Source of the DNA: Polynucleobacter sp. Latsch14-2
GTDB lineage: Bacteria > Pseudomonadota > Gammaproteobacteria > Burkholderiales > Burkholderiaceae
Assembly: GCF_018881925.1 (NCBI RefSeq)
Contig: NZ_JACVPL010000002.1
Location: forward strand, 124,001-188,000
Reading direction: 5' to 3'
DNA length: 64,000 nt
Positions 1-64,000 of this stretch are shown piece by piece. The notes beneath the pieces were generated by a model. It was not told where the DNA came from, made no database searches, and saw nothing but the letters and a program-made list of their open reading frames with translations. Numbering within the stretch: the stretch's first letter is position 1; every line of letters starts with the position of its first letter. The position numbers were made by a program, and so were the translations under genes.

Positions 1-286
1 TCCCTGTGCCTCTAGCGCCCGTTAATAGAATATTATTCGCTGGTTTTTTTTGAATGAAATTCTGGGTATTTTCACGAATAGCATCGCGCTGACGATCGAT
101 ATGCTGCAGATCCTCAAAGCTAATATCGGATACATGTTTGACGGGTTGCAAAAAACCAATACTGCCAAAAATACTATCGCGCCGACGCCATCTAAATGCT
201 ACAGACGACTTCCATTGCTCTGCTGTTAGTGGCTTAGGTAAAAAAGTCTCTAGATGACTTAATAAATTTTCTAATTTTTCACTCAT
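1..286 (-). CDS. DUF815-type AAA ATPase, N-terminal part (cut by window edge)
   Basis: Reading the minus strand from an ATG at 286 gives an open frame running off the window start after about 95 codons. The protein begins MSEKLENLLSHLETFL and reaches an NNILLTGARGTG stretch that looks like the start of a Walker A loop. This, together with a position just downstream of argJ and secA, fits the DUF815 family of AAA ATPases found there in betaproteobacteria. The function of this family is poorly defined. The start lies 26 bases after the argJ stop on the same strand, so the two are probably co-transcribed. The catalytic C-terminal part is not visible, so the family call rests on the N-terminal third. 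Confidence 0.75.
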   Translation of the reverse strand, partial: MSEKLENLLSHLETFLPKPLTAEQWKSSVAFRWRRRDSIFGSIGFLQPVKHVSDISFEDLQHIDRQRDAIRENTQNFIQKKPANNILLTGARGTG

Positions 287-312
287 TTGTTTTTGCGCTC
301 TGTTTAACTTTC

Positions 313-1548
313 TTAAGACCGGTAATCAGCATTTATAGAGACATATTCGTGAGATAGATCACAGGTCCACATGGTTTGAGTTGCAGAGCCGCGACCTAAA
401 TCAATCTTGACAGTGATTTCAGCTTCTTTCATAACTCTTTGCCCATCAGCTTCTTGATAACTAGGGTTACGGCCACCATCCTTGGCAACCCAAACATCAC
501 CTAACCACATCTGCACTCGACTAACATCCAAGTCGGTAATGCCTGCATATCCAATCGCAGCCAGAATGCGGCCTAAATTGGGGTCGCTAGCAAAGAATGC
601 TGTCTTAACCAATGGTGAATGCGCGACTGCTTTGGCTACCAAACGACATTCTTCAGAAGTCTTGCCGCCACACACTTCAATAGTCATAAATTTAGTGGCT
701 CCCTCACCATCTCGCACAATCATTTGCGCTAGCTTTCTGGCCACGGTAATTAGGGCATTACGCACAATTGCATAATTTGGATCGGTAATTGAAGCAATCT
801 GGACTGCTGACTGCCCAGTCGCCATCACGATAAAAGAGTCATTAGTTGAAGTGTCGCCGTCGATCGTAATGGCATTAAACGAAAGATCTGCGATTTCACG
901 CGTGAGATTGCCAAGCAGTCCCGGCGCAAAGCCGGCATCGGTGGCAATAAATCCCAGCATCGTCGCCATATTCGGATGAATCATGCCAGCGCCCTTACAG
1001 ATCCCGGTGATCACTACTGAGCCTAACGGAGTTTGCACCGTCATTGAAGTGGCTTTAGGCTGCGTATCCGTGGTCATGATAGCTTCAGCCGCATCAAGCC
1101 AATTGTCTTCACCTAAATTAGCCACGGCATTGGGAAGCGCAGAAGTAATTTTTTCGATAGGCAAGGGCTCCAGAATGACGCCTGTCGAGAATGGCAATAT
1201 CTGAGCAGGATTGAGCTTGAGCTCCTCAGCCAAAACATCACAAGTCTCTAGAGCATGTTTCATACCTGCCTCTCCAGTGCCCGCATTGGCATTGCCTGTA
1301 TTCACCACCAGGGCGCGGATTTCTCCATTGCGCCCCTCTTGTGCTAAGTGCTCGCGGCAAACCTGAACCGGTGCGGCACAGAAACGATTTAAGGTAAATA
1401 CACCAGCAACCTGGGATCCAGGAGCTAATGTCATCACTAATAAATCTTTGCGATTTGCTTTCTTAATGCCAGCTTGAGTAATGCCCATCTGAAAGCCCTT
1501 CACAGGCTTGAGTTGGTCTTTTTGGGGAAGTGGGAGGTTAACTGTCAT
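313..1548 (-). CDS. argJ: Bifunctional ornithine acetyltransferase / N-acetylglutamate synthase
   Basis: ArgJ moves the acetyl group from N-acetylornithine to glutamate, closing the acetyl cycle of arginine synthesis in the cytoplasm. The 411-residue length is usual. Visible hallmarks are NTGNANAGTG near residues 83-92 and HPNMATML near 191-198. In this family the proenzyme cleaves itself before the threonine of the ATML motif (Thr196 here), and that threonine becomes the nucleophile. The frame is open upstream to 1575, but the longer start would lie inside the T tract of a terminator hairpin, so I chose the ATG at 1548 ([10 protein letters not shown]). No clear ribosome site is visible. The gene is followed by the DUF815 ATPase gene. 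Confidence 0.95.
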
Positions 1549-1572
1549 AGTTCGATAATTGTAGATGAGGCT

Positions 1573-1603
1573 CAAAAAGAAAGCGCGCCCTTAGGCGCGC
1601 TTT
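1573..1603 (-). terminator. Rho-independent terminator after the molybdenum hydroxylase genes
   Basis: A perfect 10-base stem (1580-1589 with 1594-1603, G+C-rich core GCGCGCC) closes a 4-base loop. On the minus strand it is followed by a run of five T. It lies just after the large hydroxylase subunit stop and 25 bases before the argJ ATG, so argJ probably has its own promoter or depends on read-through. Confidence 0.85.
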
Positions 1604-1630
1604 GCCAAATGCTTTACTTCAATAAAAAGC

Positions 1631-3754
1631 CTAAGCCTTAATTGGGAGTTCCCTAATGCGGTGACCAGTATTGGCCGCAATCGCGTTTACCAATGCTGGA
1701 GCAACCAAGGGGACCCCAACCTCACCTAAGCCGCCTGGCTTCTCTTGACTGGGAACTAAATGCACCTCAACGACTGGGGCTTGGTTTATGCGAATACTCG
1801 GGTAATCGTTGAAGTTGTTTTGCTGCACTCGCCCAGATTCAATAGTAATTTCATTATACAAAGCTGCGCCTAATCCATAGAGGATGCCTCCGGTCAGCTG
1901 TGCTTTTGCCTGATCTGGATGAACCGCAATTCCACAATCTGAGACGAAAGTAATTTTCTTGACCTTCGTACTCGCAGCAATCGGATCCAACTCAATCACA
2001 CATGCCGAGTAAGTGCCATAACACTCCATTTGCGCAACCCCAAAATGCTTACTATTAGGTTTATAGCCAGATTTTTGCACAGCTAATTTCAAAACAGCGG
2101 TAGCTCTAGGCTCTTTAGTAAGGGCAGCCAATCTAAAAGCAACTGGATCTTTGCCAGTCGCTTTTGCGGCTTCATCCATAAAACTCTCAACTGCAAACGC
2201 ATTAAGTGCATTACTAACAGAGCGCCAATAACCAACTCGAATACCAGCATCTTCAATCACATTGCGAACTTCAAGATTCGGAATGTCATACGTTAAATTA
2301 GCCGAGCCCTCTGTCATAAAAGGATCGTTGCCGTCTTTTACAAAAACTGGAAAAGCTCTTGCAGTAACGGATTGAGAAACCATCTTGGCTTTTAGCGAGC
2401 TTAATTTACCACTAGCCGTCAGGGTGGCATCCATATGATGCACACTCATTGGACGGTAGAAGTCATGGGTAATATCATCCTCTTTAGTCCACAACAATTT
2501 GACTGGCATCCCAGCGGCCTTTGAGATTTCAGCAGCTTGGCGTACGAAATCCAACTCTAGTTTTCGGCCGAATCCACCACCCAAGAAAGTGGTCTCAACC
2601 GTGACATCTTCTACCTTTAAACCAGTTGCTGTAGCTGCAACCGCTTGTGATCCTTGCTGAAATTGAACGGGCCCAATAATTCTGCACTTACCATTCGAAA
2701 AGTCAGCTGAACAATTGACTGGCTCCATTGTCGAATGCGCTAAGTAAGGCATGAAATATTGAGCGCTCAGAGTTTTGCCTTTACCCATATTGGCGTCAGC
2801 GTTACCAACTGACTTAATAACTGCTCCAGGCTTTGATAACCCAGCCTCAAGTTGTTTACGCATGCCTGCGTTAGAAATCGTTACCCCAGAGCCCTCATTC
2901 CAAGTAATTTTGAGTGCATCACGACCTTTACGAGCAGCATAAAAATCTTTTGCCAATACCGCCACACCATCGGAAATTTGTACCACCTTCATTACGCCTG
3001 AAACTTTCATTGCTTCAGAACTATCAACTGATACTGGCGTACCGCCAATGACTGGACATTGCGCCAAGGAAGCAATCGCCATACCGGGCATCTTGACGTC
3101 AATACCAAACACCGCTTTGCCCGCCACTTTGGCTGGTGTATCCAAGCGGCGCATACTCTCCTTGCCAATGACCATAAATTTGGCAGGAGACTTCAGTGCT
3201 GGTTTTTCAGGCAAAGGTATCTTGGCTGCATCAGCAGCTAATTCGCCAAAAGTTGCAGACTGGCCATTAGAGCTAGTTACTTTGCCGTTAAGTGCCTTAC
3301 ATTCGTCGATGGAGACATTCCAACGATTAGCAGCAGCTTGTACCAAAACAGAGCGCGTAGCAGCTCCCGCAGTGCGGAGCTTATCAAAAGCCTCGCGCAC
3401 CGAAGTAGAGCCGCCAGTAATTTGTCCGCCCAATAATGCATTGATGTAAACCGGCGCAACACTAGCAATCTCCACCTTTACCATCGATAAAGGCAGATTT
3501 AATTCTTCAGCAATGAGTGCGGGCATGGAGGTATATACGTCTTGACCCATCTCAGAGCGCGCACATATTAAGGTAATTTGATTATCTGGAGTAATGCGGA
3601 CCCATGCATTTGTAAAGGCCGGGTCACTTCCTGCACCAATAGCAGCATCGCTTGATAATGGGAGGTACATACCCAATACAAATGCGCCACTAACAGCAGC
3701 ACTATGCTGAATAAATTGACGACGACTTGTGTTCTTTAAAGAATTATTTTCCAT
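1631..3754 (-). CDS. Molybdopterin-binding large subunit of an isoquinoline 1-oxidoreductase-like hydroxylase (IorB type)
   Basis: This is a 707-residue member of the xanthine dehydrogenase/aldehyde oxidase family, single-chain IorB-like type, which binds the molybdenum cofactor and hydroxylates N-heterocycles or oxidises aldehydes. The N-terminus carries a twin-arginine signal (SRRQF at 10-14, then a hydrophobic stretch ending near SDAAIG), so a folded cofactor-loaded enzyme is probably exported. GGGFGRK near 391-397 is a cofactor contact. GGLGEVG near 675 holds the expected catalytic glutamate. The ATG at 3754 has a strong AAGGAG ribosome site, and the upstream open frame would overlap the small subunit. 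The partner [2Fe-2S] gene ends 10 bases before. The substrate cannot be told from sequence. Confidence 0.88.
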   Translation of the reverse strand: MENNSLKNTSRRQFIQHSAAVSGAFVLGMYLPLSSDAAIGAGSDPAFTNAWVRITPDNQITLICARSEMGQDVYTSMPALIAEELNLPLSMVKVEIASVAPVYINALLGGQITGGSTSVREAFDKLRTAGAATRSVLVQAAANRWNVSIDECKALNGKVTSSNGQSATFGELAADAAKIPLPEKPALKSPAKFMVIGKESMRRLDTPAKVAGKAVFGIDVKMPGMAIASLAQCPVIGGTPVSVDSSEAMKVSGVMKVVQISDGVAVLAKDFYAARKGRDALKITWNEGSGVTISNAGMRKQLEAGLSKPGAVIKSVGNADANMGKGKTLSAQYFMPYLAHSTMEPVNCSADFSNGKCRIIGPVQFQQGSQAVAATATGLKVEDVTVETTFLGGGFGRKLELDFVRQAAEISKAAGMPVKLLWTKEDDITHDFYRPMSVHHMDATLTASGKLSSLKAKMVSQSVTARAFPVFVKDGNDPFMTEGSANLTYDIPNLEVRNVIEDAGIRVGYWRSVSNALNAFAVESFMDEAAKATGKDPVAFRLAALTKEPRATAVLKLAVQKSGYKPNSKHFGVAQMECYGTYSACVIELDPIAASTKVKKITFVSDCGIAVHPDQAKAQLTGGILYGLGAALYNEITIESGRVQQNNFNDYPSIRINQAPVVEVHLVPSQEKPGGLGEVGVPLVAPALVNAIAANTGHRIRELPIKA

Positions 3755-3764
3755 ATTCGTCTCC

Positions 3765-4223
3765 TTACAGCAATTTATCTGCAGCACGTTCAATCGCTTT
3801 TTCAATACGAGAATACGTACCGCAGCGACAAATATTTCCACTCATCGCATTTTTAATTTCTTCTGGATTAGGCCGCTTCTTTTTCACCAACAAATCAGCT
3901 GCCGACATCATCTGCCCCGTCTGACAGTAACCGCATTGGGGAACATCGAATTCAATCCAAGAGGACTGAAGGGCTTGACCCATCTTCTGGGGCAAACCTT
4001 CCAGGGTAACCACTTTTTTACCAGCGGCCGCTGAGACTGGTATAGAGCATGAGCGAATTGCACTTCCCTCAAGGTGAACTGTACAGGCGCCACAAAGACC
4101 AGCACCGCAACCGTATTTAGGGCTCGTTACGTCCAAGTGGTCCCGCAAGACCCATAGAATTGGAGTTTGAGGATCGCCTTCAAATTGCACAGAATTGCCA
4201 TTTAAATTAAAAGACACAGTCAT
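3765..4223 (-). CDS. [2Fe-2S] small subunit of the molybdenum hydroxylase (IorA type)
   Basis: This 152-residue protein carries both iron-sulfur clusters of a molybdenum hydroxylase and passes electrons away from the molybdenum site. The plant-ferredoxin-like cluster is marked by CGAGLCGAC near residues 39-47 and a further Cys near 59. The C-terminal cluster is marked by CGYCQTGQ and CRCG. There is no signal peptide, so it is presumably carried through the Tat system by its partner. A good AAGGAG site precedes the ATG. It leads a two-gene unit with the large subunit. No FAD subunit is present, as expected for the IorAB type, where a cytochrome is the usual electron acceptor; none is encoded nearby. 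Confidence 0.9.
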   Translation of the reverse strand: MTVSFNLNGNSVQFEGDPQTPILWVLRDHLDVTSPKYGCGAGLCGACTVHLEGSAIRSCSIPVSAAAGKKVVTLEGLPQKMGQALQSSWIEFDVPQCGYCQTGQMMSAADLLVKKKRPNPEEIKNAMSGNICRCGTYSRIEKAIERAADKLL

Positions 4224-4307
4224 ATTGACTCCTTGATATTGTTCTTGCTCTAGATCATGACAGATTTAAATTAAATACGCATGAACTTGCATTTAGGGGT
4301 TTCACTA

Positions 4308-4343
4308 AAGAAAACGACCTAGAAAAATCTAGGTCGTTTTTAA
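4308..4343 (-). terminator. Terminator downstream of secA
   Basis: A 13-base perfect stem (4311-4323 with 4328-4340, core CGACCTAG) closes a 4-base A loop. T-rich tails follow it on both strands (TTTTCTTT on minus). It lies 30 bases after the secA stop and should end secA transcription before the molybdenum hydroxylase genes. Confidence 0.85.
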
Positions 4344-4371
4344 TTTAATGCGGCGCAGCAATTATTTGAGG

Positions 4372-7137
4372 CTAACTTAAAGCACCACAACAGTTTTTAT
4401 ATTTCTTACCACTGCCGCAGGTACATGGATCATTGCGACCAATCTTTGGGCCGGAACGAAGTGGTGCAGGAGTAATGGCAATATCTGAACCACCATCACC
4501 TGTAGATCCTGCAATATCCTGAACGGGATCAGCATGTTGATATTGAATATCAGACAGTTTGGCAAGATCTTCATTCATCGCTACAGAGGCTTCATCTAAC
4601 TCACTTGCGCTACGGATCTGTACAGTCATAATGCTTTTCACAACATCATTCTTGATGACATTTAATAACTCACCATATAGCTCAAATGCCTCACGACGAT
4701 ATTCTTGTTTTGGATCTTTTTGAGCATAACCACGCAAATGAATACCTTGGCGCAAATGATCTAATGCGGCCAAATGCTCACGCCAATGACTATCTAGGCT
4801 ATACAACAGAACGGAGCGCTCAAACCCAGCAAACGAGTCTCGTCCCGATAACTCCACCTTCGCATCGTAGCTTTCTTTTGCAGTCTGCAGAACACGCTCA
4901 ACAATTTCTGCATCATCTACAGATGCAGCCCCCTCGACCCAGCCTTTGAGATCAATAGTCAAACTCCAATCGCTAGCCAGTGCATTTTCTAGGCCGGCCA
5001 AATCCCACTGTTCCTCCATAGATTCCGCAGGAACATAGTAGGAACAAATAGTGCGCAGAACATCTTCACGTAAGTTGGCAATTAAATCGCCAATATCTTG
5101 ACTCTCTAAGACTTCATTTCTTAGGCGATACGTTTCTTTGCGTTGATCATTGGCAACGTCGTCGTATTCCAGTAACTGCTTACGAATATCAAAGTTACGG
5201 CCCTCAACCTTGCGCTGGGCAGACTCGATAGAGCGTGTCACCATACCAGCTTCGATAGGTTCACCATCGGGCATCTTAAGACGCTCCATAACAGCACGTA
5301 AACGATCGCCCGCAAAAATACGGAGCAACGGATCATCTAAAGACAGATAGAAACGAGATGAGCCTGGATCGCCTTGACGACCGGAACGACCTCTTAATTG
5401 GTTATCAATACGGCGACTCTCGTGTCGCTCGGTGCCGATAATATGTAAACCACCAGCAGTCAACACTTGATCATGAATACTCTGCCATTCGTCTTGCAAA
5501 GTTTTAATCTTGCTAGCTTTATCTACATCTGAAATTGCTTCGTCAGCCTCTATCAAAGAAGACTGCTTGCCAACGTTTCCACCCAGCACGATGTCTGTTC
5601 CACGACCAGCCATATTAGTGGCAATCGTGATCATTTTTGGTCGACCTGCTTGTGCGATGATTTCTGCTTCGCGTGCATGTTGCTTTGCATTCAACACTTG
5701 ATGTGGCAACTGTCGCTTATCAAGGAGGTTAGCAATAAGCTCTGAGTTTTCAATCGAGGTTGTACCAACCAATACTGGCTGACCGCGCTGATAGCAATCT
5801 TCAATATCCTTGATCACGGCATCATAGCGCTCACGAGAAGACTTATAAATCTGATCTTGCTTGTCTTTTCTTTGGCTAATACGATTTGGAGGTATGACTA
5901 CCGTTTCAAGGTTATAAATTTCCTTAAACTCATATGCCTCAGTATCAGCCGTACCCGTCATACCCGCCAGCTTGCCGTACATGCGGAAATAATTCTGAAA
6001 GGTAATAGTTGCTAAAGTTTGGTTCTCATTCTGAATCGGAACACCCTCTTTAGCTTCAACCGCTTGATGTAATCCGTCCGACCAACGACGACCCTGCATA
6101 AGTCGACCAGTGAACTCATCAACAATGATGACTTCTTTGTTTTGCACAACATACTGTTGATCGCGATGATACAAAGTGTGCGCTCGTAATGCAGCGTAGA
6201 CATGGTGCATCAAGGTAATATTTTGCGGGGCGTATAAAGAGTCGCCATCATTTAGGGCGCCCAACTGTACCAACACAGTCTCAGCTTTGTCATGACCTTG
6301 CTCGGTCAAATACACCTGCTGTGATTTTTCATCGACCCAATAATCTCCGGCCTTGATAACTCCAGTGCCATCAGATTTTTCTTCGCCAATCTGCAATTCT
6401 AAATAAGAAGGCAGTGCATTGATCTTAATGTAGAGATCAGTATGATCTTCTGCCTGTCCAGAAATAATTAAAGGTGTGCGAGCTTCGTCGATCAAAATCG
6501 AGTCAACCTCGTCAACGATGGCATAAGCTAGGCCGCGCTGTACTCGCTGACCTAAATCCTGCACCATGTTATCGCGTAGATAATCAAAACCGAACTCGTT
6601 ATTGGTACCGTAGGTGATATCAGCGGCATATGCTTCTTGCTTGGTTGTGTGATCCATCTGAGACAGGTTCACGCCAACTTTCATGCCGAGGAAGTTATAT
6701 AGCTTAGACATCCACTCAGCATCACGTTGAGCCAAGTAATCATTCACGGTAACAACATGGACACCTTTACCCGTTAAGGCATTTAAATATACGGGAAGCG
6801 TTGCTGTCAGCGTCTTACCTTCACCGGTACCCATTTCGGCAATTTTGCCTTGGTGCAAAGCAAGACCACCCATAATCTGTGCGTCGAAATGGCGCATCTT
6901 CATTACTCGCGTGCTTGCTTCGCGCACCACCGCAAAAGCTTCGGGCGCAATATCATCAAGCGACTCGCCAGCATTCAAGCGCGACTTGAATTGCACGGTC
7001 CTAGCTTGAAGGGCGGCATCATCCAAAGTCTGCAGGCTAGCTTCAAAAGCATTGACCTTGGCAACGACTTTGCGATACTGTTTTAAGAGGCGGTCGTTAC
7101 GACTGCCGACCAGGGTTTTAAGAAGACCGATTACCAT
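4372..7137 (-). CDS. secA: Preprotein translocase ATPase SecA
   Basis: SecA is the motor that pushes unfolded secretory proteins through SecYEG using ATP. The 921 residues show the full family layout: Walker A MGTGEGKT at 102-109, the [12 protein letters not shown] Walker B region, the helicase-like second nucleotide domain with [10 protein letters not shown] and GRSGRQGD, and a C-terminal zinc site with Cys at 905, 907, 916 and 917 that in relatives binds SecB and lipids. It is divergent from dciA, with 54 bases between the starts, and is followed by a strong terminator. The ribosome site before the ATG is weak. No SecM-like gene is seen upstream. Confidence 0.98.
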
Positions 7138-7191
7138 GGGATATTGAAGAAAATTAAGTCCTTGAGTTTATCACCCGTACCCTCTTTTTTT

Positions 7192-7692
7192 ATGAACTTT
7201 GCCCCCAAACCCTCCCGCAGTAAAGTAGCCCATGAATGGGCGGATTACCTGCGGGACTCCGAAGGGCTGGGCGGCATTCTAGCCAAGACAGAAGATTTGG
7301 CTAAGCTGAAAACAAGCCTCAGTCTGGCATTAAATGAGCTGGAATTAGGTCATTTGGCGGCTAAAATTGATGTGGGGTGGCGCACTAATGCTCCAAATGA
7401 GCTATTTTTACTGGTCAACAATGCCAGCATTGCCAATCGGCTTCAGCAAATTTTACCTAGTCTAATCAATGAGTTATCTAAAAAAGGTTATGCTTGCAGC
7501 GCGATTAAAGTGCGCCTAAAACCAGCCCCACCAAACTGGGAAGTAAAACCTAGGGATGCTGAAAAAATAAGCAGGCCGCGTGGCTTTAATCAGGTTGCAA
7601 GAAGTTCTTGGGAGGGTCTACTGGATAAATTAGCGCCCGATTCTGACTTGCGCAAAGCAGTCGAGCGGCTACTTCAAGGCAAATCTAATTAG
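7192..7692 (+). CDS. dciA: DciA-family (DUF721) protein, predicted replicative helicase loading factor
   Basis: This 166-residue protein resembles the DciA/DUF721 family. In bacteria lacking DnaC-type loaders, DciA helps load the replicative helicase DnaB at the origin. The DUF721-like core runs from about LNELELGHLAAKI through VNNASIANRLQQILPSLI, followed by a basic, probably disordered tail. The frame is open back to a TTG at 7144, but the ATG at 7192 gives MNFAPKPSRS and a normal family length. The position between lpxC and secA is the usual place for dciA in many proteobacteria and supports the call. The gene converges on lpxC with 15 bases between the stops. Confidence 0.75.
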   Translation: MNFAPKPSRSKVAHEWADYLRDSEGLGGILAKTEDLAKLKTSLSLALNELELGHLAAKIDVGWRTNAPNELFLLVNNASIANRLQQILPSLINELSKKGYACSAIKVRLKPAPPNWEVKPRDAEKISRPRGFNQVARSSWEGLLDKLAPDSDLRKAVERLLQGKSN

Positions 7693-7707
7693 CTATAAAG
7701 AGCCGCC

Positions 7708-8622
7708 TTAGAAAAAGAGGGGCTGACTTTCTTGAGAATAAGCCTGCGGAGCTTTATTTTCAGTAAAAGAGGTGATTTCGTAAGAACTAGGGTCTTCCAA
7801 TAACTTACGCAGAAGCGCATTATTTAAAGCATGGCCCGATTTCAAAGCAACATATGCCCCAACAATTGGATGCCCAACCAAATAAAGATCGCCAATAGCA
7901 TCTAGGATTTTGTGGCGCACGAATTCATCCTCGTAGCGCAATTCTTCATTATTAAGAATGCGGTGCTCGTCCAACACAATAGCATTGTCTAAACTTCCGC
8001 CTCGGGCTAAACCCATTTCTCGCAATGCCTCAACTTCGTGAGCAAAACCAAAAGTGCGAGCGCGCCCAATTTCACTTCGATAAGCATGCTCAGCAAAATC
8101 GACAACAAAACGTTGGCCAGTTTTATCCACTGCAGGGTGCTTAAAATCGATTGTGAAATCCAACTTAAAACCAAAGAATGGTTCGAGACGCGCAAGCTTA
8201 TCGTCTTCACGGACTTCAATTGGCTTTTTAATTACAAGGAATTTTCGTGGCTCGTCTTGCTCGGTAATGCCAGCAGACTCGATCAAAAATAAAAATGAGG
8301 CGGCACTACCATCCATGATGGGAACTTCTTCACCATCAAGCTCAATCAACAAGTTATCAAGACCTAAGCCTGCGCAAGCTGAGAGCAAATGTTCAACGGT
8401 CGATATACGAACACCATCTTTTTGAATCACTGAAGCTAAGCGAGTGTCACATACAGCCAGAGCAGTGGCCGGTACGACCGATTGCTCTGGAGTATCTACG
8501 CGGACAAACTGTACCCCTGAATTTACCGGTGCAGGCTTGATCGAGATCGTTACCTTGCGCCCTGAATGCAAGCCAATCCCAACAGTTTTCACTGGAGTTG
8601 AGATTGTGCGTTGCTTCATCAT
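7708..8622 (-). CDS. lpxC: UDP-3-O-acyl-N-acetylglucosamine deacetylase
   Basis: LpxC performs the committed step of lipid A synthesis, removing acetate from UDP-3-O-acyl-GlcNAc with a zinc ion. The 304-residue length is typical. Expected zinc ligands are visible as His78 (VEHLLSA), His237 and Asp241 ([10 protein letters not shown]), with the general acid His264 (SGHALNN). Two adjacent ATG codons at 8622 and 8619 could start it, and the ribosome site is weak. It lies 23 bases after the peroxiredoxin gene at the distal end of the dcw run, so lipid A synthesis may be coupled to cell wall and division gene expression. Confidence 0.97.
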
Positions 8623-8645
8623 CAGCTTATAAATTCAGAAAGTAA

Positions 8646-9146
8646 TTAAAGCTTTTTCAAAATAGAAGCAGCATCACTTACTTCAAACTTACCTGGAGCT
8701 TCGCGGTCTAAAGTCTTAACTACACCGTCTTCTACAATCATGGCATAGCGGTCTGAACGAACTCCCAAACCGCGGGCAACCAAATCAAGTTCTAGGCCTA
8801 GCTTTTTAGTGAACTCGCCACTACCATCACCTAACATACGAATCTTCTTGCCGACTTTTTGATCGCGTCCCCAAGCGCCCATAACAAATGGGTCATTCAC
8901 AGAAACACACCAAATTTCATCAACACCTTTAGCTTTGATTGCATCAAAGTGTTCGACATAACTTGGCACATGCTTTGCAGAGCAAGTTGGCGTAAATGCG
9001 CCAGGCAATGCAAAGATTACAATTTTCTTACCAGCAACTTCTTTTTCAACTTCAAAAGCATTTGGCCCGATAGCGCAACCTTCAGTCGCTTCGTCGTAAA
9101 ACTCGTAGAGAGTGGCATTTGGTAATTTTTGTCCGACTGCAATCAT
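8646..9146 (-). CDS. Peroxiredoxin of the Prx5/thioredoxin-dependent type
   Basis: This 166-residue cytoplasmic peroxidase belongs to the Prx5-like subgroup. It carries PGAFTPTCS at 48-56 with the peroxidatic cysteine at 55. The family reduces hydrogen peroxide and alkyl hydroperoxides using glutaredoxin or thioredoxin. No signal peptide is seen. A GGAGA ribosome site lies seven bases before the ATG. It is placed between ftsZ and lpxC, an arrangement also known in other Burkholderiales. An imperfect hairpin in the ftsZ side gap may reduce read-through from the division genes. Confidence 0.92.
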   Translation of the reverse strand: MIAVGQKLPNATLYEFYDEATEGCAIGPNAFEVEKEVAGKKIVIFALPGAFTPTCSAKHVPSYVEHFDAIKAKGVDEIWCVSVNDPFVMGAWGRDQKVGKKIRMLGDGSGEFTKKLGLELDLVARGLGVRSDRYAMIVEDGVVKTLDREAPGKFEVSDAASILKKL

Positions 9147-9177
9147 GGGATCTCCAATGAAATAGTTGTTTGAAAGT

Positions 9178-9228
9178 ATGCCAACGCTAGCGCGGGATTC
9201 GTCGTCCGGAGGGGCGCCGCGCTGGCAT
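9178..9228 (-). repeat. Imperfect inverted repeat between ftsZ and the peroxiredoxin gene
   Basis: Arms at 9178-9195 and 9217-9228 pair as ATGCCA/TGGCAT and AGCGCGG/CCGCGCT, with a 5-base bulge (9184-9188) and a G+C-rich 21-base loop. No long T tract follows on the minus strand, so a classical terminator is unlikely. It could attenuate transcription or stabilise the ftsZ 3' end. Confidence 0.5.
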
Positions 9229-9259
9229 TTCGCAACTATCTATTGTATTGAGCAGTTTA

Positions 9260-10600
9260 TTAATCTGCTTGCTTACGTAAAAAGGCTGGAATTTCGTAGT
9301 AATCAGCCCCTTTATCCAACATGGTCTTTGCCTGTGGGGAACTATCCGCACCCAATGTAGGGATAGGAGAAGCCTCACGAGAACTACGGAACACTCTAGG
9401 CAAATCATATTGGCTGTAATCAACACTACTTGACGCTGACTGAGCTGCCAATGAAGGCATACCGCCCGATCCAGTTAAGGCCAAGCCTGCGCTGGCGCTT
9501 AATGCTGAGTCCATCCCAGCCTTACTCATTGCAGCGGAAGGGCTCGCTGGAGCAAAGCTGTTGAGATCAGCCATGGTTGGCATTGCATCATGCGTACCTG
9601 TTGCTTGCCTCCAAACCACTTCTGGCTGACTGTTTTGGCGAGACTGCGGATTATTCAAGCCAGTTGCAACAACAGTAACTCGCAAAGCATCACCCAAGCT
9701 ATCGTCATAAACCGTACCGAAAATGACGGTCGCATCATCTGCGGCATAACCACGGATTGCAGCCATCACTTCACGAGTTTCTGACAATTTCAATGAGCGA
9801 CTTGCGGTAATGTTTACCAGCACACCACGCGCTCCAGAAAGATCAACGCCCTCAAGCAATGGAGAAGCAACTGCAGCTTCAGCAGCGAGGCGCGCACGAT
9901 CCATACCAGAAACAGTTGCCGTTCCCATCATGGCCTTACCTTGCTCGCCCATCACAGTCTTCACGTCCTCAAAGTCGACGTTAATTAAACCCTGCACATT
10001 AATAATTTCTGCAATACCAGACACTGCATTGTGTAAAACATCATCAGCACAGGCAAATGCTTTATCAAACTCAGCATCTTCGCCCATAACTTCAAATAGT
10101 TTTTCATTCAAAACGACGATCAAAGAATCAACATAACTCTCTAACTCGGCAGCACCATTTTCAGCAACCTTCAAGCGCTTTACGCCTTCAAAATCAAACG
10201 GCTTACTAATAACACCCACCGTCAAAATACCCATTTCTTTTGCAACTTGAGCGACGATTGGAGCGGCTCCAGTTCCGGTTCCACCACCCATACCTGCAGT
10301 AATAAATACCATGTGTGCACCTTGCAAAGTATCTGCAATACGAGCACGAGCCTCTTCTGCGGAGGCCGCACCGATTTCTGGCTTGGCACCAGCACCCAGT
10401 CCGCTAGAACCTAGTTGCAAATTCACAGATGCCTCAGAGCGCTGTAAGGCGCCAGCATCGGTGTTCATGCAAATAAACTCTACGCCGTTTACACCGCGAC
10501 GAATCATATGCTGGACAGCATTGCCACCAGCGCCACCGACTCCCACCACTTTAATGATGGTTTTCCCGGCTGTTTCTTGATCTAACATTTCAAATTCCAT
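9260..10600 (-). CDS. ftsZ: Cell division GTPase FtsZ
   Basis: FtsZ polymerises with GTP into the Z ring that organises septum formation. The 446 residues show the tubulin signature GGGTGTG at 105-111, the N-terminal [10 protein letters not shown] nucleotide loop, a long variable linker rich in Ser, Ala and Met (about 325-425), and a C-terminal tail peptide near [10 protein letters not shown] that binds FtsA and ZipA-type partners. A strong GGAGGG ribosome site precedes the ATG, fitting high expression. It is the last division gene of the dcw cluster, 49 bases after ftsA. Confidence 0.98.
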
Positions 10601-10649
10601 ATACCCTCCTAGGTAAAAAACGGACTACATTGACGACGACGATAAAAAT

Positions 10650-11879
10650 TTAAAAATTTCCTGCAAACCATTCCTTCATACGTGATACCACCCCTTGAAA
10701 AGGGCCAGATTGGGACACGCGACGGCCACGCAATAACTGCGCCTGACCTTCCATCAACAAACCAATGCCGGTTGAAAATCTTGGGCTGCGCAATACTTCA
10801 TGCAAATGACCGCGGTACTCAGGAGTGCCAATGCGCGCGGGACGTAAAAAGACCTGCTCTGCAAGCTCAACCATTCCTGGCATCAAGGCTGTGCCTCCAG
10901 TCAATACGATTCCTGAGGAAACCATGTCTTCATATCCAGAATCACGCACAACCCCTCTAACGAGAGTGAAAAGCTCCTCAACACGGGGCTCGATGACTGC
11001 AGAGAGAGCCTGCTTAGACATTGGACGCGGCTCACGATCACCAACTCCCGGCACATCAATCATGGCCGCTGGATCCGCCATATCTTGACGTGCAATCCCA
11101 TATTGAATTTTCAAGTCTTCCGCATCAATTGTTGGAGTGCGCAATGCCATAGCAATGTCATTGGTGATTTGATCACCCGCAATTGGGATAACAGCAGTAT
11201 GGCGAATAGATCCTTGGCAATAAATAGCAATATCGGTTGTTCCCCCGCCAATATCTACCAGCACAACGCCAAGCTCTTTTTCATCTTCAGTTAATACGGC
11301 AAGACTTGATGCTAATGGCTGCAAGATCAAATCATTGACCTCAAGCCCACAACGACGCACGCATTTCACAATGTTTTGTGCGGCACTAACAGCACCAGTA
11401 ACGATGTGCACCTTAACCTCAAGTCGTAACCCACTCATGCCAATAGGCTCACGCACATCTTCTTGGCCGTCGATGATGAATTCCTGAACCAGGATATGCA
11501 AAATTTGTTGGTCAGTCGGAATGTTGATTGCCTTCGCAGTTTCTAGCACGCGCTCAACATCGCCGGCACTCACCTCCTTATCTCGGATGGCGACCATGCC
11601 ACTAGAGTTAAAGCTCACAATGTGATTACCTGCGATGCCAGTAAATACTTGAGCGATTTGACGATCAGCCATCACTTCGGCCTCTTCCAGCGCTTTCTGA
11701 ATCGACTGAACTGTGGCCTCAATATTGACAACAACACCCTTCTTTAAGCCCTTAGACGCAGTTTGTCCCACACCAACAACATTAAATTGCCCATCTGCGG
11801 CTAATTCAGCGACCAAGGCCACTACTTTGGAGGTGCCAATATCTAATCCTACTAATAAATCGCGGTTGTCTTTACTCAT
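10650..11879 (-). CDS. ftsA: Cell division protein FtsA
   Basis: FtsA is an actin-like ATPase that ties FtsZ filaments to the membrane and recruits later division proteins. The 409-residue sequence has the LLVGLDIGTSKV phosphate loop near the N-terminus, the second phosphate motif VLVDIGGGTTDIA, and a C-terminal amphipathic targeting helix (MKEWFAGNF). Its ATG overlaps the ftsQ stop by four bases, which suggests translational coupling. No separate promoter could be identified for ftsA. Confidence 0.97.
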   Translation of the reverse strand: MSKDNRDLLVGLDIGTSKVVALVAELAADGQFNVVGVGQTASKGLKKGVVVNIEATVQSIQKALEEAEVMADRQIAQVFTGIAGNHIVSFNSSGMVAIRDKEVSAGDVERVLETAKAINIPTDQQILHILVQEFIIDGQEDVREPIGMSGLRLEVKVHIVTGAVSAAQNIVKCVRRCGLEVNDLILQPLASSLAVLTEDEKELGVVLVDIGGGTTDIAIYCQGSIRHTAVIPIAGDQITNDIAMALRTPTIDAEDLKIQYGIARQDMADPAAMIDVPGVGDREPRPMSKQALSAVIEPRVEELFTLVRGVVRDSGYEDMVSSGIVLTGGTALMPGMVELAEQVFLRPARIGTPEYRGHLHEVLRSPRFSTGIGLLMEGQAQLLRGRRVSQSGPFQGVVSRMKEWFAGNF

Positions 11880-12742
11880 TGCTTGCGCTCACTTTTTTTA
11901 TCTTCAACTTCATTTTTTTTAATGCTTGCAGAGGCGAGATGAACTGCAAATCCATTGGCATAACGCAAGTCAATTGCATCAACCCTGTTAGCCCACTTTT
12001 CTTGAACCTGTGGCCAGTATTTAAAGAGGCGTGAAACACGCTCCTCCGTTAGCGTCTTATCGGAACTTTCTTCATCACGACCAAATTCCAATTTCATGCC
12101 ATTGGAAAGCTTCACTTGCCAGGCATATCGGTCTGAGAGTGTTAAGCTCGTCACATCAGCATTCCACGGCTTAAACCAAGCGTTCGCTTTTTCATAAAGC
12201 CCCATCACCTCTTTACCAGCATCCTCAGGCCCATTGAAATCTAACAAGCGGATATCGTCTGGCACGTCTGCCACGCGCCCACTAAAAATTTCACCATGGT
12301 TATTCATGAGCTTCTGACTATCTACACCACCCCAGGTAGCAAATGCTTTTTGCTCTTCGATACTGATAACCAGGCCATTTGGCCAAACACGCCGCACATT
12401 CGCATGACGTACCCAAGGCATAGATTCAAAGCCACGCTTCACATCCTCTAATCTGACGCTAAAGAAATTGCCTTGAACAGTTTCTAAAACCTGCTGTTTA
12501 ACAATAGGCTTATTAATATGTTTCAAGGTTTGCCCTGTAACTGGCTCAATCACCACCTGACGCAAGCTAAATACCGGGCGCTGACTCAACCAAACCAAGA
12601 CTCCAATCAACATCATGATGGCAAAACAGCGCATCAAAAAACGACTTACCTTCTGCATGCGGTCGGAATGATTCCATAGTGGAGCCATAACAAAGGCACA
12701 AGATTCGCCAAACCAGACCAAGATCGCGTTTATGGTTTTCAT
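11876..12742 (-). CDS. ftsQ: Cell division protein FtsQ
   Basis: FtsQ is a bitopic inner-membrane protein that joins early and late divisome parts through FtsB and FtsL. The 288 residues start with a cytoplasmic segment of roughly 35 residues. A membrane helix follows around 36-56 (FAIMMLIGVLVWL), then a POTRA-like domain (VEPVTGQTLKHINK onwards) and the FtsQ beta domain. It starts one base after the ddl stop and overlaps ftsA by four bases. A charged tail (KKNEVEDKKSERK) ends it. Confidence 0.93.
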   Translation of the reverse strand: MKTINAILVWFGESCAFVMAPLWNHSDRMQKVSRFLMRCFAIMMLIGVLVWLSQRPVFSLRQVVIEPVTGQTLKHINKPIVKQQVLETVQGNFFSVRLEDVKRGFESMPWVRHANVRRVWPNGLVISIEEQKAFATWGGVDSQKLMNNHGEIFSGRVADVPDDIRLLDFNGPEDAGKEVMGLYEKANAWFKPWNADVTSLTLSDRYAWQVKLSNGMKLEFGRDEESSDKTLTEERVSRLFKYWPQVQEKWANRVDAIDLRYANGFAVHLASASIKKNEVEDKKSERKQ

Positions 12743-12743
12743 G

Positions 12744-13742
12744 CTATGCGCCGACCTTTTTAATAAGCGTTTGACTTAATAGCCAAAGCACTAAATCCGC
12801 ATACTCAATGCCGGCAGCTTTTGCTGCCATAGGCACTAAAGAATGGGAGGTCATCCCTGGTGAGGTGTTCATTTCGAGAAGATAGGGTTTGCCTGTTTTC
12901 TGATCCAACATCACATCGGCTCGCCCCCACGTACTGCAACCAAGAGCGCGATAAGCTGCTAATGCTAAATTCTGAACAGCTTCATTTACCTCATCAGCTA
13001 AGCCAGTTGGACATAAGTACCGTGTCTCATCGGAGAAGTACTTATTGTGAAAATCATAATTTGCTTGCGGTGGAATAATTTTAATGACGGGTAATGCCTC
13101 AGCATTTGCACCTTCTCCAACCAATGGACAAGTCAACTCGTCGCCAATAATGCAAGTCTCGGCAATAACCTTCTTGTCTAGTCCAGCCGCAAGTTGATAG
13201 GCGGCAGGTAACTCATCGACGGATTTCACTTTTGTTAAGCCGAGCGAAGATCCTTCATTAGCAGGCTTCACAATCAGTGGTAGGCCCAAGTGACCGACTA
13301 CCGACTTCCAATCACTATTAGCTGTAAGTTCTTCAAACTCAGGCGTTGATAAACCATTACTTAACCAAATTTGCTTGGTTGCAATTTTATCTATAGACAA
13401 CGCTGAAGCCAATACACCGCTACCGGTATAGGGAATATTTAATAATTCCAGTAGACCCTGAATCGTGCCATCTTCGCCATAACGACCATGCAAAGAAATA
13501 AAGACTCGATTAAATTTTTCTTTAACTAGCTCAGTTGGGCAACGCAAGCCTGGATCAAATGCATGTGCATCCACTCCTTTTTTAAGGAGCGCATCCAAAA
13601 CGCCGCTACCTGACATCAAGGAAATCTCACGCTCACCAGAGCGACCACCGAATAAAATACCCACCCGACCAAGCGATTGAATGTCCAGCTTGGCTAGATC
13701 AGCCTTGACGCGCTCACCCCATGAATTTATAAGCTTAGGCAT
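12744..13742 (-). CDS. ddl: D-alanine--D-alanine ligase
   Basis: Ddl joins two D-alanines with ATP to make the dipeptide that MurF adds to the peptidoglycan precursor. The 332-residue protein has the N-terminal [15 protein letters not shown] motif, the ATP-grasp middle ([15 protein letters not shown]) and a C-terminal [15 protein letters not shown] motif with metal-binding Glu and Asn. It carries an N-terminal extension of about 25 residues compared with E. coli DdlB. It overlaps murC by eight bases. The placement between murC and ftsQ corresponds to ddlB in other dcw clusters. Confidence 0.96.
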
Positions 13743-15171
13743 TTTTAACCTCTGCCAAGGTATGGGGTAATGCCGATATAGAACCAGCCCCCATCGTAAT
13801 TAATACATCACCATCTCGCAGGAGTTGGTTTAGCTTTTCTGGCATCTCATCGACGTTAGCCGCAAAAGCGACATCAGCAGACTTCAACAGGGCTGCAATA
13901 TTTTTATCTTCTGTAATAGCTGCTTTGAGCAAACTCTTACCATCGGCACCTGGAATTTTCGCCTCACCAGCCGGATAAACCTCAGTCAACACTACGGCGT
14001 CAAAATTTTTCAAGACTTGGACAAATTCACCAAAGCAGTCTCTTGTTCTAGTAAAACGATGTGGCTGAAATGCTAATACAAGACGGCGTCCAGGATAGGC
14101 GCCGCGAGCGGCAGCTAATGTAGCGGCCATCTCAACAGGATGGTGGCCATAATCATCGATTAGTGTGTAATGCCCACCGGATACCAGAGGAATCTCTCCA
14201 TAGCGCTGGAAGCGGCGACCAACACCACCAAACTCAGATAGGGCTTTCATAATGGCTTGATCACTTACACCCAATTCTGTTGCAATCCCGATGGCAGCAA
14301 GTGCATTACGCACATTGTGCAGGCCTGGTAAATTCAGCTCGATCTGAAGCGGCCCTGGTTTGCTGCCATGTCTGCGTATGGTACGACGATCCACCGTGAA
14401 ATGCATGCGCGTTCCAACTGCCATTACATTGCTCGCACGAATATCTGCATCGTCCGAAGTTCCATATCGCAATACCGGCTGAGATACGAAAGGAATAATG
14501 TCGCGTACATTGGCATCATCAACACATAAAACTGCTACACCGTAAAACGGCATACGCTGAATAAACTCTACAAAAGCCTGCTTTAAACGCGCCATATCAT
14601 GCTGATAAGTATCCATATGATCAGCATCAATATTGGTCACTACTTCCATCGCAGGGAACAACTGCAAGAAAGATGCATCAGACTCATCAGCCTCAACCAC
14701 GATGAAGTCACCCTGCCCTAAGCGAGCATTAGCTCCAGCCGAATTGAGTTTTCCACCAATCACAAAAGTAGGATCTAGAGCGCCTTCGGCTAACACCGAA
14801 GCCACCAAACTAGTCGTAGTAGTCTTACCATGCGTGCCTGCAATCGCAATGCCTTGTTTCAAGCGCATTAACTCACCGAGCATCACTGCACGCTGAATCA
14901 CTGGAATCTTTGCCGCACGCGCAGCTAAGACTTCGGGGTTATTACCCGCTACGGCTGTTGAAATTACCACTGCCTCTGCTGTGCCGATATTTTTTGGATC
15001 ATGGCCAATATGAATGACTGCGCCTAATTCTTTTAAGCGCTTGGTAGCAATACTGTCCGCCAAATCCGATCCAGAAACTTGGTACCCTAAATTTAGCAAT
15101 ACTTCAGCAATGCCACTCATACCAGCACCGCCAATACCTACAAAATGAATTTGCTGAACAATATGCTTCAT
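13735..15171 (-). CDS. murC: UDP-N-acetylmuramate--L-alanine ligase
   Basis: MurC adds L-alanine to UDP-MurNAc, the first amino acid of the peptidoglycan stem. The 478-residue protein has an N-terminal [11 protein letters not shown] nucleotide fold, the ATP loop GTHGKTTTT at 112-120, and the DDYGHHP motif in the C-terminal half. The frame is open for six more codons, but the ATG at 15171 gives MKHIVQQ and overlaps the murG stop as ATGA, matching the neighbouring junctions. A G-rich stretch before it may serve as ribosome site. Confidence 0.97.
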
Positions 15172-16241
15172 CGACCGACCCCCGCACAATCCGCACAGAT
15201 CTCTGCTACTCGTTGAGTGGCAGATGGCTTAGCTAGTGCATGCGCCCGTTCAGCCATGAGTTTTAGATCTTCACGACTAAAGTTTTGCACCATCAATGCT
15301 AAGTCCTGCGCATTCAGATTTTTCTGTGGCAACAAAACAGCCGCATTCACTTCAGATAGAAACTTTGCATTTGCAGTTTGATGATCATCAATCGCATGCG
15401 GGAATGGAATCAAACAAGAGGCAACACCACATGCTGCTAATTCAGAAATCGTCATTGCGCCCGAGCGACAAATCACCAAATCTGCTTGAGCATAAGCGCT
15501 AGGCATATCGTCAATAAATGGGCGTATATCAGCTACCACATCTAAATCTGCATAACGTCTTTGAAGGTCAGAAAAATGCTTATCACCGGATTGATGAATA
15601 ACGCTAGGCCTCGACTCTTTAGGGATTAAAGCGATTGCTGCGGGAATAATGTCATTCAAGGCTGACGCACCCAAACTTCCGCCCACCACCAAAATAGATA
15701 AGTTGCCCTGACGCTGCTCATATCTCTGCGTTGGTGCAGCCAGATGATCAAACTCCTCACGAATCGGGTTACCCACCCACTCAGCACCTAGCATCGTGTT
15801 TGGGAAGCCTGTCAATGTCCGCATAGCAATCTTGGTCAATGCCCGATTAGCACTGCCAGCTACTGAGTTAGACTCATGTAGCACTAATGGGCGCCCCAGT
15901 ATTTTGGTTACCAGACCACCGGGGAAGGTAATGTAACCACCCATACCCAAAATCACGCTAGGCTTAATGCGACGCATGATCTTCCAGCTCTGAATCCCAG
16001 CCCGCAATAAGTTAAAAGGCAGCATGAATTTGGCTTTCATGCCTTTGCCACGCAAGCCACCAAACTCTACAGCCTCAAATGGAAAATCACAGGCATTCAC
16101 TAGGCGATATTCCATGCCAGATTTATTGCCAAGCCAAGAAACCTTCCAGCCACAAATCCGCAAATATTCAGCAACAGCCAAGCCTGGAAAGATATGTCCG
16201 CCAGTTCCACCCGCCATCACCAGAATTGAGGGTTGCGTCAT
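15168..16241 (-). CDS. murG: Lipid II-forming GlcNAc transferase
   Basis: MurG adds GlcNAc from UDP-GlcNAc to lipid I at the inner face of the membrane, giving lipid II. The 357-residue length is standard. The GT28 features include an N-terminal [16 protein letters not shown] glycine-rich loop, VVGGSLGA in the middle, and [15 protein letters not shown], part of the sugar nucleotide site. It overlaps ftsW by four bases upstream and murC by four downstream, so it is made in step with the flippase/polymerase-type protein FtsW. Confidence 0.97.
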
Positions 16242-17509
16242 AACTTCCCTCCGCGCATCAAAACGCGATTCTCATAATCAATACGCAATAACATTGCGAT
16301 CGCAATGGCATTCATCAAAATTCCAGAGCCACCATAGCTCACTAGCGGAAGCGTTAAACCCTTAGTTGGTAAGAGGCCAAGATTTACACCCATATTGATG
16401 AATGATTGCCAGCCAATCCAGATCGCAACACCCTTGGCTGCTAAACCAGCAAAGCTTCGATCCAACTGCAAAGCGGTGCGGCCAATCATGAATGCGCGGC
16501 GCACTACCCAGTAGAACAAGAAGAGCATGACAACAACACCAAAGAAACCCAGTTCCTCACCTATCACAGCCAAAATAAAGTCGGTATGGGCCTCAGGTAA
16601 GTAATGCAATTTTTCAACACTGCCGCCTAGTCCAGTACCAAACCATTCACCACGACCAAAGGCCATGAGGGAATGTGTCAATTGATAACCTTTATTCGCA
16701 GCATTCTCAGCTTGCCATGGATCCATAAATGCCATCATTCTTCCGCGACGAAAGGGTGATAAAGCAATAATGGTTGAGGCACTCAATAAACCAACAACAA
16801 TGAGGCCCCCAAATAATTTTGCATTAATCCCCCCCAAAAATAGAATCCCAAAGGCAATTAAAGCAACTACGATAAAGGCGCCCATATCAGGCTCGAGCAT
16901 TAAAAGTCCACCAACTAACGCAACCGCAATACCCATTGGCAGCATGCCCTTCACAAACGAATGGAGATACTCCTGGCGCTGCACGGTATAGGTAGCAGCA
17001 AAAATAACTGCTGCAAATTTCATTAATTCAGATGGCTGAAAATTCATTAGACCTAGAGGGATCCAACGTTTTGCACCATTTACGCCCTTGCCTATCCCAG
17101 GAATTAATACGGCAATTAAAAGCAAAACAGTGAAGCCAAAAATAATCGGTGAATAACGATCCCAAACTTTAGTGGGAATCTTAAATGCCCAAAATCCAAC
17201 GCCAATGGCAATGGCTAAAGAAATCACATGACGTATTAAGAAGTGATTACTACTATAACTAGCGTACTTAGGGCCATCGGCCAAAGTAATTGAAGCGGAA
17301 TACACCATCACCAAACCAATCAACGCTAGAGACAAAACCGCCCAAACCAATAGCTGGTCATATTCCATCATGCGTGAACGTGTTTGCTCAACACCTGACA
17401 CGGCATCTCTTAAGCCGCTACGAAAGTTATCAATACCACCTCTAGAAAAATTCCAAAAGCGATTAAAGCCCAAGCGATTTTCTGGAAACAGTTTTTCTCT
17501 TAAACTCAT
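16238..17509 (-). CDS. ftsW: Septal peptidoglycan polymerase FtsW (SEDS family)
   Basis: FtsW is a multi-pass SEDS protein that polymerises glycan strands at the septum together with FtsI. The 423 residues begin with a cytoplasmic extension of about 50 residues rich in Arg and Phe, then about ten membrane helices. Family motifs include GKGVNGAKRWIPLG, and LPTKGLTLPLVSYGGSG near the C-terminus. It overlaps murD by four bases and murG by four. Confidence 0.96.
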   Translation of the reverse strand: MSLREKLFPENRLGFNRFWNFSRGGIDNFRSGLRDAVSGVEQTRSRMMEYDQLLVWAVLSLALIGLVMVYSASITLADGPKYASYSSNHFLIRHVISLAIAIGVGFWAFKIPTKVWDRYSPIIFGFTVLLLIAVLIPGIGKGVNGAKRWIPLGLMNFQPSELMKFAAVIFAATYTVQRQEYLHSFVKGMLPMGIAVALVGGLLMLEPDMGAFIVVALIAFGILFLGGINAKLFGGLIVVGLLSASTIIALSPFRRGRMMAFMDPWQAENAANKGYQLTHSLMAFGRGEWFGTGLGGSVEKLHYLPEAHTDFILAVIGEELGFFGVVVMLFLFYWVVRRAFMIGRTALQLDRSFAGLAAKGVAIWIGWQSFINMGVNLGLLPTKGLTLPLVSYGGSGILMNAIAIAMLLRIDYENRVLMRGGKL

Positions 17510-19146
17510 ACTTGAGCTCCATCAAACTGCATTTCTAGTTCTTGAACTTCGGCAACAAAAGCTTCGGCGCGCGCAACGTAATTGCTGTACTGATCTAAGC
17601 TTGCACAAGCGGGTGATAACAACACAATATCCCCAGATTGCGCTTGTTTGGCGACTTCTTGGACCGCATTTGGCAGCGTTTCGCTCATGATGCAAGGAAT
17701 GTCTGAGCCTAAACTACTGGCAATTATTTGAGCATCTTTACCAATTAAAAATACACCCTTGACATAGCGTAAAGCAGGCTCACGTAAGGGACTAAAATCT
17801 TGACCCTTACCTTCTCCGCCCGCAATTAACCAAATGCGCTTTCCTGAGTCACTATTCCCCAAGCCATTTAACGCAGCAACTGTGGCGCCCACATTAGTCC
17901 CCTTGCTATCGTCAACGTATTCAACATCAGCAACGATGGCAATGCTTTGCACACGATGTGGCTCACCATGGTAATCCCGCAACCCGTGAAGCAAGACATT
18001 CATCGGCAATCCCGCAGACCTCGCTAGCGCTAGTGCTGCAAGGGCATTCAAGGCATTGTGCCGACCCCGAATTCGTAATGCATCGGCCGGGATTAAACGC
18101 TTAAGCCGTAATGCCTCGACCTCAACAGTCAAGGACGATTTACGACGACGCTTTGGCTGTGGCTCAATATCCTCATCTACTTCCGCCCACACTAACCAGT
18201 CAATTCCACCAGCACGCAAGTCATGCTCAATTCCAAAGGTGCCTTGCTCATCGGGGCGACCGGACCCAAACGTAATTATGTTGCTTACTGATTTTTGTTC
18301 GTCGCTGATAAGCCCCATTACCAAAGGATCATCACGATTCAGGATGCGAGTTGTATCAGCGCTAAATATTCTAGATTTTGCATCTACATAAGCCTGCATA
18401 TCGCCGTGCCAATCCAAATGATCTTGCGTAATATTTAGTACTGCAGCTGCTGAAGCCTTCAAAGTATGGGTGTAAACCAACTGAAAACTGGAGAGCTCTA
18501 ACACCCAGATATCTGGCATATCTGAAATCTGGTCCACCCGCTCCAAGCAAGAAACCAATTTCTCTAATGCGGCCGGGCTAATGTTGCCAGCTACTGCGAC
18601 TTTCTTGCCCGCACGCTCACATAGCTGACCAGTCAAAGCTGTAGTAGTAGTCTTACCATTAGTACCAGTAATCGCTAGAATGCTCGGTTTATATTGCACC
18701 CCATCAGATTGCGACATGCGCTCCATCGCAGCAACTGCTCTTGCAAAGAACTCAATCTCACTCCAGAGATCAACTTTAGAATCCTGAGCTTTGATTAAAA
18801 ATGATTGCACTGGTTCTTGCAATGGCGAAAGCCCAGGACTAATGCCAATAACATCTACACCCTTTAGGAGATCATCATCTAGCGAGCCAAAGTGTGAATT
18901 CTTTAGGCCGGCAAACTCCAACTCACTAAGCCATGCTTTTTGACGTTCACTCAAATGATCAGCGTCACGAGTATCGGCAAGGCAAACAGATACTCCATTT
19001 CGTAGACACCACTTGGCCATTGCAAAGCCAGACTCACCAAGCCCCAGAATCAAAAAATTCTGTGGAGCTTGATAAGCCTCATCTGCGAGCAGTTCTGGAT
19101 TTGCGAAGGCGTTATTTAAATTCTGCATTTTTATACTTTGGCTCAC
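17506..19146 (-). CDS. murD: UDP-N-acetylmuramoyl-L-alanine--D-glutamate ligase, with inserted basic segment
   Basis: MurD adds D-glutamate to UDP-MurNAc-L-Ala. The three Mur-ligase domains are visible: the N-terminal [10 protein letters not shown] fold, the ATP loop GTNGKTTTT at 161-169, and the C-terminal [11 protein letters not shown]. At 546 residues it is clearly longer than the E. coli enzyme (about 440). Part of the extra length is a charged insert near 322-345 with PKRRRK at 331-336, between the central domain and the [10 protein letters not shown] motif. An N-terminal extension of about 28 residues also contributes. All key motifs remain, so it should be active. It overlaps mraY and ftsW by four bases each. 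Confidence 0.95.
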
Positions 19147-20312
19147 CGTAATTTGAGACTAGACAAGCCAATTAAGACCAACAAAATGGTGATGATCCAG
19201 AAACGAACAACCACCTGCGTTTCTCTCCAGCCACCCAACTCAAAATGATGGTGCAATGGCGCCATACGAAAAATACGGCGCCCCACCCCATAGCGCTTTT
19301 TGGTGAACTTAAACCAAAAAACCTGCAACATCACTGAAAATGTTTCTGCAACAAAAATTCCACCCATCACAAATAAAACAATTTCCTGTCGCACAATGAC
19401 CGCAATGGTTCCTAGTGCGCCGCCCAAAGCGAGCGCGCCCACATCACCCATAAATACCTGAGCTGGATGCGTGTTGTACCAAAGAAAAGCTAAACCAGCA
19501 CCACCCATAGCTCCGCAGAAAATCATTAATTCGCCAGCGCCAGGAATATAAGGGAAGAGTAAATATTTGGCGTAAATTGCATTACCCATCACATACGCAA
19601 ATGCGCCAAGCGCAGCACCAACCAAGATGACCGGCATGATGACCAAGCCATCTAGACCATCGGTTAGATTGACAGCATTACTACTGCCAACAATTACTAA
19701 GTAACTCAAGATAATGAAACCCAAAACACCCAGCGGATAACTAATTTCTTTAACAAATGGAATTAGTAGATTTGACTTGGCGGGAAGATTTAAAGCAAAC
19801 CCGCTACTGAGCCAATCAAAAAATAATTGCAGCACTTTTAGGTTACTTACTTCAGAAACGGAGAATGCCAGATATATAGCGGCAAACAAGCCAATTAAGG
19901 TTTGCCATAAGAACTTCTCACGGGACGCCATACCCTTAGGGTCCTTGCGTGCAACCTTACGGTAATCGTCTACCCAGCCGACCATGCCAAAACCAAAGGT
20001 AACAATCATCACAATCCAAATAAATCGATTGCTCAAGTCTGCCCACAGCATGCAAGAAACAAAAATGCCAATCAGAATCAATACACCACCCATCGTTGGG
20101 GTGCCAGATTTCACCAAATGAGTTTGTGGGCCATCAGTGCGAACTGCCTGACCCATCTTTAAAGTAGTTAATTTACGAATCACCCAAGGTCCTGCTGCAA
20201 GTCCAATCAATAGAGCCGTCACGGTTGCCATCACTGCTCTAAAGGTAATGTAGTTAAACACCCTAAAAAAACCAAAGTCATCCTGTAGCCACTGAGCCAA
20301 TATTAAGAGCAT
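19143..20312 (-). CDS. mraY: Phospho-N-acetylmuramoyl-pentapeptide transferase
   Basis: MraY moves phospho-MurNAc-pentapeptide to undecaprenyl phosphate, making lipid I at the membrane. The 389-residue protein has about ten membrane helices. The aspartate-rich catalytic motifs are present: DDYRK on a cytoplasmic loop, NLTDGLDGL, and the MAPLHHHFE loop near the C-terminus. Its start overlaps the end of murF by ten bases. Confidence 0.97.
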
Positions 20313-21748
20313 GCTTTTGCCTCCTCTAACAAGGCTTGAACTACACGCTCCATACGCATAAAACGCGAACCCTTCACCAAAATATTTAAATGCTTATCAC
20401 TAGAGCGCTGTGATCGAAGATCATTTACTAATCTTGTATTCAACACATCCACATCAGAAAAATGTTCTGCCACTGAGGAAAGATTTAGCTTTTGCTTCAT
20501 TTCTTCAAAGCCTTGAACGGCAAGCTTGCACTGCTCGCCAATGGAAAATAGCTTAGAAATTCCTTGCTCAGCAGCATAGACACCAACCTCATGATGAAAG
20601 GCGGCGCCTTGATCTCCGACTTCGCCCATATCGCCAAGCACCAGCCAAGCAGTTTTGCCGGATTGCTTTAAAGCATCAATCGCAGCTATTACGGAATCTG
20701 GATTGGCGTTGTAACTATCATCAATCAGTGTGTGATTACCATCCAGGTTTTTAGCTTGCATACGGCCATTTACGGGGTCAAAAGACTCAAGCCCCTCTTT
20801 GACTTTTTCCAAGTTCACACCAGCGGCTAAAGCTACAGCGCTAGCTGCTAAGGCGTTGCGCACATTATGATTACCTAAGGTTTTTAATTGAACCTCGATT
20901 ACACCCTGTGTAGTCTTAATTTCTACATGGCCATTACCAAGCAAGCTACCCCGCACTCCTGCCGTTTGATGATTCTGATTGGGGGTCAAGACAAAATCAA
21001 TAATCTTGCGACTTGCTGCAGCCTTACGCCACAGCCCTGCGAATTCAGAATCAGCCGGGAAGACTGCCACCCCATCTTGAGGTAAAGCGCGCAGGGCATC
21101 TGCATGCTCTTCAGCTACTGCAGCAACGGTTGCCATGAACTCCTGATGTTCACGTTGCGCATTATTGATGAGCGCAATGTTAGCCCCCGCTACATCCGCT
21201 AACTGTGCCGTTTCTCCCGGGTGGTTCATGCCTAATTCAATCACCGCCAAGCGATCACTAGGTCGTAATCGCAATAACGTCAGCGGAAGGCCAATTTCAT
21301 TATTGAGATTACCCTTAGTGACCAAGGCGCAATCCTCCCCGACTGCCGCCCTAAAGATTGAGGCAATCATTTCTTTAACAGTCGTTTTGCCATTACTTCC
21401 AGTAACCAGCGCTAGAGGAATGGAGTGCTGCATGCGCCATGCTTTGGCCAAAGCACTAAGGCCAATGCGAGTGTCAGTCACACAGACAGCCGCTAAATTT
21501 TCAGGGCATTTCTCCTGCTGACTAACGAGTGCCGCGCTAGCTCCCGCACTCGCAACATCTTGCAAAAAATCGTGGGCGTCAAAACGCTCCCCAGATAGAG
21601 CAATAAATAGTTCGCCCGCGGCAATCTGACGACTATTACTGCCCACTCCTGAAATATTTATTTGCTGCGCATCAGCCTCTGAAGTATTAATCAGTCTGCT
21701 ACCCGGTAACATGGCTTGGATTTGTGCAAGATTAGTCATCACTAGCAT
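20303..21748 (-). CDS. murF: UDP-N-acetylmuramoyl-tripeptide--D-alanyl-D-alanine ligase
   Basis: MurF adds the D-Ala-D-Ala made by Ddl, completing the pentapeptide. The protein has the ATP motif [13 protein letters not shown] and the second ligase motif [10 protein letters not shown]. The frame extends one codon further as TTG, but the ATG at 21748 shares one base with the murE TGA stop (TGATG) and gives 481 residues. A second ATG at 21739 (MTNLAQIQ) is also possible, so the exact start is open. It lies between murE and mraY. Confidence 0.95.
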
Positions 21749-23298
21749 CAAATAATTCCTCCGGCCGCCAGAAGAATATGTTCTTGATCTGAGAAATCAA
21801 ATTTTTTGCCTTTAATTTCTTGGGAAGACTCATGGCCTTTACCTGCGACCAATACAACGTCAGCAATTTCAGCGTGGCGAACTGCAGCCATAATGGCCGC
21901 AGCCCGATCGGAGATCGCCTGAATATTTTTCGCCTCAGCATTCATGCCAGATAAGATCATGGCAATGATGGCATCTGACTCCTCTGATCTTGGGTTATCA
22001 CTAGTGAGCACAATATGGTCTGCGTTCTGCTGCGCAACCTTGCCCATTTGGGGCCGCTTGCCGGCATCACGATCGCCGCCACACCCAAATACGCACCAAA
22101 TTTTTCCGCCACGTGCATTTGCAATCGGGCGCAAAGCTAACAATGCTTTCTCTAATGCATCTGGAGTGTGTGCATAGTCAACTACTACTACCGGTCCTTC
22201 AGCCTTTTGGGTTTTGTTCAGCGAAATTAATTCCATGCGGCCGATAACTGGTCGCAATAGACTTAAGCGTTTACTAGCCTGTTCGCTTGTGATGCCCTGA
22301 GTTAGTAAGGTCGCCCAAACAGCCAAGCAATTACTTAAATTAAATTCTCCGATTACTGGTATATGGACCACATGCTGTCCAAGCTCCTCACAAACAAATA
22401 TAGCGTCGTAACCAGTACCAGTTAATACAGTATCTTTGGCGTAAATACGTTTCAGACGATCGCCAAACTTTTCAAAACTTCTGAATGCGTCCTGGGTTAG
22501 GGCATACGCCCACACCTTCACTCCATTTTGAGCAACTAATTTCATCGCAAGTTCACGACCAAATGCATCATCTAAATTGACAACCGCATGTTCTAAGCCA
22601 GATTGAAAAAAAAGCTTTGCTTTTATGTCGGCATAATTGGCCATACTGCCGTGATAATCAAGATGATCTTGACTTAGATTAGTAAATACAGCGCAATTAA
22701 ATTCAAGGCCAGCAACCCGACCTTGCTCTAATGCATGAGATGAGACCTCCATTGCAATATATTTAGCACCTTCATCCAAAAACGCTTTGAGTTGCGATTG
22801 CAAACGTGGTGCATCTGGAGTGGTATATCCCGTTTGTATCAAAGCCTCAGGAAAACCTGAGCCTAGTGTTCCTAAAACGGCTGCGCGACTAGCGGCATGA
22901 TCTAGCGCTTGCGCTAGCCATTGAGTAACAGTAGTCTTGCCATTAGTGCCAGTCACACCAATGACTTTTAATTTCTTGCTTGGAAAGCCATACCACTGTG
23001 CGCACAATAGTCCAGCTTGCTGCGCCAAATTCTCAACAGCATAAAATTTTGTGTTATCAAGATATTCATCACTCATGCCCGCCGGATCGTAGACTACTGC
23101 TCCCGCACCATTTTGCAGTGCAGCTGAAATATATTCGCGCCCGTCACGCAGTGCTTTGCCATGACCAACAGAGTAAGCAAAAAAAATATCGCCATTCTGA
23201 ACATGACGGCTATCAGCGGTCACTTTGGCTGACGAGTTAAGCAAGCCATGCAAATGGTTTATTAAGTTAGCGGGTTTTATATTCATCGCCACGCTCAT
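21748..23298 (-). CDS. murE: UDP-MurNAc-tripeptide synthetase, meso-diaminopimelate type
   Basis: MurE adds the third residue of the stem peptide. The 516-residue enzyme has the ATP loop [13 protein letters not shown] and the DNPR motif in SDNPRSEE, which in this family marks meso-diaminopimelate as substrate, as expected for a Gram-negative cell. Its ATG overlaps the ftsI stop as ATGA. It ends directly at the murF start. Confidence 0.97.
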   Translation of the reverse strand: MSVAMNIKPANLINHLHGLLNSSAKVTADSRHVQNGDIFFAYSVGHGKALRDGREYISAALQNGAGAVVYDPAGMSDEYLDNTKFYAVENLAQQAGLLCAQWYGFPSKKLKVIGVTGTNGKTTVTQWLAQALDHAASRAAVLGTLGSGFPEALIQTGYTTPDAPRLQSQLKAFLDEGAKYIAMEVSSHALEQGRVAGLEFNCAVFTNLSQDHLDYHGSMANYADIKAKLFFQSGLEHAVVNLDDAFGRELAMKLVAQNGVKVWAYALTQDAFRSFEKFGDRLKRIYAKDTVLTGTGYDAIFVCEELGQHVVHIPVIGEFNLSNCLAVWATLLTQGITSEQASKRLSLLRPVIGRMELISLNKTQKAEGPVVVVDYAHTPDALEKALLALRPIANARGGKIWCVFGCGGDRDAGKRPQMGKVAQQNADHIVLTSDNPRSEESDAIIAMILSGMNAEAKNIQAISDRAAAIMAAVRHAEIADVVLVAGKGHESSQEIKGKKFDFSDQEHILLAAGGII

Positions 23299-25067
23299 CT
23301 TTTTAAAGCCACATGTTGTGCTTGCGCACTATTAGATCGAACTTCAGAAGGGCTGCTATCTTCTAAAACTGCCTGCTTCATGTTGCTGTCTGGAAGCACA
23401 TTCAAAGTACGCAAAGTCTCGCTGACAATGGCTGAGAATACGGGTGCCGCCACATCACCGCCATAGTAACTACCACCTGTAGGCTCATCGATCATGACTG
23501 CTACCGAAATACGTGGCGCGCTAATAGGAGCTATGCCTGCAAAGTAAGCGAGGTACCGGTTGCCATAAGTCTTACCAACAAGTTTATGAGCTGTCCCTGT
23601 TTTGCCGCCGACGCGATAGCCATCTGCCTGAGCTTTTACTGCGGTACCGCCCGGTAGCGTGACCGTCTCCAGCATTTGACGCATCTCAATCGCCGTTTTC
23701 GCGGAAATAATTCTAGTGCCTGGTTTAAATTCTGGGCTACGCTCAATAGTTAATGGCACCAATTCGCCATCACGCGCAAAAATAGTATAGGCACGAGCCA
23801 CTTGAAATAATGAGCCTGAGAGTCCGTAACCAAATGCAACGCGAGCCTGATCGCTCGGGACCCAGTTTTTAAAGGGGTGTAAGGTACCAGCCACCGCTCC
23901 AGGAAAGCCAATCTTTGGTGCCTGCCCAAAACCAACGGCGGTATACATATCCCACATTTCTTCCGGGGATAAGTAATTCATCGCAATTTTGGCGGCGCCA
24001 ATGTTGCTCGATTTCTGAATCACCTGAGCGATCGTTAGGGTGCCATTGGGATGTGTATCGGTAATCGGCTTCTTGCCAACCAAATAACTAGCGCCAATTG
24101 CCATTGATGTATTCGGAGTGATGGCACCTTTCTCTAACGCTGCTGATACTGTAAAGGGTTTAATAGTTGAACCAGGCTCAAACATATCAGTTAGCACGCG
24201 ATTACGTAGTTGCTCACCGATTAGACCGCGGCGATCATTTGGGTTGTAACTTGGATAGTTAGCCAAGGCTAAAATTTCACCCGTTTGCGTATCCAGGACT
24301 ACTGCACCTCCAGCTTTGGCATGGTGCTGCTCAACCGCATTTTTCACGGCGTTATATGCCAAATACTGAATTTTGCTATCAATAGAGAGCTGCAGGTCTT
24401 TACCATTTTGTGGAAACTGCTCAATTGCCACATCCTCAACAACTCGGCCCAACCGGTCGACCACAACACGACGCTGTCCAGGATGTCCGGCCAGGTCTTT
24501 TTCTCTAGAAAGTTCCATGCCTTCTTGGCCACGGTCCTCAACATTTGTAAAACCAACAACGTGAGCCATCGCTTCACCCTCTGGGTAAAAACGACGGTAC
24601 TCATTATTTAATCCAATGCCTGGAATTTCTAATTTTTTAATCTGTTGAGCAACCTCTGGGTCAACCTGGCGTTTTAAAAAAATCTGCTTACGTTCTTCTT
24701 TTAATTTTTTACGCAAATCATGCTCACTCATCTGCAAAAGACTAGCCAGCTTCTGAACTTTTTCTGCAGATAAATCATCTGGAACGGTATCGTTATAAGC
24801 AATCACGGACTTTGCTTCCAGACTCGTGGCGATGACTTGGCCGTTACGATCTAAAATTTTTCCACGGCTAGCTGGTAACTCAAGCTCCCGTTGTGTGCCA
24901 CGTACAGCCTTAGCTTCATAAAATGCATTTCCTGGACCCTGAATCCAGAAAGCGCGAATTAACAACAAAGTAAATACAAAAAATAAAAGGAATAGCATCA
25001 ATCGCGACCGCCACATTGGCAGGCGCAATACTAAATTTGGGGTAGTAGAAAATCCTACCGGCCTCAC
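23295..25067 (-). CDS. ftsI: Peptidoglycan D,D-transpeptidase FtsI (PBP3)
   Basis: FtsI cross-links septal peptidoglycan and is a beta-lactam target. The 590 residues include a membrane anchor around 22-42 (LMLFLLFFVFTLLLI), a pedestal domain, and a transpeptidase domain with all three motifs: STIK at 300-303 holding the acylated serine, SSN at 353-355, and KTG at 489-491. A Ser-rich, Gln-rich tail ends it. It overlaps ftsL and murE by four bases each. Confidence 0.98.
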   Translation of the reverse strand: MRPVGFSTTPNLVLRLPMWRSRLMLFLLFFVFTLLLIRAFWIQGPGNAFYEAKAVRGTQRELELPASRGKILDRNGQVIATSLEAKSVIAYNDTVPDDLSAEKVQKLASLLQMSEHDLRKKLKEERKQIFLKRQVDPEVAQQIKKLEIPGIGLNNEYRRFYPEGEAMAHVVGFTNVEDRGQEGMELSREKDLAGHPGQRRVVVDRLGRVVEDVAIEQFPQNGKDLQLSIDSKIQYLAYNAVKNAVEQHHAKAGGAVVLDTQTGEILALANYPSYNPNDRRGLIGEQLRNRVLTDMFEPGSTIKPFTVSAALEKGAITPNTSMAIGASYLVGKKPITDTHPNGTLTIAQVIQKSSNIGAAKIAMNYLSPEEMWDMYTAVGFGQAPKIGFPGAVAGTLHPFKNWVPSDQARVAFGYGLSGSLFQVARAYTIFARDGELVPLTIERSPEFKPGTRIISAKTAIEMRQMLETVTLPGGTAVKAQADGYRVGGKTGTAHKLVGKTYGNRYLAYFAGIAPISAPRISVAVMIDEPTGGSYYGGDVAAPVFSAIVSETLRTLNVLPDSNMKQAVLEDSSPSEVRSNSAQAQHVALKR

Positions 25068-25330
25068 TTAGCCTCCTTTAGGTACAAAGTACGCTCAGGA
25101 GAAATTGGCACCATGCGCAACTGATTGCGCGCTACATCGCGGATACGAGCCGACTTTGACAGATTGCGCTGCTCATACTCCAAGCGTAACCAATCTTGAT
25201 TTAATTTGTACTCTTCTATTTGTGCTCGTTCAAGCGCTACAAATAATTTTCGCGCACGTTGCTGCGCAGCTACTAGAGATAGCGCACATACCAACAGCAA
25301 AGACAATAAGGTCAAAGTCGCCCGATTCAT
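25064..25330 (-). CDS. ftsL: Cell division protein FtsL
   Basis: FtsL is a small bitopic protein that forms a complex with FtsB and FtsQ and activates FtsWI. The 88 residues start with a membrane helix ([17 protein letters not shown]) and continue as a predicted coiled coil ([20 protein letters not shown]). The C-terminal region has [15 protein letters not shown], typical of betaproteobacterial FtsL. It overlaps rsmH and ftsI by four bases each. Sequence conservation is low in this family, so position weighs heavily. Confidence 0.93.
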
Positions 25331-26277
25331 GCAAGTGCCACCAAACGTTTTTCTGCAATACGCATAATGGCTGAACGAGCACGCGGATTCTCACTCACTT
25401 CTTCACTACTTGGCTTAACCCGACCAATAATTTCTAAGGCACTTTGCGGTAAATCTTTTTCACGCACCGGAAGTCCGCGTGGCACTTCTACTTTTGCATG
25501 GGACTGTAAAAATTGCTTCACAATCCGATCCTCTAGGGAGTGAAAGCTAATAACCGCCAATCTTGCGCCTGGTTTTAATAATCTCAATGCCGCTTTAAGA
25601 CCTAACTCCAAATCTTCAAGCTCACGATTAATGAAAATTCTGAGCGCTTGAAAAGTTCTTGTAGCTGGATCTTGTCCGGCCTCTCTCGTGCGCACAACAC
25701 TCGCAACTAAGCTCGCTAACTGCAAAGTTGTTTTTGGCGATAAACCTTCCTCGCGTTTTGCCACGATAGCTTTAGCGATCTGAAATGCAAAACGCTCTTC
25801 CCCGTAAGTCTTAATCACTCTAGTGATTTCCTCCTGAGACGCTTGCTCCAACCATTCTGCCGCTGTCAAACCATGATCGGTATCCATCCGCATATCGAGC
25901 GGACCATCTCGGCGAAAAGAAAATCCCCGATGAGCCTCGTCTACCTGCGGAGAGCTGATACCCAAGTCCAACAAAATGCCATCGACCGACTCCGGTTCCG
26001 CATACTGATCCATCTGCGCAAAACTGTTGTGCACAATCGTTAGACGCGGATCTTTGATGGCATTGCCAACTGCGATCGCATCCAAATCCTTGTCGAATGA
26101 AAGCATTCGCGCATTCGAACCCAACTCTTTGAGCAATGCTTGCGTATGGCCACCACGGCCAAAAGTTCCATCGATCAATAGAATTTTTTTTGACGAGTCT
26201 GAGTCTTGAATGAGCGGACTGCTGATCAGCGCCGTCACCGCCTCGGCCAGTAATACTGGGCGATGAGTTATGTTCAT
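25327..26277 (-). CDS. rsmH: 16S rRNA (cytosine-N4) methyltransferase RsmH
   Basis: RsmH (MraW) methylates C1402 of 16S rRNA with S-adenosylmethionine, tuning the decoding site. The 316-residue protein has the N-terminal [10 protein letters not shown] start, [17 protein letters not shown] motif, and [11 protein letters not shown], followed by the [14 protein letters not shown] signature. An AGGGTG ribosome site precedes the ATG. It is second in the dcw operon, 12 bases after mraZ, as in most bacteria. Confidence 0.97.
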
Positions 26278-26289
26278 GGCACCCTGTCA

Positions 26290-26718
26290 TCAAAAATTAA
26301 ATTGCTTGAGTGCTTCAGGCATGCCTTGTGCAATGGCGGCCTGTTCTTTTGCAGCGTATGTGGCGGAATCCCACAATTCCAAATGACTTCCCATACCAAG
26401 CAAGATCACTTCTTTTTCAATACCCGCTGCAGTGCGGAGTTCTGGGCTAACCAGAATTCTTCCCGCGCTATCTAAATCCACTTCAGCGGCATTACCAAGG
26501 AAAATTCGACGCCACCAGTGGGCATCCATTGGCAATTGAGCAACTTTGGATCGGAAACTTTCCCACTCAGGACGAGGGAACAGTAAAAGGCATCCGTCGG
26601 GGTGCTTGGTGAGCGTGACTCTGCCCTCACCTTGAACCAACAAGGCGTCACGATGCTTTGCCGGCACAGACATGCGACCTTTTGCATCTAAATTGAGAGC
26701 TGAAGCACCTTGAAACAC
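26290..26718 (-). CDS. mraZ: Transcriptional regulator MraZ
   Basis: MraZ is an AbrB-fold DNA-binding protein that represses its own operon, and overproduction upsets division in other bacteria. The 142-residue protein has two tandem copies of the family fold, with [14 protein letters not shown] in the first and [13 protein letters not shown] in the second. No ATG is available. The GTG at 26718 (read as [11 protein letters not shown]) matches the usual family N-terminus and is preceded by a GGGG ribosome site that overlaps an MraZ box. A TTG one codon earlier is the alternative. It heads the cluster. Confidence 0.95.
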
Positions 26719-26724
26719 CAATTA

Positions 26725-26750
26725 CCCCACTTTTTCACACTTCCTCCCAC
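26725..26750 (-). promoter_or_regulatory. Three MraZ-type operator boxes
   Basis: On the minus strand the repeats GTGGGA (26745-26750), GTGTGA (26735-26740) and GTGGGG (26725-26730) stand exactly ten bases apart. MraZ operators in other bacteria consist of GTGGG-type repeats with this period. The first box overlaps the -10 element and the last overlaps the mraZ ribosome site. Confidence 0.85.
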
Positions 26751-26777
26751 TTTAGAGGATCAGCATAAGAGGGTCAA
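26749..26777 (-). promoter_or_regulatory. Predicted sigma-70 promoter of the dcw cluster
   Basis: On the minus strand TTGACC (26772-26777) and TAAAGT (26749-26754) are separated by 17 bases, matching -35 and -10 elements at five and four of six positions. It is the only clear promoter seen for the long division and wall operon. The -10 runs into the first MraZ box, which suits direct repression. Confidence 0.65.
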
Positions 26778-26993
26778 GTGTTTTAAAGGCTTTTTTTAGG
26801 AATTTCTCTATTGTTTACAAACACTTAGCGTCGTGTGTTCATAAAATGGTGGCATTAAAATTACTACTTGAAACAAGAGCTTGGAAAATATACTTAAGAA
26901 TAGGTCTTAGCTATTTACTCAAATAATAGTTAAATATACTGTATTAAAAAACAGTGGCTAGTTTTTTATATTGTCCCCACCAAGAGTCAAAAA

Positions 26994-27623
26994 TCAGATT
27001 TTGTACGCACTTGCTGTCATGACCTTAGACATCAACTTCATGACCCGCTGAATGGGGTTCGGCAATGAAACTCCGCCAGCATGCAAAGCCGCCTGTCCAT
27101 GCTCAATTTCATCTAGTCGCATTTGATTAACAATGGCACGTGAGCGATGATCATTTTCAGGCAATTTTGCCAAATGACTTTCAAGATGCTGCTCCACTTG
27201 CTTTTCAGTTTCAGCAACAAATCCTAAACTCCATCGATCGCCCGCTAAGCCAGCAGCCATGCCGATTGCAAAGGATCCTGCGTACCAAAAAGGATTGAGA
27301 TAGCTCGTGTGTGAACCCAACTCTTTTAAGCGTGTCTCACACCATGCTAGGTGATCCATTTCCTCTTGCCCGGAGCGGTGCAACATCTCTTGAATTTCTG
27401 ACTTTCTGGCAAATATTTTTTGAGATTGGTATAGCGCCTGAGCGCAAACCTCACCAACATGATTCACCCGCATCAAGCCAGCAGCATGCTCTCGCTCAGC
27501 GAGCTCCAAACTCGCATCAAAATTCAGATCGGAACCTGGGGTTGAGCGGTGGGCATTTGCACCACCAACAACCGACCGAAGAGCGGTATCAAACTCAATA
27601 ATGAAGCGATCCAACAGGGTCAT
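26994..27623 (-). CDS. coq7: 2-polyprenyl-3-methyl-6-methoxybenzoquinol hydroxylase Coq7
   Basis: Coq7 is a membrane-bound di-iron, oxygen-dependent hydroxylase of late ubiquinone synthesis, replacing UbiF in many betaproteobacteria. The 209 residues carry the expected carboxylate and histidine ligands in MRVNHVGEV, EEMDHLAW, EKQVEQHL and LDEIEHGQ. A hydrophobic segment (FAIGMAAGLAGD) may attach it to the membrane. It starts 14 bases after the bioB stop on the same strand, so the two are likely co-transcribed. The 270 or so bases after it up to mraZ are A+T-rich and hold only the dcw promoter region. Confidence 0.95.
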   Translation of the reverse strand: MTLLDRFIIEFDTALRSVVGGANAHRSTPGSDLNFDASLELAEREHAAGLMRVNHVGEVCAQALYQSQKIFARKSEIQEMLHRSGQEEMDHLAWCETRLKELGSHTSYLNPFWYAGSFAIGMAAGLAGDRWSLGFVAETEKQVEQHLESHLAKLPENDHRSRAIVNQMRLDEIEHGQAALHAGGVSLPNPIQRVMKLMSKVMTASAYKI

Positions 27624-27637
27624 TTCTGCTGGCAGAC

Positions 27638-28675
27638 TTAAATTAAAACTTCAGATTTGCAGCTCTGTTTGGTCTTCAATCCGAGCTCAGCCAATAGGGC
27701 ACGGTCCTCTTCTGCCTCAGGATTAGCGGTAGTGAGCAGTTGCTCACCATAGAATATAGAGTTGGCACCCGCCAAAAAACACATAGCCTGCACCGCCCTT
27801 CCGAGCTCTTGGCGACCGGCTGATAAACGTACTCTAGCGCGGGGCATAGTAATGCGCGCAATAGCAATCGTCCTGACAAATTCCAGTGGGTCCATTGGCT
27901 TTTGATCTGCCAAGGGTGTGCCAGCAACCGGTACTAAATGATTAATGGGGACTGATTCGGGATAAGGGTTCAAATTTGCCAACTGAGTCAAGAAAGCGGC
28001 CCGCTGTTCACGAGACTCGCCCATTCCTACAATTCCACCGCAGCATACTGACATGCCTGCTGCGCGAACATTAGAAATCGTATCCAAGCGCTCTTGATAG
28101 CCCCTGGTGGAGATCACGGAACGATAGAAATCTTCGCTGGTATCGAGGTTATGGTTATAAAAATCTAGACCTGCCTCCTGTAAAGCCTCAGCCTGATCGG
28201 CTTCCAACATACCCAAAGTAGCACAGGTTTCTAGGCCCAATGCTTTTACGCCCTTAATCATGGCGGCTACTTTTTCTATATCGCGGTCTTTAGGCTCACG
28301 CCAAGCAGCACCCATGCAAAAACGATTTGAGCCAGCAGCTTTGGCTGCTTTAGCGGCCATAAGCACCTCATCCAGATCCATTAACTTGCTAGCCTGAACA
28401 TCCGTGTCATAACGCGCAGCTTGAGGACAATACCCACAATCCTCGGGGCAACCGCCAGTCTTAATGGATAAGAGAGTTGCCAATTCCACATCACCTTCGG
28501 GAAAGTGGGCTCGGTGCGTCTCTTGGGCCCTAAACATCAACTCATTGAATGGCAAAGCAAATAAAGCCTCAATCTGCGCAATTGTCCAAGAGCCAGAAGC
28601 ATTCACCTGCCTGTGCAAATCCGCCTTAGATTTGACATGAGTAAGGGGTTTTTCAGTACTTTGTACATCCAGCAT
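27638..28675 (-). CDS. bioB: Biotin synthase
   Basis: BioB inserts sulfur into dethiobiotin, the last step of biotin synthesis. It is a radical-SAM enzyme. The 345-residue protein has the [4Fe-4S] motif with Cys76, Cys80 and Cys83 ([10 protein letters not shown]) and the family segments [21 protein letters not shown] and [10 protein letters not shown]. It is divergent from bioA, with 86 bases between the starts; a convincing operator was not found there. The ATG has only a weak ribosome site. Confidence 0.97.
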
Positions 28676-28761
28676 GTGTAAATTCCAGAAAATAGATCAA
28701 TTCAAGCCATAAACATAACAGATGAAAGCTTAAATTAGGAAAAACTAGTGGTCAAATATCA

Positions 28762-30117
28762 ATGATGAAAAACAAGGTTATTCCTGATGTAAATCAAAAC
28801 CACTGGGTCGAAAGAAGTCTGGAGGCCGTTTGGCACCCCTGCACCCAGATGAAACATCATGAATCTTTTCCACTAATTGCCATCACTCATGGCAAAGGGC
28901 CTTGGCTATACGACGACAAAGGCAATGCTTTATTGGATTGCATAAGCTCTTGGTGGACTAACTTATTTGGTCACTCCAATCCGCGAATCAATCTGGCTAT
29001 TTGCAATCAATTGGAAAAAATTGAGCATGTCATGCTTGCCGGCTTTACTCATCCCCCAGTCGTCGAGCTTTCAGAAAAACTGTCTGCCCTTACACAAAAT
29101 CATTTAGGTCATGCCTTTTATGCATCCGATGGCGCATCCGCAGTGGAGATCGCCTTAAAGATGAGTCACCACTTTTGGCAATTAAATAACAAACCTAGTA
29201 AGAAAAAATTTGTTTGCCTAGAAAATGGTTATCACGGCGAAACACTTGGCGCCCTAGCTGTAACTGATGTTGCAATTTTTAGAGAGGCGTACGGATCTCT
29301 CTTGCAAGATGTATTTACAGTCGAATCACCAGATGCTCGCAAGGCGAAGTTTGGTGAAAGCACCGAGGAGATTGCTAAGCAAGCCGCTAGCTCTCTCGAA
29401 AAATTGTTTGCACAAGAGCATCAGAATATTGCAGCCATCATTGTTGAGCCGCTGGTCCAATGTGCGGGGCAAATGGCCATACACTCACCAGAATATCTTC
29501 GGCGAGTAAGAGCTCTCTGCAACCAATATGATATTCACTTCATCGCAGATGAAATTGCGGTTGGCTGCGGTCGCAGTGGTAAGTTTTTTGCTTGCGAGCA
29601 CGCCGGTATTTGGCCTGATTTTCTAACGCTTTCGAAAGGTATTACTGGGGGTTATCTTCCGTTATCGCTTTGTCTCACTACGGAAAATATTTACCGCGCC
29701 TTCTACAGTGACCAAACAAAGCACGGCTTCTTACACTCACACTCTTATACAGGAAACCCTCTCGCGTGTGCAGCAGCTTTGGCTTGCCTGGAAATATTTG
29801 AGACCGATAATATTTTAGAAAAGAATTTGATTGGGGCACAAGAGCTAGCCAATGCGTTTGCATGGGCTCAAACAGATTCACGTATTGAGCACTGGCGCCA
29901 ACAAGGAATGATTCTTGCCTTTGATATTAAGAATGATTCTCTCAAGAACTCTGCTACATTTCCTCGCGAAATGTTTTCAGCAGGCATAGATGAGGGTATC
30001 TTGATTCGCCCCATTGCTAACACGATCTACGTCATGCCTCCTTACACCCTTACCTCCAGCCAAACCCTACAAATGGGTGAGGCCGTTCAGCACGCACTCA
30101 ATCGGGTGCTCACATGA
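28762..30117 (+). CDS. bioA: Adenosylmethionine--8-amino-7-oxononanoate aminotransferase
   Basis: BioA converts KAPA to DAPA using S-adenosylmethionine as amino donor and PLP as cofactor. The 451-residue sequence shows the N-terminal VWHPCTQMKHHE motif typical of BioA, DCISSWWTNLFGH, ENGYHGETLG, and the PLP lysine at about 292 in SKGITGGYLPLS. Two ATG codons (28762, 28765) could start it. It leads a tightly packed bioA-bioF-bioD operon and overlaps bioF by four bases. Confidence 0.96.
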   Translation: MMKNKVIPDVNQNHWVERSLEAVWHPCTQMKHHESFPLIAITHGKGPWLYDDKGNALLDCISSWWTNLFGHSNPRINLAICNQLEKIEHVMLAGFTHPPVVELSEKLSALTQNHLGHAFYASDGASAVEIALKMSHHFWQLNNKPSKKKFVCLENGYHGETLGALAVTDVAIFREAYGSLLQDVFTVESPDARKAKFGESTEEIAKQAASSLEKLFAQEHQNIAAIIVEPLVQCAGQMAIHSPEYLRRVRALCNQYDIHFIADEIAVGCGRSGKFFACEHAGIWPDFLTLSKGITGGYLPLSLCLTTENIYRAFYSDQTKHGFLHSHSYTGNPLACAAALACLEIFETDNILEKNLIGAQELANAFAWAQTDSRIEHWRQQGMILAFDIKNDSLKNSATFPREMFSAGIDEGILIRPIANTIYVMPPYTLTSSQTLQMGEAVQHALNRVLT

Positions 30118-31349
30118 AGAATTCATTTCAGGCTTTGAGTATGGCAGCAGAGCAGATTAGCGAGCTTGATACTCAGTTACTAAAACGAAAATTGCGCGTA
30201 ACTGAATCACCCTGTGACACCAAAGCAATAGTTGACCAGCGCAAACTAAACGCATTTTGCAGCAATGATTACCTTGGTCTAGCTAATCACCCAGAACTTA
30301 TTCAAGCTCTTACAGAAGGTGCAAATCTATACGGCGTTGGGAGTGGCGCTTCACACCTGATCAGCGGACACAATATTGCACATGATTTGCTAGAAAAAAA
30401 ATTAGCTTTATTCCAAAGCACCCACATTCCAAATGCGAGCGCATTATTTTTTAGCACGGGTTATCTTGCAAACCTCACCGCTATCACAGGGTTAATCAAA
30501 CTGGCAAAGTCAGGCGAAGCCAGCATTTACTCTGCCAAACTCAATCACGCATCGATTATTGATGGAGTTCGCTTAGCAAGCACTCAGTCAACAGCCTCAG
30601 TAACACTATTTGACCATCAGCAACTAGAAACGCTCGAAGCAGTCCTCAGAAAAGATACAAAGCCTCTCAAGCTCATCATCACCGATGGCGTCTTTAGTAT
30701 GGATGGCGATATCACCCCAGTAAAAGCCCTCACAGAAATTGCCGAACGCTACGATGCATTATTGTTGATAGATGATGCTCATGGTTTCGGCGTCCTGGGC
30801 CAACTAGGACATGGAATTCTGGAGCAATTTGCCATTACGTCAGAGCGCATCATCTATATCGGCACTCTTGGTAAGGCCGCTGGAGTGAGCGGGGCATTCG
30901 TTTGTGCACAGGCACCATTTATCGACTGGCTTATTCAAAAAGGTCGCCCCTATATCTACAGCACTGCTACGCCTCCAGCGATTGCCCATGCCTTGCTAAA
31001 AAGCCTTGCCATCATTGAAGGCGAAGAAGGCAAGGCTCGACGTCGCCGACTACATCAACTCATTACCCATTGGCAAAATGAAATGTCTTTTTCCAGGTGG
31101 GAAAAAGTAAGCTCATGCACCCCAATTCAACCAGTCATTCTTGGTAGCAATGCTAATGCCTTAGTGGCGGCCAAATTATTAGATGAAATGGGTTACTGGA
31201 TTCCAGCAATTAGGCCACCAACAGTTCCAGCGGGAAGCGCACGCCTGCGTATTACTATTTCTGCGAATCACAGTATTGAAGATTTGCAGGCGCTCATTAA
31301 AGTTTTGCAAAAAATTGAGCGGCAAGTACAGATAGGGGAATTACCTTGA
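30114..31349 (+). CDS. bioF: 8-amino-7-oxononanoate synthase
   Basis: BioF condenses pimeloyl-ACP (or CoA) with alanine, releasing CO2, to form KAPA. This 411-residue PLP enzyme has NDYLGLANHPEL, GVGSGASHLISGH, DDAHGFGVLG, and the PLP lysine at about 254 in GTLGKAAGVSGA. The ATG overlaps the bioA stop as ATGA. The protein ends where the bioD TTG start begins. Confidence 0.95.
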   Translation: MKNSFQALSMAAEQISELDTQLLKRKLRVTESPCDTKAIVDQRKLNAFCSNDYLGLANHPELIQALTEGANLYGVGSGASHLISGHNIAHDLLEKKLALFQSTHIPNASALFFSTGYLANLTAITGLIKLAKSGEASIYSAKLNHASIIDGVRLASTQSTASVTLFDHQQLETLEAVLRKDTKPLKLIITDGVFSMDGDITPVKALTEIAERYDALLLIDDAHGFGVLGQLGHGILEQFAITSERIIYIGTLGKAAGVSGAFVCAQAPFIDWLIQKGRPYIYSTATPPAIAHALLKSLAIIEGEEGKARRRRLHQLITHWQNEMSFSRWEKVSSCTPIQPVILGSNANALVAAKLLDEMGYWIPAIRPPTVPAGSARLRITISANHSIEDLQALIKVLQKIERQVQIGELP

Positions 31350-32077
31350 ACCCCAATCATCAATCTTCCGGTTTTTTTATTACAGGCACCGATACTGGAG
31401 TCGGTAAAACCTTAATTAGCGGAGCTTTGATACTGAAACTACGCGAAACCGGATTAAAGGTCGCCGGTTTTAAACCTGTTGTAGCGGGAACCTATCAAGC
31501 CTTAGACGAATATGAATTAAATGAAGATTTAGAAACATTGCGACTTGCTTCAAACATGGGGCGCGATCAGCACAATCTTTGCCCTTACATCTTAAAAATC
31601 CCTGCAGCACCCCACCTAGCAGCTCAATTACAGGGAGTTAACCTAAACATTGCAGTCATTACCAAGGCTTTTCAGGCAATGTCTGCAGCATTTGACTCAG
31701 TCATTGTGGAGGGCGCCGGAGGATTTTTGGTGCCCCTTAATGACAGAGAAGATTTAGGTGATGTGACACAGGCGATTGGATTACCAGTCATCCTGGTAGT
31801 GGGTATGCGATTGGGATGCATCAATCACGCACTGCTAACTTACGAAGCTTTAAAAATACGTAATATTGAAGTCGCAGGTTGGGTAGCCAATACGCTTTCT
31901 GAAGAAATGCCCCTGTTGCAAGAGAACATTCAAACACTTAGTGACCGCATTAGTTCGCCCTGTCTCGGAGTTATCCCTCCACTACCCAAGACCCTCCGAC
32001 AGCAAGTAAATAAACCTTACTCATTGCCAGCGCTTCAGTTTGTTGCGGAGCATATAAAGCTGCCTAAAGTAGCTTAG
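31346..32077 (+). CDS. bioD: Dethiobiotin synthetase
   Basis: BioD closes the ureido ring of dethiobiotin from DAPA, CO2 and ATP. The 243-residue protein begins with a P-loop FITGTDTGVGKTLIS near residues 11-24 and contains VEGAGGFLVPL. No ATG is near the expected start. The TTG at 31346 is preceded eight bases earlier by AGGGGA and overlaps the bioF stop as TTGA, so a TTG start with translational coupling is well supported. bioC and bioH are not nearby. Confidence 0.94.
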   Translation: MNPNHQSSGFFITGTDTGVGKTLISGALILKLRETGLKVAGFKPVVAGTYQALDEYELNEDLETLRLASNMGRDQHNLCPYILKIPAAPHLAAQLQGVNLNIAVITKAFQAMSAAFDSVIVEGAGGFLVPLNDREDLGDVTQAIGLPVILVVGMRLGCINHALLTYEALKIRNIEVAGWVANTLSEEMPLLQENIQTLSDRISSPCLGVIPPLPKTLRQQVNKPYSLPALQFVAEHIKLPKVA

Positions 32078-32121
32078 GTCAAATAAGTGCGATGGCCTTT
32101 AGTTTCAGATAAGATAAACAC

Positions 32122-33318
32122 ATGCGATTACTCCCTGAAATCGTCGATTCCGCAGCGGAAATTCAAGAAATACGGCGCAATATCCATGCGCATCCAGAAT
32201 TACGCTTCGAAGAGAATCGCACATCTGATCTTGTTGCAGAAGCCCTTTCTAGCTGGGGGATTACTGTTTTTCGCGGCATGGGAAAGACTGGAGTTGTAGG
32301 TCGACTCGCTGGAGATTTAGGGCCGGGCAGGATGATAGGTTTGCGTGCCGATATGGACGCACTGCCACTGCAAGAGCACAACAATTTCGCGCACACCTCC
32401 GTTAACCCTGGAAAAATGCATGCCTGTGGCCATGATGGTCACACTGCAATGCTCTTAGGTGCTGCGCAATATTTATCAAATCATAGAGACTTTAAAGGCA
32501 CCGTCATTTTTATTTTCCAGCCTGCTGAAGAGGGTGGTGCTGGCGCAAAAGAAATGATTAATGATGGCCTCTTTAAACAATTTCCATGTGATGCTGTTTT
32601 TGGCTTGCACAATTGGCCTGGTCTTGCCGAAGGTCATTTTGGTGTGACTGCCGGACCCATGATGGCCTCCAGCAATGCATTTGAAATTACGATTCGCGGC
32701 AAAGGTGGTCACGCAGCGTTGCCGCATAACAGTGCAGACCCAGTACTAGCAGGCGCTCAAGTCGTGCAAGCTTTGCAAAGCATTATTACTCGTAACAAAC
32801 GTCCAGTGGATGCTGCCGTTTTGTCTGTAACGCAATTTCATGCAGGTGAAACTAGTAATGTAATTCCAGATAGCGCATTTATTGGCGGCACTGTACGCAC
32901 CTTTACCTTGGAGGTACTCGATCTCATTGAACAACGCCTGCGAGAGATTTCACATAATGTAGCGAGTGCATTTGATTGCCAAGCGGAGATTACTTTTTCT
33001 AGAAACTATCCCCCGCTCATTAATCATGAAAATGAAGTCGAGTTTGCTAGCAAGGTGATGACCGAACTTGTTGGAGAGTCTCATGTCAATACCTCCATAG
33101 ACCCGACAATGGGCGCCGAGGACTTTGCCTTCTTCTTACTTGAAAAGCCTGGTTGCTATGTCTTCTTAGGTAATGGGGATGGTGATCATCGCTCGATCGG
33201 ACATGGCATGGGACCATGCCACCTCCATAACCCATCATACGACTTCAATGATGCCCTCATTCCAGTGGGCGTGAACTATTGGGTCAAACTAGCTCAACGC
33301 TTTTTAGGGGCAAATTAG
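32122..33318 (+). CDS. M20-family amidohydrolase (hippurate/IAA-amino acid hydrolase type)
   Basis: This 398-residue zinc-dependent hydrolase belongs to the M20D group, whose members cleave N-acyl amino acids such as hippurate, acetylated amino acids or indoleacetyl conjugates. Metal-site motifs are GLRADMDALP, HACGHDGHTAM, EEGGAGAKEMI and GAEDFAFFL. The dimerisation domain is seen as GKGGHAALPH. No signal peptide is visible. It follows bioD by 44 bases on the same strand, which may be chance. The true substrate cannot be read from sequence. Confidence 0.9.
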   Translation: MRLLPEIVDSAAEIQEIRRNIHAHPELRFEENRTSDLVAEALSSWGITVFRGMGKTGVVGRLAGDLGPGRMIGLRADMDALPLQEHNNFAHTSVNPGKMHACGHDGHTAMLLGAAQYLSNHRDFKGTVIFIFQPAEEGGAGAKEMINDGLFKQFPCDAVFGLHNWPGLAEGHFGVTAGPMMASSNAFEITIRGKGGHAALPHNSADPVLAGAQVVQALQSIITRNKRPVDAAVLSVTQFHAGETSNVIPDSAFIGGTVRTFTLEVLDLIEQRLREISHNVASAFDCQAEITFSRNYPPLINHENEVEFASKVMTELVGESHVNTSIDPTMGAEDFAFFLLEKPGCYVFLGNGDGDHRSIGHGMGPCHLHNPSYDFNDALIPVGVNYWVKLAQRFLGAN

Positions 33319-33320
33319 CC

Positions 33321-33348
33321 CTAACTCTCAATATCGATTAAGAGTTAG
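33321..33348. terminator. Possible hairpin terminator between convergent genes
   Basis: CTAACTCT (33321-33328) pairs with AGAGTTAG (33341-33348) around a 12-base loop that itself contains ATCGAT. It sits between the amidohydrolase stop and the enoyl-CoA hydratase stop, overlapping the latter. There is no strong T tract, so the call is tentative. Confidence 0.35.
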
Positions 33349-34114
33349 TAAATTTGGCAGGGCGTTTTTCTACAAAGGCAGCCATACCCTCTTTCTGGTC
33401 GCTTGTTCCAAAGCAAGCATGAAATAAACGACGCTCGAAATGAATGCCTTCTGAGAGTGAAGTTTCATAAGAGGCATTGATACTTTCCTTCACCATCATG
33501 GCGGTTAGCAATGGCATATCCGCAATGCCTTTTGCAATCGCAAGGACTTCACTTAACAAATCAGCTTGAGGAAAAATCCGTGCCACCAGTCCTGAGCGCT
33601 CAGCCTCAGCCGCGTCCATCAGGCGTCCTGTCAAAGCCAAATCCATTGCTTTAGCTTTAGAAACTGCACGCGGTAAACGCTGAGTACCGCCAGCACCGGG
33701 AATGATCCCCAGCTTAATTTCTGGTTGGCCAAATTTCGCATTGTCGGCTGCCATGATCATGTCGCACATCATTGCCAACTCACAACCACCCCCCAGCGCA
33801 TAGCCAGAGACAGCTGCAATGACTGGCTTACGCACTTTCCTAATGTGCTCCCAATTACGAGAAATATAGTCGCTACGATAAACCTCATGAAATTCGTACT
33901 TTGCCATGCTGGCAATATCCGCACCAGCGGCAAAAGCTTTTTCACTACCAGTGATGATGATGCAACCAATATTGTCATCAGCGTCATACCCGATCAACGC
34001 AGCGCCCAACTCATCCATCAGCTCATCATTTAAGGCATTTAATACCTGAGGGCGATTCAAAGTAATCGTGGCAACCTTGCCATCCACTTTAGTCAAAATA
34101 GTGTTGTAGCTCAT
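33338..34114 (-). CDS. Enoyl-CoA hydratase
   Basis: This 258-residue crotonase-family protein hydrates trans-2-enoyl-CoA in fatty acid oxidation. Both catalytic glutamates of classical hydratases are present, in [11 protein letters not shown] and GQPEIKLG, followed by the [13 protein letters not shown] motif. The oxyanion-hole segment [11 protein letters not shown] is intact. An AAAGGG ribosome site lies just before the ATG. It follows mltA by 22 bases on the same strand, a pairing with no obvious functional link. Confidence 0.93.
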
Positions 34115-34136
34115 ATAACCCTTTCAGCATTCTTTT

Positions 34137-35279
34137 TCAGCGCGGCAGTAATACCCACATCTTGCCATTTTGTTTCATGCGACCAGCCATTTCTGCTGCG
34201 GCATCCCCAGAACCCCAATAGTAATCAGCTCTTACGGCTCCTACGATAGCGCTGCCAGTATCCTGCGCCATCACCAGCTTCTGCAAGGATTGATTACTAA
34301 GAGGCTTGGTAGTAGCCAAAAATACTGGCGCACCTATTGGGAGAGCCCTCAGATCAATCGCAATGCTTCGCTCTCCAGTCAAAGGAACACCAAGTGCGCC
34401 GTTAGGCCCAAGCTCTGCACTTACGTTACTTGGCAACTCCTTAAAAAAAACAAAGCGGGGATTGGCATTTAACATGTCATCCACACGACTGGGGTTGCGT
34501 TTTGCCCATTGCGAGATACCCTGCATCGTTGCTTCACTGCGTGTGATCTCTTTGCGATCTAACAACCATTGGGCAAAAGATTTAAATGGTTGATCATTTG
34601 TTCCGGCGAAGCCCAAGCGTAAAACTCGCCCATCCTCAAGGCGAATTTTTCCTGAGCCCTGTATTTGCATAAAAGCCGCTGCAACGGGGTCTTGTACCCA
34701 CGCCAACTCCTGACCCTTTAAAACGCTGGAGCTTATGAGCTCAGCGCGAGTAGGCGCTGGACTTGGCTTTGCATTTCGCCAAGCCTTTGGGTAAGAGTAC
34801 AAAGGGGTGCTATAGAGATTGGTGCGCATCAGAGAGCCATTCATGACCGGCTCGTAATAGCCCGTAACTAAACCGCTTTCGATCCCACTCGAGCTGTTAC
34901 GCACTTCATAAGCCTGAAAATAAGTCTCAAAGTACTGTCGAATGGCCTGCCCATCCCTTGGGGAAATAGGAGTCGACTGTGCGCAAACATCGCGCCAGTT
35001 GACCTCACTACTGCGTTTACGTAAGGCGTCACAGCTTTTAAGCCATGCTGGCCAAGCCTGAGTCAGCTCATCCTCTTGCCATCCCGGCAAAGCCTGCCAT
35101 GAGACCGCAGTGAAACTAGCAATAGGAGAGTTATATGGGGCGACAGCGGTACTTGTTGGTCGAGAGCTTGATCTACCTGTAGGGAGAGTTGAGCAACCCG
35201 CCAGAAGTGCGATCAACACCAGAGCGAATACACTGGTAAAAACCAATCGCTTTGTCACTATTTGGAAATTTAGAATCAT
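34137..35279 (-). CDS. mltA: Membrane-bound lytic murein transglycosylase A
   Basis: MltA is an outer-membrane lipoprotein that cuts glycan strands, leaving 1,6-anhydro-MurNAc ends. From the ATG at 35279 the protein has 380 residues: a signal sequence with lipobox LLAGC (Cys near 27), then the MltA domain with GLVTGYYEPVMNGS, IQGSGKIRLEDG, and the C-terminal 3D-type domain with catalytic Asp in MAQDTGSAIVGAVRADYYWGSG. An upstream open stretch to 35384 starts with TTG and is antisense to a small ORF; I left it out. Its start shares the CATG sequence with the divergent micro-ORF. Confidence 0.92.
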   Translation of the reverse strand: MILNFQIVTKRLVFTSVFALVLIALLAGCSTLPTGRSSSRPTSTAVAPYNSPIASFTAVSWQALPGWQEDELTQAWPAWLKSCDALRKRSSEVNWRDVCAQSTPISPRDGQAIRQYFETYFQAYEVRNSSSGIESGLVTGYYEPVMNGSLMRTNLYSTPLYSYPKAWRNAKPSPAPTRAELISSSVLKGQELAWVQDPVAAAFMQIQGSGKIRLEDGRVLRLGFAGTNDQPFKSFAQWLLDRKEITRSEATMQGISQWAKRNPSRVDDMLNANPRFVFFKELPSNVSAELGPNGALGVPLTGERSIAIDLRALPIGAPVFLATTKPLSNQSLQKLVMAQDTGSAIVGAVRADYYWGSGDAAAEMAGRMKQNGKMWVLLPR

Positions 35280-35391
35280 GATCGCCAATTTACTCGATGA
35301 ATACCCAATGCTGCTCTTTGTCTTAGAGGCAGCGGTTGCCTTAGGCCTGCTGCTCTTTATCGTACTTTGGACTGGTGGCGGCAAAAAATAG
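35278..35391 (+). CDS. Predicted 37-residue single-helix membrane protein
   Basis: This short frame starts with MIANLLDEYP, continues as a strongly hydrophobic helix (about residues 11-31, MLLFVLEAAVALGLLLFIV), and ends with WTGGGKK, giving one membrane helix with a basic tail. A GGAAA stretch lies about nine bases before the ATG. Its ATG overlaps that of mltA on the opposite strand within one CATG. No family is recognised. The clean hydrophobic helix with charged ends argues for a real peptide. It could also be chance, since it lies upstream of mltA in a region that must hold promoters. Confidence 0.45.
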   Translation: MIANLLDEYPMLLFVLEAAVALGLLLFIVLWTGGGKK

Positions 35392-35413
35392 TCATTATTA
35401 CCAGAAGAGCCCC

Positions 35414-35788
35414 CTAGTGAAGGGTTCTAGGCATTACCAAGGCAAATTCTGGGATTGGAGCCTGAAAAAACTGGGCGTCCTCAGTCACACAGAAATACTC
35501 TCCCCGCATCGTTCCTGCGGGAGTAGGTAAGGTGGCCCAACTGGTGTACTCAAAATGCTCGCCAGCGCGCAATAAAGGCTGCTGTCCAACCACGCCTAGA
35601 CCCCGCACCTCCTGTACATCGTTATCCCCATCAGTAATGAACCAATGACGGGCAATCAGCTGAACACTAGCGGTTCCTGCATTGCGAATAGTGACGGTAT
35701 AGGCGAATGCAAACTGGCTGTTATCGGGGTCAGATTGCTCGGGCAAGTACTGGGCTTTGACGGTAATACTGATTTCGTGGGGATTCAT
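35414..35788 (-). CDS. apaG: Co2+/Mg2+ efflux-related protein ApaG
   Basis: ApaG is a small immunoglobulin-fold protein of uncertain biochemical role, linked to cobalt and magnesium tolerance in other bacteria. The 124 residues show VKAQYLPEQSDP, FAYTVTIRNAG, LIARHWFITD and TPAGTMRGEYFCV, all typical of the family. The ATG at 35788 gives the usual N-terminus (MNPHEISITV); an ATG six codons earlier at 35806 is possible. It is divergent from rpe, as in several other betaproteobacteria. Confidence 0.93.
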   Translation of the reverse strand: MNPHEISITVKAQYLPEQSDPDNSQFAFAYTVTIRNAGTASVQLIARHWFITDGDNDVQEVRGLGVVGQQPLLRAGEHFEYTSWATLPTPAGTMRGEYFCVTEDAQFFQAPIPEFALVMPRTLH

Positions 35789-35837
35789 GCTCGAATTCTG
35801 CTCCATCCGAGAGCCAACTGCAAGCTAGAATCTAGGG

Positions 35838-36554
35838 ATGGATAGCCAGAAATCACCCCAATTTGTTATCGCCCCCTCTATTTTGTCGGCTGACTTTGCC
35901 TGTCTGGGTAAAGAAGTTCAGGACGTCCTAGCGGCTGGAGCCGATTGGATTCACTTTGATGTGATGGATAACCACTACGTTCCCAACCTGACAATTGGCC
36001 CTTTAGTCTGCGAGGCTATTCGTTCTTATGCCACTAAAAATGGTCAGCCAGCGACGATTGATGTTCACCTCATGGTGGAGCCAGTAGATCGCATCGTTCC
36101 TGATTTTGCAAAAGCAGGTGCCAACCTCATCAGCTTTCATCCAGAGGCGAGTCCTCACGTTAACCGCACAATTAACCTGATTCGAGATCAAGGCTGTCAA
36201 GCTGGTCTTGTTTTGAACCCTGCCACACCATTAGATTATTTAGACCACACTCTAGAATTATTAGATCTGGTATTACTCATGTCAGTGAATCCAGGCTTTG
36301 GCGGTCAATCATTTATCCCCAGCACCCTAAATAAAATTGCGCAAGTGCGTACCCGCCTAGACCGCTATCAAGCCGAGACCGGTCGCTCCATCAGGCTTGA
36401 AGTTGACGGTGGTATCAAAGTTGACAACATCGCAGAAGTTGCCAAAGCAGGAGCAGATACTTTTGTTGCTGGCTCGGCTATTTTTGGTCAAAAGGATTAC
36501 GCCACAGTCATTGAGGCGATGCGGACAGAATTAGGAAAGTCAGGAAAAGCCTAA
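35838..36554 (+). CDS. rpe: Ribulose-phosphate 3-epimerase
   Basis: Rpe interconverts ribulose 5-phosphate and xylulose 5-phosphate in the pentose phosphate pathway. The 238-residue TIM-barrel protein has [14 protein letters not shown], the metal-binding [12 protein letters not shown] and [20 protein letters not shown], and EVDGGIK with the catalytic aspartate. Its stop overlaps the trpE ATG as TAATG. In many relatives a phosphoglycolate phosphatase gene (gph) separates rpe from trpE; here it is absent. Confidence 0.97.
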
Positions 36555-38059
36555 TGCAGCGCGAAGAATTTAATGCCCTAGCTAAGCAGGGTTTCAATCG
36601 TATCCCTCTAGTGAAAGAGGTATTGGCCGATCTAGAAACACCCCTCTCCCTGTATATGAAATTAACTCAGGAGTTTGGCAAGAAAAATACTTACCTACTG
36701 GAGTCTGTTTTAGGTGGCGAACGCTTTGGTCGTTTTTCTTTTGTTGGTTTACCAGCAAAAACTTTATTGAGAACAGCCGGCACACCCACCGCACCATTAA
36801 CTGAGGTGTTGACAGATGGCAAGGTAGCCGAAAGTAATCGCGATAATCCGCTTGATTTTGTAGACGCTTATTTCAAACGCTTTAAGGTTGCGCTTCAACC
36901 TGGTTTGCCACGCTTTTGCGGTGGCCTAGCGGGCTATTTTGGCTATGATACGGTTCGCTATATTGAATCTCGCTTAGCCAAACACAGCCTGCCCGATGAA
37001 TTAGGTGTTCCCGACATTCAACTCATGCTAACTGAAGAGTTGGCAGTCATCGACAACGTGGCCGGAAGAATTTACTTAATTGTTTATGCCGACCCAAGCC
37101 AGGATGACAGTTTTGAAAAAGGGCATGCCAGATTAAAAGAATTGCTTACTTGCCTAAACAAGCCTATCAGCATTCCAAATTCCAGGGCTAGCACCAAGAC
37201 CGAACTCATCCGTAAATTCAAAGCGGAAGATTTTGAGAGTGCTGTGTGCAAAACCAAAGAATATATTTTGGCTGGCGATTGTATGCAAGTTGTTATCGGT
37301 CAGCGCATTAGTAAGCCTTTCACTGATTCGCCATTAGCCCTGTATAGGGCACTGCGCTCTCTAAACCCCTCGCCTTATATGTACTTCTATGATTTTGGAG
37401 ACCTACAGGTAGTGGGCTCCTCACCAGAAATCTTAGTGCGCCAAGAAAAACGCAAGTCTGAAAAGATTGTGACGATTCGCCCATTGGCGGGCACGCGTCC
37501 CCGCGGAGCAAATCCAGAAGAGGATGAGCGGCTTGCTAAAGAATTGCTAGCAGACCCCAAAGAGATTGCTGAACACGTCATGTTGATTGACCTTGCTCGC
37601 AATGATGTCGGTCGCATCGCTAAGACAGGCTCAGTCAAAGTGACAGACTCTATGTCGATAGAGAAATATTCACATGTGCAACACATTGTTAGCTCAGTTG
37701 AGGGTGAGTTGCTGGACAATATGAGCAATATGGATGTTCTTCGAGCCACCTTTCCTGCCGGCACTTTATCTGGCGCCCCAAAAATTCGGGCCATGGAAAT
37801 TATTGATGAAATGGAAATTGTGAAGCGTGGGATCTATGGTGGTGCGGTAGGCTACCTCTCCTTCTCTGGCGATATGGATGTCGCTATTGCAATTCGCACT
37901 GGCGTCATACGTGATGGGATGCTGCACTCACAAGCAGGTGCTGGCGTTGTTGCAGACTCAGACCCGACAGCCGAATGGAAAGAAACCGAAGCCAAAGCAC
38001 GCGCTGTATTACTTGCCGCTGATTTAGTACAAGGAGGACTCGATGCTCCTCATGATTGA
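36554..38059 (+). CDS. trpE: Anthranilate synthase component I
   Basis: TrpE makes anthranilate from chorismate using ammonia supplied by TrpG. The 501-residue protein has the N-terminal segment with [18 protein letters not shown], a part of the tryptophan feedback site with the LLES motif, and the C-terminal chorismate-binding domain with [20 protein letters not shown], and [11 protein letters not shown]. It overlaps trpG by 17 bases. There is no leader or attenuator room at its start because it is fused to the rpe stop. Confidence 0.97.
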
Positions 38060-38609
38060 TAACTATGATTCGTTTACTTATAACCTAGTGCAGTACTTTG
38101 CTGAACTAGGTGAAGAGGTACAGGTATTTCGGAATGATGAGATTGCCGTTGAAGAAATCGGCAAACTAAACCCTGCACGTATTTGTATCTCGCCTGGGCC
38201 ATGTAGCCCTGCAGAGGCAGGTATTTCAGTTGCGACAATCAAACGCTACGCTGGTCATATTCCGATCTTGGGAGTTTGCCTAGGGCATCAAGCGATTGGT
38301 GAAGCCTTTGGCGGAAAAATTGTGCGTGCTCAGAAAGTCATGCATGGCAAGACTGATAGCATTCAACACACTGGTATTGGCGTATTTAAAGACATTCCAA
38401 ACCCATTTACAGTAACGCGTTACCACTCATTAGCCATCGAAAAGAGTAGTATTCCCGCGGCACTAGAAGTTACCGCCACATCCTCTGATGGCGAAATTAT
38501 GGGGGTTCGTCACCGCGAGTTTGCAGTTGAAGGCGTGCAATTCCATCCAGAATCTATTCTTTCTGAGTATGGTCACGCACTTTTGAAGAATTTTTTGCAA
38601 TCCAAATAA
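38043..38609 (+). CDS. trpG: Anthranilate synthase component II (glutamine amidotransferase)
   Basis: TrpG releases ammonia from glutamine for TrpE. The 188-residue class I amidotransferase has [16 protein letters not shown] at the start, the nucleophile Cys79 in [11 protein letters not shown], and His and Glu in [11 protein letters not shown] strong AAGGAGG site six bases before the ATG at 38043 settles the start inside the trpE coding end. It is not fused to trpD. Confidence 0.97.
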
Positions 38610-38632
38610 ATACACAGCCCCCAAAGAGCGCT

Positions 38633-39658
38633 ATGACTATTACTCCTCAAGAAGCTTTACAACGCTGCATAGAGCATCGCGAGCTCTTTCATGACGAAAT
38701 GACAGCGATGATGCGCCTCATCATGAGTGGTGAGATGCCCCCGACAATGGTGGCCGGCTTATTGGTTGCACTGCGGACAAAAAAAGAAACTGTTGGTGAA
38801 ATCGCAGCAGCAGCTCAGGTGATGCGGGAATTTGCAACTCCAGTTCACGTAGAAGATAGAGCGCATTTAGTTGATGTTGTTGGGACCGGTGGTGATGGGG
38901 CACATACCTTCAACATCTCTACTGCGGCCATGTTTGTTGCCGCCGCGGCTGGAGCAAAAATTGCCAAACATGGAAACCGTAGCGTCAGCAGTAAGTCGGG
39001 TAGCGCAGATGTTCTAGAGGCTCTTGGCGTCAATCTTGCACTTTCAGCCGAACAAGTGTCCTACTGTATCGCCAATGTTGGTGCTGGCTTTATGTTCGCC
39101 CCCAACCACCATCCCGCCATGAAAAATGTTGTACCGATTCGCAAAGAACTCGGTGTGCGTACTATTTTTAATATTTTAGGTCCACTTACTAACCCCGCAG
39201 ATGCACAACATATTTTAATGGGGGTATTCCACCCTGATCTTGTTGGCATTCAGGCACGCGTTTTACAAGCTTTAAATATGAAACATGCTTTGGTGGTCTA
39301 TGGGCGCGATGGTCTTGATGAGATCTCACTAGAAGGCCCTACCCTAGTTGGAGAACTTCAAGACGGCATAGTGCGCGAATACGAAATCCATCCGAAAGAC
39401 TTTGGGCTCAGCACTGCACCAACTAGCAGTTTTAAAGTCGCCAATGCAGAAGAGTCCAAGCAAATCGTTTTAGATGTGCTTAATAAAAAATCTGGTCCCG
39501 CTAGCGATATTGTCTGCCTCAATGCAGGGGCAGTTTTATATGTTGCTGACCTATGTAAAGATATTGCCACTGGTATTGCCATGGCGAAGGCTGCCATAGC
39601 AAGTGGTGACGCTCGGCAGAAACTTGATGCCTTCATAGCAGCCACCAAGATTAATTAA
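38633..39658 (+). CDS. trpD: Anthranilate phosphoribosyltransferase
   Basis: TrpD joins anthranilate to PRPP. The 341-residue protein carries the glycine-rich PRPP loop [16 protein letters not shown] near 82-97, the [21 protein letters not shown] substrate segment and [10 protein letters not shown]. It starts 23 bases after trpG with a modest ribosome site. The position between trpG and trpC agrees with a single trpEGDC transcript headed by rpe. Confidence 0.97.
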
Positions 39659-39676
39659 CCTATTTATTTTCGATCC

Positions 39677-40480
39677 ATGAGCGATATTCTCGACAAAATT
39701 GTTGCCACTAAAAAAATTGAGGTAGCACACAATTCAAAGCATATTTCGCTTGCCAATCATCGCGAGCAAGCGGAAGCTAATAATCGAGATACCGCATTAA
39801 AGCCGCGCGGGTTTATTCATGCAATTGAGCAAAAAATTGCATCTGGCAAACCCGGCGTGATTACTGAAATCAAAAAGGCGAGTCCTAGCAAAGGAATCTT
39901 GCGAGATAATTTTCAACCAGCAGCGATTGCCCGCTCCTACGAAGATCATGGTGCAGCCTGTTTATCCGTCTTAACCGATATGGATTACTTTCAGGGTTGC
40001 AACGCCTACCTACAAGAAGCACGCGCCGCGTGCAATATTCCTGTGCTGCGCAAGGACTTTACGATTGATCCATACCAAATCTATGAAGCGCGGGCGATTG
40101 GTGCAGACGCCATCTTACTCATCGTTGCCGCTCTTGAGATCAAGCAAATGCAAGATTTAGAAGCTTGCGCTCATGAATTAGGTTTGGATGTTTTGGTTGA
40201 GGTGCACAACGCTCAAGAATTAGAACAAGCCCTTGAATTAGAAACGTCATTACTAGGAATTAACAACCGCAACCTTAAAACCTTTGAGGTAACGCTACAG
40301 ACAACGCTTTCACTCTTACAGATGGTGCCCAATACTAAAACCTTGGTAACTGAATCTGGCATTATGAATCGCGCTGATGTAAAACTGATGCGTGATCACA
40401 ATATCAATGCGTTTTTGGTAGGAGAGGCCTTTATGCGATCCCAAGATCCAGGACTCGCACTGAAGGCGTTATTTTTCTAA
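39677..40480 (+). CDS. trpC: Indole-3-glycerol phosphate synthase
   Basis: TrpC closes the indole ring by decarboxylation. The 267-residue TIM barrel begins [16 protein letters not shown], a common start for the family, and has [12 protein letters not shown] with a catalytic lysine, [30 protein letters not shown] and VTESGI. It is not fused to TrpF, which is not in this window. Its stop overlaps the stop of the convergent membrane protein gene by four bases. Confidence 0.97.
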
Positions 40481-41037
40481 AGCGCCATTACCCTAGTTTT
40501 CTTCAGCAGATCTAAGCCATACTTGATGACGGCAATGAATAGGATGGTTCCGAAGACATCCCCAATAAACATGACAAAGAAATGATTCAGGGTGCCAGCA
40601 TCGTTTAGACCCCTGACTTGATACCACCACTGATGCAAGCTGGAACTTAATGCTGCATAAATCAAGATACACAAAATGAGTTTGGGAAGGTTAAGGTCGC
40701 TGAGATCTCCCGCTAATTGCACATTAGCCACCACGAATATCCTGGCCATATAGGGCGCAAAACCGGAAATTAATCCGACCCCCAGGCAAGTTATCAGGTC
40801 ATGAGGAAAGCCACCAAACCAGGAAATCAAAAATGAGGCTACAGCAATACCAATCGCGCCTGGCAATGCAAATACTAGAGTCAAAAATAAACGCAAGCCT
40901 GCAGGCAAATAGATCCAATTTACCCCTAAACCGAATGCCAGACTACTCGTCAGCCAATCATTCAAATAGAACAGGGCTCCATACGAAAGCATGCTAATTA
41001 AAATTGTTGCCAATGATTCGGATAATTTCTTGCCCAT
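40477..41037 (-). CDS. MASE1-like integral membrane protein without output domain
   Basis: This 186-residue protein is almost all membrane: about five to six helices are visible (for example [67 protein letters not shown]). The [12 protein letters not shown] segment and the GDVFGT motif near the end resemble the MASE1 sensory domain normally fused to kinases or cyclases. No such output domain is attached and the frame ends in a short basic tail. It is divergent from a small winged-helix regulator, suggesting they may act together. The assignment is a resemblance only. Confidence 0.6.
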
Positions 41038-41075
41038 TGATAGAGTATGGTTGAGTTTTACAAAGTCCGTACAAG

Positions 41076-41103
41076 TTGCAAATAAGTGAACATGGGATAT
41101 AAA
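41076..41103 (+). promoter_or_regulatory. Predicted promoter of the winged-helix regulator
   Basis: TTGCAA (41076-41081) and TATAAA (41098-41103) are 16 bases apart, fitting -35 and -10 elements at four and five of six positions. The predicted transcript would start near 41110 and run directly into a palindrome at 41115-41127. Confidence 0.5.
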
Positions 41104-41114
41104 ATCTGTACATC

Positions 41115-41127
41115 AAGCTAATAGCTT
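41115..41127. promoter_or_regulatory. 13-base palindrome, candidate operator
   Basis: AAGCTA and TAGCTT flank a single A, a perfect 6-1-6 inverted repeat located just after the predicted start point of the regulator transcript. Its place and symmetry suit binding by a dimeric winged-helix protein, perhaps the regulator itself. A short A+T-rich palindrome can also arise by chance. Confidence 0.35.
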
Positions 41128-41152
41128 AATGGCAAATAATAAATACATCTGA

Positions 41153-41503
41153 ATGTCTACCAACAAACCATCTTCTTACCTGCGATTCTTAAATCTGATC
41201 GATACACTGGATCGCATCAATCCAGGTAAAAAGCTTGACTCTACAGAAGAGCATCTCTTAAACAAGATCGTTTTATCTTCCTTTGCTAAGCAATCTATTT
41301 TGGTTGGGGACTTGATCTCCCTTGCAGAACTTGGTTCACAGGCTACGCTGCATGGGCGCCTAAAAAACCTCAGCGCGATGGGCTATATCAAAATGGTCGC
41401 CAATGAGGATGGTCGGAAAAAGCAAGTGCTACCTACCAAAATGGCTCTTAAACGATATGAAGAAATCTCTAAATGCTTAGAGAAAGCAGCTAAACCGGCT
41501 TAA
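41153..41503 (+). CDS. Small winged-helix (MarR-like) transcriptional regulator
   Basis: The 116-residue protein looks like a single winged-helix domain. Helical segments around 30-60 (EEHLLNKIVLSSFAKQ, LVGDLISLAELGSQ) lead to a recognition-helix-like stretch TLHGRLKNLSAMGYI and a wing with EDGRKKQVLPT, as in MarR-type proteins. The YLRFLNLIDTLD start recalls small Burkholderiales regulators whose targets are unknown. No ligand domain is present. It is divergent from the MASE1-like membrane gene with 115 bases between. A strong bidirectional terminator follows. Confidence 0.7.
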   Translation: MSTNKPSSYLRFLNLIDTLDRINPGKKLDSTEEHLLNKIVLSSFAKQSILVGDLISLAELGSQATLHGRLKNLSAMGYIKMVANEDGRKKQVLPTKMALKRYEEISKCLEKAAKPA

Positions 41504-41536
41504 TATATTCACGGACAATGGATTGACAGTCCCATT

Positions 41537-41567
41537 AAAAAAGCCCTTAGTAGCAAAGGGCTTTTTT
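41537..41567. terminator. Bidirectional terminator between the regulator and ychF
   Basis: A perfect 12-base stem (41537-41548 with 41556-41567, core GCCCTT) closes a 7-base loop. It has A-T flanks giving six T on either strand. It serves the regulator on plus and ychF on minus. Confidence 0.9.
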
Positions 41568-41585
41568 GTTAGCTGTAAAAATTGA

Positions 41586-42680
41586 TTAAACGTTAAACAG
41601 GAAGTTCAAAACATCGCCATCCTTAACGACGTATTCCTTACCTTCAGCACGCATCTTGCCGGCCTCTTTGGCGCCTGCTTCGCCCTTGAACTGAATAAAG
41701 TCTTCATAAGAGATTGTTTGGGCACGAATAAAACCGCGCTCAAAGTCTGTATGAATCACGCCTGCAGCCTGAGGTGCAGTGTCGCCCTTATGAATAGTCC
41801 AAGCACGTACCTCTTTCACGCCTGCTGTAAAGTAAGTCTGCAAACCCAATAGGTCGTAACCAGCACGAATTACACGATCTAATCCTGGCTCTTCCATTCC
41901 TAAGTCAGTCAAAAATTCAAGCTTGTCAGCATCATCTAAATCAGCAATCTCCGCTTCGATTGCGGCACATACCGCCACCACGGGAGCGCCTTCTTGGGCC
42001 GCATGCTGCTTGACTGCTTCTAAATGAGGATTATTAGCAAATCCATCCTCTTTTACATTAGCTACATACATCGCTGGCTTTGCAGTAATTAAACAAAGTG
42101 GTTTTAAGAGTAGCTTCTCATCGTCACTTAATTTCATACTGCGAACTGGCAAAGCGGAATCTAAATGTGCCTGCACCTTAGTGAGCACCGCAACCAAAGC
42201 TGCAGCCTCTTTGTCATTACCTGACTTCGCAGCCTTACTTGAGCGATTCAGGGTTTTTTCAACCGTGGCCAAGTCCGATAGCGCTAACTCTGTATCGATC
42301 ACCCCAATATCAGCAATAGGGTCGATCTTGCCAGCTACGTGTATTACATTCGCATCTTCAAAACAGCGCACCACGTGGGTAATCGCATCTGTTTCACGAA
42401 TATTTGCTAAAAATTGGTTTCCAAGCCCTTCTCCCTTAGATGCACCAGCTACGAGGCCAGCAATATCAACAAACTCGACAGCCGCTGGGAGCACGCGCTC
42501 AGGACTCACAATCTCAGCCAAACCGGCAAGACGAGGGTCAGGGACCTCAACTACGCCAACATTGGGCTCAATCGTGCAGAAAGGATAGTTTTCCGCCGCG
42601 ATTCCAGCTTTGGTAAGCGCGTTAAAAAGGGTAGATTTGCCGACATTAGGCAGGCCGACGATGCCACATTTCACAGACAT
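41586..42680 (-). CDS. ychF: Redox-regulated ATPase YchF (OLA1 type)
   Basis: YchF is a universally conserved Obg-like P-loop protein that binds ribosomes, prefers ATP to GTP and is linked to stress responses. From the ATG at 42680 it has 364 residues: the loop [17 protein letters not shown] near 5-21, the [17 protein letters not shown] switch, a helical coiled insert, and a C-terminal TGS domain ending in [13 protein letters not shown]. The longer open start at 42713 adds 11 residues without family match. It is divergent from the UbiH-family gene. Confidence 0.97.
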
Positions 42681-42719
42681 AGCGATATTGTAAGGGCTTG
42701 GTTTCGATATCATCGAGAT

Positions 42720-43994
42720 ATGTCAGTAGCTAGCCAAAATTCACCCCCACAAAACCAGAGCAATAACACCAAAATTCGCAAGGTCGATATTGCGGTTATT
42801 GGGGGAGGTATTGCCGGGAAAGCCTGCGCCCTAGGGCTTGCGCAACTGGGACTGCAGACCGTTCAGATTGCTCCTGACTTAGGCGATCCGGTACCGCCCC
42901 CCACAGGACCGCAATGGGGCCAAAGAATCTATGCCTTTTCACCCAGTACCCAAAAATTATTGGCCCATTTACATATTTGGGATGCCCTAGAGCACACTCG
43001 TATCCAAGCCGTTCGGGATATGCGTATTTTTGGAGATCGCGGGGAAGGATCCGATCAGCTACATCTTTCTGCCTTCGAAGCGGGCACCCCGCAACTTGCT
43101 TGGATTGGCGAATCGAACCTCGTCGAAGGTATTTTGGATCAAGCAGTGCGCTTTCAAAATAAATTAGGGCAAATTGCCGACACAGTCGAAACTCTAGAAA
43201 CTGATGCTGACGGGGCGACACTTCACCTCAAAAATCATGCGCCGATACAAGCCATGTTGGTAGTGGCAGCCGATGGGGCCAACTCCGCTACTCGTAAAAG
43301 TATTGGCATTACCGCAAGTGAAGAAAGCTATTCACAAAGCGCCGTTGTTGCCAATTGGCTGTGCACTCAACCTCACCTAGAAACGGCTTATCAATGGTTC
43401 TTGCCGGGCGGGGATATTGTGGCAATGCTGCCCCTGCCCAATAAACAAGTTTCCATGGTGTGGTCAACCTCGCCTGAAAATGCCTCTGATCTTCTACTCC
43501 TTAAGCAATCTGACTGGGATAGCAAATGGAGAATGCTTGCGGGTGGCGCAATCGGAAAACAACTTGGCACGCTCATGCTGAACTCCACCCCAGCGGCCTT
43601 TCCCTTACGAAAAATTCGTGCGAATCGTTTTATTGGACCCGAGCATGACCCTAAGGTAGTTTTAATTGGCGATGCTGCGCATGTCATGCATCCTCTAGCT
43701 GGGCAAGGTCTTAACTTAGGTCTGCGAGACGTTGCTGTCCTATTAAACGTATTAAGTAAACGAGAATCCTTTCGGCCTATAAACAACGTAACGCTCTTGC
43801 GTCGCTATGAACGCCAGCGTCAGGGCGATACCAGTGCTTTACTGTGGGTAACAGATCGCCTGAAGAAATTATTTTCTGGATCGAGCAATGCCGAACGTCA
43901 GTTACGCAATTTTGGACTCGGCTTTGTCAATCGTAGTCACTTCATTAAACGGCGACTCATTGAACGCGCCTTAGGAGATATTGATTTTGAATAA
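42720..43994 (+). CDS. UbiH/UbiF/COQ6-family FAD-dependent ubiquinone hydroxylase
   Basis: This 424-residue flavoprotein monooxygenase probably hydroxylates the ubiquinone ring. It has the N-terminal FAD motif [17 protein letters not shown] near 26-42 and the family signature [18 protein letters not shown] starting near 317. The exact ring position cannot be read; Coq7 elsewhere in the window likely handles C6, leaving C1 or C5 for this one. The ATG at 42720 follows the divergent ychF start by 39 bases and gives the expected N-terminus. It overlaps dsbC by eight bases. Confidence 0.88.
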
Positions 43995-44703
43995 ATTTTT
44001 TGCTGCGGCGTTTTTTTGCTGCACCAGCATTATTGCCTGTCAACTCTCCTATGCGCAATCGGAGCAACAAGTCAAAACAGAGCTGCAGAAGAAGTTGGGG
44101 GCTAGCGCAAAAATTAAAAGCATCTCAGCATCCCCCATTCCAGGAATTTATGAGGTACTCGTTGGCAGTGATGTCTTTTACACTGATGCAAAAAGCCAAT
44201 ATCTGATTCAAGGTGAGATTATTGAGTTAGCAACAGGTAAAAATATTACCGAGCAAAGACAAAGTGATTTCAACCGCATCAAATGGAGCGACCTGCCACA
44301 AGCCAATGCGATGAAACAGGTGCGCGGTAACGGCAGCAAACAGTTTGCAGTCTTCTCAGATCCCAACTGTGGCTACTGTAAGCGCCTTGAAAAATCAATG
44401 CAGCAGCTAGACAACGTGACCATCTACACCTATCTCATTCCCATACTAGGTGCTGACTCAGTCCAAAAATCCAAACAAATCTGGTGCTCTAATGATCCCG
44501 CAAAAACCTATATTGACTGGATGATTAATGGCACCCCGCTTGGCGGCAAGACAGATTGCACAACGCCATTCGATAAAAACATAGCACTTGCTAAAACTTA
44601 TGGCATTACCGGTACGCCTACGCTTTTCTTTACTGATGGCAGTCGCTTTCCTGGAGCTGTTCAACTTAGCGATCTTGAGAAAAAGCTGGCATCCCTAAAG
44701 TAG
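43987..44703 (+). CDS. dsbC: Periplasmic disulfide isomerase DsbC
   Basis: DsbC reshuffles wrong disulfides in the periplasm as a V-shaped dimer. The protein has a signal peptide ([14 protein letters not shown] to about AQSEQQ), an N-terminal dimerisation domain, and a thioredoxin fold with CGYC at 128-131. A second cysteine pair at 167 and 191 matches the structural disulfide of DsbC. I chose the TTG at 43987 because AGGAGA stands eight bases before it; a TTG at 43981 is too close to that site. The result is 238 residues. It is coupled to the UbiH-family gene. Confidence 0.9.
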   Translation: MNKFFAAAFFCCTSIIACQLSYAQSEQQVKTELQKKLGASAKIKSISASPIPGIYEVLVGSDVFYTDAKSQYLIQGEIIELATGKNITEQRQSDFNRIKWSDLPQANAMKQVRGNGSKQFAVFSDPNCGYCKRLEKSMQQLDNVTIYTYLIPILGADSVQKSKQIWCSNDPAKTYIDWMINGTPLGGKTDCTTPFDKNIALAKTYGITGTPTLFFTDGSRFPGAVQLSDLEKKLASLK

Positions 44704-44723
44704 CCAACCGAAAAACATTGCAC

Positions 44724-46505
44724 ATGAGCGCCGAAAATAATCCTGACTTACCAGCAATTCAATACACGATTTGGCCTGCGGACCTTGATGGTCACCACTT
44801 TCAAGTCAAGTTACATATTGAAAAACCTGACATCCATGGTCAGATCCTGCAGATGCCAGCCTGGATACCCGGTAGTTATTTAATTCGCGACTTCAGCAAA
44901 CAGATTGAATCCATTGAGGCTTACGCAGTTAGCACGCCTCATAAACTCCTTACTCTCGAGCGGCTTGATAACGATCACTGGCGTCTACCAACAATAAATG
45001 AGCCCGTAGAAATTAGATTATCGGTATATGCATTTGATCCTTCCGTTCGTGCGGCCTATCTAAACAGCGAACGGGGGTTCTTTAATGCGAGCAGCTTGTG
45101 TTTAGCCGTTAAGGGTCAAGAGCATCTACCATGCGCCGTGGCTATCGTGAGACCCAATAGAGCTCCTGCAGATCATTGGTTCGTTCAAACGACTCTGCCA
45201 TTGGCTAAAACTGATAAACAGGGTTTTGGTTTTTATCTCGCAAAAAATTATGATGACCTACTAGATCATCCCGTTGCCATGGGTGAATTCCAAGTAATTC
45301 AATGGCAATCAAATGGTGTACCCCATTCCATGGCAATTCAGGGGTGCATTCACGCGCTCGATGTGCCGCGCCTTAGCAACGACCTTCAGGCCATTTGCAC
45401 AGCAACGATTAATCTTTTTGAACCTAACACCGAAAAGGCACCCTTTAAGAGCTATCTCTTTTTAGTGAATGCAGTGCTCTCAGGTTATGGCGGTCTTGAA
45501 CACCGAAGTAGCACCGCTCTTATGTGTCGTCGCGATCAGATTCCACAGAAAAATGTAGTTCTTGATGAAGTCAGTTATAGAGAATTTCTGGGGCTATGTA
45601 GTCACGAGTATTTTCATGCATGGCTAGTCAAACGTATTCAGCCAAAGGCATTTCAACCTTATCAACTCGATCGTAGAAACCACACGCGCTTACTCTGGCT
45701 CTTTGAGGGCTTCACCAGCTATTACGATGATCTACAACTACTACGCAGTAAGCGAATTGATCTGAAAACTTATCTGAAGCTGCTTGCCAATAATTGGAAT
45801 GGCGTCTTACGTGGTCCAGGAAGAAAAAAACAAAGCTTAGCTGACAGCTCCTATGATGCTTGGACCAAGTATTACCAATCTGATGAGAACACTCCCAATG
45901 CGGTAGTGAGTTATTACGGCAAAGGCGCCCTTTTAGCGTTAGGACTAGATCTTAAGATCCGTGCATTCTCTAAGAATCATCAGTCTCTTGATGATCTGAT
46001 GCGCCTTCTTTGGCAAAAACATGGCATCACTCTGGATGGCGTCGCTGAAAATGGCTTAGATCAGTTAATGCAGGAGCTACTGGGCTCAGGATTTAGAAAA
46101 ACCTGGAATGACTTTAAATCTCGCTATATTTTTGGAGTTGAAGATATTCCTCTTCAAAAATGGTTTGACTCTCGCTATATTCATGTTCGACCTAAAGCAC
46201 AAACTAAAATTGATCAGCTCAAATTACGATTTGGTATGCGGCATACCGATGCTAATGGCTGGCTTAAAGTAAGCCATGTCTTAGATGGTGGGGCAGCTCA
46301 GGAGGCAGGCCTAGCGCCTGGTGATTTACTTGCGAGCATTAATGGCCAGCGTGTTACCTCGGCTCGCTGGGATACGGTGTTAGGAAGCCTCACAGAAGAA
46401 CAAGCGATCGTCATTTGCTTTTACCGAGATGACCTAGAGCAGGAAAGCATGATTGTTTTACGAAAAGAGCAAGCGCCGCCACAATATCAACTTGAGCCTG
46501 CTTAA
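44724..46505 (+). CDS. M61-family aminopeptidase with PDZ domain
   Basis: This 593-residue protein is a glycyl-aminopeptidase-like zinc peptidase. The N-terminal beta domain of the family (YTIWPADLDGHHFQVKLHI) is followed by the catalytic domain with HEYFH at 294-298 and the third zinc ligand probably Glu328 in LFEGFTSYY. A C-terminal PDZ-like domain starts near residue 510 (GAAQEAGLAPGDLLASINGQ). No signal peptide is evident, so it is likely cytoplasmic. The ATG at 44724 is chosen over a TTG two codons earlier. It follows dsbC by 20 bases. Confidence 0.92.
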   Translation: MSAENNPDLPAIQYTIWPADLDGHHFQVKLHIEKPDIHGQILQMPAWIPGSYLIRDFSKQIESIEAYAVSTPHKLLTLERLDNDHWRLPTINEPVEIRLSVYAFDPSVRAAYLNSERGFFNASSLCLAVKGQEHLPCAVAIVRPNRAPADHWFVQTTLPLAKTDKQGFGFYLAKNYDDLLDHPVAMGEFQVIQWQSNGVPHSMAIQGCIHALDVPRLSNDLQAICTATINLFEPNTEKAPFKSYLFLVNAVLSGYGGLEHRSSTALMCRRDQIPQKNVVLDEVSYREFLGLCSHEYFHAWLVKRIQPKAFQPYQLDRRNHTRLLWLFEGFTSYYDDLQLLRSKRIDLKTYLKLLANNWNGVLRGPGRKKQSLADSSYDAWTKYYQSDENTPNAVVSYYGKGALLALGLDLKIRAFSKNHQSLDDLMRLLWQKHGITLDGVAENGLDQLMQELLGSGFRKTWNDFKSRYIFGVEDIPLQKWFDSRYIHVRPKAQTKIDQLKLRFGMRHTDANGWLKVSHVLDGGAAQEAGLAPGDLLASINGQRVTSARWDTVLGSLTEEQAIVICFYRDDLEQESMIVLRKEQAPPQYQLEPA

Positions 46506-46528
46506 TTAATTTTTTGCTATTTTCTTTA

Positions 46529-47308
46529 ATGCACAAGTTCTCGAAAGACGACATCCCCCAAGATTGGCGTGAATTATTACGCGACTACTTTGAAGGTGCC
46601 CATTGGCATCAGTTACAAAAAAATATTCAGGCTGAACTTGATCTTCACCCAGGGTGCATTCGTCCAGAGCCTGAACACTTTTTTAAAGCGCTACAGCTAA
46701 CACCGCTGGATTCAGTACGAGTTGTCATTCTTGGCCAGGACCCTTATCACTCTCCAGGTCTTGCGCAAGGTTTAGCATTTTCTATTCCAGCCAATATCCC
46801 CACAAACTCACGAGAATTTCCGAGCTCACTACGTAATATCAGCAAAGCATTAGCTCTAGAAGGTTTTGGAAGTTTGGCTAGTGGCGACTTGCACAGCTGG
46901 GCTAAACAAGGAGTTTTGCTTCTGAATACCGCATTAAGCGTAAGACTCGGCGAGGCTGGGAGCCATACGGGCTTAGGATGGCAATTCTTGATCAATAGAT
47001 TAATTGCGGCCCTTGCACAGGCTAAGCCTAATTTAGTCTGGATGCTCTGGGGTGGACATGCCCAATCCAAATTACCCCTCATTGAATCGGGCACCAATCA
47101 GCTGATTTTGCAATCATCACATCCTTCGGGTTTAGGGGTTTACAAAACCAATAGGCCTTTTTTGCAACCAGGCGGGGCCGCAAGCTGTGAGCACTTCACC
47201 AAAGCCAACAACTGGTTAAAACAGCACCGACAAGCGCCGATTCAATGGGTTAGCGAGACCGGTGGGCGCTTGGTTAAAAAACCTCAAGCTGATTTATTCA
47301 ACCAATAA
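46529..47308 (+). CDS. ung: Uracil-DNA glycosylase, family 1
   Basis: Ung removes uracil from DNA as the first step of base excision repair. The 259-residue protein has the water-activating motif GQDPYH with Asp71, GLAFSIP for uracil stacking, and the minor-groove loop starting HPSGLG. In most family 1 enzymes that loop reads HPSPLS; the His, Ser and Leu with known roles are kept, but the Pro and second Ser are Gly here. A short acidic-basic tail ends it. The ATG at 46529 is preferred over an upstream TTG. Confidence 0.95.
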   Translation: MHKFSKDDIPQDWRELLRDYFEGAHWHQLQKNIQAELDLHPGCIRPEPEHFFKALQLTPLDSVRVVILGQDPYHSPGLAQGLAFSIPANIPTNSREFPSSLRNISKALALEGFGSLASGDLHSWAKQGVLLLNTALSVRLGEAGSHTGLGWQFLINRLIAALAQAKPNLVWMLWGGHAQSKLPLIESGTNQLILQSSHPSGLGVYKTNRPFLQPGGAASCEHFTKANNWLKQHRQAPIQWVSETGGRLVKKPQADLFNQ

Positions 47309-47318
47309 ATTGACTAAA

Positions 47319-47618
47319 TTACTTGCTCAGGGCTGCGTAGAGACCACCAAGCAGTGAGCACGCGATGACGACAATGAACCACTCTAGCATTTGACCGGAT
47401 TGGAAAAAATTGGTGTACTGACCTAAATATGAGGCTCCAAAGGCCGTTAAGAAGCCCATAAAAGCAGCCGTAAGGAGCTTTTGGGGGCTTTTCTGGCGTG
47501 ACTGAGCGCCCGGGTAGAACGCCCATGCGCATACCCCTGTAATGCCGCCAACCACCAAAAAAGCCAAAAACCCCATTCCTACCCCCATTAATGCTGTCAT
47601 CAAATCTATAATCACCAT
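47319..47618 (-). CDS. Small membrane protein, possibly GlsB/YeaQ-like
   Basis: The 99-residue protein has three hydrophobic segments ([55 protein letters not shown]), with [12 protein letters not shown] between the first and second. The GGITG-(x)n-PG arrangement resembles the GlsB/YeaQ/YmgE stress membrane protein family, although similarity is weak. The ATG at 47618 lies one base from the divergent hemA ATG; a start at 47600 is possible. Its promoter would have to lie in hemA. An overlapping frame (47314-47706) is richer in Arg and Phe and has no family resemblance, so I rejected it. Confidence 0.6.
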
Positions 47619-47619
47619 T

Positions 47620-48936
47620 ATGAAGTTGTTGACACTCGGCATCAATCATCACACAGCGCCGGTCGCCATTCGGGAAAAGGTCGCCTTTGACCCTGAATTT
47701 CTTCAAGAAGCGTTACACGATCTTCGCCAACACTTGGTTGGCGAGAATCATGCTGGGCTCCCTGAGGCCACAATTTTGTCAACCTGCAATCGCACAGAAG
47801 TCTACTGCGCTGCGAATGACCCCAATGCCGAAAACCTCTTGCATGAGGTAACCTTCGATTGGCTGGCTAAAACCCAAAAACTAGCACCCAGCAGTCTGCA
47901 ACCCCATGTCTATTCACTGCCTCAATCCGATGCGGTTCGTCATGCTTTTAGAGTGGCCTGCGGTCTAGACTCAATGGTGATTGGTGAAACTCAAATCTTG
48001 GGTCAAATGAAAGATGCTGTACGCACCGCAAATGATGCGGGTGTTTTGGGAACCTACCTCAATCAACTGTTCCAAAAAACATTTTCAGTAGCAAAAGAGG
48101 TGCGCGGCTCGACAGAAATTGGGGCACATTCTATTTCAATGGCGGCTGCGTCCGTGCGCTTGGCTGAACGTATCTTTGGCAGCATTTCTGAACAACGTGT
48201 TTTATTTATTGGCGCAGGAGAAATGATTTCTTTGTGCGCGACACATTTTGTTGCTCACAAACCCAAAACCATTTCTATCGCCAATCGCAGTATTGAACGC
48301 GGTCAAGAATTGGCAGACTCAATTGCTAATGAAAATATTGAAGCTGAATCTTTCAGACTTTCTGAATTACCAGGACGCTTGCATGAATTTGACATCATTG
48401 TCTCAAGCACGGCCTCCTCACTTCCCATTATTGGCTTGGGCATGGTTGAAAGTGCACTCAAGCAGCGCCGCCATAAACCTATTGTGATGATTGACCTAGC
48501 GGTTCCTAGAGACTTTGAGCCAGAGATTTCTCGCTTAAATGACGTCTATCTCTACACCGTTGATGATCTTGGTGCCATGATTCAGACTGGAGCGTCTCTA
48601 CGCCAAGCGGCTGTAAGTCAAGCCGAGGTCATCATTGAAGATCGTGTTGGTAATTTTATGCATTGGGTGCAAGGGCGCAGTGCCGTACCTATTATTCAGG
48701 ACATCCAGCAACAAGGTGAACACCTTAGACAACTAGAGTTAGAGCGAGCAATGAAACGTCTGATGCGTGGCGATGATCCCCAAGAAGTACTCAATGCGAT
48801 GGCGCAAGGACTGACTAATAAATTTCTACATGGCTCACTACATGCATTGCAACATTCCAATGGCGCTGAACGTGACGCTCTTATCAAGCTGCTGCCAAAA
48901 TTATTTACCTCTCACTCCAAGCCAGAAGACCATTAG
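47620..48936 (+). CDS. hemA: Glutamyl-tRNA reductase
   Basis: HemA reduces glutamyl-tRNA(Glu) to glutamate semialdehyde with NADPH, the first committed step of haem synthesis in C5-pathway bacteria. The 438-residue protein has [17 protein letters not shown] at the start, the catalytic Cys56 in [18 protein letters not shown], an NADP fold with [10 protein letters not shown], and a C-terminal dimerisation helix. The ATG at 47620 gives the usual N-terminus; the open frame before it codes for unlikely sequence. It leads hemA-prfA-prmC-grxD. Confidence 0.97.
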
Positions 48937-50016
48937 ATGAAGCCCAGCATGCGGGCTAAGCTAGATCATCTAGACACACGCTTAGCCGAACTCAATTCCT
49001 TATTAACTACCGAAGAGTCCACGAAGGATATGGACAACTATCGAAAACTCACGCGTGAGCACTCCGATATAGCAACCGTGGTTGAGCAATTTGGCCTATA
49101 TAAGCAAGCCGAAGCAGACGCTGCTGCCGCAGAAGATATGCGCAAAGATCCTGATATGAAGGATTTTGCTGATGAAGAACAAAAAAATGCCCAAGCCACT
49201 ATGGCGATGCTGGAAGATGTCTTACAAAAATTGCTACTGCCAAAAGATGTGAATGACGAACGTAACGTCTTCTTAGAAATTCGGGCGGGTACTGGCGGGG
49301 ATGAAAGCGCCTTATTTGCTGGCGATCTACTGCGCATGTATACCCGCTTTGCTGAACGTCAGGGCTGGAAAGTCGAAGTGGTGAGTTCTGCAGAATCGGA
49401 TTTAGGAGGATATAAAGAAGTTGTCCTCCGTTTAGTAGGCCAATCCGTCTACTCGCGTCTTAAATTTGAATCCGGAGGTCACCGAGTACAACGTGTTCCC
49501 CAAACTGAAACGCAAGGGCGGATTCATACGTCTGCATGCACTGTAGCTGTCATGCCTGAAGCAGATGAACTTGAGGCTGTGAAAATTAACCCTGCTGAAT
49601 TACGCATTGATACTTTCCGTGCGTCAGGTGCTGGCGGTCAACACATTAATAAAACAGATTCGGCAGTTCGCATTACCCACCTACCAACTGGCACCGTGGT
49701 GGAGTGCCAAGATGATCGAAGCCAACATCGCAATAAAGAACAAGCGATGAAGGTATTGGTTTCTAGAATTATGGATGCCCGAGAGCGAGAGAAGCACCAA
49801 CTGGAGGCGCAAACAAGAAAATCGCTGATTGGCTCTGGAGATCGTAGCGATCGGATTCGCACCTATAACTTCCCTCAAGGTCGCATTACAGACCACCGCA
49901 TTAATCTAACGCTGTATAAGATTGATGCCATGATGGATGGCGACCTCGACGATCTTTGCAATGCCTTAGCCTCAGAGCATCAAGCAGAATTGCTTGCCGC
50001 TTTGGGCGACAACTAA
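48937..50016 (+). CDS. prfA: Peptide chain release factor 1
   Basis: RF1 ends translation at UAA and UAG. The 359-residue protein has the GGQ hydrolysis motif at 233-235 in [18 protein letters not shown] and the stop-codon reading tripeptide PxT, here Pro188-Gln189-Thr190. E. coli RF1 has PAT at this place; the middle residue is the less critical one, so function is expected. The ATG follows the hemA TAG directly with no gap. prmC, whose product methylates the GGQ glutamine, is next. Confidence 0.97.
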
Positions 50017-50028
50017 GTCAGCCTTCAA

Positions 50029-50880
50029 GTGAGTAAACATCATTCATTACGCTCTTTGTTGGGCGGTACTTTGCTACCACTCAATGAGGCAAAAATTCTG
50101 CTGGCTTTTGTTCTAGAGAAGCACTACCAACTGCCTCGCTCGGCGCTGTTATCTCATGATGATCTGCAATTAAATTCGGAAGCCCTGCAGCAATGGCAAG
50201 ATTTAGAGGCAAGAAGGCTTTTTGGAGAGCCTGTAGCCTACCTCATCGGGAAAAAAGGTTTTCATGAGATTGAACTTTATATTGCGCCTGGAGTCTTAAT
50301 TCCGCGCCCAGAAACAGAGCTTTTAGTTGAAATTGCCCTGCGAGAAATACAAAAGCTTGGGGGGCAAGCGAACGTCCTGGACCTGGGAACAGGCTCAGGC
50401 GCAATTGCACTAGCAGTGGCTCATGCAGCGCCCAATACTCTAGTGACCGCCACCGATGAATCATTGGAAGCACTTGCGATTGCCAAAAGAAATGCCGAGC
50501 AACTTAGCCTTACCCCTCAAGTGCGATTCTCCCAAGGTAGCTGGTATGCCGCCCTTGCTGGTACCACTCAGTTTGATGTCATCCTAAGTAATCCCCCATA
50601 TATCGCTAGGGAAGATGGCCATTTATTGCAGGGTGATTTGCGCTTTGAGCCCAGAACAGCCCTAACGGATGGCGCCAGCGGCTTAACTTGTCTAGAAACG
50701 ATCATAGCGCAGGCAGATTCTCACCTAAAGCCTGGGGGCGTGGTTGCGGTAGAGCATGGGTTTGATCAGTCAGACGCCGTAGTCAATCTGCTGAAAATGG
50801 CCAATCTTCAAGAGATCCAAGTGCATCAAGATTTGGCAGGCCATGACAGGGTGGCATCAGGCAGAAAGCCGATGCCTTAA
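50029..50880 (+). CDS. prmC: Release factor glutamine methyltransferase
   Basis: PrmC methylates the glutamine of the GGQ motif in RF1 and RF2. The 283-residue protein has PRPETELLVE, the SAM loop LDLGTGSGAIALA, and the catalytic NPPY at 188-191. The start is a GTG at 50029 with a weak ribosome site. It lies 12 bases after prfA, so enzyme and substrate are made together. Confidence 0.96.
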   Translation: MSKHHSLRSLLGGTLLPLNEAKILLAFVLEKHYQLPRSALLSHDDLQLNSEALQQWQDLEARRLFGEPVAYLIGKKGFHEIELYIAPGVLIPRPETELLVEIALREIQKLGGQANVLDLGTGSGAIALAVAHAAPNTLVTATDESLEALAIAKRNAEQLSLTPQVRFSQGSWYAALAGTTQFDVILSNPPYIAREDGHLLQGDLRFEPRTALTDGASGLTCLETIIAQADSHLKPGGVVAVEHGFDQSDAVVNLLKMANLQEIQVHQDLAGHDRVASGRKPMP

Positions 50881-50940
50881 TAACCCTTTTCTTCGTAAAG
50901 TCTTAAAATCAAACAGTACTGTCGCTCAAGAAAGATATTT

Positions 50941-51249
50941 ATGGATACCCAAGCAAAAATCAAAGAAATTGTTACCAGCCATCCCGTTGTTTTGTTTATG
51001 AAGGGCACTGCCCAGTTTCCGCAATGTGGCTTTTCCGGAAACGCCATCAACATCTTGCGTGCTGCCGGTGTAGAAAACCTTCACACCGTTAATGTGTTTG
51101 ATGATGAAGGTATTCGTCAAGGCATTAAACAATTTGCAAACTGGCCAACTATTCCTCAGCTTTACATCAATGGTGAATTTGTTGGTGGCTCAGACATCAT
51201 GACTGAAATGTTTCAGACTGGTGAATTGCAAAAACTAGTGAAGTCTTAA
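50941..51249 (+). CDS. grxD: Monothiol glutaredoxin Grx4 type
   Basis: This 102-residue protein has the CGFS active site with Cys29 in MKGTAQFPQCGFSGNA. Monothiol glutaredoxins of this class bind a [2Fe-2S] cluster with glutathione and take part in iron-sulfur cluster transfer. Motifs NWPTIPQLYINGEFVGG and SDIMTEM are typical. It closes the hemA-prfA-prmC-grxD run, 60 bases after prmC. Confidence 0.97.
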   Translation: MDTQAKIKEIVTSHPVVLFMKGTAQFPQCGFSGNAINILRAAGVENLHTVNVFDDEGIRQGIKQFANWPTIPQLYINGEFVGGSDIMTEMFQTGELQKLVKS

Positions 51250-51270
51250 TTAGCTAAACCACTCACATCT

Positions 51271-52548
51271 GTGACTTTTGATCTAAGCACTCTTTTACTA
51301 TCAGGCCTACCATTTGCATTATGTGTAGGTCTTTTGGTTTATGTTTTTAATTTAAGATCTTCTTTAGCTCGCAGTGAGCAGCAAGCCCTCACTGATTCGA
51401 CGCTGAGTATTAACCTGCGTGCCGAGCGTGATCAAGCACTTCAGAATGCGATTCGCCTCGAAGCAGAGCTTGATTCAGAACGCAAGCAAGGGCTCGGGCG
51501 AATTGAGTCTTTAAATGAAGCTAAAGAAGCGCTCACAAATCAGTTCAAGAATTTAGCGAACGAGATTTTAGAAGATAAATCTAAACGCTTTACAGAACAA
51601 AACGCTGCTAGCTTAGATGCCCTGCTCAAGCCACTCCAAACCAAGCTCACAGAATTTAAAGAGCAAGTTAACAATTCATATGGCAATGAAGCGCGTGAAC
51701 GATTTGCCCTAAAGTCTGAAATTGAGCGTCTTGCTAATCTCAATTTGCGCATGTCAGATGAAACGCGCTCACTGACACAGGCTTTAAAGGGGGACTCTAA
51801 AGTACAAGGCAACTGGGGTGAACTTGTACTTGAATCCATTTTAGAATCCTCCGGCTTACGCAAAGGTGAAGAGTATCTCGTGCAAGACAGCCACACCCAA
51901 ACAGATGGCTCAAGACTGCAACCAGACGTTGTTGTCAAGCTTCCCGAGGGCAGAAGCCTGGTGGTCGACAGCAAGGTATCAATCACTGCCTATGCCAGAC
52001 ATGCCCAGACTACAGATCCCGTCGTTGCAGAACAAGAGTTGGCAGCGCATATCCAATCCCTGCGCCAGCACATCCAAGGGCTTTCAGGGAAAAACTATAG
52101 CTCACTCTATGGCATTGGCTCTGTAGACTTTGTGCTGATGTTTGTCCCAATCGAGCCTGCATTCTTGCTAGCCCTCAAAACTGCACCGAACTTATACCAA
52201 GAGGCTCTTGCGAAAAATATTGTGCTCGTATGTCCTAGTACGCTGATGGCAACATTACGAACCGTTGCCCATCTCTGGAGACAAGATCACCAAAATCGCA
52301 ATGCTTTAGAAATTGCTAAACAATGTGGCACTCTTTACGATAAGTTTGTTGGTTTTGTTGATGACTTAGAAAAATTAGGTCAACGTCTAGACCAAGCCCA
52401 AACGAGTTATCACGATGCATTTAATAAATTGAAGTCTGGCAAGGGCAATCTCATACGCACGGCTGAGAAGGTGCGTGAACTAGGTGTGAAACCTAGCAAA
52501 AACATCTCTACACCATTACTCGACTCTTCAGATTCTGATGCTGAGTAA
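51271..52548 (+). CDS. rmuC: DNA recombination protein RmuC
   Basis: RmuC is a nuclease-fold membrane-anchored protein that limits inversions at short repeats in E. coli. The 425 residues begin with an N-terminal membrane helix (about 8-27), then a long coiled coil (about 35-170) and the RmuC domain with GNWGELVLESILE, LVVDSKVSITAY and FVPIEPAFLLAL. It starts with GTG at 51271, 21 bases after grxD. A bidirectional terminator follows. Confidence 0.93.
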   Translation: MTFDLSTLLLSGLPFALCVGLLVYVFNLRSSLARSEQQALTDSTLSINLRAERDQALQNAIRLEAELDSERKQGLGRIESLNEAKEALTNQFKNLANEILEDKSKRFTEQNAASLDALLKPLQTKLTEFKEQVNNSYGNEARERFALKSEIERLANLNLRMSDETRSLTQALKGDSKVQGNWGELVLESILESSGLRKGEEYLVQDSHTQTDGSRLQPDVVVKLPEGRSLVVDSKVSITAYARHAQTTDPVVAEQELAAHIQSLRQHIQGLSGKNYSSLYGIGSVDFVLMFVPIEPAFLLALKTAPNLYQEALAKNIVLVCPSTLMATLRTVAHLWRQDHQNRNALEIAKQCGTLYDKFVGFVDDLEKLGQRLDQAQTSYHDAFNKLKSGKGNLIRTAEKVRELGVKPSKNISTPLLDSSDSDAE

Positions 52549-52581
52549 GTAAAAGCAATATATCTCTAGACGCTTTAAAGC

Positions 52582-52607
52582 AAAAACCCTGCCGAGGCAG
52601 GGTTTTT
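52582..52607. terminator. Bidirectional terminator between rmuC and the phasin gene
   Basis: A stem of about 11 pairs (AAAAACCCTGC with GCAGGGTTTTT) closes a 4-base loop. T runs follow on both strands. It lies between convergent genes and should serve both. Confidence 0.85.
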
Positions 52608-52634
52608 TATTAAGACTTAAATCTACACTACAAA

Positions 52635-53219
52635 TTAAGCAGCTTTACGACCACGTGATGCAGGGGTTGCAGCCTTCTTTACTTGAGCGATTTGACCTTG
52701 AACAGCGTCGATTGCTTGGTCAGCAGTTTTTTCTGCTGTTGCAAAAGCTTCTTTGCTAGCAGCGCGGAACTGCTCGAAACCTTGCAATGCACTACCGTAT
52801 GCAGTTTTGAATGAAGAAACAAACACGTCAGAGCCAGCAGGCGCATTAGCAGCTACTGTGTTGATCCAATCTTGGAAACCATCTTGCAATTGGTCAATGC
52901 TTGACTCAACAACGTTTGAAAATTCTTTATTGCTATCGCGCAATACTTTGCTAACTTTCTTTTGGTAAGCAACAGCTTGGTTGCTAGCAGCTTGCAATGC
53001 ATCGGCACTGAGGATCTCAGTAACTTGTTTTGGATCTTTAGCAGTCAAAACTTGTTGAATGCCGTCTTGAACGTTCACCAAAGCATCTTTAGATGCAGCG
53101 TAGTTCAGCTCAGCTAATTTCTGAGCATTTTCTAAAGCAGCTTCGCTCAAAGAAAATGAAGCCTCGAGGCCTTTGCTGTTAATTTGGGACAATTTAGCGG
53201 TGATTTGATCTTGGTTCAT
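52635..53219 (-). CDS. phaP: Phasin family protein (PHA granule coat)
   Basis: Phasins coat polyhydroxyalkanoate granules in the cytoplasm and limit their fusion. The 194-residue protein is mostly helical, rich in Ala, Gln and Lys, with the phasin pattern (LNYAASKDALVNVQDGIQQV, KVLRDSNKEFSNVVESSID) and a basic tail ATPASRGRKAA. A strong TGGAGAAA ribosome site suggests high expression. Codons are strongly biased to common forms. No PHA synthase gene is in the window. The region upstream has a tandem TGCAC motif that may be regulatory. Confidence 0.9.
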   Translation of the reverse strand: MNQDQITAKLSQINSKGLEASFSLSEAALENAQKLAELNYAASKDALVNVQDGIQQVLTAKDPKQVTEILSADALQAASNQAVAYQKKVSKVLRDSNKEFSNVVESSIDQLQDGFQDWINTVAANAPAGSDVFVSSFKTAYGSALQGFEQFRAASKEAFATAEKTADQAIDAVQGQIAQVKKAATPASRGRKAA

Positions 53220-53394
53220 ATATTTCTCCAGTAATTAAGTGGTACAACTAATCAATTAAGTGCAAGATTAAGACTAGGAAAATACCGATAAACCTTATAT
53301 ATTGCACTGCACCAATGAACTTTAACTGAAGCAATATGACAAATCAAGAACTTTTTGCTGCTACGCAACATATTTTTACTAAAATTTTATAATA

Positions 53395-54735
53395 TTGAAT
53401 AATATCAACCACTTAAAGTTAATAAAAAAGCCTCACTCCTATCGAAAAGTAGCTATTGCTGCCTGTTTTGGCACTTTTTTAGAGTGGTACGACTTCTTAA
53501 CCTTTGCTACCTTGGCCGTAGTATTTGGTCCGCTCTTCTTTCCCACAAACGACCCTAGTTCTGGTCTATTAGCAAGTCTAGCGACCTTTGGCGTTGGAAT
53601 GGTAGTGCGGCCTATTGGTGCAGCCTTATTTGGCTCTCTGGGCGATCGTATTGGCCGCAAACCCGTATTTATGATCACCATCAGCCTCATGGGACTTGCC
53701 ACAGTTGGCGTAGGATTTTTACCTACCTATTCTCAGATTGGGGTTTGGGCGCCCCTCCTACTCGTTAGCTTGCGACTATTACAAGGACTATCAGCCGGTG
53801 GCGAGATTGGGGGTAGCGCTGTTTTTTTAACAGAGCATGCAGGCAATACCAATCGTGGCTTTAAAACGAGCTTCTTACAGTTAATGGGTCCACTAGGAAT
53901 AATGGCGTCCACTCTGCAGATAGCCCTGCTACAGCATTGGCTAACTGCGGAAGAATTTAGCTCATGGGGCTGGCGTGTGCCGTTCTGGGTTTCACTGCTA
54001 CTGCTTGCAATTGCATTCCGGGCCAGAAGGGCATTGGAAGAAACGCCCGTCTTTTTAGAACTCAGCAATAACAAACAAAAAGTGGAGTCACAACTCCTCA
54101 ATAACTTTAAAGATCCCGAGATTAGAAAGAAGATGTTTCTCCTCTTCTTTTGCATTTCCTCATGCGGCGCAATTTTGTTCTTTTGCGTCCAGGTCTATAC
54201 GGCAATCTTTCTTAAGACAGCAGTAAAGCTGCCTTCTGAATTAGTAGACCAACTTAGCATCTGCGCAACGCTTGCTCTATTTCCGCTGACTGTATTTGCA
54301 GGCTGGCTTTCTGACAGAATTGGGCGCAAGCCAGTGATATTGAGCGGCCTCATACTTGGCGCAATATTTATTCAACCAGCATATTGGGCACTTGAAAAGT
54401 TTGGGGGAGAATATCTTCAAACAAGTAATACAAATCCCCTAGTCGCCATCGTATTGATTTTGATAGCGCTCTCACTAGTGCTATCGCTGGTAGTTGGACC
54501 ACAAACCGCCTACCTTGCAGAGCTCTTTCCGGCAAAGAATAGGAATAGCGCAGCCACACTACCCCACAATCTTGCAGCAGGCTGGATTGGGGGCTTGCTC
54601 CCCCTAATCATTACTTGGTTGAATCAACTGGGGGGCAACTCGTTGGTAGGGCTTTGGTATCCGACCATTTTTCTTAGCTTGGCATCCATAATAGGCTGTA
54701 TCTTTCTTACCGAAACACGTGATGCGAAGCTCTAA
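53395..54735 (+). CDS. MFS transporter of the metabolite:H+ symporter type
   Basis: This 446-residue protein has about twelve membrane helices and the MHS-subfamily start ACFGTFLEWYDFLTF. The MFS loop signature GDRIGRKP occurs between helices 2 and 3 and again as SDRIGRKP between helices 8 and 9. Relatives carry dicarboxylates, proline/betaine, shikimate or citrate into the cell with protons. The only start near the N-terminus is TTG at 53395, with no visible ribosome site; the true start may differ slightly. The substrate is not predictable. Confidence 0.87.
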   Translation: MNNINHLKLIKKPHSYRKVAIAACFGTFLEWYDFLTFATLAVVFGPLFFPTNDPSSGLLASLATFGVGMVVRPIGAALFGSLGDRIGRKPVFMITISLMGLATVGVGFLPTYSQIGVWAPLLLVSLRLLQGLSAGGEIGGSAVFLTEHAGNTNRGFKTSFLQLMGPLGIMASTLQIALLQHWLTAEEFSSWGWRVPFWVSLLLLAIAFRARRALEETPVFLELSNNKQKVESQLLNNFKDPEIRKKMFLLFFCISSCGAILFFCVQVYTAIFLKTAVKLPSELVDQLSICATLALFPLTVFAGWLSDRIGRKPVILSGLILGAIFIQPAYWALEKFGGEYLQTSNTNPLVAIVLILIALSLVLSLVVGPQTAYLAELFPAKNRNSAATLPHNLAAGWIGGLLPLIITWLNQLGGNSLVGLWYPTIFLSLASIIGCIFLTETRDAKL

Positions 54736-54789
54736 AGACAAGTCCCTAGAAAAACATGGCGTTTAACAACCACTACCCAGCGCACCAAG

Positions 54790-55614
54790 ATGAATAATCA
54801 AAAAATCTCAGCAGTCATCATCGACACTTACCCCAATAAAACATTGCCAAAACTCGCTATTGAAAAAACGCTTGAGTGCGGCAAGATAGGAAAGGTCTAT
54901 ACATTTAGTGACCAGCCATACTTTAATGGTGCTGAATTCGTGCAAATACCAGAAATTACCGATGTGGAGCAATACTCCACCTTAATGATCGATTCATTGA
55001 TAAATTACGTCCATGAGGATTTCATCGTTATTCAATGGGACGGCTTTGTTTTAAATCCCAGAAAATGGAGTGATGAATTTCTCAATTATGACTACATTGG
55101 AGCGCCCCATTTACGTGATAGTGAGAAGATGTCCGTTGGTAATGGTGGCTTTAGTTTTCGCACCCAAAAACTCATGCATGCCATTAAGAAAATTCCCCAT
55201 GCAATAGATATGCCAGAAGATTTTTTAATATGCCATAGACATAGGCATGAACTCGAGCAATTGGGGGTCAAGTTCCCCCACTTGCCTCTTGCTTCAAGAT
55301 TTTCATATCAAGAAGGTCCAGTGTCGCTGAGTGCAGACGAACTATTTGGATTTCATGGTCCCTGGAATTTTCCAAAGTTTTTTACTGAAGACTTCCTGAT
55401 GCCTTTTGCCAAGGAAATTATTGAGCGAACTCTTAATTTCATTATATTGACCTTATACCTAGAAGAATGCAAAAATCAAAGTATGCATTCATTATTTTTT
55501 GAGTCTGTTGATTCAATCAATAGGACGCCTAAAACAATAGAGCTGATTGATGTTTTTTTTCGCAATAAGATCTACGGTGGCTGGGCTGAAAGATTTATTA
55601 AAGTCATGAATTAA
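54790..55614 (+). CDS. DUF5672-family protein, predicted glycosyltransferase-like (copy A)
   Basis: This 274-residue protein matches the uncharacterised DUF5672 family, often found in surface-polysaccharide regions. The core has VIQWDGFVLNP with Asp84, DYIGAP near 101-106 and VGNGGFSFR at 116-124, then FHGPWNF near the end. The Asp-containing loop and NGGFS resemble nucleotide-sugar sites of GT-A enzymes, but no function is shown. It is followed by a methyltransferase-like gene 32 bases on. A second copy lies at 59450-60121. Base composition is more A+T-rich than the core genes. Confidence 0.75.
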   Translation: MNNQKISAVIIDTYPNKTLPKLAIEKTLECGKIGKVYTFSDQPYFNGAEFVQIPEITDVEQYSTLMIDSLINYVHEDFIVIQWDGFVLNPRKWSDEFLNYDYIGAPHLRDSEKMSVGNGGFSFRTQKLMHAIKKIPHAIDMPEDFLICHRHRHELEQLGVKFPHLPLASRFSYQEGPVSLSADELFGFHGPWNFPKFFTEDFLMPFAKEIIERTLNFIILTLYLEECKNQSMHSLFFESVDSINRTPKTIELIDVFFRNKIYGGWAERFIKVMN

Positions 55615-55646
55615 CAAATAACCAAAAATAACCTACCCCACTAAAA

Positions 55647-56396
55647 ATGAACCCCATAATATTTTCTGGCTATAGCAAAGAGTATCTTTCGGTCGACAAT
55701 AACTATGAAGATAACTCAATTATTCAAAGGCATGCAGATAGCCAGATCTTAGAGCTTATGACTCTTCTTAGGGCACCAGTTCCCCTAATGGTCGAATCTA
55801 AGCTATGGGGCTGTGCCGTCCTTCCAAGCCTCATCTCGACGCTTATTCTTAAAAAAGAAGAGTTAACTATTTTGGATTTTGGAGGCGGCGCCGGAAAACA
55901 TTTTGTTGAAATTACTAGAGCTCTAGATAGCTCCACTCTTGTAAGCAAAATTAAGTATCACCTGATAGAGATGCCAAAGTTATGCAGGGTTATCGAACCT
56001 CCACTAAGTCAAATATTTCAGCCGATCTGGAAAGATCTATTTCACCTATCAAACTCAATTGATGTAACGAAATCAGATATTGTGAATTGCACCAGTAGTT
56101 TGCAATACATAGAAAATTATCTAGAGAAAATTGAAGATTTAATTGCTACTGAACCTGAGTTTTTTCTCATAATTAACACCCCGCTAAATAATAAATATAC
56201 CTATTGCAGATACCAGCATAATCTCGAGGTCAAAATCTCTCAGTGGGTTTTTTGTATAAACGAACTAGATAAAATATTTAACGAAAATGGTTACGCCAGA
56301 GTTTTTTTCTCCGCCCACGAACAGGACCACTCAACATTGGATACGCCACCTGATTCAGGAACATTTCAAGGCACGCTAATTTTTCAGAAAACGTAA
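55647..56396 (+). CDS. Putative SAM-dependent methyltransferase (TIGR04325-like)
   Basis: The 249-residue protein has an N-terminal stretch with SGYSKEYLSVDNNYEDN, then TILDFGGGAGKHFVEI near 74-89, a SAM-loop-like motif, and later the INTPLNNKYTY region and an NENGY motif. This pattern resembles the TIGR04325 methyltransferases found in surface-glycan clusters, whose targets are unknown. It follows copy A of DUF5672 by 32 bases. Composition is strongly A+T-rich: the 60 bases from 56161 hold only 18 G or C. It converges with the aminotransferase gene. Confidence 0.6.
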   Translation: MNPIIFSGYSKEYLSVDNNYEDNSIIQRHADSQILELMTLLRAPVPLMVESKLWGCAVLPSLISTLILKKEELTILDFGGGAGKHFVEITRALDSSTLVSKIKYHLIEMPKLCRVIEPPLSQIFQPIWKDLFHLSNSIDVTKSDIVNCTSSLQYIENYLEKIEDLIATEPEFFLIINTPLNNKYTYCRYQHNLEVKISQWVFCINELDKIFNENGYARVFFSAHEQDHSTLDTPPDSGTFQGTLIFQKT

Positions 56397-56464
56397 AAAG
56401 TTTTAAACCTATGTTTAAGACGTTGACTGTACAAGTTTGTAGGGCAACTCTTTGAGCAAATCAA

Positions 56465-57625
56465 CTACCAACCAGATTTCATAACATCTACGATTCGATC
56501 TATTGTTTCGTGATTCATTCTTCTATGGAGGGGTAAGACCAAATATGCGTCTTCAAGCAAGTCCATATTAGGTAAATCATCTCTGCGAGAGCCGAAGATG
56601 CTGTACCTATCATTGCGATAATGAACTTGGCCAGACTCAATGCCATGCTCCCTCAGTTTTGCCATTAAACCCATCCGGTCTTTTTCAACAATAATTGTTA
56701 AGAGCCATGGACAAAAATCAGCTGACAAGCCAGAGGAAGGTTGGATTACTCGGATGCCAGAAACTTTGCTTAAGCCAGCGAGGTAGTGCGCGTACAAAGA
56801 TTTTCTGTCATCAATAATTGAGTCAATTTTTTCTAAATTAGATAGGCCGATTGCTGCGGAAATATCATTCATTTGATACTTGTAGCCAATATCTTGAATA
56901 TCATTTTCCCAAATGCCGCCCTGCTTCTTTTCTCTATCTATACCAAACCAGCGAAGTCTTTTTGCTCGCTCAAGATTCTGGGGATCCTTCATCACCAGCA
57001 TCCCACCGTCTCCAGTAGTCAAGGTCTTGATTGCTTGAAATGAAAATATAGTGAAATCGCATTGGTTGCCCACATAGCTATTATCGTATTTTGAGCCAAT
57101 TGAATGCGCAGCATCCTGAATGACTGGTATACCGTATTTTTTAGCAATAGCGTTGATCTCCGAATACTCACAACAGATACCGCCATAATCTACCGTAACA
57201 ATAGCTCTGGTTTTGTCACTTATCTTTCTCTTAAGATCCTCAATAGATATATTCATTGTTAATGGATCAATATCCAAAAACTTAATCTTTGCTCCGATAT
57301 AAAGCAGGGGGATATTAGTGGCCGTACAGGTAAATGACGGGACTAAAATTTCATCCCCAGCATTAATATTCGCTAATAGATAAGACAAATGTAGGGCATC
57401 TGTGCCGCTTCCCACAGCTAGCGGAGCTGCAGAATCCAGAAATCGATCCGCAATACGCCTTTCAAACTCCTCAACCTTAGGACCCTGACCAATCCACCTT
57501 CCAGATAGAGTATCTCCTACTGAATTGATTGCCGATTTATCAATATCTGGATAAAACAAGACTACCCCATCGCCTTCTTTAAGCAATGGGAATTCATTCA
57601 TTGGTGTATTTACATTTTTAGTCAT
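56465..57625 (-). CDS. DegT/DnrJ/EryC1/StrS family sugar aminotransferase
   Basis: This 386-residue PLP enzyme adds an amino group to a keto sugar nucleotide. It has AVGSGTDALHLS near the N-terminus, PSFTCTATNIPLLYIGA, the QDAAHSIGS motif and the PLP lysine at about 200 in SFQAIKTLTTGDGGM. WIGQGPKVEEFE at the start is also typical. Its ATG shares one base with the previous gene's stop. Its substrate, perhaps a 3- or 4-keto-6-deoxy sugar, is not determined, and no sugar dehydratase or epimerase is present beside it. Confidence 0.9.
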   Translation of the reverse strand: MTKNVNTPMNEFPLLKEGDGVVLFYPDIDKSAINSVGDTLSGRWIGQGPKVEEFERRIADRFLDSAAPLAVGSGTDALHLSYLLANINAGDEILVPSFTCTATNIPLLYIGAKIKFLDIDPLTMNISIEDLKRKISDKTRAIVTVDYGGICCEYSEINAIAKKYGIPVIQDAAHSIGSKYDNSYVGNQCDFTIFSFQAIKTLTTGDGGMLVMKDPQNLERAKRLRWFGIDREKKQGGIWENDIQDIGYKYQMNDISAAIGLSNLEKIDSIIDDRKSLYAHYLAGLSKVSGIRVIQPSSGLSADFCPWLLTIIVEKDRMGLMAKLREHGIESGQVHYRNDRYSIFGSRRDDLPNMDLLEDAYLVLPLHRRMNHETIDRIVDVMKSGW

Positions 57626-58422
57626 TAGTTTCTATTCCCCACCTCAATCAGGTAGCTCTCTAAATTTTTATAATCTCCACATTCACTAAAGTCTTCCACT
57701 TTAGTAACTCCACCAGCCCTCACTCGGCTTGCAGTTTCATTAGCAGTGATGGAGTAGTCAACGCCCTCTAAGTATAAGGTAGTAAAAAGAATTGCTTCAG
57801 CTTGAGGATAACCCCCAACTAAATGCACATATTTCCAAAATAGATCGAAGCGTTTTCCATAAATTACCGCCCCCGAAAGATTAGCAAGCCCGAATCTATC
57901 GTTTAATCCGCCCCATTTTTGCCAGGATGGCGTGATCACCATGGGTCCGGAAGCCTGATCAATAAGGGCAAAGTATTTTTCGAAATCCACTTTATCGTGG
58001 TAAATCAAATCCGGTCTTAAAAATAATACGTAATCAGGCTTAGACTCAGAAGCCAAGTTCCAAACCGTCTGAACTGAGTACATTTCTCTAACCATATTCA
58101 TTAGGCTGGCACCATCGTCTGAATAGATGTCGTTTAAGCCAAGCGCCATCAAAGGTTTTTTATATACCTTATCTAACTCAGATTGCTCTATTAGCTCAAA
58201 AGACTTAGGAACCATTAAATTCTCGAAATTACTTTCCGGGACGCAGGAAAACTCTTCACTTCGAATATTTGTAAATGGCACTGTAGTGTGCATGAGTGCG
58301 CCATAAATTTGATACTCAATTCCTTCTGGAATGGCCTCAATAATGTTTTTATTAATTGAATCGACAACATGGGAGAGGCTCCGATTCATCCCAAAAAAAC
58401 ATACGGCTAACTTTAAACCCAC
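57625..58422 (-). CDS. Unrecognised protein, possible glycosyltransferase
   Basis: From a GTG at 58422, preceded by GGAG at five bases, this protein has 265 residues. It starts as GLKLAVCFFGMNRSL and contains DYVLFLRPDLIYHDKVD and a GGLNDRFGLAN segment. An RPDL motif and NDRF motif recall glycosyltransferase-like proteins handling sugar nucleotides, but I do not recognise a family. The longer open frame to 58497 would overlap the preceding gene by about 60 bases. It sits between a glycosyltransferase and an aminotransferase gene, so a role in glycan assembly is likely. Confidence 0.65.
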   Translation of the reverse strand: MGLKLAVCFFGMNRSLSHVVDSINKNIIEAIPEGIEYQIYGALMHTTVPFTNIRSEEFSCVPESNFENLMVPKSFELIEQSELDKVYKKPLMALGLNDIYSDDGASLMNMVREMYSVQTVWNLASESKPDYVLFLRPDLIYHDKVDFEKYFALIDQASGPMVITPSWQKWGGLNDRFGLANLSGAVIYGKRFDLFWKYVHLVGGYPQAEAILFTTLYLEGVDYSITANETASRVRAGGVTKVEDFSECGDYKNLESYLIEVGNRN

Positions 58423-58438
58423 TTTTTCTCCAGGAATA

Positions 58439-59326
58439 TCAAAGCAAAAGAGGGCTTCTATCGATACCCAAAATAAACTTCTCCTCAATTTTCTCAAAAG
58501 GCGGGGAAGTCTTTATCTCATATTGAGATTTTTCATAGGGAACAAAGTTGCCAATTTGAATATTTTGCATATAAAAAGGCATTGCTGAAGTATGAGTGCT
58601 GTCCTCAATAAAACCGTGATTAGTCGTCAAATTTTCTGGAGGCGTTAAAAAATACAAATCATGCTTCCAGTTAGACAGTAAGAATCTCAAGGCCCAAGTA
58701 TTGATAGCATTATTCTGAATATTGGTCCTGACGGAATAAAAAAAATTAATCACCTTCTCATCATAATTTAGATATTTTGGAAGGGTATTTTGGAAAAAAT
58801 CATCGTCTTGCTCAATGTTGTCATCATAATTTTTCCACCGCTCACTCCAGGTGGCCCAACCCCAGCAGTGGAATATTTGTGCAAGTAAATATTTTGGCTG
58901 AAAAAAATCTTTGGAGAACATATGCGCCATTAGATTATTTCCAGAGATCGCTCCAATTTTTGAGCCATCTTCTAACTTTGAAAATCTTTGGCAGTATTGG
59001 AAAAAATGTTCGTTAAAGGCTATGTCGTCCTCTAAAACGATTCCGAATGACTGCTCACCAAAAAACCAATCGAGCGCCCCTTTTACCGCGGGCCTTAAAC
59101 CTAGGTTTGTTTCATTTCTTCTTAACTTTACTTCGCAGTCCCACTGAATATTTGCGAATGCTGCCTCAACCTGATCTACTTTATTTTTATCCCCTGCAAC
59201 ATCACTCTTATGCCCATCAATTGAAATGTAGACCTGTTTAGGCTTGATCCTGGCAAGATTTTCTACCAACCGTTTTGAAAACTCCGGTCGGTTATAGTTG
59301 AGAAGCACTACAGGTATATCTTGCAT
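58439..59326 (-). CDS. GT-A type glycosyltransferase (HlpA-like/GNT-I-like)
   Basis: The 295-residue protein begins IPVVLLNYNRPEFSKRL, like GT-A family 2 enzymes, has EDD at 99-101 in VLEDDIAFNEHFF as probable metal-binding DxD-type motif, and HCWGWATWSERWKNYDD, a pattern seen in proteins annotated as haemolysin HlpA-like glycosyltransferases. It has no membrane helix or signal. It leads a three-gene unit with the unrecognised gene and the aminotransferase, starting after a 123-base gap that holds no convincing promoter. The acceptor sugar is unknown. Confidence 0.75.
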   Translation of the reverse strand: MQDIPVVLLNYNRPEFSKRLVENLARIKPKQVYISIDGHKSDVAGDKNKVDQVEAAFANIQWDCEVKLRRNETNLGLRPAVKGALDWFFGEQSFGIVLEDDIAFNEHFFQYCQRFSKLEDGSKIGAISGNNLMAHMFSKDFFQPKYLLAQIFHCWGWATWSERWKNYDDNIEQDDDFFQNTLPKYLNYDEKVINFFYSVRTNIQNNAINTWALRFLLSNWKHDLYFLTPPENLTTNHGFIEDSTHTSAMPFYMQNIQIGNFVPYEKSQYEIKTSPPFEKIEEKFILGIDRSPLLL

Positions 59327-59449
59327 TCGTTGATCCAGTTAATTTACAACCCATTAAATCAGGGTTGCAGCTTCTAATTGTCCCAAAATCCCGTCTCTTT
59401 ACAAGCACTGCCAGTATTTAACTAGGATCTTAGCCGCTTGAGCTCAATG

Positions 59450-60121
59450 TTACCTTGGTGCAAGCTTAAAAATATGATCCCTCAGCGCTTTCCCATGAAA
59501 TCCAAATGAAGTACTGGGACTTTGCCCAAAGGCAGCTTCTGGCGATTCCACGGAAAATTGTGCCGCCAGCTCTGGAGTGGGAAACTTTATCCCTGCCCTC
59601 ATCATTTGATCCAAGAGGAAATGGCCAATAATGAGATCTTCAGAGAGGCTCGGAAAAGTCAGGCTATCAAAGTCGATTTTGGCTGTTTCTTCTAATAGCT
59701 TCTTGCTACGCAATGAAAAGCCACCATTGCCAACTTGATTTTGTTTCATGTCCAAGATCTGTTGGGTGGGATGAAGTGTCAGCTTTTCTGGCCAAGGCGC
59801 GCCAATGTAGTCATACTCAAGAAACTTTGGCTGCCAACGATCTGGATTTAAAACAAAGCCATCGGCCTGGATTACCAAACAGTGCGTAGTTTGCACATAC
59901 CTACATAGATCCTGAAGAATAAATTTGCTGTATCCCAAAAAATCGAGTTTGGGGATAAGCCCCGCTTTTATCTTGGCATTGGTTGGTGCGATTGATTCCG
60001 AAGTTAAAAATTTAATCTCGCCAAACTCTATTTCATTCGAAGAGATAGAAAGTGCCAGTAAAGTCTCGTCTAATTCAACCGAGCTGACTGCTATGAGGGT
60101 CACGTCTGGAAGTGATAGCAT
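59450..60121 (-). CDS. DUF5672-family protein, predicted glycosyltransferase-like (copy B)
   Basis: This 223-residue protein is a second member of DUF5672. It shares with copy A the loops LVIQADGFVLNP (Asp87), YDYIGAP and VGNGGFSLR (130-138), and FGFHG near the end. The protein begins LPDVTLIAVSSVELDETLLAL, typical for the family start, so the ATG at 60121 is likely right. That ATG lies only nine bases beyond the CCA of tRNA-Thr on the same strand, with no space for a separate promoter or usual ribosome site. Its function is not known. Confidence 0.78.
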   Translation of the reverse strand: MLSLPDVTLIAVSSVELDETLLALSISSNEIEFGEIKFLTSESIAPTNAKIKAGLIPKLDFLGYSKFILQDLCRYVQTTHCLVIQADGFVLNPDRWQPKFLEYDYIGAPWPEKLTLHPTQQILDMKQNQVGNGGFSLRSKKLLEETAKIDFDSLTFPSLSEDLIIGHFLLDQMMRAGIKFPTPELAAQFSVESPEAAFGQSPSTSFGFHGKALRDHIFKLAPR

Positions 60122-60130
60122 GAAATTTAG

Positions 60131-60206
60131 TGGTGCCCCTTGTCCGACTCGAACAGACCACCTACTGATTACAAATCAGTTGCTCTACCAGATGAGCTAA
60201 AGGGGC
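60131..60206 (-). tRNA. tRNA-Thr, anticodon UGU
   Basis: The minus strand folds as a full 76-base cloverleaf. It has acceptor GCCCCTT/AAGGGGC, D-arm GCTC/GAGC, anticodon stem ACTGA/TCAGT with loop TTTGTAA, T-arm GTCTG/CGGAC, discriminator A and encoded CCA. The anticodon TGT reads ACA threonine. It lies 18 bases after the sspB stop, so it is probably cut from the transcript running through petABC-sspAB. Confidence 0.97.
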
Positions 60207-60224
60207 AACGGATGATATTGTAGC

Positions 60225-60632
60225 TTATTTCACAATCGTTAACGAAGGCCTAGCAGTTTTTGCCTTTTCTGCGTTATGTTCTGCCTTATCTGAAGTAGGT
60301 ATGGCTTTAAGCTGCGTAGGGTCAAATGGGAAAGACATGCCTTGGCCATTCTCCTTGGCATAAATGGCCAAAATATGGGTAATCGGAACCAATATCTTTT
60401 TAGGTACTCCGCCAAACCTAGCCTGGAAGCTGATGTAATCATTTTCCATTTGCAATTGATGGCAAGCTTCAATCGACAAATTCAGAACGATTTCATCATT
60501 CTTAACGAACTCCATCGGCACTTCTACTCTAGAGTCGACAAATACCGCCATGAAGGGCGTAAAACCATTATCCGAGCACCACTGATGTAGCGCTCGGATA
60601 AGATAGGGTTTATTGCTTGGTATGTCAGACAT
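60225..60632 (-). CDS. sspB: ClpXP protease specificity-enhancing factor SspB
   Basis: SspB delivers ssrA-tagged and some other proteins to ClpXP. The 135-residue protein has the substrate-binding fold (PYLIRALHQWCSDNGFTP, FQARFGGVPKKILVP, ILAIYAKENGQGM) and, after a flexible linker, the C-terminal ClpX-tethering peptide RPSLTIVK. It follows sspA by 30 bases, as in many proteobacteria, and is followed by tRNA-Thr. Confidence 0.95.
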   Translation of the reverse strand: MSDIPSNKPYLIRALHQWCSDNGFTPFMAVFVDSRVEVPMEFVKNDEIVLNLSIEACHQLQMENDYISFQARFGGVPKKILVPITHILAIYAKENGQGMSFPFDPTQLKAIPTSDKAEHNAEKAKTARPSLTIVK

Positions 60633-60662
60633 ACTGAGTTGTCATGAACCGCTGAATACTAC

Positions 60663-61274
60663 TTAGCGGCGCATTACCTTCTCTGAAGGTGTCAAGGCCT
60701 CAATATAGGCAGGCCTACTAAAAATACGCTCTGCATACTTGAGTAAGGCTGCTGCATTACGCGAAAGGTCGATACCGTAGTGCTCCAGACGCCATAACAA
60801 TGGTGCAATGGCTACATCCAACATGGAGAACTCTTCGCCTAGCATGTACTTGTTCTTCACGAAGATTGGAGCAAGTTGAGTTAAGCGATCACGAATAGCT
60901 AAACGAGCTTTTTCGTGAGTCTTTTCTGCGGCTTTACCTTTTTCATTTTCCAGGGCAGCTACATGCACAAACAGCTCTTTCTCAAAATTGAAGAGAAAAA
61001 GGCGTGCGCGTGCGCGTGCAACTGGATCAGGCGGCATCAATTGTGGATGGGGGAAACGCTCATCGATGTATTCATTGATGATATTTGACTCATACAGAAT
61101 TAAGTCGCGCTCTACCAAGATTGGAACTTGGCCATAAGGGTTCATCACCGAGATGTCTTCTGGCTTGTTAAACAAGTCCACATCACGGATCTCAAAGTCC
61201 ATGCCTTTTTCAAAAAGCACTAGACGGCAGCGTTGCGAGAATGGGCAATTAGTGCCCGAGTACAACACCATCAT
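60663..61274 (-). CDS. sspA: Stringent starvation protein A
   Basis: SspA is a glutathione-transferase-fold protein that binds RNA polymerase and affects stress and late-growth transcription in E. coli. The 203 residues include the N-terminal thioredoxin-like part (MVLYSGTNCPFSQRCRLVLFEKG), NPYGQVPILVERDLIL, and a C-terminal helical domain with MLDVAIAPLLWRLEHYG. It begins with two ATG codons after an AAGGAC site. It lies 74 bases after the cytochrome c1 gene on the same strand. Confidence 0.95.
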   Translation of the reverse strand: MMVLYSGTNCPFSQRCRLVLFEKGMDFEIRDVDLFNKPEDISVMNPYGQVPILVERDLILYESNIINEYIDERFPHPQLMPPDPVARARARLFLFNFEKELFVHVAALENEKGKAAEKTHEKARLAIRDRLTQLAPIFVKNKYMLGEEFSMLDVAIAPLLWRLEHYGIDLSRNAAALLKYAERIFSRPAYIEALTPSEKVMRR

Positions 61275-61348
61275 AAATTTATGTCCTTAAATTTCTACAT
61301 CAATACAGCAAACATACAGCAAACAGCGGCTTTAAATCAAATTCAAAC

Positions 61349-62122
61349 TTAGTGAATATCTTTCCAGTAAGCTTTGTTCAAACGCGAAGCAAACAAGGTG
61401 AAGATTGCTAAGAATAAAAGCACAATAACGCCAAGACGCTTACGCTCTAACTGAACTGGCTCGGCCATCCAAGACATGAACGCAACTAAGTCGGCGATAT
61501 TGTCATCGTATTCTTGAGGCTTCATGGTGCCTGGTGTTAATTGCTCAAACCCAACAAATACTTTTTCCATGCGGCCTTCATCATGAGGGTCTTTTTGCTC
61601 TTCAAACTTCGCAGCACGCTCACCCTGCAGTTGCCATAAAACATGTGGCATACCTACGTTTGGATAGACCAAGTTATTCCAACCTGTTGGACGATCATCA
61701 TCCTTATAGAAGCTACGGAAGTAGGTATACAACCAGTCCGCCCCACGAGCACGAGCCTCAACTGACAAGTCAGGTGGGTTTTTACCAAAGAACGCTTTAC
61801 CGTCCTTAGCCGTCATGGAGATTGTCATGAGATCGCCAACCTTAGCGTCATTCAAAATCAAATTGTCTTTAATCTGTTGATCAGTCAAGCCAATATCACG
61901 CAGACGGTTGTAACGCATGTTTGAAGCAGCGTGGCAATTTAAGCAATAGTTAACAAAGATCTTTGCGCCATTTTGTAATGAAGCATTTTTACTAACGCGA
62001 TCTGGCGCCTTATCCAATGGATAGCCACCTTCATTCGCGCTAACAGTCGCGCCTACACCAAGAGCAACAACCAAGACTGTTGCCTGGCAGATGCCCATCA
62101 AAGTTTGCAGAATTCGTTTCAT
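61349..62122 (-). CDS. petC: Cytochrome c1 of the bc1 complex
   Basis: Cytochrome c1 takes electrons from the Rieske protein and passes them to soluble cytochrome c. The 257-residue protein has a signal peptide (to about VSANEGG), the haem motif CLNCH with NYCLNCHAAS near residues 52-61, and a C-terminal membrane helix (VIVLLFLAIFTLFASRLN) that anchors it. An AGGAA site precedes the ATG. It is third in petA-petB-petC. Confidence 0.97.
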   Translation of the reverse strand: MKRILQTLMGICQATVLVVALGVGATVSANEGGYPLDKAPDRVSKNASLQNGAKIFVNYCLNCHAASNMRYNRLRDIGLTDQQIKDNLILNDAKVGDLMTISMTAKDGKAFFGKNPPDLSVEARARGADWLYTYFRSFYKDDDRPTGWNNLVYPNVGMPHVLWQLQGERAAKFEEQKDPHDEGRMEKVFVGFEQLTPGTMKPQEYDDNIADLVAFMSWMAEPVQLERKRLGVIVLLFLAIFTLFASRLNKAYWKDIH

Positions 62123-62146
62123 GCTAGTTCCTAATTTCTCTTTGAA

Positions 62147-63547
62147 TTAATGGGACTTAAAAGTAACGCGTGTTGGCACCGGCTTGAATGTACCAAGCTT
62201 GCTCCAAAACGGCATTCCCAAGAAGAAGCCCAGATAATAAATAGTGCAGATCTGAGAAACCTTTTCAAACAATGGTGATGGCGGCTGTATACCCAAGTAA
62301 CCCAAAATCACAAAGCTCACTACGAATACGCCATAAATATATTTATGGAATTCTGGGCGATAGCGAATGGATTTCACTGGAGAATGATCAAGCCAAGGCA
62401 AGAAGAACATGATCACAACAGAACCGCCCATGATCACAACGCCCCAAAATTTAGCATCCAACATATAGAAGCCGCCAGCTAACACCAATGCGATTGCCGC
62501 ACATAAACCTTTGATCTTGATGTCTTTAGCAGTCTTGGCAAACATTGCCAAAATCACCGCCAAGAAAATCCACAACGGCAACAAGAAGTTTGTTGTTGTA
62601 GCACGCAACATCGAATAGAAAGGTGTGAAATACCAAACTGGCGCAATGTGCGGAGGAGTTTGTAATGGATTTGCTGGAATGAAATTATTGGCTTCCAAGA
62701 AATAACCACCCATCTCCGGTGCGAAGAAAACAATCAAAGCAAAAACCATTAAAAAGCCGCCCAAATACATCACGTCATGGACGGAGTAGTAAGGGTGGAA
62801 TGGAATCCCATCAACCGGATGACCTTGTGCATCTAGAGTGTCTTTAATTTCCACGCCATCGGGATTATTTGAGCCCACTTCATGCAACGCAAGAATATGA
62901 GCCACTACCAAGCCGATCAAGACCAATGGAATAGCAATCACATGGAATGCGAAGAAGCGGTTCAAAGTAGCGTCACCAACAACATAGTCGCCACGCAACC
63001 ACAAAGAGAGGTCTGGACCAATCAATGGGATAGCAGAGAATAGATTGACGATAACTTGAGCGCCCCAATAAGACATCTGACCCCATGGGAGCAAGTAACC
63101 AAAGAAAGCTTCGCCCATGAGGCACAAGAAAATCGCACAACCGAAGATCCAAATCAACTCACGTGGCTTGCGATATGAACCGTAAATCAAGCCACGGAAC
63201 ATGTGCATATAAACAACGACGAAGAACATAGAAGCGCCGGTTGAGTGCATATAACGAATCATCCAGCCCCAAGGGACCTCTCGCATAATGTATTCAACAG
63301 AATCAAAGGCCTTAGCAGCATCAGGCTTGTAGTTCATTGTCAGGAAAATACCTGTCAGTATCTGCATTGCCAGCACTACGATAGCCAATGCACCAAAGAT
63401 GTAGAAAAAATTCAAATTCTTAGGCGCGTAATACTCGCTCATATGCCTCTTAAAGGCTTCTGTCACAGGTAATCGTGAATCTACCCAAGCCAAGACCTTC
63501 TGGGCTGCTGAAGCGTCTGCTGGGACTTCTTTTTCGTGGAATGCCAT
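62147..63547 (-). CDS. petB: Cytochrome b of the bc1 complex
   Basis: Cytochrome b is the membrane core of the ubiquinol-cytochrome c reductase and binds two b haems and both quinone sites. The 466-residue protein has about eight membrane helices and the paired histidine helices (MHSTGASMFFVVVYMHMFR, and FFAFHVIAIPLVLIGLVVAHILALHE). The PEWYF-type quinol motif is seen as PVWYFTPFYSML, a common betaproteobacterial variant. An AAGGAGA site precedes the ATG. Confidence 0.97.
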   Translation of the reverse strand: MAFHEKEVPADASAAQKVLAWVDSRLPVTEAFKRHMSEYYAPKNLNFFYIFGALAIVVLAMQILTGIFLTMNYKPDAAKAFDSVEYIMREVPWGWMIRYMHSTGASMFFVVVYMHMFRGLIYGSYRKPRELIWIFGCAIFLCLMGEAFFGYLLPWGQMSYWGAQVIVNLFSAIPLIGPDLSLWLRGDYVVGDATLNRFFAFHVIAIPLVLIGLVVAHILALHEVGSNNPDGVEIKDTLDAQGHPVDGIPFHPYYSVHDVMYLGGFLMVFALIVFFAPEMGGYFLEANNFIPANPLQTPPHIAPVWYFTPFYSMLRATTTNFLLPLWIFLAVILAMFAKTAKDIKIKGLCAAIALVLAGGFYMLDAKFWGVVIMGGSVVIMFFLPWLDHSPVKSIRYRPEFHKYIYGVFVVSFVILGYLGIQPPSPLFEKVSQICTIYYLGFFLGMPFWSKLGTFKPVPTRVTFKSH

Positions 63548-63557
63548 TTATCTCTCC

Positions 63558-64000
63558 TTAGGCCTTCTTATCATCGCCAATCAGAATCTTGGTATCGCTC
63601 AAATACATATGTGGCGGTACTTCAAGGTTATCTGGGGCTGGTTTGTTCTTATATACTCGGCCTGCCATATCAAATGTAGAGCCATGGCAAGGGCATAGGA
63701 AGCCGCCTGGCCAAGTATTGGGCAAAGATGGCTGGGCACCGGCTTCAAACTTAGCTGAAGGGGAGCAACCCAAATGCGTACAAATGCCAACAACCACTAG
63801 GTATTCGGGTTTGATAGAACGCCATTGGTTCTGCGCATAAGGAGGTGTAAATTGCGCTGGATCCCGTAAAGAATCAGGATCTGCTAATTCACCATCTAAC
63901 TTGGTAAGCTCAGCAACCTGCTCAGGCTTGCGACGCACCACCCATACAGGCTTACCGCGCCACTCTACCGTGCGCATCTCATCTGGCTGCATACCAGCAA
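63558..64000 (-). CDS. petA: Rieske iron-sulfur subunit of the bc1 complex, C-terminal part (cut by window edge)
   Basis: The frame continues beyond the window end, so the N-terminal Tat signal and membrane anchor are not visible. The visible part has CTHLGC and CPCHGS, each with the Cys and His that bind the Rieske [2Fe-2S] cluster, in the usual order with about 22 residues between. The PAPDNLEVPPH stretch is the conserved Pro loop. It is 10 bases before petB and heads the petABC operon. Confidence 0.96.
   Translation of the reverse strand, partial: AGMQPDEMRTVEWRGKPVWVVRRKPEQVAELTKLDGELADPDSLRDPAQFTPPYAQNQWRSIKPEYLVVVGICTHLGCSPSAKFEAGAQPSLPNTWPGGFLCPCHGSTFDMAGRVYKNKPAPDNLEVPPHMYLSDTKILIGDDKKA

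Follow-up and report, generated by a model that had tools for sequence, protein, structure and literature searches.

The sspB, tRNA-Thr and DUF5672 locus

The window, the whole 64,000-nucleotide stretch of the Polynucleobacter sp. Latsch14-2 genome that was analysed, carries on its minus strand sspB, a tRNA-Thr(TGT) gene and a gene of the DUF5672 family, in that order and separated by 18 and 9 nt (Table 1). The coordinates agree with the co-orientation and the two short gaps reported in a first-pass annotation of this DNA. In the genome's list of 37 tRNA genes, this is the only one for Thr(TGT). The gene preceding sspB encodes a GST-type protein (Pfam) and is presumably sspA; a strong 15-pair hairpin that has a weak T run lies close to the sspB start (60568-60601, minus strand). 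On the other side, the space between tRNA-Thr and a gene for an MFS transporter is occupied by a variable region of ~5.4 kb (54736-60121), some of the genes of which are sugar-related. Two weaker terminator-like sites lie inside the DUF5672 gene, at 59856-59868 and 59514-59529.

Table 1. Features of the window from the MFS transporter gene to sspB
Feature	Position	Strand	Evidence or remark
MFS transporter gene, other edge of variable region	53395..54735	+	PF00083, PF07690
Rest of variable region, between MFS gene and DUF5672 gene	54736..59449		
Second, distant DUF5672 gene in variable region	54790-55614	+	Pfam
ORF in variable region	55647-56396	+	No Pfam match
DegT-type aminotransferase gene in variable region	56465-57625	-	
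ORF in variable region	57625-58497	-	No match above cut-off
ORF in variable region	58439-59326	-	No match above cut-off; GNT-I below cut-off
DUF5672 gene, 223 aa, ATG start, predicted GT-A-fold glycosyltransferase	59450..60121	-	PF18922, E 2e-21
tRNA trailer / mRNA leader, CTAAATTTC, 9 nt	60122..60130	-	Between CCA and ATG
tRNA-Thr(TGT), encoded CCA	60131..60206	-	ARAGORN
sspB-tRNA gap, 18 nt	60207-60224	-	
TANAAT box (TACAAT here), candidate -10 of tRNA-Thr promoter	60217..60222	-	Conserved in 93/93 sites with the tRNA 17 or 18 nt behind sspB
sspB	60225..60632	-	PF04386 SspB, E 6.1e-33

The DUF5672 protein scores 76.8 bits against PF18922, for which the gathering cut-off is 24.4. Its AlphaFold2 model (34 sequences) has a mean pLDDT of 94.4 and a pTM of 0.91, and nearly all of the 50 Foldseek matches listed are glycosyltransferases (best E 8.4e-07, TMq 0.38-0.61), chondroitin synthase, exostosin, UGGT and glycogenin among them; eIF2B, IspDF and CpsY are among the exceptions. 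The predicted fold is that of a GT-A glycosyltransferase, a name read from these matches. The protein would be expected to have glycosyltransferase activity, and fold and neighbouring genes together suggest a role in surface glycans. In the model, the first strand begins at residue 2, making a later start codon unlikely; on this ground and on that of a conserved N terminus, the notion that the gene is truncated and starts farther in was rejected.

Conservation of the tRNA-DUF5672 junction

Among 186 Polynucleobacter genomes, the tRNA-Thr pattern is present in at least 152, a DUF5672 match with an E value no higher than 0.001 in 51 and a close DUF5672 group, defined by at least 61% identity, in nine, the window's genome included. 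One of the nine (G187), in which the match begins at residue 63 at a contig edge, was left out of the testable orthologues. In all eight that remain, the ATG lies 8-11 nt after the CCA of the same tRNA (gaps of 8, 8, 9, 9, 9, 9, 10 and 11 nt), and the proteins have the N terminus MLxL..(V/I)TL in common. The seven other orthologues are 61-76% identical to the window protein, with silent sites near saturation. Pairwise values of pS (0.64-0.86) and pN (0.09-0.28) indicate that the gap had time to change; its letters did so and its length remained short. Judged from these substitutions, the orthologues are evidently under strong purifying selection and, the gap being short in every one of them, production of the protein must be compatible with the arrangement. 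It is real and conserved in these freshwater bacteria, and it is probably functional.

Gaps of 8, 9, 10 and 11 nt span all three reading frames, and a fusion of the protein to translated tRNA is consequently no conserved feature; the same frame shifts argue against the 3' half of the tRNA as a conserved N-terminal extension, a possibility that was considered and set aside. In four genomes (G000, G077, G173 and G120), the open frame ends within the tRNA with no start codon before the ATG. In three others (G071, G065 and G189), it extends back into the tRNA and contains an in-frame GTG there, which may serve as an upstream start in these three only.

In a tree of 28 DUF5672 proteins, the eight tRNA-linked members form one clade with a support of 100/100. 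The linkage is shown here, as far as the protein tree can tell, to have a single origin, and the eight cases thus amount to one inherited event. More distant DUF5672 genes of the genus were represented by 28 fetched loci, none of which has a tRNA within 100 nt upstream; two of these loci hold a tRNA, in both cases tRNA-Leu, ~130 nt and 1.2 kb upstream. The nearer of these distances is seen at L165 (genome G197), where the tRNA-Leu is on the same strand as the DUF5672 gene, a hint of a second tRNA hotspot. A contig search with a single protein as query was without match, and one with an alignment as query gave matches. Of the 80 loci of the alignment-based search, 38 were scanned for a tRNA within 100 nt upstream, with a positive result at L179 (Polynucleobacter meluiroseus AP-Melu-1000-B4), L180 and L181 and none at the other 35; the three correspond to G077, G189 and G173 and add no extra cases.

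Transcription across the junction

At all 93 sites with tRNA-Thr 17 or 18 nt behind sspB, a TANAAT box ends 9-10 nt before the first base of the tRNA; at fifteen further sites, outside this count, the distance from sspB is 19-28 nt. Among 21 sites without an sspB match, inspection by eye found a TAAAAT, TACAAT or TATAAT box 8-13 nt before tRNA-Thr in 16 and no such box near it in five. The box is absent from three sspB genes that have no tRNA directly behind them. The last codons of sspB overlap the conserved region upstream of tRNA-Thr, and the third positions of the last seven are less variable than those farther upstream. From its sequence and position, the box is a candidate -10 element of a tRNA-Thr promoter. 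It was not called by a sigma-70-type scan because a -35 element at normal spacing is missing, a TTGAnG lying just 14 nt away.

The same scan, applied to 59300-61400, returned three sites overall, compared with 3.9 in shuffled sequences, and no minus-strand site between 60437 and 59300. With a 9-nt gap and an empty scan, the first-pass statement that a promoter would not fit between tRNA and gene stands. A promoter of the gene's own could in principle lie within the tRNA or the tail of sspB, with the mRNA beginning at or beside the AUG regardless of tRNA processing, and a primary leaderless start of this kind would be consistent with the missing leader. This sigma-70-type scan, which also misses the TANAAT box, speaks against it, as does the near identity of tRNA-Thr at sites without a gene behind it, and we give this explanation hardly any credence.

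Terminators were sought behind tRNA-Thr at 129 sites, these being the distinct sequences among the matches listed, mainly from well-assembled genomes, some of which gave two. A terminator-like hairpin with a T run is found at 60 of them, compared with 4 of 645 shuffled sequences. It is missing from 8/8 DUF5672 sites versus 61/121 others (p 0.007). At 25 sites, eight of them DUF5672, an ORF of 150 aa or more starts with ATG no farther than 45 nt behind the tRNA, and 24 of these sites lack the hairpin, compared with 45/104 of the rest (p 6e-7); both p values are optimistic since the sites are related. At the one exception (L093), the ATG lies within the hairpin itself; this ORF is probably spurious, and it was rejected as a tRNA-linked gene. 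An MFS transporter homologue converges on tRNA-Thr at 56 of the 129 sites, and in four of the eight orthologue genomes DUF5672 is the sole gene between the two. Where it stands alone before a convergent gene, its transcript must cross the tRNA or start within it. Tests for a tRNA-mRNA unit thus find both genes on the same strand, no intervening terminator and no space for a promoter serving the second gene.

The translation start

The gap contains no Shine-Dalgarno sequence, the pairing energy being 0 in 8/8 orthologues. As the first-pass annotation recognized, the only such stretch nearby, AAGGGG, is the 3' strand of the tRNA-Thr acceptor stem and ends 14 nt before the ATG (13-16 nt across the orthologues), which is a poor distance for a Shine-Dalgarno interaction. 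The first-pass description of the mRNA as almost leaderless, should 3' cleavage release the tRNA, is also supported; cutting after the CCA would leave at most 9 nt here and 8-11 in relatives. Of 54 mechanically called ORFs of at least 150 aa in the window, only 43% reach a pairing energy of -4 kcal/mol or better with the 16S rRNA tail upstream of their first ATG, and 57% do so when the best start is taken. Shine-Dalgarno-poor starts are therefore frequent in the window, and their occurrence at DUF5672 is ordinary and requires no special device.

In the predicted fold of the uncut RNA, the cloverleaf is kept, the acceptor stem is closed with AAGGGG included and the gap is single-stranded; the folding energy of the junction RNA is unremarkable (z -0.39, with 71 of 200 shuffles folding as well). 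According to this model, a paired acceptor stem close before the AUG should hinder rather than help the ribosome, and a start codon that close to the folded tRNA, at 9 nt, would leave little room for the 30S subunit. These considerations bear on the first-pass suggestion that tRNA cutting switches translation off, in which the uncut transcript would be translated by means of AAGGGG and cleavage would remove that stretch and silence the gene. AAGGGG does pair with the 3' end of the 16S rRNA of the window's genome (GGATCACCTCCTTT) at -6.1 kcal/mol. It is, however, tRNA sequence, present with or without a gene behind it, and its distance from the AUG in the orthologues and its pairing in the predicted uncut RNA both tell against such a role. 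The processing of tRNAs is normally efficient and would leave the gene nearly always off, despite the purifying selection under which the short gap has been kept in all eight orthologues. The suggestion is not supported and we give it little credence; off is the least likely direction of any effect of cutting, an on switch or a neutral outcome being likelier.

The junction gaps of the eight orthologues are also without G, with none in 73 bases. The absence of G was considered as a translation signal and rejected: 50 of the 60 terminator sites have no G in the first 9 nt after the CCA, compared with 7 of 47 window ORFs in the 9 nt preceding the start codon, which makes it a property of the tRNA-Thr trailer. 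A G-poor trailer could be the reason that no Shine-Dalgarno sequence arose in the gap.

Other genes behind tRNAs

DUF5672 is not alone in its position behind tRNA-Thr. At L085, a gene with TPR and Glyco_transf_41 domains (TPR-GT41) begins 5 nt after the CCA. At seven sites (L017, L026, L075, L108, L133, L138 and L153), ORFs of 355-358 aa with similar starts lie 27-30 nt behind the tRNA, and the five of these that were checked pair weakly with the 16S tail. A Pfam search of the genes behind tRNA-Thr at L017, L019 and L078 gave no useful match, and none at all for L017. Extra copies of tRNA-Thr, in opposite orientation or near contig ends, are preceded by an apparent remnant of the sspB tail at L080, L142 and L143 (genomes G096, G062 and G136); from their sequences, these remnants hint at elements integrating at tRNA-Thr.

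A second close pair is found in the window's genome, where an ORF of 160 aa begins 5 nt after the CCA of tRNA-Leu(TAA) (L287:1595-2077, plus strand). Pfam assigns it no family, and its N terminus is, in our reading of the sequence, signal-peptide-like. Homologues occur in 120 of the 186 genomes, and 30 loci from these were examined. The ATG lies 5-9 nt after tRNA-Leu in eight, the window genome's included: at 5-8 nt in G000, G034, G173, G187 and G196, the frame of G187 containing a stop, and at 9 nt in G091, G092 and G016. In ten, the tRNA is present, no ATG lies near it and a TTG is found at 20-21 nt; for the remaining 12, the sequence examined shows no tRNA in the 400 nt upstream.

A survey restricted to distinct tRNA genes followed by at least 300 nt of sequence counted ATG-started ORFs of at least 90 aa beginning no more than 12 nt from the tRNA end. 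It found 2/35 in the window's genome (Thr at 9 nt, Leu-taa at 5 nt), 2/38 in a second Polynucleobacter genome (Thr at 10 nt, Leu-taa at 9 nt) and 0/63 in one other Burkholderiales genome (G040, in which 63 distinct tRNA genes out of 77 tRNA matches had enough sequence). In the second genome, a TTG within 12 nt of tRNA-Ser cga and gct was not counted, the first ATG being at 23 and 89 nt. Pooled over these three genomes, 4/73 versus 0/63 is not significant (Fisher p 0.12). It is the conservation of the junction, 8/8 at 8-11 nt, and not these counts, that is strong evidence of its being non-random. Looser pairs were also seen: tRNA-Pro(GGG) at L289 and L353, in two genomes, followed by an ORF at distances of 19 nt (thioesterase family) and 27 nt; tRNA-Trp with an ORF, presumably secE, 20 nt behind it in both genomes (L271 and L339), that of the window's genome having 125 aa; and, in the window's genome, tRNA-Thr(GGT) 89 nt ahead of a 396-aa ORF that we take to be tuf.

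A more passive history is suggested by the genes found behind tRNA-Thr at 25 of the 129 sites. DUF5672 may simply have come to rest at an insertion hotspot and be expressed by read-through, with Shine-Dalgarno-less translation occurring in part ahead of processing and in part after it; the short gap would then have no regulatory meaning. Tetherings of this kind have a parallel in the tRNA-flanked islands with polysaccharide genes described in Methylophilaceae (excerpts of PMC10872708), and starts without a Shine-Dalgarno sequence are common in the window. Such a history sits less well with a gap that has stayed at 8-11 nt while silent sites diverged almost to saturation, and with the second pair at tRNA-Leu(taa); we regard it as possible, on balance unlikely.

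A proposed route to a near-leaderless mRNA

The reading that we favour, with some confidence, is that tRNA-Thr(TGT) and DUF5672 form a transcription unit, 3' processing of which yields a near-leaderless mRNA that is translated without a Shine-Dalgarno sequence. A tRNA-Thr promoter in the 3' end of sspB would drive both genes as one unit, with read-through from sspB as a possible contribution, and transcription would continue into DUF5672 for want of the tRNA-Thr terminator. Processing behind the CCA would then release tRNA-Thr and an mRNA with its 5' end 0 to ~11 nt before the AUG, from which the enzyme would be made, probably from a near-leaderless 5' end. Activity of the promoter, co-transcription of the two genes, the site of cleavage, the way in which translation is initiated and the activity of the enzyme are all predictions of this scheme.

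By analogy, the 9-nt gap would fit an A/U-rich single-stranded cleavage site of the kind used by RNase E. According to excerpts of PMC3985628, the E. coli enzyme cleaves A/U-rich single strands no more than 15 nt from the 3' ends of some tRNAs, and AU-rich tRNA trailers are reported to be conserved in bacteria with RNase E. For P. acnes pre-tRNAs with encoded CCA, mapped cleavage a few nt downstream is described in excerpts of PMC3848588. These excerpts also report that P. acnes leaderless 5' ends are mapped transcription starts, whereas tRNA processing would generate that of DUF5672, possibly leaving up to 11 nt before its AUG. An AUG at or near the 5' end and the lack of a Shine-Dalgarno sequence would otherwise place the DUF5672 message beside the leaderless mRNAs described in Mycobacterium (excerpts of PMC4633059) and P. 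acnes (PMC3848588). The latter source, in the part available, cites E. coli leaderless mRNAs made post-transcriptionally by a toxin mRNase, which are a precedent for making leaderless messages by cutting. The neighbourhood likewise resembles the tRNA-flanked flexible genomic islands of PMC10872708 (excerpts) in having variable sugar-related genes beside a tRNA, and differs from them, as they are portrayed there, in that the first gene follows the tRNA without a terminator and almost without a leader.

No description of a tRNA followed by a near-leaderless gene was found in the open-access literature searched. Operons that combine tRNA and mRNA are known, among them tRNA-Thr with tuf (thrT-tufB of E. 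coli) and tRNA-Trp with secE. As in these, a tRNA and a protein gene lie here on the same strand in what looks like a single unit. The present case differs in that they have room for a leader, whereas the start codon here is 8-11 nt after the CCA, and in that the DUF5672 cargo belongs to a variable region. At such a distance, tRNA maturation would define the 5' end of the mRNA. In the tRNA punctuation model of mitochondria, the excision of tRNAs frees the mRNAs between them, and excision of tRNA-Thr would similarly yield a near-leaderless mRNA; unlike in mitochondria, the setting is a bacterial chromosome with ordinary ribosomes and few such loci, and processing is predicted from sequence.

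More speculatively, we can envisage a bacterial form of tRNA punctuation acting as an on switch, in which 3' maturation of tRNA-Thr(TGT) and, separately, of tRNA-Leu(TAA) frees near-leaderless mRNAs whose start codons would otherwise be blocked by the folded tRNA. This is a tentative proposal that is more likely to be wrong than right. If true, it would tie the output of a sugar-transferring and an exported protein to tRNA synthesis and maturation, and hence to growth, and the G-poor trailer would prevent a Shine-Dalgarno sequence from arising.

What sets the DUF5672 case apart from the known tRNA-mRNA operons is the absence of room for a conventional leader, such that tRNA processing and the start of translation would share nine nucleotides. 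It offers a natural, conserved system in which to ask whether, in an ordinary proteobacterium, RNA processing can give rise to near-leaderless mRNAs that are translated. It also suggests a route by which variable glycan genes may come under the promoter of a tRNA gene present in one copy.
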